DNA of 28,726 nt from a virus, in IMG/VR virus record IMGVR_UViG_3300013104_000066, positions 1-28,726 of that record. One strand, given 5' to 3'. A program made the translations under genes and the position numbers. How positions within the stretch are numbered: position 1 is the first letter of the stretch; each line of letters begins with the position of its first letter. The notes under the pieces were generated by a model, which worked only from the letters and a program-made list of their open reading frames with translations, did no database searches and was not told where the DNA came from. Below are positions 1 to 28,726 of the stretch, piece by piece.

Positions 1-1
1 A

Positions 2-250
2 AGTGTTTGGCCAAGCTTTCAGGATGCTCTTTCACTTGGCGATCATTGTTTGGGGTGTATCGAGCTTTTTGTTGCTTGGTCAAAAATAGATATGCCTGAT
101 AGGTTAAGAGAAACTTACGCGGCTTCAGCGATTAATACTTTCGAAGCGATGAAAATTTTGATTGGAGAAAACAGGTCTGCAATTGAAATTTATTTCGAAG
201 ATAAGTTTGTTCCACTCCATCAGATGTTCAATGAAAAAAAACTGAAGTAA
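2..250 (+). CDS. Unknown protein, C-terminal part only
   Basis: The reading frame is open from the first bases of the window to a TAA at 248-250, so this is most likely the last 82 residues of a gene that begins upstream. A TTG at 50 could serve as a start but has no clear ribosome binding site before it. The visible part is a mixed helical, fairly acidic soluble sequence ending in Lys-rich residues, with no motif or membrane segment I recognise. It is more AT-rich than the phage genes to its right, so it could be a host gene or a late-acquired gene at the phage edge. Function is unknown. Confidence 0.4.
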   Translation, partial: SVWPSFQDALSLGDHCLGCIELFVAWSKIDMPDRLRETYAASAINTFEAMKILIGENRSAIEIYFEDKFVPLHQMFNEKKLK

Positions 251-352
251 ATGTGGTGGTATAAACGGCGCCCTCCGTGACCGGTGGTGGCAATTTGTTT
301 TGGGTTGGAGTATTACGGGTGACCGGCATGGAGCCGGATTTAGGAGAAGCAG

Positions 353-556
353 ATGACTCAAGAAGCAAAAATTGTTGCCCTAGAGCACCTCGTGGCCCAG
401 CTGGTAAATCAAATCCACAAGCTTGGCGGCGCTCGATCTGAAAACATCTATGAAGCGGCGATCGCTTCTGTCATGAACTCCGAATATATCGACGACCAAG
501 AACTCAAGTACGCCGCCAAAGGGGCGTTAGAAGACATGGCAACGGTAATCCGGTAG
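353..556 (+). CDS. Small conserved-looking protein of unknown function (67 aa)
   Basis: A good Shine-Dalgarno sequence (AGGAG at 341-345) stands 7 bases before the ATG, which supports translation. The protein begins with a heptad-like helix (VALEHLVAQLVNQI), suggesting a short coiled coil or dimerisation helix, followed by a second acidic helical part. No catalytic motif is visible. It faces the leftward gene ending at 605, with only 48 bases between the two stops. It may lie at the left end of the prophage or just outside it. I do not recognise a family. Confidence 0.55.
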   Translation: MTQEAKIVALEHLVAQLVNQIHKLGGARSENIYEAAIASVMNSEYIDDQELKYAAKGALEDMATVIR

Positions 557-604
557 CTATCGGGTCGCTGTATCGAATTCATCGGGTGCCAAGAGCTGAA
601 TGGT

Positions 605-988
605 TTATGACGGAATGTCGATTTCGTCTTCCGGCTCTGGGGGATCATCGGCAAGTGACTTCATGCCGGCGGCCTGAATAATGCGCGACACCTTTTCAGA
701 AACAACAAAAGGTGTCGTGACACACTTCAGCATCTTGGCCTGGGTTTCGAAGTCAGCCGCGATTAGGTTCCGCAGCAGGTTCTGATACACCTCCTGCTGG
801 TTGTTGAAGCCGTGGGCGGCCATGACCCGCTTAAGGTCAGGCTTGAACACGCCAGCCACCTCAACCGTAAACTTCTCGACGCCCAATGCAGCGTCCTTTG
901 CGGCAGCCTTCTCTCGCTTCTTGCGCTGCTTGATGGCTTCCGCTGTCAGCTGCGGCTCTTCCGTCGGGAGCTCCTGTACTTCGGCCAT
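605..988 (-). CDS. Phage protein of unknown function (127 aa)
   Basis: This is the last gene of the leftward small-gene operon. It starts at an ATG preceded by a good ribosome binding site (GAGGT, 7 bases upstream). The N-terminal 35 residues are charged and probably disordered (Glu/Pro-rich, then Lys/Arg-rich). The middle is helical, with the FNNQQEVYQNLL segment resembling an ordered helical core. The C-terminus is very acidic (PPEPEDEIDIP). Small proteins with this layout are typical of left-arm accessory regions of Pseudomonas prophages. I cannot assign a molecular role. A start at 1073 in another frame would run through this gene and is less likely. Confidence 0.65.
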   Translation of the reverse strand: MAEVQELPTEEPQLTAEAIKQRKKREKAAAKDAALGVEKFTVEVAGVFKPDLKRVMAAHGFNNQQEVYQNLLRNLIAADFETQAKMLKCVTTPFVVSEKVSRIIQAAGMKSLADDPPEPEDEIDIPS

Positions 989-1069
989 GGCCTACCTCTT
1001 CAATTCCGCTGGCCGGCAAGTCCAGCCAGGTCTGTCGGCGGCGCGTGGCCGCCCGGTTGATGGTTCGCT

Positions 1070-1384
1070 TCACTGAGGCCCCGGGAAGTTGATGCTGTTC
1101 TCGCGGGCTATGAGACGGGCGCGCTTCGTTTCCATGCCCATCTGTTTCGCTGCCTCGATGACGGTTAGGCCTTTGTCGGCCAGTTCCTTCAGGCGTGGTG
1201 CCAGCTTGTCGCGTTCGAGGCGCAGCTTGTTGCTGTGCGAGGTGCCAAACATTGCCTCGCGCTCACCGGAGACGCCCGGAGCAACCTGTTCGACTTGCTT
1301 GCCAGCGCCGAAGAACGCGTCCAACTGCTGGTTCAGGTTGTCGATCAGCTGGTCGCGCGGGTTTGGAAGTGGAACGCCGATCAT
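1070..1384 (-). CDS. Small phage protein with a C-terminal helix-turn-helix-like segment (104 aa)
   Basis: The start ATG overlaps the stop of the upstream leftward gene as ATGA, which points to translational coupling within one operon. Residues about 67-95 (LADKGLTVIEAAKQMGM followed by a basic helix) have the spacing of a helix-turn-helix, so DNA binding is plausible. Residues 1-50 are helical and polar (NPRDQLIDNLNQQLDAFF), possibly a dimerisation part. No enzyme motif is seen. The role is unknown; its place in the left operon fits an accessory regulator or host-takeover protein. The HTH assignment is by eye only. Confidence 0.6.
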   Translation of the reverse strand: MIGVPLPNPRDQLIDNLNQQLDAFFGAGKQVEQVAPGVSGEREAMFGTSHSNKLRLERDKLAPRLKELADKGLTVIEAAKQMGMETKRARLIARENSINFPGPQ

Positions 1385-1665
1385 GCCCGATCACCCGTCG
1401 GCATGCGCTTCACTCCGCTGGCGCGCGATTCCAGTTCCTGCGCGTAATTGACCGCTTCCTTGTAGCTGAAGCGGAAACAGCGGACCTTACCGGTGGCTAG
1501 CTCGGTGATGTGGTAGGCGTGTTCACCCTTTGCCACGACCTGGTAGCGAATCTTCTGCACGGGAGGTTCCTTGCCGATCAGTGAATAGAACTCGGCGGTG
1601 GCGACGATTGCGCGGAGGCGCAAGGCTTCAAGTCCTGCGGAGCGCTGCTGCATCAGTGGGTGCAT
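1381..1665 (-). CDS. Small phage protein of unknown function (94 aa)
   Basis: This is the first gene of the leftward operon. I chose the ATG at 1665 because GAGGT lies 7 bases before it; the frame stays open back to 1758, but that extension is Arg-rich, lacks a ribosome binding site and lies within the inverted repeat at 1700-1754. The protein has an N-terminal helix and then a beta-like stretch (KIRYQVVAKGEHAYHITEL) and a final helix (YKEAVNYAQELE). This looks like a compact alpha/beta protein. No known motif. It overlaps the next gene by 4 bases (ATGA). Confidence 0.6.
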   Translation of the reverse strand: MHPLMQQRSAGLEALRLRAIVATAEFYSLIGKEPPVQKIRYQVVAKGEHAYHITELATGKVRCFRFSYKEAVNYAQELESRASGVKRMPTGDRA

Positions 1666-1699
1666 GGCTGATACCTCGGTGGGTGGGTTGCGTGTATTC

Positions 1700-1754
1700 G
1701 TCAGCACTCGGCGCCGCCTGCTGGTTGCCGTTGGGCGCAGGGGAGAGTGCTGAC
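1700..1754. repeat. Perfect 10-bp inverted repeat with a 35-bp loop
   Basis: GTCAGCACTC at 1700-1709 is exactly complementary to GAGTGCTGAC at 1745-1754. Inside the loop GCGCC (1711-1715) can also pair with GGCGC (1734-1738), extending the stem. It lies directly upstream of the leftward gene starting at 1665, so it would fold in that gene's 5' leader RNA. It could be a leader structure or a protein-binding dyad. Confidence 0.5.
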
Positions 1755-1770
1755 GCAATAAACGCTGGAT

Positions 1771-1800
1771 AAAAGAAAGCCCGGTAGCACCCGGGCTTTC
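1771..1800 (-). terminator. Intrinsic terminator, leftward
   Basis: GAAAGCCCGG (1775-1784) pairs perfectly with CCGGGCTTTC (1791-1800) around a 6-base loop. Read leftward the stem is followed by TTTTATCC, giving a U-rich tail; read rightward the tail is weak (GTCTT). It therefore should stop leftward transcripts arriving from the PL region before they enter the 1665-605 operon, or act as an attenuator there. Confidence 0.65.
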
Positions 1801-1802
1801 GT

Positions 1803-1828
1803 CTTCACGTAGACCTCCCTACGTGAAG
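1803..1828. repeat. Perfect 10-bp palindromic hairpin
   Basis: CTTCACGTAG (1803-1812) and CTACGTGAAG (1819-1828) form a perfect inverted repeat with a 6-base loop, ACCTCC. The loop contains CCTCC (1814-1818), itself an anti-Shine-Dalgarno sequence that could pair with the GGAGG at 1850-1854. It lies in the expected leader of the 40-aa peptide gene at 1864. Confidence 0.5.
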
Positions 1829-1840
1829 GGGGTGAAAGTG

Positions 1841-1855
1841 CCTCCGCTAGGAGGG
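1841..1855 (+). promoter_or_regulatory. Hairpin sequestering the Shine-Dalgarno of the 1864 gene
   Basis: CCTCC (1841-1845) pairs fully with the ribosome binding site GGAGG (1850-1854) around the loop GCTA. The ATG follows at 1864 with 9 bases between. In the folded state the binding site would be closed, so translation of the 40-aa peptide and its coupled partner may be conditional. This is inferred from the sequence only. Confidence 0.5.
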
Positions 1856-1863
1856 CTTTGGTC

Positions 1864-1986
1864 ATGATCTATTTCATAGCGATCACCCTCACTGTCGCGC
1901 CGTTGGCATCTTGGCGGGCGCTCGCCTTTGCATTTAAAAAGTTCAGCTACTCTCAAAAGTCCAACAACAACTTTGGTCATGACTAA
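1864..1986 (+). CDS. Short hydrophobic peptide (40 aa), coupled to the zinc-ribbon gene
   Basis: This small ORF has a strong Shine-Dalgarno sequence (GGAGGG at 1850-1855) and its stop overlaps the next start as TAATG, so the two are likely translated together. The first half is hydrophobic (IYFIAITLTVAPLASW), followed by ALAFAFKKF and a polar tail. It therefore looks like a membrane-associated peptide with one inserted segment. Its leader contains two hairpins, one covering the ribosome binding site. Size, hydrophobicity and structured leader resemble type I toxin peptides, but there is no visible antisense RNA and no known family match. Function is unknown. Confidence 0.55.
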   Translation: MIYFIAITLTVAPLASWRALAFAFKKFSYSQKSNNNFGHD

Positions 1987-2186
1987 TGAGCGATGAAATT
2001 GCGGAACCTAAGTGCCCCTCGTGCGATGTCCGAGGCCTAGATAAAATTGTGAGCCACGATAGCGAGCAGCAACATGGCAGCGGCGATGCTTGGTTTCAAA
2101 TCGCAAGCTGTGCATCTTGTGGTCATGTCTATGGCGTCTTCGCCAAGATCACCAACAAAATAATCCCCAAAATTCCAGGCTATTAA
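1986..2186 (+). CDS. Small zinc-ribbon protein (66 aa)
   Basis: Two cysteine pairs, CPSC at residues 10-13 and CASCGHVYG starting near residue 42, form a zinc-ribbon of the rubredoxin-knuckle kind, about 30 residues apart. The rest is short and polar. The start ATG overlaps the stop of the 40-aa peptide gene (TAATG), and no independent strong ribosome binding site is seen, so translation is probably coupled. Small zinc-ribbon proteins of this form occur widely in Pseudomonas; their role is not known. It converges with the leftward LuxR-type gene ending at 2264. Confidence 0.7.
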   Translation: MSDEIAEPKCPSCDVRGLDKIVSHDSEQQHGSGDAWFQIASCASCGHVYGVFAKITNKIIPKIPGY

Positions 2187-2263
2187 CCTGTCAGCAATCG
2201 CTCTTCGGTTGTCATCCCAAGCAGCCCTCTTTCGAAGGCTGCTCAGCGATGCCCTGCCGTTGT

Positions 2264-2569
2264 TTAAGCGATAAAAACACCATCGTTCGATTCCCCAACT
2301 GGACCTTGAGGATTCGGACCGTCTGCCTGTCCTACGATGATTTCCCGCCGCATGGCCTCGGCCACCGCTGCTGACTGGCGCTGAACGCCCAGCTTGAACA
2401 TGGCGTTGGAGATCCGTTTCGCGACCGTTCCGGGCTCAACGTCGTGAGAGCGAGCGATCTGTTTGGCGGTAAGGCCCTGGGCAACTAAAAGCAAAAACTG
2501 AAGTTCTCTGCGAGCAAGCCCACGGCCGAGATGGCCGATCCATGTGCCGCTCTTGATGATTGATTCCAT
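2264..2569 (-). CDS. LuxR-type helix-turn-helix regulator (101 aa)
   Basis: Residues about 18-78 match the DNA-binding domain of the LuxR/FixJ family: RRELQFLLLVAQGLTAKQIA, then a second helix with GTVAKRISNAMFKLGV. There is no receiver or ligand-binding domain, so this is a stand-alone HTH protein. I placed the start at the ATG at 2569, which has AGAGG upstream; a TTG at 2611 would add 14 residues. It is the last gene visible in the leftward operon from the PL-like promoter at 2829-2878, so its expression is predicted to be CI-controlled. Its targets are unknown. The C-terminal 20 residues are disordered. Confidence 0.75.
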   Translation of the reverse strand: MESIIKSGTWIGHLGRGLARRELQFLLLVAQGLTAKQIARSHDVEPGTVAKRISNAMFKLGVQRQSAAVAEAMRREIIVGQADGPNPQGPVGESNDGVFIA

Positions 2570-2672
2570 GCTGGTGTGCCTCTCGGTTGATTTCCCAATG
2601 CGCCCGGCCAACCAGGCGCATCAGTGAAACTTTCCGTGTCCCTTCGGCGCTGCTGGCGCGGTACGGGCTCAT
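2436..2672 (-). CDS. Possible short ORF coupled to the 41-aa gene (78 aa)
   Basis: The ATG at 2672 overlaps the stop of the upstream 41-aa ORF (ATGA) and has GGAGG about 10 bases before it, so ribosomes could well enter this frame. The first 34 codons fill the gap to the LuxR-type gene; the rest overlaps that gene in another frame for 134 bases and has a random-looking Cys/Arg/Ser composition. Either it is a real overlapping gene or it only serves to couple translation to the regulator. No motif recognised. Confidence 0.3.
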   Translation of the reverse strand: MSPYRASSAEGTRKVSLMRLVGRAHWEINREAHQHGINHQERHMDRPSRPWACSQRTSVFAFSCPGPYRQTDRSLSRR

Positions 2673-2794
2673 TCAAGTTGTTCCTCCAGCCGCGGGCCTT
2701 TCGGCTTGTTCTCCCGCTGGATAACTGCTTTCGGCGCTTTACGCTGCGCGCCCGGGTCAGTTGCCAACCCTCTGAACCGTTCAGGCCGGTTCAT
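2669..2794 (-). CDS. First small gene of the PL-like operon (41 aa, basic)
   Basis: This is the first ORF after the predicted PL start point. Its ATG at 2794 has GGAAGG 5 bases upstream. The peptide is rich in Arg and Lys (10 of 41 residues) and ends with an acidic PRLEEQLE tail; it has no hydrophobic segment. It overlaps the following ORF by ATGA. The position equals that of the N antiterminator gene of lambda, and basic peptides can bind RNA, but the sequence has no clear arginine-rich motif of the N type, so an antitermination role is only a hypothesis. Confidence 0.4.
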   Translation of the reverse strand: MNRPERFRGLATDPGAQRKAPKAVIQRENKPKGPRLEEQLE

Positions 2795-2828
2795 CGCTGC
2801 CTTCCATCTGGCCGGTTGTTATCCGGCG

Positions 2829-2878
2829 ATGGATGAACATTACCTGCGGGTAACAATAATGGTCAATACCTGTAGGTA
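2829..2878 (-). promoter_or_regulatory. PL-like promoter with two repressor operators
   Basis: Leftward -35 TTGACC (complement of 2861-2866) and -10 TAATGT (complement of 2837-2842) are separated by 18 bases. Two operators of the form TACC-N4-GGTA flank and overlap these elements: TACCTGCGGGTA at 2841-2852 over the -10 side, and TACCTGTAGGTA at 2867-2878 next to the -35. The first is identical to the operator over the PR -10 at 3742-3753. Repressor binding would block polymerase. Confidence 0.75.
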
Positions 2879-2896
2879 ATTATTTTTCTCCGGGCG

Positions 2897-2920
2897 AAAA
2901 AAAACCCGCTGCTAAGCGGG
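2897..2920 (-). terminator. Intrinsic terminator of the repressor gene
   Basis: Read leftward, the stem CCCGCT/AGCGGG (2905-2910 with 2915-2920, 4-base loop) is followed by a run of eight T (complement of 2897-2904). It lies 24 bases after the repressor stop and before the PL operators, so it insulates the repressor transcript from the PL operon. Confidence 0.8.
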
Positions 2921-2943
2921 CTTCTTTCGAGACTATCTCGCCT

Positions 2944-3696
2944 CTACAGGAGGACTGAGTACCAGAACACTTTACCTATCACGATAATGTCTTTCTGCAG
3001 CATTTCTTCAGCGGTATAAACCTCGTCTGGATGCTCCTCTATGTTGTAGCTTCGCATCCTGATTCCGCCGCCTGGTGCCCGGTAAAGAGTCTTCACACGG
3101 AGTTGGCCGCCATGGTTTAGGGCGTACATCTTCCCATCTGTGACAGTCGTGCAACCTTGATCAACCCCTACTGTGCTGCCGTGGGGGAGTACTGGTTCCA
3201 TGCTGTTTCCGCTGACGCTAACGCATACCGCCTCGCTCGGCTGAACGTTTTGCCGCCGCAGCGTCATTTTGCCGAAGCGCAGTTTCTGTTTATTGGACGG
3301 CTCTACAACGGTCTTTCCATTGCCAGCGGATAGCTCTACTTCCTTGAGAAATGGCACGTACACCTCGTCATCGTCCAGCGGCGTGTCATCGTCCCAAACC
3401 GAAAATTCGCCCAAATATTCCGCGTTACCTTCGACCCTCGCCACCAGCTGCATGTCTTTTTGATCGAGCTGATAGCGCTCCAAGCCAAGCTTCTGCTCGA
3501 TCTCTCGAGCGAAGTCTTCGCCGATTTTTTTGCTGCCTGCGGATGACTGGGCTGTCGATAGGCAGCGTGAAATGTAATTGGCGCTCTTTCCTAAAGCATC
3601 GGCCAATCTGGCCTGCTTCCCATCAAAGCGCTGCTTCATAAGTGTCCGCAAGTTTTCGCGGCGAATATCTGAAATTTCCATCCGCAGATCATCCAT
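2944..3696 (-). CDS. CI-type phage repressor, S24/LexA-like self-cleaving
   Basis: The protein binds operators through an N-terminal helix-turn-helix (residues about 26-47, KQARLADALGKSANYISRCL) and carries a C-terminal S24 peptidase domain. Counting from the ATG at 3696, the cleavage site is Ala124-Gly125 (in ELSAGNG), the nucleophile is Ser165 (GNSMEP) and the general base is Lys202 (LRVKT). All key residues are present, so RecA-stimulated self-cleavage after DNA damage is expected. Length of about 250 residues fits the CI/PrtR-like family. A TTG at 3708 or an ATG at 3681 are other possible starts; none has a strong ribosome binding site. It is divergent from the Cro-like gene and flanked by operators on both sides. 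Confidence 0.9.
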   Translation of the reverse strand: MDDLRMEISDIRRENLRTLMKQRFDGKQARLADALGKSANYISRCLSTAQSSAGSKKIGEDFAREIEQKLGLERYQLDQKDMQLVARVEGNAEYLGEFSVWDDDTPLDDDEVYVPFLKEVELSAGNGKTVVEPSNKQKLRFGKMTLRRQNVQPSEAVCVSVSGNSMEPVLPHGSTVGVDQGCTTVTDGKMYALNHGGQLRVKTLYRAPGGGIRMRSYNIEEHPDEVYTAEEMLQKDIIVIGKVFWYSVLL

Positions 3697-3702
3697 CACT
3701 GT

Positions 3703-3757
3703 TACCAACAGGTAAATTCCCTATGGGTATTGCTTTGCGATTACCTGCGGGTAATAA
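3703..3757 (+). promoter_or_regulatory. PR-like promoter with three repressor operators
   Basis: Rightward -35 TTGCTT (3730-3735) and -10 TAATAA (3752-3757) are 16 bases apart. Three operator-like dyads lie here: TACCAACAGGTA (3703-3714), TCCCTATGGGTA (3718-3729, one mismatch to TACC-N4-GGTA) and TACCTGCGGGTA (3742-3753, over the -10). The outermost lies just before the repressor start, as OR3 does in lambda, suggesting autoregulation. The order and overlap mirror the PL side. Confidence 0.8.
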
Positions 3758-3784
3758 TCCGAGGCATCTAAAGGGAGGCCCGCC

Positions 3785-4015
3785 ATGCGGACAAAAAATC
3801 CTCAACTTCTTGAGTGGTTGAAAACAGCAACCGACGCATCTGTGGCGAAGACAGGTACCACTCGCGCGTATCTGCGAATGATTGCCTACGGACACAAGAC
3901 CGCTTCGGCGGAAATCGCTGCACGAACTGAATCGGTCACAGATGGAAAAGTCACTCGCCAGGCACTGCGGCCGGATGACTGGAAACAGATTTGGCCGGAG
4001 CTCTCGGTTGCTTAG
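3785..4015 (+). CDS. Cro/YdaS-like early regulator (76 aa)
   Basis: This is the first gene of the rightward early operon, divergent from the repressor, with a strong ribosome binding site (GGGAGG) before the ATG. Residues about 5-45 form a small helix-turn-helix unit (LLEWLKTATDASVAKTGTTRAYLRMIAYGHKT in overlapping helices), and the C-terminus ends with the RPDDWKQIWPEL motif typical of Cro-like YdaS family proteins of Pseudomonas and enteric phages. It is expected to bind the same operators as the repressor and favour lytic growth. A terminator follows at 4111-4140, as tR1 follows cro in lambda. Confidence 0.82.
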   Translation: MRTKNPQLLEWLKTATDASVAKTGTTRAYLRMIAYGHKTASAEIAARTESVTDGKVTRQALRPDDWKQIWPELSVA

Positions 4016-4110
4016 AAGCGCGTTCCATTAAGCAAATTATCCAGCAGAAGCGGCGGCCTTGGCAGTGCGTCGGACATGCTGGAAATCCATACAGTAAAAA
4101 ATCGCAGACG

Positions 4111-4140
4111 AAAAAAAGCCGGTGGCTAGACCGGCTTCTT
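4111..4140 (+). terminator. Intrinsic terminator after the Cro-like gene
   Basis: AAGCCGGT (4116-4123) pairs perfectly with ACCGGCTT (4130-4137) around GGCTAG, with A7 before and CTT after the stem. It could work in both directions. Its place between the Cro-like gene and the replication operon matches lambda tR1. The rest of the 150-base gap (4016-4165) shows no gene. Confidence 0.6.
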
Positions 4141-4165
4141 AAAACAACAAACTTCAGGGGCCAGT

Positions 4166-4906
4166 ATGAACACGAACGTCACCCCCGGCAATACCCCGAA
4201 TCCTGCGACACGTTTTGCTCGATCTCAAAACGTGTCGCGACACATGTCGTCTCGCGAGATCGCCGAACTGATCGGCAGCTCTCACGACAACGTGCTGAAA
4301 ACGATCCGTGCGCTGGTCGCGAAGGGTGTCGTTTCTTCAAACGACACCCCCTATGTGCACCCGCAGAACGGGCAGGTGTACCGCGAGTTCTTGCTTTCAC
4401 AGCGCGACACGTTGGTTGTTGTGTCCGGTTACAGCGTCGAGCTGCGTGCCCGGATCATTGATCGCTGGCAGGAGCTGGAAGCCCAAGCGGGCCAGTTCCA
4501 GATCCCGGCCACCTACGCGGAGGCACTTCAGGCTGCTGCTGATCAGGCGAAGGACAATCAAACCCTGCGCTTGGTCATCCTCGATCAGGCGCCGAAGGTT
4601 GCAGCCATCAACCGTCTGGCAGCCGCTGGCGGCGCGATCTGCATCACCGACGCTGCGAAGCATCTGCAGCTCAAACCTTCGAAGCTCTTCGCCTGGATGC
4701 AGCAGAACCGGTGGATCTTTCGCCGCCAAGGTTCCGGCCGCTGGACTGCCTACCAACCACGCATCACCTCCGGGCTCATGGTCCACAAAGTCACTGCTCT
4801 CAAGCCTGACTCAGAAACCGGTGCCGATCGTGCCGCTTTCGATCCTCTCGTTACCCCAAAGGGCCTTGCCCGTTTGGCCGAATTGAATATCGGAGCCTCG
4901 CTGTGA
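4166..4906 (+). CDS. Rha family regulator with KilAC antirepressor domain
   Basis: Residues about 27-110 match the Rha regulatory domain (MSSREIAELIGSSHDNVLKTI, then YREFLLSQRDTLVVVSGYS and RARIIDRWQELE). Residues about 115-235 match the KilAC/ANT C-terminal domain of phage antirepressors (ITDAAKHLQLKPSKLFAWM, RWTAYQ). Such two-domain proteins counter repressor activity or adjust lytic development. The ribosome binding site is weak (AGGGG). It follows a terminator, so production may depend on antitermination or on an internal promoter not resolved here. The gene overlaps the replication gene by GTGA at 4903-4906. Confidence 0.82.
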   Translation: MNTNVTPGNTPNPATRFARSQNVSRHMSSREIAELIGSSHDNVLKTIRALVAKGVVSSNDTPYVHPQNGQVYREFLLSQRDTLVVVSGYSVELRARIIDRWQELEAQAGQFQIPATYAEALQAAADQAKDNQTLRLVILDQAPKVAAINRLAAAGGAICITDAAKHLQLKPSKLFAWMQQNRWIFRRQGSGRWTAYQPRITSGLMVHKVTALKPDSETGADRAAFDPLVTPKGLARLAELNIGASL

Positions 4907-5694
4907 GCGTTCAAGCAATGTCATGGGCGCTGTCTTTGCCCACGCAAGTTCTCAAGGATGCCAGTGCCCGGCACGTGCTGCTGTGCCTGGCCAACTATGC
5001 CGGATCGAATGGCGCTGGCGCGTTCCCATCGGCTACCACCCTGGCTCAGGACACCGGCCTCTCCGAGCGCACCGTGCGCTACAAGCTGGATGACTTGGAG
5101 AAGTCCGGACTGATCCAGAAGGGCAACCAGGCGATAGCCGCTGTTCACATTGATCGCCATGACCGCCGCCCAGTCGTTTACGACCTTCAACTATTGCGGG
5201 GTGCAAATGCTGCACCCCGTACAGAACGGGGTGCAGATGACGGCACGGGGTGCAATCCACAGCAGAACGGGGTGCAACCTACGACAGAACGGGGTGCAGC
5301 GGCTGCACCCAATCCGTCACTTAACCATCAATTAACCGAAGAGCAGCTGCAGCAGCGCGAGATTGATGCCGCTCTTGCCGAACAGAACTGCGCCGCCATC
5401 GAGCCGCAGGATGATCGCCAACGCTTCGCCATGTTCGCCACGTGGGTGCCCAACGAGAAGGCGTTGTCGGATCAGATCGCCATCGCGGGGCTTCCGGATG
5501 ACTGCGTACCTGACGAAGCGGTTCGCAAGTTCAAGGGCTTCCACTGCGCCAAGCCAAACACTCTCGATTCCGGCTCCGGCTGGTGCTACCGCCTTGTGCA
5601 GTGGGTGAAGCGTGAGCGAGTGCAGGCAGTAGGCCGAGGGCAGGAGCCTGATTTCAATGACACCAGTTGGGGCGAGAACCTGGGAGATCTCTGA
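4903..5694 (+). CDS. O-like replication initiation protein with DnaT-like C-terminus
   Basis: Residues about 20-95 form a winged helix (SARHVLLCLANYA, FPSATTLAQDTGLSERTVRYKLDDLEKSGLI), as in phage replication initiators. Residues 98-140 are a Gly/Ala/Gln-rich linker encoded by the iterons at 5198-5311. Residues about 175-240 resemble the DnaT primosomal domain (MFATWVPNEKALSDQIAIAG). It starts at GTG 4903, with GGAG 8 bases upstream and overlap with the preceding stop. By analogy to lambda O it should bind the origin inside its own gene and recruit the P-like helicase loader encoded next. The DnaT-like part could interact with DnaB or single-stranded DNA. Confidence 0.82.
   Translation: MSVQAMSWALSLPTQVLKDASARHVLLCLANYAGSNGAGAFPSATTLAQDTGLSERTVRYKLDDLEKSGLIQKGNQAIAAVHIDRHDRRPVVYDLQLLRGANAAPRTERGADDGTGCNPQQNGVQPTTERGAAAAPNPSLNHQLTEEQLQQREIDAALAEQNCAAIEPQDDRQRFAMFATWVPNEKALSDQIAIAGLPDDCVPDEAVRKFKGFHCAKPNTLDSGSGWCYRLVQWVKRERVQAVGRGQEPDFNDTSWGENLGDL
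5198..5311. repeat. Iteron array, likely phage replication origin
   Basis: GGGGTGCA occurs at 5198-5205, 5228-5235, 5247-5254, 5269-5276 and 5291-5298. The reverse complement is at 5211-5218, with a near copy at 5304-5311. Three copies share the longer core CAGAACGGGGTGCA. The last three direct copies are exactly 22 bases apart, two helical turns and not a multiple of three, so the DNA rather than the protein repeat is conserved. An AT-richer stretch (about 5318-5340) follows, as in lambda ori. The array sits in the linker of the O-like gene. Confidence 0.8.
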
Positions 5695-6356
5695 TGAAGT
5701 CTGTTTCGAGTGTTTTGCAAATGTTGCCCAACGTGGCGTCGGCCGAGGCGGCGCCAGTGAAGGCTGATCCGGGCACCGTACAAGTTATCAACTCGTTGTT
5801 TCGCGAGCTGATGGCAATTTTCCCGGCATGGAAGCAGGCATGGCCTGACGACGAGGCCATAAACGCCGCTAAAGCCACATGGACCAAGGCGTTCATGGCC
5901 GAGAAAATCACGACGATCGAGCAGATTCGCTACGGCATCAAGCAGTGCCGGAAGCTTGGCTCTGACTTCGCGCCGAGTGTCGGCAAGTTCATCAACCTGT
6001 GCCAGCCAACCCCGGAGATGCTCGGCCTTCCACCGCTCGAAACGGCGTTTCGCGAAGCGTGCCGCAATGTCCATCCGTCGATGGCCGGTCAGGCGAACTG
6101 GTCGCACGATGCGATTTGGCACACGGCAAAGGAGTCGGGTTTCGAGAGTCTGAACCGCCTTGAAACCTCGCTGGCGCGCAAGCTGTTTGAGCGCAACTAC
6201 GTGATCACCGTGCGCCGTTTGATCGATGGGTTACCGCTCCAGACGATGCCGCTGGCATTGCCTGCCCGAGTTGATGGCCGCCGCACACCTGAGATCGGAA
6301 ACAGAGCGCTTGCAGAACTTCGCGCCATGCGATCGGGGGCTGCCCGTCATGCCTGA
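5694..6356 (+). CDS. P-like replication protein, helicase loader
   Basis: The 220-residue protein follows the O-like gene with a TGATG overlap and has GGGAGA upstream of the ATG. Residues about 30-100 (LFRELMAIFPAWKQAW, then IRYGIKQCRK and FAPSVGKFINLC) match the replication protein P family of lambdoid phages, which loads the host DnaB helicase at the phage origin. Residues about 110-165 keep the family pattern of PLETAFREAC and a following helical region. Gene order, coupling and size agree with lambda P. I see no ATPase motif, which separates it from DnaC-type loaders. Confidence 0.8.
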   Translation: MKSVSSVLQMLPNVASAEAAPVKADPGTVQVINSLFRELMAIFPAWKQAWPDDEAINAAKATWTKAFMAEKITTIEQIRYGIKQCRKLGSDFAPSVGKFINLCQPTPEMLGLPPLETAFREACRNVHPSMAGQANWSHDAIWHTAKESGFESLNRLETSLARKLFERNYVITVRRLIDGLPLQTMPLALPARVDGRRTPEIGNRALAELRAMRSGAARHA

Positions 6357-6558
6357 CCGCCGCCTGGCTGTTCCTGAGATCGAAACCTACCGCTGGGCGG
6401 TGTTCTGCTGCTCGTTCAAGGTGGATTTGAGTTCGCCACCTGATCACGCGCTGGCGCTGTTCGCCGATGAGGCCATGGCCAAGCGTTATGGGTCGTGGAT
6501 GTGGCCGGGCACCTACGAAGTCGTCGACGTCGTCACGGGAAAGCCGGCATGCGAGTGA
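6349..6558 (+). CDS. Small phage protein of unknown function (69 aa)
   Basis: The ATG at 6349 overlaps the end of the P-like gene by 8 bases and has GGGGG upstream; the frame is open further upstream, but that part lies within the P-like gene. The protein is compact (YRWAVFCCSFKV, then ALALFADEAMAKRYGSWMWPGTYEVVDV), with an alternation fitting a small alpha/beta fold. It contains no known motif. Placed in the equivalent of the lambda ninR region between P and recombination genes, it may be an accessory of replication or recombination. Confidence 0.6.
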   Translation: MPDRRLAVPEIETYRWAVFCCSFKVDLSSPPDHALALFADEAMAKRYGSWMWPGTYEVVDVVTGKPACE

Positions 6559-6851
6559 GTTCGAGAAAGCTCCGTGCTTCCGCCAATGGCCAAGAGTGCA
6601 CCGTACGGATGCCGGGCATCTGCAATTACAACCCAGAAACCACCGTCCTTGCGCATCTGCCGTGCGGGCAGAAGGGCATGGGCATGAAGGGCTTCGACAC
6701 CGTCGCGGTGTACGCCTGCAGCGCTTGCCACGACGTCATCGACGGCCGCGCCGCCGGCGACATCGATTGGCAGGACATGCCGCGCGCCATTGCCGAAACC
6801 CACGAAGGCCTGATCCGGGCCGGAATTCTCACCGTAAAGGGGGCTGCATGA
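6549..6851 (+). CDS. YbcO-like (DUF1364) putative nuclease
   Basis: The 100-residue protein matches the YbcO family of lambdoid ninR regions: GQECTVRMPGICNYNPETTVLAHL, split around the family core, followed by CSACHDVIDGR. The two cysteine/histidine clusters are consistent with a zinc-bound HNH-like fold; for this family a nuclease role has been proposed from structure but is not firmly shown. It overlaps the preceding gene and ends within the ATGA of the RusA gene, so the three form a tight translational unit. It probably acts in recombination or DNA processing during phage replication. Confidence 0.78.
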   Translation: MRVSSRKLRASANGQECTVRMPGICNYNPETTVLAHLPCGQKGMGMKGFDTVAVYACSACHDVIDGRAAGDIDWQDMPRAIAETHEGLIRAGILTVKGAA

Positions 6852-7225
6852 TCGACATGACGCTGCCGTGGCCGCCAAAGGAGTTGAGTCCTAACGCGCG
6901 CGTGCACTGGCGGCAAAAACACAAACACGCGAAGGCGTACCGCCGCGCCTGCGGTCTGATCGCGCTGGCGCTGGATGCACCGCGTCTCAGCGGCAAGAAG
7001 TACTTCTGGATCACGTTCTGCCCGCCGAATCGCCGCTCCTACGACGATGACAACCTGGTGGCGCGTTTCAAGGCCGGCCGGGACGGCATTGCCGATGGCC
7101 TGGGCATCGACGACAAGAACTTCGTCACGACGATCAACATCGGCAAGCCGGTGCCGGGCGGCGCGGTGCGTGTGCACATCCGGGATTATCCAATCGACGC
7201 CGAACCGGCAGCGGTGGGTCAATGA
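6848..7225 (+). CDS. rusA: RusA-family Holliday junction resolvase
   Basis: The 125-residue protein has the RusA signature: TLPWPPKELSPNARVHWR at the N-terminus, the conserved acidic cluster in SYDDDNLVARFKAGRDGIADGLGIDD (Asp residues near 60-62 and 81-83), and a closing beta strand. RusA is a homodimeric metal-dependent nuclease that cuts four-way junctions in recombination intermediates. Start is the ATG at 6848 within ATGA. Its neighbours (YbcO-like upstream, a tyrosine recombinase overlapping downstream) make this a recombination block. All key acidic residues appear present. Confidence 0.88.
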   Translation: MIDMTLPWPPKELSPNARVHWRQKHKHAKAYRRACGLIALALDAPRLSGKKYFWITFCPPNRRSYDDDNLVARFKAGRDGIADGLGIDDKNFVTTINIGKPVPGGAVRVHIRDYPIDAEPAAVGQ

Positions 7226-8502
7226 CTACCGCGGCAGTGAAAATCACCCAGGCCGAAATCAAGCGGCAGGCCGCCGGCACCGTGCAGGATCTACGCGACC
7301 TTGAGAACAAAGGCCTGTACCTGCGCTTCAACAAGGCGCGAACCGGCGGTTCATGGTTCCTGGTGTTGAAAGGGGAGTGGAACCACATCGGCACTTACCC
7401 TGAGCTTTTTCCTACCCAGGTGGTGGCAGCGCTCCCAGCGATTCGTCTGCGTCTGGCCGCGGGCGAAGGTGCGAGCCTGTCCAAGTGGAGCAGCGTCGGC
7501 GAGCTGCTGGACTGGTTCGCTGATCGCATGTCGCGCGATCGCAACCTGTCGAGCAAGCGCAAGAACACTGGTGCATCGATCATCAAGTGCCACCTGAAAC
7601 CGCGGCTCGGTGAGCTGCCACTGATCGCTTTCGACAAGGCAGCGCTCGACTCCTTGCTGATGTGGCCGCTACAGGAGAAAGTTTCCATCGACTACGTGCG
7701 TTCGGCATTCCAGCTGCTGGCCCTGGCATTCCGGCAGGCGGCCAAGCTGGGGATGATCACGTCCAACCCGATGGCGGCGATCCGCTTCAACGACTTCTCA
7801 AAGGCAAAGGTCGGCATCAAGCCGTCCAGGCTGCGCGGCGTTCATTTGGAAGGCCTGCTCGGACAACTCGCCGAGGTCATGACCACAGCGCCGCTGGATT
7901 CGATGCTCGCGCTGATGATGCTTTGCCACGGCACGCGGATCGGCGAAACCCGGATGGCGCGCTGGTCGCATATCAGCCTGGCTGAGCGTGAGTGGTTCAT
8001 CCCTGCGGAGAACACGAAAACTGGTGTCGAGCATCATCTGCCCCTGACCGAGCAGGTGTGCACGCTGCTGACCCGGTACCGCGAAGGCCAGTTCGCCCGA
8101 GGCTATGAGGGCCAGTGCCTGTTCCCGGCGCGCAACGGCAAGGCCTTGGGGGAGGCTCAGGGCTGCGCCGTGTTCCGTCGACTGGGGCAGGGCGAGTGGA
8201 CCAGTCACGACCTGCGCAAGTTGGCGCGCACTGGCTGGGCAGATCTCGGTATCGACCACCTGATTGGCGAGCTGCTGATCAACCACGCGATGGGCCACAA
8301 CGTGAAGGTGTACATCCAGTCGGACGTGATGAGCCGCAAGCGTGATGCCCTCGAGCAGTGGCACGCACATCTAGATCAGAAAGGCTTTGCAGCGATTCAC
8401 GGATTGACCGGCTTTAGATTCGAAGATTCTGGTAATTCGCTGAAAGCCACAGAGCATAAGGCCTGCGAGGCCAATCAATATTCAACCATAGGCGAGGTTT
8501 AA
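7222..8502 (+). CDS. Tyrosine site-specific recombinase (integrase family)
   Basis: A complete catalytic set is visible: Arg239 (CHGTRIGE), Lys266 (NTKTG), His329 and Arg332 (SHDLRK), His355 (NHAMGH) and nucleophile Tyr364 (VYIQSD). Residues 20-85 resemble the arm-type DNA-binding domain of P4-like integrases (LENKGLYLRF, HIGTYPEL), followed by a core-binding region at about 90-190. A 60-residue tail follows Tyr364. The start overlaps the RusA stop (ATGA) and the next gene begins 2 bases after the stop, so there is no room for an adjacent attP. It could be the phage integrase acting at a distant site or a recombinase used during replication. Confidence 0.85.
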   Translation: MTTAAVKITQAEIKRQAAGTVQDLRDLENKGLYLRFNKARTGGSWFLVLKGEWNHIGTYPELFPTQVVAALPAIRLRLAAGEGASLSKWSSVGELLDWFADRMSRDRNLSSKRKNTGASIIKCHLKPRLGELPLIAFDKAALDSLLMWPLQEKVSIDYVRSAFQLLALAFRQAAKLGMITSNPMAAIRFNDFSKAKVGIKPSRLRGVHLEGLLGQLAEVMTTAPLDSMLALMMLCHGTRIGETRMARWSHISLAEREWFIPAENTKTGVEHHLPLTEQVCTLLTRYREGQFARGYEGQCLFPARNGKALGEAQGCAVFRRLGQGEWTSHDLRKLARTGWADLGIDHLIGELLINHAMGHNVKVYIQSDVMSRKRDALEQWHAHLDQKGFAAIHGLTGFRFEDSGNSLKATEHKACEANQYSTIGEV

Positions 8503-8504
8503 AA

Positions 8505-8819
8505 ATGGATAAAAAGCAGCATGGCCCCGCCTTTGTGCGTCGCCAGATCCCGCTCACCGATTGCCCATCCTGTGCCGGGAAAGGGTTGATCAAGGGCGTG
8601 TTTCATCAGCTCGATTGCATCGGTTGCCATGCATCCGGCCTGGTGCACGCCGAAACGCTGGAGCCGCTGCCCCTGGATGACCTGGTCGTTCAGCTCGGCA
8701 TGCTGATCCGTCACGAGCGCCACATCGCGACTTTGTCGCGTGAGCCATTGACCATGGGTGAGCTATACCAGCAAACCAACACTCGCGGGCCCGGTGGCTC
8801 GGCTATCAAGGGGGATTGA
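8505..8819 (+). CDS. Putative zinc-binding protein with two CxxC motifs (104 aa)
   Basis: Two cysteine motifs of the DnaJ zinc-finger style, CPSCAGKG (residues 20-27) and CIGCHASG (38-45), suggest one zinc site. The C-terminal half is helical and polar. GAGG precedes the ATG by 8 bases; only 2 bases separate it from the recombinase stop, so it belongs to the same transcript. I do not recognise a specific family. By position between recombination genes and the presumed late regulator, it may be a regulatory or DNA-associated factor. Confidence 0.65.
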   Translation: MDKKQHGPAFVRRQIPLTDCPSCAGKGLIKGVFHQLDCIGCHASGLVHAETLEPLPLDDLVVQLGMLIRHERHIATLSREPLTMGELYQQTNTRGPGGSAIKGD

Positions 8820-8822
8820 TCC

Positions 8823-9518
8823 ATGATTTACAACAGCGTTCTTGGTGGTGTGGTTTCGGCTCTCGCCGCTGAAGCTATCGATAACACCAGCAAACAGGCA
8901 TGGCAAAAACTGTATAGCCCGCATGAGGAGGAGCAGCGCGACCTTCGTTCACTGTTCCGCTGCGCGCCAGGTGAACGTATTGATCGTGCTCAGGCTGATT
9001 GCTGGGTCGCGGCTCGACTTCACCACGGCCTCGAAAAGAAACATATGAACGCCTTGGTGGCCAAGTTCAGTACCGACAAGGCGAAGAAGGTTCAGGCAAT
9101 CACCGAGCTGCGACAGTTGATCAATTCGCCGGCGCCGCAACTATTCATCTTCAAGGCCGTCACCGCGTGGGCGGTTCCAAAGCTGAAGGGCGCCGATTCG
9201 AAGTCAGCAAAGACTGTCACGGTAACTGTTCCTGTCGACGCGCCGGATTGGCGTCGTGAGTCGATGATTGCCTCTGCAGTCGCCGCCGAACGATCAGCAA
9301 AGAAGCGGATTGAATCCCGGTCTGCGTCGATGATTGTTCTGCCGAAAAGCTTCTACGACATGAACACCTGGGATACCGAGGGCCGCCCTGAGTCGACGCG
9401 CCGCGAATGGCGCCGAAACATCTACGGCGCGCTGAACACGCTTGTTGATGAGGCGCTTTGTCTGGCAGGAGAGATATTCGATATCGAAGGGCTCATTATT
9501 TCTGCTGATGCAGCGTAA
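8823..9518 (+). CDS. Unknown phage protein in the position of a late antiterminator
   Basis: The 231-residue protein begins 3 bases after the preceding stop and ends the early operon before a terminator at 9598-9624. Residues about 55-100 (RAQADCWVAARLHHGLEKKHMNALVAKFS) are helical and basic, and the C-terminal half holds PKSFYDMNTWDTEG and a long helix. I recall no characterised family with certainty. Its place at the end of the early operon, just before the holin region, is that of lambda Q, so a late-gene activator or antiterminator is a reasonable hypothesis, with no direct motif support. Confidence 0.6.
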   Translation: MIYNSVLGGVVSALAAEAIDNTSKQAWQKLYSPHEEEQRDLRSLFRCAPGERIDRAQADCWVAARLHHGLEKKHMNALVAKFSTDKAKKVQAITELRQLINSPAPQLFIFKAVTAWAVPKLKGADSKSAKTVTVTVPVDAPDWRRESMIASAVAAERSAKKRIESRSASMIVLPKSFYDMNTWDTEGRPESTRREWRRNIYGALNTLVDEALCLAGEIFDIEGLIISADAA

Positions 9519-9597
9519 AGGCCTGTTGACATCAGTCCATCGTTCCATCAGTATTTAACCCATCCTGTCATTCCTGCGCGTGTAGAGGACTGGCAAC

Positions 9598-9624
9598 AAA
9601 GCCCGGCCAAGTGCTGGGCTTTTT
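9598..9624 (+). terminator. Intrinsic terminator at end of early operon
   Basis: AAAGCCC (9598-9604) pairs with GGGCTTT (9616-9622), with further pairing inside the loop, followed by a T-rich tail (TTCTTTG). It separates the early operon from the accessory gene at 9684. The remaining bases of the 9519-9683 gap hold TATATA at 9643-9648, a possible -10, without a convincing -35. Confidence 0.75.
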
Positions 9625-9683
9625 CTTTGTAGGGCGCTCAGGTATATAGGGGGTTGTTACCACCAACTGCAGGGAGCGTTACC

Positions 9684-10169
9684 ATGTCTGATTTGAATGA
9701 ACCTCAAACTCACGATGACATGTTAAGAGGGCGGCTCGACGATCCGCTGTTTGTCAAACAGGAATGGCAAGGACGGGGTATTGATCAGTTGCTTCAATGG
9801 CTGGTCAATAACACGAATGCTCACCCCAACAATCAGCATTCAATTACATTAACTGTCGGCGGAAATCTAATTTCTGGGAAGCTGATATCGGCGGATGCTT
9901 ATTTCAAGAAGATGACGGATCACCTTGCAGCCGACTTTTCTGCTGAAGACGGTTCTCGCGAGATTTTCAAAGAAGAAGCCTCGCATTGGAATACGCCGCC
10001 GATTACTGAGAGCGGTCTTTTGCCTCCACCGCAATTCATTCATTTAGAAGCTGCGGAAATCTACAGCTCGAACGAGCGACCAATTCTACCTGGAGGGTCG
10101 CTTTGGAGAGGGAAGCTGTCGAGTGTTGATGGTTTCAACTTAGGCCGCCTCGTCTATACAGCCCAGTAA
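9684..10169 (+). CDS. GvpU-like accessory protein (161 aa)
   Basis: I chose the ATG at 9684 because GGGAG lies 8 bases upstream. The stretch SITLTVGGNLISGKLISADAYF, split at the glycines, and the late strand FIHLEAAEIY resemble GvpU, a small protein of gas vesicle clusters that is also found outside them; the match is by eye from memory. The gene is bounded by terminators at 9598-9624 and 10204-10230, uses more AT-rich codons than its neighbours, and is not coupled to them. This is the usual form of a phage accessory gene expressed on its own. No other gas vesicle gene is present, so a gas vesicle role is unlikely. Actual role unknown. Confidence 0.6.
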   Translation: MSDLNEPQTHDDMLRGRLDDPLFVKQEWQGRGIDQLLQWLVNNTNAHPNNQHSITLTVGGNLISGKLISADAYFKKMTDHLAADFSAEDGSREIFKEEASHWNTPPITESGLLPPPQFIHLEAAEIYSSNERPILPGGSLWRGKLSSVDGFNLGRLVYTAQ

Positions 10170-10203
10170 TTTCTTCACGCCCCAAGCGTTATTTTTTTCA
10201 CTG

Positions 10204-10230
10204 AAGCCTCGGCATTTGCCGGGGCTTTTT
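10204..10230 (+). terminator. Intrinsic terminator after the GvpU-like gene
   Basis: AAGCCTCGGC (10204-10213) pairs with GCCGGGGCTT (10218-10227) around ATTT, a 10-bp stem with one G-T pair, followed by TTTTTCGTTTT. It should end the accessory transcript just before the lysis genes, so late transcription from upstream would need antitermination to pass. Confidence 0.82.
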
Positions 10231-10265
10231 CGTTTTCGGCTCCACCACACCCATCGCATCGAGCC

Positions 10266-10312
10266 GGGAGTGCCGCTGGAGCCGAACCTAATGCACTCCC
10301 CCCAAAGGGAGG
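10266..10312 (+). promoter_or_regulatory. Holin leader with two mutually exclusive hairpins
   Basis: GGGAGTGC (10266-10273) pairs perfectly with GCACTCCC (10293-10300). The same CTCCC (10296-10300) can instead pair with GGGAG (10307-10311), part of the holin ribosome binding site GGGAGG (10307-10312). The first fold frees the site and the second hides it. Such a switch could set holin synthesis, comparable in position to the sdi structure before lambda S. This is a sequence-based inference. Confidence 0.5.
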
Positions 10313-10319
10313 AATCGAG

Positions 10320-10643
10320 ATGCCAAACATGCCTGAGAAGGATCCCGGCCTGTGGGCCGCAATGATTGCCTGGCTGCTGCTGCATCAACCCCAGCTCTAT
10401 GCCGCTGGCCTATCGGTCGGTATCGCTGTGCTGCGAGTGATGTACGGCGGCGGCACTCGCCGTCAGATGTATCTGGAAGGCGCGCTCTGCGGCCTGGTCA
10501 CGCTGTCGTTGGTGCCACTCCTTGAATGGATGGGCTTACCACAAAGCATGGCCACGTTCGCCGGCGGTGCAGTCGGCTTCCTCGGGGTCGAGAAGGTGCG
10601 CGGTTATTACGATCGTGCAGCCGTTCGGAAACTTGAGGGTTGA
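10320..10643 (+). CDS. Holin, lambda S family
   Basis: The 107-residue protein matches the lambda S holin family: MPEKD at residues 4-8 corresponds to the MPEKH start of lambda S105, followed by three hydrophobic segments (about 11-40, 52-70 and 77-92) and a basic tail (KVRGYYDRAAVRK). Holins make large holes in the inner membrane at a set time, releasing endolysin. Two starts are possible, Met1 (10320) and Met4 (10329), like the double start of lambda S, but the three-residue extension here (MPN) adds no positive charge. The ribosome binding site GGGAGG best suits Met1. No endolysin gene follows in this window. Confidence 0.85.
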   Translation: MPNMPEKDPGLWAAMIAWLLLHQPQLYAAGLSVGIAVLRVMYGGGTRRQMYLEGALCGLVTLSLVPLLEWMGLPQSMATFAGGAVGFLGVEKVRGYYDRAAVRKLEG

Positions 10644-10645
10644 AC

Positions 10646-10858
10646 ATGGCTCGCGTCGATAGCTTCCACCAGTACAACGACGGCCGCGGCAGGCGCCGGG
10701 TGTATGTCAATGGCAACGAGACTGAGCGCGTTGTTTGGTGCGATACGTCGTTGGGCATTGCGGTGTTCTGTCCGTTTCCGTACCGCGTTGATCACCGTCG
10801 TGACCAAATCTACACACGACGCCTGCGAGGAACGGTAACTGTCGAGAGGATTGACTGA
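10646..10858 (+). CDS. Small phage protein of unknown function (70 aa)
   Basis: The ATG at 10646 follows the holin stop by 2 bases and has GAGGG upstream. The protein is basic and beta-rich in appearance (RRRVYVNGNETERVVWCDTS, then IAVFCPFPYRV, TRRLRGTVTVERI), consistent with a small beta-sheet fold. No transmembrane segment or signal peptide is seen, so it is not an obvious spanin or endolysin. It overlaps the next gene by TGATG. I do not recognise its family; it is probably a conserved late-region protein. Confidence 0.6.
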   Translation: MARVDSFHQYNDGRGRRRVYVNGNETERVVWCDTSLGIAVFCPFPYRVDHRRDQIYTRRLRGTVTVERID

Positions 10859-11082
10859 TGGCTTGTACCGGATGTGCAGATCGCCGCGAATGGATCAAGA
10901 AGTGGAGCAAGGTGGCCTATGAGCGAGCGCAACGAATTCTCAGCCCAAGTGCTGATCAGCCCCGATCAGATGAAGGTGATAGCCGGCCGGGAGCAGGAGT
11001 TCCTGTCGATCTTCAAGCAACAGCTCCAGGAGCAGATGAAGACCAACGAGCTGCTGACAGCCCTGATCCAGTCACTGAGTGA
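10858..11082 (+). CDS. Small Cys-containing phage protein overlapping the next gene (74 aa)
   Basis: The start overlaps the preceding stop (TGATG) and has AGAGG upstream. The first 30 residues look like a real protein: a CTGC motif (residues 3-6) and a basic helix REWIKKWSKVAYERAQRI. From residue about 21 on, the frame overlaps the gene starting at 10919 for 164 bases, and that C-terminal part is Pro/Asp/Ala-rich and probably disordered. It is likely that the N-terminal part carries the function and the tail is shaped by the overlapping gene. Function unknown. Confidence 0.5.
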   Translation: MACTGCADRREWIKKWSKVAYERAQRILSPSADQPRSDEGDSRPGAGVPVDLQATAPGADEDQRAADSPDPVTE

Positions 11083-11155
11083 CGAGCAAGTTGATGACGA
11101 TGACGCCGAACCACTCACCTACATGGACGGCACACCCGTCAATGGAGGTGGCTGA
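10919..11155 (+). CDS. Small acidic helical phage protein (78 aa)
   Basis: The ATG at 10919 has AAGGTGG about 4 bases upstream. The protein is a long helix (QMKVIAGREQEFLSIFKQQL, then EQMKTNELLTALIQSL), coiled-coil-like, with a very acidic tail (DDDDAE) and a short end. It overlaps the previous gene in another frame and the HNH gene by TGATG. The well-formed amphipathic helix argues that this frame is the protein-coding one through most of the overlap. Function unknown; possibly a structural or packaging accessory. Confidence 0.65.
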   Translation: MSERNEFSAQVLISPDQMKVIAGREQEFLSIFKQQLQEQMKTNELLTALIQSLSDEQVDDDDAEPLTYMDGTPVNGGG

Positions 11156-11502
11156 TGGCGAAGCTGACTTCGCTCAAGTCTGGGCTGCAGACCCAACCGT
11201 CACGACTCGCCAACATCAATCCTGACTCATGGCGGGCCGGCAAGCAGACAGCGGCTCAACGTGGATACGGCTACAAGTGGCAGAAGGCACGGGCCAGCTG
11301 GTTAGAGCGGCACCCGCTCTGCGTCTACTGCGAACGCAGCGGGCGAGTGACGGCGGGCACCATCGTTGACCACATCGTCGAGCATCGCGGTGACCAGACA
11401 TTGTTCTGGGCGCGCAGCAACTGGCAGACGCTGTGCCAACCCTGCCATGACATCGTGAAGAAGGCCGAGGAGGCTGCTCGCGCCCTTGATGCACGCCAAT
11501 GA
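11155..11502 (+). CDS. HNH endonuclease next to the terminase
   Basis: A full HNH zinc-binding fold is visible: Cys56 and Cys59 (CVYC), Asp72-His73 (VDHI), His77 with HRGD, Asn89 (SNWQ), and Cys94, Cys97, His98 (CQPCH). His73 is the expected general base and the four Cys residues the structural zinc site. In HK97-type phages an HNH protein next to the terminase genes (gp74) assists cos cleavage and is needed for head formation. Position directly before the candidate cos and TerS fits that role. The start overlaps the previous stop (TGATG). Confidence 0.87.
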   Translation: MAKLTSLKSGLQTQPSRLANINPDSWRAGKQTAAQRGYGYKWQKARASWLERHPLCVYCERSGRVTAGTIVDHIVEHRGDQTLFWARSNWQTLCQPCHDIVKKAEEAARALDARQ

Positions 11503-11602
11503 CGTGCTTCAATGGCGTGTGGCACGTCAGTTCCCCGGTTTGAGAGGGGGAGGGGTGGGGTCAAAGTTCACACCTTTTTGCTCCAAGACCACCCTCCCCC
11601 TC
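11492..11602. other. Candidate cos / packaging region
   Basis: The 143-base gap between HNH and TerS holds several inverted repeats. CACGCCA (11492-11498) pairs with TGGCGTG (11513-11519), interleaved with GACGTGC (11501-11507) and GCACGTC (11522-11528). A G-rich arm at 11544-11558 is nearly complementary to the C-rich arm at 11589-11602. Position before TerS and near the HNH gene matches cos in HK97-like phages. The exact nick positions cannot be read from sequence. Confidence 0.5.
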
Positions 11603-11645
11603 ACGCGCAGATTTTATTCCCCTTTTGAAAAAAGGAATTCAGCAA

Positions 11646-12053
11646 ATGGCAGGCGTAAAAGGCAAGAGCGGGGGCGCTCGCCCCAACTCTGGCGGCGCTC
11701 GGCCGGGCGCTGGCCGGAAAAAGAAGATTGATCCGGAATCACCAAACCAATCCTCGGTGACCGTGGAGTTCGAGGCCCAGCCACATGGCGGTGCACTGAA
11801 GCGGGAAAAGGCGGTACCGGTCCCGGTGCCAGAGATGGACATGCTTTCGCTACTGACGAAAATTGCCCTGGGCCAGCTTGATGCCAGCCCGATACAGGTG
11901 AGGGCGGCCATCGCCGCGGTTCAATACACACACGTTAAGAAAGCGGATGGCGGCAAGAAGGATGAGGTGCACAAGGCAGCCGAGCAGGCCGCTGGAAAAT
12001 TTTCCCGGCAGGCACCGCCCAAACTGGTCGCGGCGAACGGTAAGCAGGTTTAA
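11646..12053 (+). CDS. Terminase small subunit
   Basis: I chose the ATG at 11646 (AGGA about 10 bases upstream) because the protein then begins with the family pattern AGVKGKSGGARPNSGGARP, a Gly/Arg-rich N-terminal tail followed by GAGRKKK. The middle (MLSLLTKIALGQLDASPIQV, then RAAIAAVQYTHVKK) is the helical core seen in small terminase subunits of HK97/D3-like Pseudomonas phages. It recognises packaging DNA and directs the large subunit. It is followed after 2 bases by TerL. At 135 residues, size is normal for the family. Confidence 0.8.
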   Translation: MAGVKGKSGGARPNSGGARPGAGRKKKIDPESPNQSSVTVEFEAQPHGGALKREKAVPVPVPEMDMLSLLTKIALGQLDASPIQVRAAIAAVQYTHVKKADGGKKDEVHKAAEQAAGKFSRQAPPKLVAANGKQV

Positions 12054-12055
12054 CT

Positions 12056-13747
12056 ATGGAATGGTCAACGGCATGCCCGGACTGGGCGCAGCGACTTGTT
12101 GACCGCGAGTCGATCATTCCTCCGCCAATCTTTGTCGATGAGGCTGAACGAGCCTTAGCAATTTTCATGGAGCTGAGAGTCCCGGATCTGCCCGGCAAGC
12201 CAAGAATGGCTGACTGCTGTGATGAGTGGGTGCTCGACTACGTTCGGTGCATTTTCGGTGCTTACGACGGAGAGACAGGACGCCAACTGATCCGGGAGTT
12301 CGGCCTGCTCATCAGCAAGAAAAACACAAAAAGCACGATTGCTGCCGGGATCATGCTGACGGCTTTGATCTTGTGTTGGCGGGAGGAGGAGGAGCATCTG
12401 ATCCTGGCGCCGACCCGCGAGGTAGCGGACAACGCTTTCAAGCCCGCCGCGGCAATGGTCCGAGCCGATGAAGAACTGTCGGCGATGTTCCACATTCAGG
12501 ACCATATCAGGACTATCACCGATCGAACGACGCGCAACTCGCTGAAAGTCGTTGCAGCTGACACCGACACCGTGTCTGGCAAGAAGTCCGGCAAGGTCCT
12601 AGTAGACGAGCTCTGGGTTTTCGGTAAGCGCGCCAACGCCGAGTCGATGTTCATGGAGGCGCTCGGCGGACAGATATCTCGCGAAGAGGGTTGGGTTATC
12701 TACCTGACCACGCAGAGTGATGAACCACCTGCAGGCGTTTTCAAGGAACGCTTGAGTTACTGGCGTGATGTTCGGGATGGCAAGATCCTCGATCCAAAAA
12801 CGCTGGGTGTTCTCTACGAATTTCCGCAGCAGATGGTTGATGGTAAGGACTATCTAAAGCCAGAAAACTTCTACATCACCAACCCCAATATTGGACGATC
12901 GGTGAGTGCGGAATGGCTTGAGGATCAGCTGAAAAAACGGCTGGGGTCCTCTGATGGGTCTCTGCAAAAATTCCTCGCGAAACATCTCAATATTGAAATT
13001 GGCCTGAATTTACGCAGCGATCGCTGGGCTGGAGCTGATCATTGGCAGGCGGCTTCCGAGTCTGGCATGAGCCTCGAAACAATACTCGAAAGATCGGAGG
13101 TAGTAACTGTCGGCATCGACGGTGGCGGCCTTGATGACCTTTTGGGGCTGACCGTACTGGGGCGAGAGCCTGGCACTCGCCGGTGGCTTCATTGGGCTCA
13201 TGCTTGGGCTCACCAGATCGTCTTCGAGCGCCGGAAGGACATTGCCAGCGTATTGAGAGACTTTGAGAGCGCGGGCGATCTCACGGTGGTTGATCGACCT
13301 GGTGATGACGTGCAGCAGGTTGCTGACATCATTTGCGACATCCGCGATCGAGGGCTACTGCCGGAAAAGTTAGCGATTGGCGTGGACGCTGCCGGTATAG
13401 GCGACATCGTCGATGAGCTCACCACGGAAGAACGCGGCATCGTGATGGAGCAAATTGTCGCTATCTCCCAGGGCTGGAAGCTGAACGGCGCAATCAAAAC
13501 TACAGAACGCAAGGTTGCCGGCGGTGAGTTGGTTCATTGCGGAAGCCCGCTGATGAGCTGGTCCGTAAGTAATGCGCGGATTGTTCCCCAGGGCAACGCA
13601 ATCACGATCACCAAGCAGGCAAGTGGCTCGGCCAAGATCGACCCGCTTATGTCCACATTTGATGCCGTCTCCCTGATGGCCCTGAACCCCGAAGGCGCTG
13701 GCGACCTGCAGGGCTTTTTCGATAACCCGATCATGGTAGGAATCTGA
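12056..13747 (+). CDS. Terminase large subunit
   Basis: The 563-residue protein is the packaging motor ATPase and nuclease. The Walker A region lies around residues 86-94 (ISKKNTKST), with Lys92 but Thr in place of the usual Gly, a variant I associate with this TerL branch. Walker B is VLVDE (181-185), with Glu185 as the catalytic carboxylate. The C-terminal RNase H-like nuclease has Asp355 (VGIDGG), Asp444 (IGVDAAG) and Asp536 (STFDAVS). It cuts concatemers at cos and drives DNA into the prohead through the portal encoded next, whose start overlaps the TerL stop (TGATG). Confidence 0.92.
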   Translation: MEWSTACPDWAQRLVDRESIIPPPIFVDEAERALAIFMELRVPDLPGKPRMADCCDEWVLDYVRCIFGAYDGETGRQLIREFGLLISKKNTKSTIAAGIMLTALILCWREEEEHLILAPTREVADNAFKPAAAMVRADEELSAMFHIQDHIRTITDRTTRNSLKVVAADTDTVSGKKSGKVLVDELWVFGKRANAESMFMEALGGQISREEGWVIYLTTQSDEPPAGVFKERLSYWRDVRDGKILDPKTLGVLYEFPQQMVDGKDYLKPENFYITNPNIGRSVSAEWLEDQLKKRLGSSDGSLQKFLAKHLNIEIGLNLRSDRWAGADHWQAASESGMSLETILERSEVVTVGIDGGGLDDLLGLTVLGREPGTRRWLHWAHAWAHQIVFERRKDIASVLRDFESAGDLTVVDRPGDDVQQVADIICDIRDRGLLPEKLAIGVDAAGIGDIVDELTTEERGIVMEQIVAISQGWKLNGAIKTTERKVAGGELVHCGSPLMSWSVSNARIVPQGNAITITKQASGSAKIDPLMSTFDAVSLMALNPEGAGDLQGFFDNPIMVGI

Positions 13748-15144
13748 TGGCCAACAAAAAACCAGGCCGGGTGAAGGCTGCGCTACAGAACTGGCTCGGC
13801 GTACCGATTGGGCTGAAGGATGGCTCGTTCTGGCAAGAGTGGTTCGGCGCATCGGCGGCGGGCAAGCATGTGTCGGTGGATAAGGCCATGCAGCTGTCCA
13901 CCGTTTGGGCCTGCGTACGGTTGCTGTCTGAATCTGTATCCACGCTACCGCTCAAGCTTTACCAGCGTATGCCTGATGGTTCTCGCACGCCGGCGAAGGA
14001 TCACCCGTTGTATCGGGTTTTGTGCCGGGTGCCGAATTCGGAGATGACGCCTCAGCGTTTCATGCTGCTGGTCGTGGCAAGCATCTGCCTTCGCGGCAAT
14101 GCCTTCGTCGAAAAGAAAATGATCGGCAGTCGGATCATCGCGCTGGTGCCGCTGCTGCCGCAGTGCATGAGTGTGAAGCGCCTGGATACCGGGCGGCTGA
14201 AATATACCTACACCGAGAACGGTAACGAACGGGATATTCCTGAGAAGAACCTCATGCACATCCGCGGCTTCGGCCTGGATGGTGTTTGTGGGATGTTGCC
14301 AGTTACAACCGGCCGCGAGATTTTCGGATCGGCGATGGCAGTTGAGGAGGCAGCCGCTAAGGTGTTTGCCCAAGGCATGCAGGCTTCCGGCATCCTCAGC
14401 AGTGACGCCAAAATCACTCCGCAGCAGCGCGAGCAACTCCGGACGAGTCTCAACGCGTTCATGGGCTCGAAGAACGCCGGCAAGATCATGGTCGCGGAAG
14501 CGGGCTTCAAGTATCAGGGCATCACAATGAACCCTGAAGCGGCGCAGATGCTGGAGTCTCGATCGTTCAACATTGAGGAGATGTGCCGCTGGTTCCGTGT
14601 TCCGCCGTTCATGGTTGGGCATATGGACAAGCAGTCCAGTTGGGCCAGCTCGGTCGAGGCACAGAACCTGCATTTCTTGACCAACAGCCTCCGGCCTTTG
14701 CTGGTGAATATCGAGCAGGAGATCACTCGCTGCCTGATCGGCGACGCAGACGCTGATGAGTACTTCGCCGAATTCTCCGTTGAGGGTCTACTCCGTGCTG
14801 ATAGCGCCGGCCGGGGGGCCTGGTACAACACTGCGCTGCAAAATGGCTGGATGTGCCGAAACGAAGTGCGTCGACTGGAGAACCTGCCGCCAATTCCCGG
14901 TGGTGACATTTACACGGTCCAGTCAGCGCTGGTTTCACTCGATCAGCTCGGCAAGCAATCGGCCGGCATGTCTCCAGCTGCGACGGCGTTCATGTTGCGA
15001 ATTGCTGCCGCTAACCAAGCTGGCGACAAGGCGACTCTCTCGGATGCTTTCGAGCTTGCCAACAAGGCGCTGGAATCCGGAAACCCGGACGGGCCACTGA
15101 TGGCCCATGCGCTGATTTCGCTGCCTTTGCTTAAAGCAGCCTGA
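13747..15144 (+). CDS. Portal protein, HK97 type
   Basis: The 465-residue protein matches the HK97 gp3-like portal family: the N-terminal LSTVWACVRLLSESVSTLPL helix and strand, LYRVLCRVPN, the stem region and the C-terminal crown with EQEITRCLI and a helical, Ala-rich tail. Twelve copies form the ring at one capsid vertex through which DNA passes and to which the terminase and connectors bind. It starts in the TGATG overlap with TerL and is followed 14 bases later by the prohead protease, the canonical HK97 order. Confidence 0.92.
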   Translation: MANKKPGRVKAALQNWLGVPIGLKDGSFWQEWFGASAAGKHVSVDKAMQLSTVWACVRLLSESVSTLPLKLYQRMPDGSRTPAKDHPLYRVLCRVPNSEMTPQRFMLLVVASICLRGNAFVEKKMIGSRIIALVPLLPQCMSVKRLDTGRLKYTYTENGNERDIPEKNLMHIRGFGLDGVCGMLPVTTGREIFGSAMAVEEAAAKVFAQGMQASGILSSDAKITPQQREQLRTSLNAFMGSKNAGKIMVAEAGFKYQGITMNPEAAQMLESRSFNIEEMCRWFRVPPFMVGHMDKQSSWASSVEAQNLHFLTNSLRPLLVNIEQEITRCLIGDADADEYFAEFSVEGLLRADSAGRGAWYNTALQNGWMCRNEVRRLENLPPIPGGDIYTVQSALVSLDQLGKQSAGMSPAATAFMLRIAAANQAGDKATLSDAFELANKALESGNPDGPLMAHALISLPLLKAA

Positions 15145-15158
15145 CCCTGGAGTAAATC

Positions 15159-16046
15159 ATGACCCTGAAGACCATTCCGGTGGCTCCGGCGGCTCGCCCG
15201 TGCGCGCAGGTTCAGTGCGACCTCACGCCGAAGGCGCTGGAGCGCTGGAATCCATCAATCAAAGCGGCCGCTACCGATGACAACACCATCACGATGTACG
15301 ACCCGATCGGGTACGACTGGTGGACTGGCGACGGTGTAACTGCCAAGCGCGTGAGCGCTGCGCTGCGCAGCATCGGCGATAACGACGTGACAGTGAAAAT
15401 CAACAGCCCGGGCGGTGATGTATTCGAGGGGCTGGCGATCTACAACCTCCTGCGAGAGCACAAGGGCAAGGTGACCGTCCAGATTCTTGGCTTGGCAGCC
15501 TCAGCGGCATCGTTCATTGCGATGGCTGGCGACGAGGTGCAGATCGCTCGCGCCGGCTTTTTGATGATCCATAACAGCTGGACCGGTGTTGCTGGAGACC
15601 GAAACGAAATTCGTGAGGTTGCAGACTTCCTCGAACAGATCGATAGATCTCTTGCCGACATCTACGCCGTGCGCACCGGTGACAAAGTCGAGGAAATGAG
15701 CCGGCTCATGGACGTTGAAACCTGGATGGGCGGCTCAGCCGCCATAGATGCTGGCTTTGCCGACTCGCTGCTTGCCTCTGACGCAACGAAAGAAGACACC
15801 AATGCAATGACACCTCACCAAGTGGCCGCGCGCCGCCTGGACATGATTCTTGCGAAACAGGGCATGCCCCGCACCGAGCGGCGATCCCTGATTCAAGACC
15901 TCAAGGCGGGTATGCCTGGCGCTACCCCCTCCGGCAAGCAGAACGCTGCCGAAACACCGGCCGACCTGGCCAACCCAATCGCCGAACTACAAGCCGCATT
16001 GTCGCGGTTTTCGGCTGCAGCTACCCATACCGGAGCAAAACCATGA
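15159..16046 (+). CDS. Prohead protease, ClpP (S14) type
   Basis: The central domain (residues about 65-205) is ClpP-like: INSPGGDVFEG at 81-91, nucleophile Ser115 in GLAASAAS and His138 in LMIHNSWTG. The Asp of the triad lies further on. The protein matures the prohead by removing the N-terminal delta domain of the capsid protein. The residues after 215 form a charged and disordered tail. Many HK97-like Pseudomonas phages use such a ClpP-type enzyme instead of the U35 type. The stop overlaps the capsid gene start (ATGA). Confidence 0.9.
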   Translation: MTLKTIPVAPAARPCAQVQCDLTPKALERWNPSIKAAATDDNTITMYDPIGYDWWTGDGVTAKRVSAALRSIGDNDVTVKINSPGGDVFEGLAIYNLLREHKGKVTVQILGLAASAASFIAMAGDEVQIARAGFLMIHNSWTGVAGDRNEIREVADFLEQIDRSLADIYAVRTGDKVEEMSRLMDVETWMGGSAAIDAGFADSLLASDATKEDTNAMTPHQVAARRLDMILAKQGMPRTERRSLIQDLKAGMPGATPSGKQNAAETPADLANPIAELQAALSRFSAAATHTGAKP

Positions 16047-17257
16047 GCGAAAACACCGCTGATCTGCTGAAGAACGTTTCCAACGAGCTGAAAAAGGCGA
16101 CTGACGATTTCAGCAGGCAGGCAGAAAACGCACTGAACGAGGCCAAAAAGGCCGGCACGCTGTCTGCCGAAACCAAAAACGCTGTCGACGAACTGGCAAC
16201 CAAATTCAACAGCCTGACCGAGGCTGAGAAGCAACTGAAGGCTCAGTTGGGCGAGCTGGAACAAGAATTCGCACGCATCCCATCGCAATCGCGTCCGGGT
16301 GTGCAGGACACTCTGGGTGGCGTGGTGATCAAAAGCGAAGCCCTCAAGGAGTTCGCCAAACACATCGAGGCGTCGAAGCGTCTCAGCGTTCCCGTGAGTG
16401 CTGCGCTGCTCACCGCAAACGTGCCTGGCACCATCGTCGCGCCTGATCGACTCTCAGGCATTGACGTGATGCCGAAGCAGCGCCTGTTCATTCGTGACCT
16501 GATCGCGCCAGGTCGAACCACTTCGAACACCATCTACTGGGTTCAGCAAACCGGCTTCACTAATGCTGCCAAGGCGGTCGCCGAGAACACCCAAAAACCG
16601 TACAGCGATATCACCTTCGCGGAGAAAATCACTCCGGTGCGCACCATCGCGCACATGTTCAAGGCGTCCAAGCAGATTCTCGACGACTTCGCGCAGTTGT
16701 CGTCGACTCTGGACACCGAGATGCGTTTCGGCCTCAAGTATGTCGAAGAGCAGGAAATTCTGTTCGGCGACGGCACCGGTGCGCACCTCGACGGCATTGT
16801 GCCGCAGGCCAGTGCGTTCGATGCTGCCTTTGACGTTGCGAATCAGACCGGCATCGATGATCTGCGCCTGGCGATGCTGCAGGCCCAGCTGGCACGTCTG
16901 CCGGCATCCGGCCACGTCCTTCACTTCATTGACTGGGCGAAGATCGAGCTGACGAAGGACAGCTTGGGGCGCTACATCTTGGCCAACCCATTGGGCTTAG
17001 CAGGTCCAGTCCTCTGGGGCTTGCCTGTGGTGGCCACCGAAATCGCAGCGTTCCAGGGCAAGTTCCTGACGGGTGCGTTCCAGACCGGCGCGCAGATCTT
17101 CGACCGTGAAGATGCAAACGTAGTTATCTCGACCGAGAACGCCGACGACTTCGAGAAGAACATGATCTCGATTCGTTGCGAAGAGCGCTTGGCGCTGGCG
17201 GTTAAACGTCCTGAAGCCTTCATCTACGGCAGCTTCACCGCACCGACCACACCTTGA
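16043..17257 (+). CDS. Major capsid protein, HK97 fold
   Basis: Residues about 1-85 are a long charged helix (ELKKATDDFSRQAENALNEA, then AEKQLKAQLGELEQEFA), the delta domain that acts as an internal scaffold and is removed by the prohead protease. The rest is the HK97 fold: N-arm and E-loop region (RTTSNTIYWVQQTG), the long spine helix (FAQLSSTLDTEM), LFGDG and the A-domain, with a final FIYGSF strand. No separate scaffold gene is present, as expected for this type. A strong hairpin follows the stop at 17266-17286. Likely the most abundant virion protein. Confidence 0.92.
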   Translation: MSENTADLLKNVSNELKKATDDFSRQAENALNEAKKAGTLSAETKNAVDELATKFNSLTEAEKQLKAQLGELEQEFARIPSQSRPGVQDTLGGVVIKSEALKEFAKHIEASKRLSVPVSAALLTANVPGTIVAPDRLSGIDVMPKQRLFIRDLIAPGRTTSNTIYWVQQTGFTNAAKAVAENTQKPYSDITFAEKITPVRTIAHMFKASKQILDDFAQLSSTLDTEMRFGLKYVEEQEILFGDGTGAHLDGIVPQASAFDAAFDVANQTGIDDLRLAMLQAQLARLPASGHVLHFIDWAKIELTKDSLGRYILANPLGLAGPVLWGLPVVATEIAAFQGKFLTGAFQTGAQIFDREDANVVISTENADDFEKNMISIRCEERLALAVKRPEAFIYGSFTAPTTP

Positions 17258-17265
17258 CCTGGACA

Positions 17266-17286
17266 GGGCCGCCAATAAGGCGGCCC
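17266..17286 (+). other. GC-rich hairpin after the capsid gene
   Basis: GGGCCGCC (17266-17273) pairs perfectly with GGCGGCCC (17279-17286) around AATAA. It lies 9 bases after the capsid stop and has no U-tract, so it is not a standard terminator. It may protect the capsid mRNA 3' end from exonucleases or set the relative level of downstream genes. Confidence 0.55.
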
Positions 17287-17299
17287 ACTGGAGGGCATC

Positions 17300-17656
17300 A
17301 TGAAGTTGATCACTTTGAAACCGCTGTATCTGGGCGGAAAAACCCTAGTCGAAGGCTCACCGTTCATTACTGACGAACAACATGGACGGCAGCTTCTGGC
17401 AAAAGGGTTCGCAGCCGAGCATGAAGGCGATGAATCGCCGGAAGTGGATTTGACCTCTGATCAGGCAGGTGGCGGTGCATTGACCACGGAAAGCCTTGTC
17501 GGCAAGTCAAAGACCTTTGATGTGAAGCAGCTGGGCCATGGTCATTGGATTGTGGTGAACGCCGAGGGTCAGCAGGTCGGCGACTTCAGCGGAAATAAGG
17601 CCGCTGCAATTACCGAAGTTGAGCGACTCACCGCTGAAGCAGCTCCGCAGGTGTAA
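17300..17656 (+). CDS. Small head-region protein of unknown function (118 aa)
   Basis: GGAGGG precedes the ATG by 6 bases. The N-terminal 35 residues (KLITLKPLYLGGKTLVEG, then EQHGRQLLAKGFA) form a small beta/alpha unit often found just after the capsid gene in phages. A polar linker follows and the C-terminal 50 residues (KQLGHGHWIVVNAEGQQVG and a closing helix) form a second small fold. Position suggests a head accessory, perhaps capsid decoration or a connector helper, but no function is established from sequence. Confidence 0.65.
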   Translation: MKLITLKPLYLGGKTLVEGSPFITDEQHGRQLLAKGFAAEHEGDESPEVDLTSDQAGGGALTTESLVGKSKTFDVKQLGHGHWIVVNAEGQQVGDFSGNKAAAITEVERLTAEAAPQV

Positions 17657-17658
17657 CC

Positions 17659-18135
17659 ATGAGCCTGATCGATATTGAGCGTGCGATGAAACACGTTCTG
17701 GCTGAACCCGAAGATCAAGATCTGGTTCAGGAAAATCTGGATGCGGCCGAGGGCGCGGCCATGCGGTACCTCAATCGACGCGTGTTTCTCGATCAGGCAG
17801 CCATGGATTTGGCAAAAGCTGGTATTCCCGCCCTGATGCAGTCTGCTCGTGCAGCGAATGCCGCAGCCGTTGAAGCCGCGAACGCTGTTGATGACGCTCG
17901 CGATCGATGCGTTCTCCTCGATTACGCCAGGCAAGCGCTTGCCGATGCGCATGAAGAAATCGATGCGATCGCTTACGGAATACTGCTGAAACCTGAATTC
18001 ACGGCGGCATGCCTGCTCACGCTAGGACACCTGTTCGCGAACCGCGAAGATGTAGTTGTGGGCGCCGCTGCAACGGAATTGCCAATGGCTTCTAAACATC
18101 TACTGACTCCTCTTCGTGTGAGGATGGGACTGTGA
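17659..18135 (+). CDS. Head-tail connector, HK97 gp6-like
   Basis: The 158-residue mostly helical protein begins SLIDIERAMKHVLAEPEDQD, then AAEGAAMRYLNRRVF, the pattern of the gp6/gp15-like adaptor that docks onto the portal ring and lengthens the channel. The C-terminal part (FTAACLLTLGHLFANREDVV, then LLTPLRVRMGL) is the conserved end of this family. An inserted Ala-rich helix occupies residues about 55-90. It overlaps the next gene by TGATG. Order portal-protease-capsid-connector is the standard HK97 arrangement. Confidence 0.8.
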   Translation: MSLIDIERAMKHVLAEPEDQDLVQENLDAAEGAAMRYLNRRVFLDQAAMDLAKAGIPALMQSARAANAAAVEAANAVDDARDRCVLLDYARQALADAHEEIDAIAYGILLKPEFTAACLLTLGHLFANREDVVVGAAATELPMASKHLLTPLRVRMGL

Positions 18136-18476
18136 TGCGCGCCGGCCGACTTCGCCACCGAATCGATATCCAGCGGAAGGTGGCGGGCCGCGATCCTGAC
18201 ACTGGAGAAATGCTCGAGGAGTCCTGGGTGACCGAGTGGGAGAAATGCCCGGCGGCATTCGAGCCGTTGAGCAGTCGCGAATTCATTGCTGCCAAGGCTG
18301 AGCAGGCCGAAGCAACAGCGCGTGTCGTGATCCGATATCGCCCGGGTGTTTTGCCGACGATGCGAATCCTGTATCGCGGCGACATCTACACCATTGTTGG
18401 CCCGCCACTGGCCGACCCGGTATCAGGCAAGGATTACCTCAGCATTCTGGTGGCCACGGGGGTGAACGATGGGTGA
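18135..18476 (+). CDS. Head closure protein, gp16/HK97 gp7-like
   Basis: The 113-residue protein matches the phage head-tail joining (SPP1 gp16-like) family: MRAGRLRHRIDIQRKV at the start, SWVTEWEKCPAAFEPLSSRE, and the ending IYTIVGPPLADPVSGKDYL. It forms the stopper ring below the connector. The ATG at 18135 overlaps the previous stop; the GTG directly before it is a possible alternative adding one residue. It overlaps the next gene by 8 bases, a sign of tight translational coupling in this connector block. Confidence 0.85.
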   Translation: MRAGRLRHRIDIQRKVAGRDPDTGEMLEESWVTEWEKCPAAFEPLSSREFIAAKAEQAEATARVVIRYRPGVLPTMRILYRGDIYTIVGPPLADPVSGKDYLSILVATGVNDG

Positions 18477-18933
18477 TTTTCGACTCCAGGGAGTGGACGG
18501 CGTCGTCGGAAAGATGCGTGGGCTGGCGCCGAAGTTACGACGCTCCGGACTGAAGAAGGCCGCTCGGCGAGCCATGAACATTGTCCGTGACTCGGCGAAA
18601 GCCAAAGCCAAAACCATCGACGATCCGGAAACCGCCGCAAAGATCTGGAAGAACATCGTCACGCAGGACTCCCCCAAGGAAGGCGCCCAAGTTGGCGGTG
18701 TGGTGATGCGCGTGGGGGTTCGAGGCGGTGCTGGTGCAAACCAATACAGCAAGGACGCATCGGGAAACCCGGGAGGGGACACCAGGCACTGGCGTTATAT
18801 CGAGTTCGGTACTGAGCACAACCCAGCTGCTCCCTTCATGCGTCCAGCCCTGGCCGATAACGTCGGTCCAGTAACCGAAAAATTCGCCAATGAATTGAGT
18901 GCTGAGATCGACGCAGCGCTGAGAGGGCTGTGA
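18469..18933 (+). CDS. HK97 gp10-like neck/tail completion protein
   Basis: The 154-residue protein has the HK97-gp10 family layout: an N-terminal helix with KMRGLAPKLRRSGLKKAARR, then NIVRDSAKAKAK, a beta hairpin in the middle and the conserved WRYIEFGTEHNPAAPFMRPAL motif near residues 103-125. Members join the head to the tail or complete the tail end. It overlaps the preceding and following genes, and belongs to the connector block. Assignment rests on the FGT.xxPAxPFMRPA pattern, which is diagnostic of the family. Confidence 0.85.
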   Translation: MGDFRLQGVDGVVGKMRGLAPKLRRSGLKKAARRAMNIVRDSAKAKAKTIDDPETAAKIWKNIVTQDSPKEGAQVGGVVMRVGVRGGAGANQYSKDASGNPGGDTRHWRYIEFGTEHNPAAPFMRPALADNVGPVTEKFANELSAEIDAALRGL

Positions 18934-19301
18934 TGTTCGCACCCATTTTCAAGGTTTGCTCGGCTGATTCCGGCGTTGGTGCGCTGATCGGCGCCGGTAC
19001 CGAGTGCCGGCTCTACCTGTTTGGCGAGGCGCCGGCGGATGTGATCAAACCCTACGCGGTTTGGCAGACGATCGGCGGCGCGCCGGACAACTATCTGGCC
19101 GACCGTCCCGATAGCGACCGATTTGAGCTGCAGGTCGATGTTTATGGCACGGCTGCGACCCAGACAAGGAGTGTTGCTCGGGCTATTCGTGACGCCATTG
19201 AGCAAAAGGCTTATGTGACCCGTTGGGGCGGCGAATCGCGCGACGCTCCGACCAAAACGTACCGCTACAGCTTCGACGTGGACTGGTGGGTATCCCGCTG
19301 A
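18933..19301 (+). CDS. Tail terminator protein (DUF3168-like)
   Basis: The 122-residue protein fits the DUF3168/gpU-like tail terminator: ALIGAGTECRLYLFGEAP, PYAVWQTIGGAPDNYLADRP, the FELQVDVYGTAA strand and helix, and a final YRYSFDVDWWV strand. A hexamer caps the tail tube and joins it to the neck. The start at ATG 18933 overlaps the previous stop (TGATG); the GTG before it is also in frame. A terminator-like hairpin follows at 19321-19342 before the tail tube gene. Confidence 0.85.
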   Translation: MFAPIFKVCSADSGVGALIGAGTECRLYLFGEAPADVIKPYAVWQTIGGAPDNYLADRPDSDRFELQVDVYGTAATQTRSVARAIRDAIEQKAYVTRWGGESRDAPTKTYRYSFDVDWWVSR

Positions 19302-19320
19302 CCGCCCGATGTAATCGATG

Positions 19321-19342
19321 CCCGCCCAGTGCGGGTTTTTTT
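19321..19342 (+). terminator. Intrinsic terminator inside the late operon
   Basis: CCCGC (19321-19325) pairs with GCGGG (19331-19335) around CCAGT and is followed by seven T (19336-19342). It lies between the tail terminator and tail tube genes, so some transcripts may stop here unless antitermination acts; it may set the head-to-tail expression ratio. Confidence 0.72.
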
Positions 19343-19365
19343 ATGCCCGACATACGGAGAAACCC

Positions 19366-19857
19366 ATGTCGATCCTCACCCAAGGAACCAAGATTTACGC
19401 TCTGGTGCCACCGCTGACCGGTACCGGCCCGCTGACCGTGCTGCCCATCGATTGCGCTACCGCTTTCAACCCTGGTGGTGCACCGGCCGACCAGATCGAC
19501 GACACCTGCCTGGAAGACACTGTACGCAAATCCAAAAAAGGCCTGCGCACCCCCGGCCAGGCTTCGATGACCATCCTGGCCGACCCGCGCAACGCCAGTC
19601 ATATTCGCCTGCATCAGCTCTCCGAGGCTGACGGTGAAACCACGATCAAGTGGGCCGTGGGTTGGTCTGACGGAACCGCCGCTCCGACGGTAAACACGGC
19701 TGGCGATGATTTCGAGCTGCCAGAATCCCGCACCTGGTTCGTCTTCGAAGGCTATGTCGCGGATTTCCCGTTCGACTTCGCCGGCAACGCGAACGTCAGT
19801 ACCGCTGTTTCCATCCAGCGATCCGGCGGCTCAGCCTGGATTCCGAAAACTGCATAA
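19366..19857 (+). CDS. Major tail tube protein
   Basis: I chose the ATG at 19366 (GGAG 8 bases upstream); the frame is open upstream but that part is the terminator. The 163-residue protein has the tail tube pattern: [36 protein letters not shown] with [17 protein letters not shown], then [19 protein letters not shown] and a closing VSIQRSGG strand. It stacks in hexameric rings to form the flexible tail. It precedes the tail chaperone genes and the tape measure, as in lambda-like siphoviruses. Confidence 0.88.
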
Positions 19858-19866
19858 GGCCGACCC

Positions 19867-20199
19867 ATGAAACTGGCAGATCTGAAGAAGAAGGGAGGCG
19901 TCATATCCGACGCCTTCGTGAAGAAATCCGTCGAATGGACCCACAACGTCAAGGGCAAGGACGTTACCGAAAAGTTCGATATCCACGTCCGCCGGCACGC
20001 GTTTGGCGTCATGGAAGCAATGTTCATTGGTGGCGAGGCGCAGAAATACCGGAATGCGCGCTATCTGGCCGCCAGTGTGTTTCTCGGCCCTGATGGCGCC
20101 GAGGAGCTCCCGTTCGACGATGCGGTCAACCTCGACCCCGGACTGGGCATTGCCCTGCTACAAGCGGTGAACGAGGTCAATGCTCCAGTAAAAAACTGA
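19867..20199 (+). CDS. Tail assembly chaperone, gpG-like
   Basis: The 110-residue protein lies between the tail tube and tape measure genes, as lambda G does. It starts with a basic helix (KLADLKKKGGVISDAF), has a beta hairpin (EWTHNVKGKDVTEKFDIHV) and a helical end (LGIALLQAVNEVN). It is thought to bind and protect the tape measure protein before tail tube polymerisation. The stop at 20197-20199 comes directly after the slippery heptamer at 20190-20196, so a fraction of ribosomes should continue in the -1 frame. The sequence is the short product of that pair. Confidence 0.82.
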   Translation: MKLADLKKKGGVISDAFVKKSVEWTHNVKGKDVTEKFDIHVRRHAFGVMEAMFIGGEAQKYRNARYLAASVFLGPDGAEELPFDDAVNLDPGLGIALLQAVNEVNAPVKN

Positions 20200-20483
20200 C
20201 AGCCGCCGATGAGTTGCACCACGAACTGGTGCTCAACGGAGTCGGCGGGCGCACGATCGCGGAGCTCAAACGGAACATGAGCTACGCGGAAATGCTGTCA
20301 TGGGCGGCGTATCGGGAGAAATACGGATCCTTCAACCCGATGCATCGTCAGGAGCAGATGTCGGCCATCATTGCACTGCAGGTTCACCGGCTCGGGTCTG
20401 GCAAGGCTGACCTGATCGACTTCATGCCGCATGCCGAGCGACCAGCGCTCACGTTGGAACAGGCGATGGAAGACTGGGCGTAG
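19867..20483 (+). CDS. Frameshifted tail assembly chaperone, gpGT-like fusion
   Basis: A -1 slip on A AAA AAC (20190-20196) joins the gpG-like frame to the frame that is read as CTG-ACA from 20196 and ends at TAG 20481-20483. The product has 205 residues: 110 of the first frame and 95 of the second. The T-like part (HHELVLNGVGGRTIAELKRN, then YAEMLSWAAYREKYG and a final LTLEQAMEDW helix) has no good start of its own: only a TTG at 20214 without a convincing ribosome binding site. In lambda-like phages the GT fusion links the tape measure to tail tube subunits. Confidence 0.8.
20190..20248 (+). promoter_or_regulatory. Programmed -1 ribosomal frameshift signal
   Basis: The slippery heptamer A AAA AAC (20190-20196) is in the correct phase, followed by the in-frame TGA. 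After 6 bases begins CCGCCGA (20203-20209), which pairs with TCGGCGG (20242-20248). Inside that loop, GCACCA (20216-20221) pairs with TGGTGC (20227-20232). The nested stems lie at the usual distance for stimulating a slip. Confidence 0.78.
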
Positions 20484-20484
20484 G

Positions 20485-20513
20485 TTGGTGCTAGCGATGG
20501 AAGATGCTAGTTT
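20485..20513 (+). promoter_or_regulatory. Possible promoter of the lipoprotein gene
   Basis: TTGGTG (20485-20490) and TAGTTT (20508-20513) are 17 bases apart, a weak sigma-70-like pair. CTAGC at 20491 and GCTAG at 20506 form an inverted repeat between and over them. It lies just before the lipoprotein gene and would allow expression from a silent prophage. Tentative. Confidence 0.3.
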
Positions 20514-20537
20514 CTCACGATCAAAAAGGAGCGTGTC

Positions 20538-20978
20538 GTGAGAAAAATACAGGTAATAGGGATCTGCTGTCTGATTCTGGCCGGCTGCGATACTCGTGCG
20601 GTTGACTCCTCACGTGCTGTTCAGGTTTCGCCTGAAAACGTCTATGCGTTCAGTCGCCCAGCCGCTCGAGATGACGCGAGAATAACCTTTGTGCAGGACA
20701 AGGGTGCGATGAGTTGCTTTGGAGCTGGCATGCAAGTCTTCATGGACAATCGGCTTGCCGCCGAGACTTCGAGTGGAGAAAAGGTCATCCTCTATCATGC
20801 TCCTGGGCCTGTGCAATTCAGCATCAAGAACAACGCAATGTGTGCTGGTGGCGACCTTGTCGGAATGATCTTGGATCTCAAGCCGGGGTATTCGTATCAA
20901 CTGCGAGGGTATCGTGGCACCTGGGACAAGCCGGAAGTAATGCTTGGCACGCCACCGCCCTTCAAATACACCAAATAG
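20538..20978 (+). CDS. Phage-encoded lipoprotein (146 aa), accessory gene
   Basis: It starts at a GTG with AGGAG 7 bases upstream. Residues 1-16 are a lipoprotein signal peptide (MRKIQVIGICCLILA) with lipobox LAGC and lipid-bearing Cys17; the next residue Asp18 could favour inner-membrane retention in enteric bacteria, though rules differ in Pseudomonas. The mature part is a beta-rich domain (RITFVQDKGAMSCFGAG, MQVFMDNRLAAETSSGEKV, LDLKPGYSYQL) resembling DUF2846-type domains. It lies between the chaperone and tape measure genes and has its own terminator. Such cargo lipoproteins in phages often block superinfection or alter the cell surface; this role is inferred, not shown. Confidence 0.75.
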   Translation: MRKIQVIGICCLILAGCDTRAVDSSRAVQVSPENVYAFSRPAARDDARITFVQDKGAMSCFGAGMQVFMDNRLAAETSSGEKVILYHAPGPVQFSIKNNAMCAGGDLVGMILDLKPGYSYQLRGYRGTWDKPEVMLGTPPPFKYTK

Positions 20979-21000
20979 CTGGCATCAGTCAGTTCTATAG

Positions 21001-21021
21001 CCGCCGAAAGGCGGTTTTTTT
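21001..21021 (+). terminator. Intrinsic terminator after the lipoprotein gene
   Basis: CCGCC (21001-21005) pairs with GGCGG (21010-21014) around a GAAA tetraloop and is followed by seven T (21015-21021). It ends the lipoprotein transcript 17 bases before the tape measure start, and late transcription must pass it. Confidence 0.8.
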
Positions 21022-21038
21022 ATGCCTGGAGAATTGCT

Positions 21039-24000
21039 ATGTCATCGCGCTCGCTGGGCACTTTGACGCTGGATCTGGTCGCTAAAATCGGCGGGTTTCA
21101 GCAGAATATGGATCAGGCATCAAGGTCCGTTGCTGGATCAGGCTCCGCCGCGGTCAAGGCTTCAGCTCAGGTTCAAGTGCTTGAGCGTCAGTTCTCATCG
21201 CTGGCTGGAGTAGCATCTAGACTCGCCGCACCTCTCGCCGCTGCGTTCAGTGTGAACGGTATTTACACCGCGAGCGAGGCATACAGCACACTGACGAACC
21301 GATTGAAATTGGTAACGAACGGTACCGCCGAGCTCGTTACTGCCCAGTCTGCGGTATTTGGTATCGCGCAAGATGCCCGACAGCCCCTTACGGCGACCGC
21401 CGAACTCTACCAGCGCATCGCGACGAACCAGAAGGAACTGAAGCTTTCTGGTGAAGGTGTGGCCGGCATCGTCGGCACTATCAGCAAAACGCTCGCGATC
21501 TCCGGTTCATCTGCTGAGAGCGCAAACGCTGCACTGATTCAGCTTGGCCAGGCGTTCGCATCCGGTGTGCTGCGCGGCGAAGAGCTCAACTCGGTGCTGG
21601 AACAGGCTCCGGCGTTGGCCCAGGCGATCGCGAAGGGCATGGGCAAGACAGTTGGAGATTTGCGCAACCTCGGCGAGCAAGGATTGCTTACTGCTGATGC
21701 GGTCGTGAAGGCACTTCAAAGCCAGGCTGGCGCTGTGGATGCTCTCTTCTCGAAGATGACGGCCACAATTGGCGGCAGCCTCACTGTAGTTGGCAACTCA
21801 ATCACCCGCTATATCGGGGAGATTGATCAGATGTCTGGGGCGAGCGGCAAGGTCGCTGGTGAAATTCTCGCGGTAGCCAAAGTGATTGACGGAAGCCTTC
21901 CCGCGGCCTTGGACGGCATCCGTGAACACTCGGGCGCGCTGGTTCAGTTGTTCACTACTGGCCTGTACGTAGCGCTTGCACGGGTAGCCGGAGGATTTGC
22001 CCAGCAGGGTGCAGCAGCTTTGTCGGCCGCCGCCGCGAATCAGGCAGCTCTGACGTCCTCGGCCGCGCTTGCCAAGCAGGATCTGTTGGCGGCTCAGGCC
22101 AAACAACTGGACGCCAAAGCATCGGTTCAGCGGGCAAATCTTGAGCTGAGCGCCGCACAGGGAAAGGTCGCTTCAGATCGGGTGCGCCAGGCCTCAGAGC
22201 TGGCCAACATCCAATCCGTACAAGCCGCACTTGCTGCCGAGTTGACGCTTGAGCAGGAGCGCTTGAAAGCGCAGATCAACGAGCAGGGGCGCGCAGCGTC
22301 GGTTGCTCGGATCTCCGAGATTCGTCTCACACAGGTTGCGGTGATCAAGCAGGTTGAAGCCGCGGAACGCTCCTTGGCCAGCACTACGGTGGCGTCCTCG
22401 GCACTCGTGGAAAAGGCCTATGCAGGGCGCACCGCAGCAACATTGGCCTTTGCTGAAACGACCGCCGCGGTTAACGCGCTGAGCGTTGCATCGAACAATG
22501 CTGCCGCCGCGGCCAGCGTGACCGGGCGGGCATTTTCCGCACTCGCAACTGCGGGTAGCGGGGCCTTGGCGATGCTCGGCGGCCCGGTAGGGCTGGTGTT
22601 CATCACTGCCGCCGCCGCGCTTTCCTTCATCGACTTTCGCAGCAGTGCCGACAAGGCAAAAGAGGGCCTTGAGCAGCTTCAGGGGCCGTTGGATCAGGTA
22701 ATCGCCAGATTCAAATCCATGACAGAGGAGCAACGCGCCGGCGCCCTGGTTCGCTGGAGTGAGGCACAGGTTGATGCGGTGAAGGCCGCAAAAGGAGAGC
22801 TGGATTCCCTCCAGGCGACTCTGAAAAAAGGGGTTCTGGGATCTGACTCGCTTTCTCTGCCGTCGAGGATTGCGGGTTCCAGCAACGACGAAACGATCAA
22901 AAGAGCACAGGCATACGAGGATTTGCGCACGAGGATTGACGAAGCCGCGAAAAGCGGTCAGTCGATCATTCCTATTTTGGAGGAGGCGGGCAAGGTACCT
23001 GGCGTTTCACCGAAGTTGGTGGATGACCTTAAAAAGGGCGCTGAAGCATGGTCGACGCAGAACCAAGTTGCCAAGGAAGCTGAAGATCGTCAGCGCATCC
23101 TCCGTGGCGAGATGGACAAAACTGCCGCATCGGCGGCGAATGGCGCAGCGGCGACCGGCGGAATGACTACTGCCGGCGAGAAGTACCTGAAAACCTTGCA
23201 GGCTCAGTTGGGCAAGCTGCAGGACAACAACGACGCGGTGAAGGAAGCCACCCGATACCTGGATCAGCACAAGGAACTGAGCGAGGCTGATCGGACGGCG
23301 ATTATGTCCGTCGCCTACGCCACGAAAGCTCAGGATGAAGCCAACAAGGCCGCCACCAAATCGACGAAGGATGCAGCCAAAGCCCAGACCTCTCTGATAG
23401 AGCAGTTGAAGCAGGCTGCTGCCGGTTTTCTTGACCTGAAAAAGTCATTCGATCCGGTGGGCGCAGCATCAGAGCAATTTCAGAAGTCGACCGGGCAGCT
23501 CAACCTCCTTTTCAAGAATGGGAAGATCACCCAGGAAGATTACGGCAAGGGCACCGCGTGGCTGGCAGAGCAATTCAATACTGCCACCAAGGCTGCGCTC
23601 GGCCTGTCACAGGCTGAGGAATACCGCCTTGAGCTGGAGAAGAAGCTCAACAATGATCGCGCTCAATACGCGAGCCAGGCCGCGGCAGTCGGGCAGGGTG
23701 ATAAGGAAGCCGAGCGCGCGCAGCAGCGCTTGGAGCTTGAACGTGAGACTAACGAGCGGCTGCTTTCGCTGCGCACCGAACTGGCCAATGCCACGACGGA
23801 AAAACAACGCAACGACCTGCAGGCCCAGATTGATCTGACGAACGAGTATCTGCCGAAACAGGTTGATGCCATGCGTGAGGGTTTCAGGCAGATCGACGAG
23901 GCTCAGGCGGATTGGTCGAATGGAGCGCGTTCGGCGTTTGCCAATTACATGGACAGCGCTTCGAACGTCGCCGAGCAGACGAAGAACCTGTTTTCTGATG

Positions 24001-24620
24001 CCCTAAACGGCACAGAAGACGCGCTGGTGAACTTCGTCAAAACAGGAAAACTGTCGTTCCGGGATCTGGCTGACTCGATTGTCGAGGACTTGATCCGGAT
24101 TCATATCCGTCAGGCCGCCGTCGGCTTTCTAGGTGGTTTCGCCGGGCTGTTCAGCGGCGGTGGCGGGGCTTCAAGCCTTGGCACTGGCACCATGACCGGT
24201 TTCAGCGAGGGCAGCATGGTGATGAATGCCAAGGGTGGCGTTTACGACTCGCCAAGTCTTTCGTCCTTTTCGAACCAGATCCACGACAGCCCGCAGATGT
24301 TCGCGTTTGCCAAGGGCGCCGGCATCTTCGCGGAGGCCGGCCCAGAGGCAATTATGCCGCTGACCCGGGCCGCTGATGGATCGCTTGGCGTTCGCGCGAT
24401 CGGCAACGGCGACACCTCGGCGGCAGAAACAGCAGCCACTGAAACCTCCTCGATCGGCGGAATTACCCAGTACATCACCGTCCAGGGTTCGGCTGATGAC
24501 GCCACACTGGCGCGCATCCAGCAAGCGGCCAAGCAGGGCGCTCAGGATGGCTACAGCATGGTGCTTCGCGATCTCAAAATGAACGGCCCAGCCCGGCAGC
24601 TAATTGCCAGAAATCGATAG
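21039..24620 (+). CDS. Tail tape measure protein
   Basis: This 1193-residue protein sets tail length; at about 0.15 nm per residue this predicts a tail near 180 nm. Residues about 65-265 are the conserved tape measure domain (ASEAYSTLTNRLKLVTNG, GVLRGEELNSVLEQAPALA, LGEQGLLTADAVVKAL). Residues about 330-480 form Ala-rich coiled coils, followed by a hydrophobic segment at about 490-530 (ALAMLGGPVGLVFITAAAAL) probably used in DNA passage through the inner membrane. Residues about 965-1030 match the lambda gpH C-terminal domain (FVKTGKLSFRDLADSIVEDL). The Gly-rich C-terminus binds the tail tip. Confidence 0.92.
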   Translation: MSSRSLGTLTLDLVAKIGGFQQNMDQASRSVAGSGSAAVKASAQVQVLERQFSSLAGVASRLAAPLAAAFSVNGIYTASEAYSTLTNRLKLVTNGTAELVTAQSAVFGIAQDARQPLTATAELYQRIATNQKELKLSGEGVAGIVGTISKTLAISGSSAESANAALIQLGQAFASGVLRGEELNSVLEQAPALAQAIAKGMGKTVGDLRNLGEQGLLTADAVVKALQSQAGAVDALFSKMTATIGGSLTVVGNSITRYIGEIDQMSGASGKVAGEILAVAKVIDGSLPAALDGIREHSGALVQLFTTGLYVALARVAGGFAQQGAAALSAAAANQAALTSSAALAKQDLLAAQAKQLDAKASVQRANLELSAAQGKVASDRVRQASELANIQSVQAALAAELTLEQERLKAQINEQGRAASVARISEIRLTQVAVIKQVEAAERSLASTTVASSALVEKAYAGRTAATLAFAETTAAVNALSVASNNAAAAASVTGRAFSALATAGSGALAMLGGPVGLVFITAAAALSFIDFRSSADKAKEGLEQLQGPLDQVIARFKSMTEEQRAGALVRWSEAQVDAVKAAKGELDSLQATLKKGVLGSDSLSLPSRIAGSSNDETIKRAQAYEDLRTRIDEAAKSGQSIIPILEEAGKVPGVSPKLVDDLKKGAEAWSTQNQVAKEAEDRQRILRGEMDKTAASAANGAAATGGMTTAGEKYLKTLQAQLGKLQDNNDAVKEATRYLDQHKELSEADRTAIMSVAYATKAQDEANKAATKSTKDAAKAQTSLIEQLKQAAAGFLDLKKSFDPVGAASEQFQKSTGQLNLLFKNGKITQEDYGKGTAWLAEQFNTATKAALGLSQAEEYRLELEKKLNNDRAQYASQAAAVGQGDKEAERAQQRLELERETNERLLSLRTELANATTEKQRNDLQAQIDLTNEYLPKQVDAMREGFRQIDEAQADWSNGARSAFANYMDSASNVAEQTKNLFSDALNGTEDALVNFVKTGKLSFRDLADSIVEDLIRIHIRQAAVGFLGGFAGLFSGGGGASSLGTGTMTGFSEGSMVMNAKGGVYDSPSLSSFSNQIHDSPQMFAFAKGAGIFAEAGPEAIMPLTRAADGSLGVRAIGNGDTSAAETAATETSSIGGITQYITVQGSADDATLARIQQAAKQGAQDGYSMVLRDLKMNGPARQLIARNR

Positions 24621-24635
24621 GAACAGGAGTACCGC

Positions 24636-25220
24636 ATGGCTATCGAATGGCCGGCTTCACTGTGCCCGAACGAAATGACGTGGGGCATGGTTTACAACAA
24701 TCGGAGCTTCACCTCGACGCTTTCAAATGCCCAGCAGATCGTTGGATACCCGGGTGCCTATTGGCAGTGCACGCTCACATTCAACTCCATGAGCCGCGCC
24801 AAAGAACGGCAGCTTTCTGCTGTTATTGGTCGGCTTCAGGGGATGCTCGGAACCGTGAACATTCCAGCGTTCACTCGCCGGCGCACCGACTCGATTGGAG
24901 CGCCGGTAGTGATCACGGGTAATGCCCAGGCAACCGTGATGACACTCGGCGGCGTTACCGCAAGCCGTAAGGTCTTCAGCTACGGCGACTACATCAGCAT
25001 CAACGGTGAAATGTTCGAGATTGTTGATGACGCGTCATCGAATGCACAGGGCAGAGTGCAGGTGACGCTGAACAAGCGAATCCGAAAGGCTCTGGTCGCT
25101 GGCGCCGCCGTGGAGTACCGCAATCCGTTCGCCGAGATGCGGCGAACGGACGACAACCACAGCTTCACCATTCAGCCCTTGGTGGCCAATGGCACGCTGC
25201 AACTCAGGGAGGCTTTCTGA
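24636..25220 (+). CDS. Tail-tip protein after the tape measure (194 aa)
   Basis: GGAG lies before the ATG, 15 bases after the tape measure stop. The protein is beta-rich: PNEMTWGMVYNNRSFTSTLS, then GAYWQCTLTFNSM, a helix-containing KERQLSAVIGRL and a second barrel (VFSYGDYISINGEMFEIV). The pattern, with a 'measurement-like' first half and a beta barrel with an embedded loop, fits the distal tail or gpM-like protein that closes the tube. I do not recognise a named family. It overlaps the next gene by TGATG, in a compact tail-tip operon. Confidence 0.7.
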   Translation: MAIEWPASLCPNEMTWGMVYNNRSFTSTLSNAQQIVGYPGAYWQCTLTFNSMSRAKERQLSAVIGRLQGMLGTVNIPAFTRRRTDSIGAPVVITGNAQATVMTLGGVTASRKVFSYGDYISINGEMFEIVDDASSNAQGRVQVTLNKRIRKALVAGAAVEYRNPFAEMRRTDDNHSFTIQPLVANGTLQLREAF

Positions 25221-25822
25221 TGCCCTCAGCATTCCCGTTCAGCCAGAACGTGGTGAACATCATTGCCACTGGCCGGTTCATGCCGGTCTACGCCGTTCAG
25301 CTCGACTTCGTCGACGGCATGGTCTTCGCGCACACCGGCACCGGTGACCTATTGGTTGACGGCATCACCTATCAGGGTGTTGGCAATTTCGGCCAGGTCA
25401 GCCAGTCGCAGGAAAGCGACAACTCCGGTTCGCCAATGTCGGTCGAGCTCACCCTCAGCGGCCTGGATGCCTACATCCTCTCCGAGACGAACGTGCGCGG
25501 CTGTCGCGGCCGGATGGCCAAGGTCATGTTCGTGGTGTTCGACGAGGCTGGCAACTACGCGGCGGACATCCTGTTTTCCGGCCGAATGGATGCAGCCAAG
25601 TTCTCGTTCGCCGGCAACGGCCAGGACGGCAACAGCATCACTGTGCCCGTAGTTGACCGGATGGCCGAGTGGAGCCGCACCGGTACCGAACGATTCACCG
25701 ACGAAAACCACCGCGCGCGCCATGACGGCGACCGGTTCTTCTACGCCATCGCCCAGATGTCCGAGTGGCCCATTTACTGGGGCTCGAAGAAGGACGCACC
25801 GACATTCACCTATGGAAGTTAG
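25220..25822 (+). CDS. Tail-tip assembly protein (200 aa), gpL-like by position
   Basis: The protein is beta-rich, with VYAVQLDFVDGMVFAHTGTG, LLVDGITYQGVGNFG, VELTLSGLDAYI and AADILFSGRMDAAKFSF, a pattern found in tail-tip proteins encoded just before the NlpC-like gene in siphoviruses of this type. The C-terminal part ends with RHDGDRFFYAIAQMSEWPIYWG, which is typical of the family's last helix. By gene order it takes the place of lambda gpL. It has one Cys (in RGCRG), far fewer than iron-sulfur gpL proteins, so a cluster is unlikely. Confidence 0.72.
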   Translation: MPSAFPFSQNVVNIIATGRFMPVYAVQLDFVDGMVFAHTGTGDLLVDGITYQGVGNFGQVSQSQESDNSGSPMSVELTLSGLDAYILSETNVRGCRGRMAKVMFVVFDEAGNYAADILFSGRMDAAKFSFAGNGQDGNSITVPVVDRMAEWSRTGTERFTDENHRARHDGDRFFYAIAQMSEWPIYWGSKKDAPTFTYGS

Positions 25823-25824
25823 CC

Positions 25825-26223
25825 ATGCGCTACCGAGACTGGACAACCCGTCTAAACGACGTGATCAAGGCCGCCCAAGAGCGGCCTTTTTCATGGGGCG
25901 AATTTGACTGCTGCCTGTTCGCTGCTGACTGCACGGCGGCGATTTGTGGCGTCGATCCGGCCGAGAACTACCGCGGCAAATACACAACGGAAACCGGCGC
26001 CAAGCGGCAGCTGAAAAAGCAGCACGGCAGCCTTGAAGCTGCATGGGATGCCCATTTTTCGAGGGTGCCGCTGACATTCATTCAGCGCGGAGACGTGGTG
26101 CTGTACGACGCGCCCGGCGGCCGGAGCATGGCTGTTTTCTGGGCTGGCGATTATTGGGCAACAACCGACGACGGCGCAGCCCGTGTCGTATGCGAGCCAC
26201 TGGCCGCGTGGAGGGTTGAATGA
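25825..26223 (+). CDS. DUF6950/NlpC-like tail protein
   Basis: I chose the ATG at 25825, which follows the previous stop by 2 bases. The 132-residue protein has the DUF6950 pattern: YRDWTTRLNDVIKAAQERPF, then SWGEFDCCLFAADCTAAI with a likely active-site Cys, GKYTTETGAKRQL, and later GDVVLYDAPGGRSMAVFWAG. It resembles a shortened NlpC/P60 cysteine peptidase and takes the place of lambda gpK before the tip protein. It may cut peptidoglycan locally during DNA injection or serve only as a structural adaptor, since the His of the expected triad is not evident. It overlaps the next gene by ATGA. Confidence 0.75.
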   Translation: MRYRDWTTRLNDVIKAAQERPFSWGEFDCCLFAADCTAAICGVDPAENYRGKYTTETGAKRQLKKQHGSLEAAWDAHFSRVPLTFIQRGDVVLYDAPGGRSMAVFWAGDYWATTDDGAARVVCEPLAAWRVE

Positions 26224-28726
26224 GCGGCGGCGTCAGAAAACTTGCCTCGGTCGTGGTTGGTGCGGTTGTTGGTTTTGCCCAAGGTGGCCCGTGGGGCGCG
26301 GTCGCCGGCGCTGCGCTGGCCTTCTACGCATCGGAGCAGCAGGAAAAGCTCAACACCAAGTCGCCGCTGCGCGACAACGAGCCGTCGGCGCAGACCGTTC
26401 GGTCGTCGAAGGCGCCGGTCCGTTTCATCCTCGGCCGCGTTTCCACTGGCGGCGTGCTGGTCTGGGCGCAAGAGCAGGCCGGCGCACAGGGAGAGGGCGA
26501 GTGGCTGCACCTGGTGTACGTGTTGTGCGAGGGCCCGATCACCGCGCTTGAAAACATCTACCTTGGCGAGGAAGAAATTGGCAGCTACGGCGCGCAGGCG
26601 ACTTATGAGCTGGTGGTCAACCCGACTCAGGTGAACGCTTTCCTGAAGGCCAACTGCCCAGACTGGAAGGACAGCCAGATCGGCCGGGGCCTGTCGTTCG
26701 TTCGGGTTTCGCTGCAGTACAGCGCAGAGAAATTCCCGTCGGGCATCCCGGATACCCGTTTCGTGGTGCGCGGCCGCAACGACGTGTACGACCCACGCAC
26801 CGGTACCGCGATTTACAGCGCCAATACCGCGTTGCATCTGCTTTGGTTCCTGCGCGCGCGTTGCGGTGTGCCGGACGACGAGATCGTGTTCGAAACCTTC
26901 GCCAGCGCGGCCAACGTGTGCGACGAGGCTCTGACCAATGCCGACGGCTCGACCAGTCAGCGCTATCGCAGCGGCTGCGTGATCGGCGCGGACGAGCAGC
27001 GCACGGGTGTGCTGCAGAAATTGGAAGCGGCCTGCGGTGGCCACCTGATCCGTGTTGGTGGTCGCTGGATGCTTCAGGCGGGCGCGTACTACGGCCCGTA
27101 TGACTTCGAGATCACCGAGGACATGGTGATCGGCACAGTGACCGGTAGCACCGAGCCGACCAACGACTCGGCGATCAACACCGTCCGGGGCACGTTCATT
27201 GACCCGTCGCAGTCGTGGACGGAAACCGATTACCCGGAGGTCAGTGTTGCCGAATGGATCGTTGAGGACGGCGGCGAGGCGGCTGAAACGCTGACCTATT
27301 CCTACGTCACCGATCCGTACCAGGCCCAGCGCCTGGCGAACATGGAGCTGCGCCGTCGGCGTGCTGGAGGTGCGATCAGCATCCCGATGAACTTCGCCGG
27401 CTACAACTGCCGACCGGGGCGGGTGGTACGGGTCAATCTGCCGTCGCTGAACATCTTGGGCGAGTTCATCGTTTCGGACTGGTCCATGGGCGACAGCGAA
27501 GGCTGCACTGTCCAGGTCAAACAGTACGAGGCGGCGATCTTCGATGATGCCGTGGGCCAGCCGTACAACCCGATCGGCTTCATCAATCTGCCGGCCGGTG
27601 GTCTCGGCACCCCCAGTGCGGTCACTTGGACGCAGGACACCACCGCCGAGGTGACTCAGGGTGTGCTTTCGTGGCTTCCACCGACAGGAATCGTAAAGGA
27701 ATACATCGTCATCGTCCGGCAGGGCGATACCGCAGTTCAGTCGCACAACGTGCCGGCTACCTCGACGGAAATCGCCATCAACGGCCTGCCGTCTGGCAAC
27801 TACGCAATGAGTGTGGCGGCGGTTGGGCCGATGGCGCGTTCCGGTGAGGCAACGATCACCGTCAGCATCAACGGGCCGCCCATTCCAGAAAGCTGCGTGG
27901 TGCAGTCCTCGATCGACAGCATCGTGCTGATCCCAAGCAACTCGCAAAACGGCCTGAATGGAGGGACCTACGAATACTTCTTCAGCACTTCGCCAACGGC
28001 AACGTCTGCGGATGCCGAATATCTGGGGCAAGGCCTGACCTTCACCCACAACGGGCTGGGGTTCTGGACCAACTACTACTACTTCATCCGCTCATCGAAC
28101 GCCTACGGGAAAAGCTCCTTTCTGTATGTGCCGGCTCAGACTTCAAACGATGTTTCGGCATACCTTGCGGCGCTGGCCGGGAAGATTGGTCGCACAGAGT
28201 TGGGACAGGATATTGTCGACGAAATCGACAAAATCCCAGGCTTGCAGGAACAGATCGATGCGCTCGACGGACTGAAGGGCTATGACCCGGAAGCAACCTA
28301 CGAAGAATACGATCTTGTTGTGCAGGGCAAGCGCATTTATCAGGCCACCGGCCCGGTACCGGTCAATATGCCGCCGCCGAATCCGCTCTACTGGCTCGAT
28401 GTCGGTCAGACGGTGGAAACCGCCAATGGGCTTGCCCAGCAGGTGGCGACCAACACCGCAGAAATCACAGAACTCGACGGCGTTGTCACAGCTCAGGCGA
28501 CGGCGTTTCAGGCGCTGCGCGCTTCTTTCCGAGATGACGACGGAGAGGGTGAGCTGGCAGATGCTTTGAAGGGGTGGAGCAGCACTGCGGCGATCGCAAC
28601 TGAAGAGAAGGTAAGAGCGTCGGAAATCGAGGCAACAGCTCGAGAGCTGAAGACCTACGACGCCAAGATTACTTCCAATGCCGACAACATTACCCAAATC
28701 GCCGCCAACGTTACTAACCTGACGGA
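26220..28726 (+). CDS. Tail tip attachment / host specificity protein J-like, partial
   Basis: The gene starts at ATG 26220 (ATGA overlap) and is open to the window end, so at least 835 residues are present and the C-terminal receptor-binding part is missing. Residues about 12-40 are a hydrophobic glycine-rich segment (VVVGAVVGFAQGGPWGAVAG). The next 400 residues match the J-like hub (CEGPITALENIYLG, WFLRARCGV, GGRWMLQAGAY, DPYQAQRLANMELRRRRAG, CRPGRVVRVNLP). Two fibronectin-III-like domains follow (about 460-560 and 565-645), then a coiled-coil region with repeated AEITELDGVV and NADNITQIAANVTNL pieces that leads to the fibre. It decides host range. Confidence 0.9.
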   Translation, partial: MSGGVRKLASVVVGAVVGFAQGGPWGAVAGAALAFYASEQQEKLNTKSPLRDNEPSAQTVRSSKAPVRFILGRVSTGGVLVWAQEQAGAQGEGEWLHLVYVLCEGPITALENIYLGEEEIGSYGAQATYELVVNPTQVNAFLKANCPDWKDSQIGRGLSFVRVSLQYSAEKFPSGIPDTRFVVRGRNDVYDPRTGTAIYSANTALHLLWFLRARCGVPDDEIVFETFASAANVCDEALTNADGSTSQRYRSGCVIGADEQRTGVLQKLEAACGGHLIRVGGRWMLQAGAYYGPYDFEITEDMVIGTVTGSTEPTNDSAINTVRGTFIDPSQSWTETDYPEVSVAEWIVEDGGEAAETLTYSYVTDPYQAQRLANMELRRRRAGGAISIPMNFAGYNCRPGRVVRVNLPSLNILGEFIVSDWSMGDSEGCTVQVKQYEAAIFDDAVGQPYNPIGFINLPAGGLGTPSAVTWTQDTTAEVTQGVLSWLPPTGIVKEYIVIVRQGDTAVQSHNVPATSTEIAINGLPSGNYAMSVAAVGPMARSGEATITVSINGPPIPESCVVQSSIDSIVLIPSNSQNGLNGGTYEYFFSTSPTATSADAEYLGQGLTFTHNGLGFWTNYYYFIRSSNAYGKSSFLYVPAQTSNDVSAYLAALAGKIGRTELGQDIVDEIDKIPGLQEQIDALDGLKGYDPEATYEEYDLVVQGKRIYQATGPVPVNMPPPNPLYWLDVGQTVETANGLAQQVATNTAEITELDGVVTAQATAFQALRASFRDDDGEGELADALKGWSSTAAIATEEKVRASEIEATARELKTYDAKITSNADNITQIAANVTNLT

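Follow-up and report, generated by a model that had tools for sequence, protein, structure and literature searches.

We found that the region between 10296 and 10331 of the window (the whole stretch of DNA that was analysed, 28,726 nucleotides of IMG/VR record IMGVR_UViG_3300013104_000066) is probably where translation of a lambda S-type holin of a temperate Pseudomonas phage is initiated, with a hairpin over the Shine-Dalgarno (SD) site, two in-frame starts and a separate hairpin module upstream. The features of the region are the following.

10203-10228, + strand: intrinsic terminator directly 5' of the leader, placed as tR' is in lambda, with an 11-pair stem and a T run
10235-10286, + strand: post-terminator hairpin, in which arm A (10235-10244) pairs with arm B (10277-10286) and an inner stem joins 10246-10252 to 10266-10272
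10296-10311, + strand: putative SD-sequestering hairpin, CTCCC (10296-10300) with GGGAG (10307-10311), judged from conservation and as an analogue of the stem-loop in the lambda S initiation region
10308-10312, + strand: SD sequence GGAGG, 7 nt before the first ATG and 16 nt before the second
10317-10319, + strand: GAG, candidate weak SD for the second ATG, abutting the first ATG and 9 nt before the second
10320-10322, + strand: first start codon (MPN-M...), almost always an ATG among the 235 distinct leaders, with no such start found in 8
10329-10331, + strand: second start codon (MPEKD...), invariant in the protein alignment and the sole start in 8 leaders
10320-10643, + strand: lambda-family (S-type) holin of 107 aa (TIGR01594; PF05106; PHROG 126, holin/anti-holin)

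In a profile search the product of the open reading frame at 10320-10643 scored 92.8 bits against TIGR01594 (curated cut-off 55.05) and 106.6 against PF05106 (curated cut-off 23.8), and three libraries agree that it belongs to the lambda holin family. The holin of Pseudomonas phage F10 (YP_001293404), whose record carries the note 'Dual start motif', is 60% identical to that of the window and shares with it the double start and a hairpin on the SD, CCCCTGCGAGGGG, but it has a charged MK extension; its endolysin lies directly 3' of the holin, whereas none adjoins the window holin. The holin of PseuP_224 is 82% identical and also begins MPN-MPEKD behind an SD hairpin, CTCCCCGAAAGGGAG, although that locus is without the post-terminator hairpin module and has a Q gene upstream. 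On the 3' side of the window holin (10644-15144) are a short gene, an HNH endonuclease gene and terminase genes. Related loci were fetched from IMG/VR, named Pseudomonas genomes and annotated phage records with four queries (the window holin, the F10 holin, a Pseudomonas holin beginning MSN-MPDKPDTW, and lambda S), giving a set of 235 distinct leaders; because these leaders are related by descent, counts over them describe a distribution and not independent events. Counts of charge and of second SD sites refer to the 202 dual-start leaders of the P. fluorescens/P. putida type.

The 5' end of the holin frame, ATG CCA AAC ATG CCT GAG AAG GAT, reads MPN-MPEKD, placing two in-frame ATG codons (10320 and 10329) three codons apart before MPEK. 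The preliminary description had likened this arrangement to the double start of lambda S, and the likeness is borne out: lambda S in NC_001416 begins MK-MPEKH, with an extension of two codons instead of three. The first start is kept across the relatives, and in eight leaders (L171, L185, L189, L192, L197, L233, L251 and L352) the second ATG is the sole start; on a quick tree of 164 holins, loss of the first ATG needs at least six changes. Three other leaders (L201, L248 and L274) use TTG as the first start, have a charged MKI extension and retain the SD hairpin. The second start has a candidate site of its own: a GAG stands immediately 5' of the first ATG in 143 dual-start leaders, and 199/202 have an SD-like triplet 5-13 nt 5' of the second. 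The codon preceding the second ATG is AAC in 166 of the 202. Taken at the level of the aligned leaders, these features suggest that both starts are in use.

The pairing of CTCCC with the holin ribosome binding site, proposed earlier from the window only, is a property of the family. The three pentamers are exactly where they had been placed (GGGAG at 10266-10270, CTCCC at 10296-10300 and GGGAG at 10307-10311), and all 64 distinct close leaders, also those with unrelated upstream DNA, have a stem whose 3' arm covers the SD. Composition-preserving shuffles formed stems in 40% of cases compared with 93% for the real leaders; as a null they are weak, since chance alone gives stems in C-rich leaders, and other genes with GGAG sites were therefore taken as the control. 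Under a common criterion, and counting genes with a GGAG site, 130 of the 137 leaders of lambda-type holins had a comparable SD stem, versus 35 of 642 other open reading frames; among the 137, two precede other proteins, starting MPDR or MPER, and L184 resembles a scrambled junction. The pairing is kept while the letters of the stem vary, as CTCCC/GGGAG, CTCCCC/GGGGAG, CCCTC/GAGGG and, in P. aeruginosa phages, CCCC/GGGG; further away, lambda has ATCCCC/GGGGGT and P22 has CCTCAC/GTGAGG. Since CTCCC is nearly invariant inside the close group of leaders, most of this covariation comes from the more distant relatives. Low scores for the SD helix in L083 and L085 were traced to an alignment shift, CTCCCCGAAAGGGAG being intact in both. 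In the window itself a run of six C residues allows two registers, and folding predicts that GGG 10307-10309 is paired in both, with an unpaired probability of at most 0.04.

In lambda, the 2:1 ratio of S105 to S107 is set by an RNA stem-loop that includes the ribosome binding site (PMC3369941). By analogy, the hairpin at 10296-10311 would hide the GGAGG that serves the first ATG and throttle initiation there, the weaker GAG at 10317-10319 would serve the second ATG, and together they would apportion the long (MPN-) and the short (MPEKD...) holin. The SD hairpin thereby probably sets both the long-to-short ratio and the total yield of holin. However, it cannot serve solely to apportion two starts, because most of the eight leaders that lack the first ATG retain it, and its persistence there suggests that yield control weighs at least as much as ratio control.

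The extension M-P-N of the window carries no additional positive charge, in agreement with the earlier statement that the charge difference of lambda is missing, and this is the usual state in a large Pseudomonas branch: 189 of the 202 dual-start leaders have neither Lys nor Arg in the extension (13 do), and none has Asp or Glu. In contrast, every relative examined from P. aeruginosa, Aeromonas or enterobacteria has K or R there, as MK in the P. aeruginosa phages, the Aeromonas phages and lambda, as MR in a Klebsiella phage, and as the doubly charged MKK in P22, whose gp13 holin otherwise shares the dual start and a hairpin on the SD (CCTCAC-GGTC-GTGAGG). At least 12 changes between the charged and neutral states are needed on the quick tree of 164 holins. 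In 190 of the 202 leaders the second residue is Pro, Ser, Ala, Thr or Gly. Such residues normally permit removal of the first Met and Lys does not, so by this general rule the Pro of the window would permit removal whereas the Lys of lambda would not. The neutral extension is, to judge from these leaders, a genuine departure common to the whole P. fluorescens/P. putida branch, because in the description of the lambda and phage 21 antiholins an extra N-terminal residue with a positive charge alters topology (PMC9636201).

Two other readings of the double start were weighed against this one. The holin could be a true dual-start holin/antiholin pair in which the neutral MPN extension delays lysis through its length or polarity at the N-terminus instead of its charge; in its favour, the first ATG, a good SD for it and a polar residue before the second ATG are kept across many divergent holins. 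We consider it doubtful, as the described antiholins carry a charge that 189 of the 202 extensions lack, and the eight leaders without the first ATG also speak against it. Less likely still, the first ATG alone would be used; the inner Met would then simply be the conserved residue with which the MPEK motif begins, and the hairpin would only tune expression. The closer spacing of GGAGG to the first ATG and the persistence of the hairpin in single-start relatives fit that reading, but relatives whose only start is the second ATG, together with the SD-like triplets before that codon, do not. In the reading that we prefer, with both starts in use, the long form would be at most a weak antiholin without a charge difference, and more likely weak or none; therefore the initiation region would act mainly on the amount of holin.

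The preliminary description had also proposed a two-state switch, in which CTCCC would pair either with an upstream arm, leaving the ribosome binding site free, or with the site itself, closing it. The complementarity is longer than first noted, with GGGAGTGC at 10266-10273 facing GCACTCCC at 10293-10300 over 8 bp, the best structure that holds this helix costs just 2.6 kcal/mol more than the minimum, and folding predicts that the helix dominates in a few relatives (L018, L012 and L014). When the RNA is cut at 10262, and so lacks arm A, folding gives the helix a probability of 0.99. With the complete upstream module folded, however, its probability in the window falls to 0.0024, and arm A is transcribed first; the helix can thus look convincing when that arm is left out of account. 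No two-sided change was found in it across 34 leaders, the pair 10273:10293 is unpaired in 13 of them, and in L021 and L036 the change that breaks it completes the inner stem of the upstream hairpin. The upstream GGGAG is moreover retained in modules that have no downstream CTCCC (phiAH14a and several other loci). Even when the helix is formed in the window, GGG 10307-10309 is predicted to remain paired, to CCC 10301-10303, and the helix would therefore not free the ribosome site in this phage. Covariation in the leaders of relatives thus supports one of the two proposed folds: the letters of the SD stem change with pairing kept, while the upstream stem, whose arm lies within another hairpin, has no two-sided change. 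The SD helix is conserved; for the upstream helix, alignment, counts of pairs and folding led us to reject conservation, and a two-state switch in this leader is very improbable.

The upstream arm belongs instead to the post-terminator hairpin. Arm A, TTCGGCTCCA (10235-10244), pairs with TGGAGCCGAA (10277-10286) in 10 of 10 outer positions, and an inner stem of CACACCC (10246-10252) with GGGAGTG (10266-10272) takes up the proposed arm at 10266-10270; the predicted pairing probabilities in the window are 0.95 for the outer and 0.85 for the inner stem. The outer stem varies among 193 distinct copies by compensatory changes, such as A-T to G-C at its inner end and T-A to C-G in the middle, and these favour a structural role. 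The module lies directly 3' of a terminator-like site in 189 of 196 copies versus 156 of 1960 random positions. It stands ahead of late or lysis genes of temperate Pseudomonas phages and precedes at least three types of protein, namely lambda-S holins (PHROG 126), phrog_2359 holins and phrog_2658 proteins. Judged by these patterns, the hairpin at 10235-10286 is a separate module that forms no conserved switch with the SD hairpin. Rfam 15 had no match over 10235-10311 (two sub-threshold matches at chance level lie upstream), and scanning for promoters gave no sigma-70-like site in the vicinity of the leader. The module is present in 25 of 149 Pseudomonas genomes sampled (about 1 in 6) with 0-3 copies per genome, and a dispersed host repeat was rejected on these numbers. 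One contig, G100:C66, has two copies 1.7 kb apart (21255-21285 and 22999-23029), which suggests duplication or exchange of modules through the element.

Of 12 checked records carrying the module or its holins, five encode a Q-like antiterminator (phrog_79), and in PseuP_224 and VW-6S a Q gene separates the holin from the genes upstream; the order of Q gene, terminator and holin is that of lambda Q, tR' and S. The window encodes at 8823-9518, where PseuP_224 and VW-6S have the Q-like gene, a 231-aa phrog_3412 protein, a candidate for a non-homologous late regulator. A gene at 9684-10169, between two terminators and 5' of the holin, matches the gas vesicle accessory protein GvpU (NF041667, 75.2 bits, cut-off 70); odd for a phage late region, it is possibly inserted cargo. 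Candidate roles for the module are an element of RNA processing or stability, a part of the late transcription signal, and a recombination linker.

Reviews describe the antiholins of lambda and phage 21 as arising through added N-terminal charge (PMC9636201). Here a whole branch of that holin family has retained double start and SD hairpin without that charge and includes natural relatives in which the second ATG is the sole start, which makes it a ready comparison between an antiholin that works by charge and control of dose by initiation; a candidate regulatory element is added by the post-terminator hairpin. We tentatively raise the possibility that in the prophages of the P. fluorescens/P. 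putida branch selection keeps a dual start without added charge, which would imply charge-independent inhibition or yield control only, and that the hairpin at 10235-10286, common to late operons with unrelated holins, may act in cis, as RNA (or DNA), in the late transcription of Pseudomonas phages and be an element not described before.
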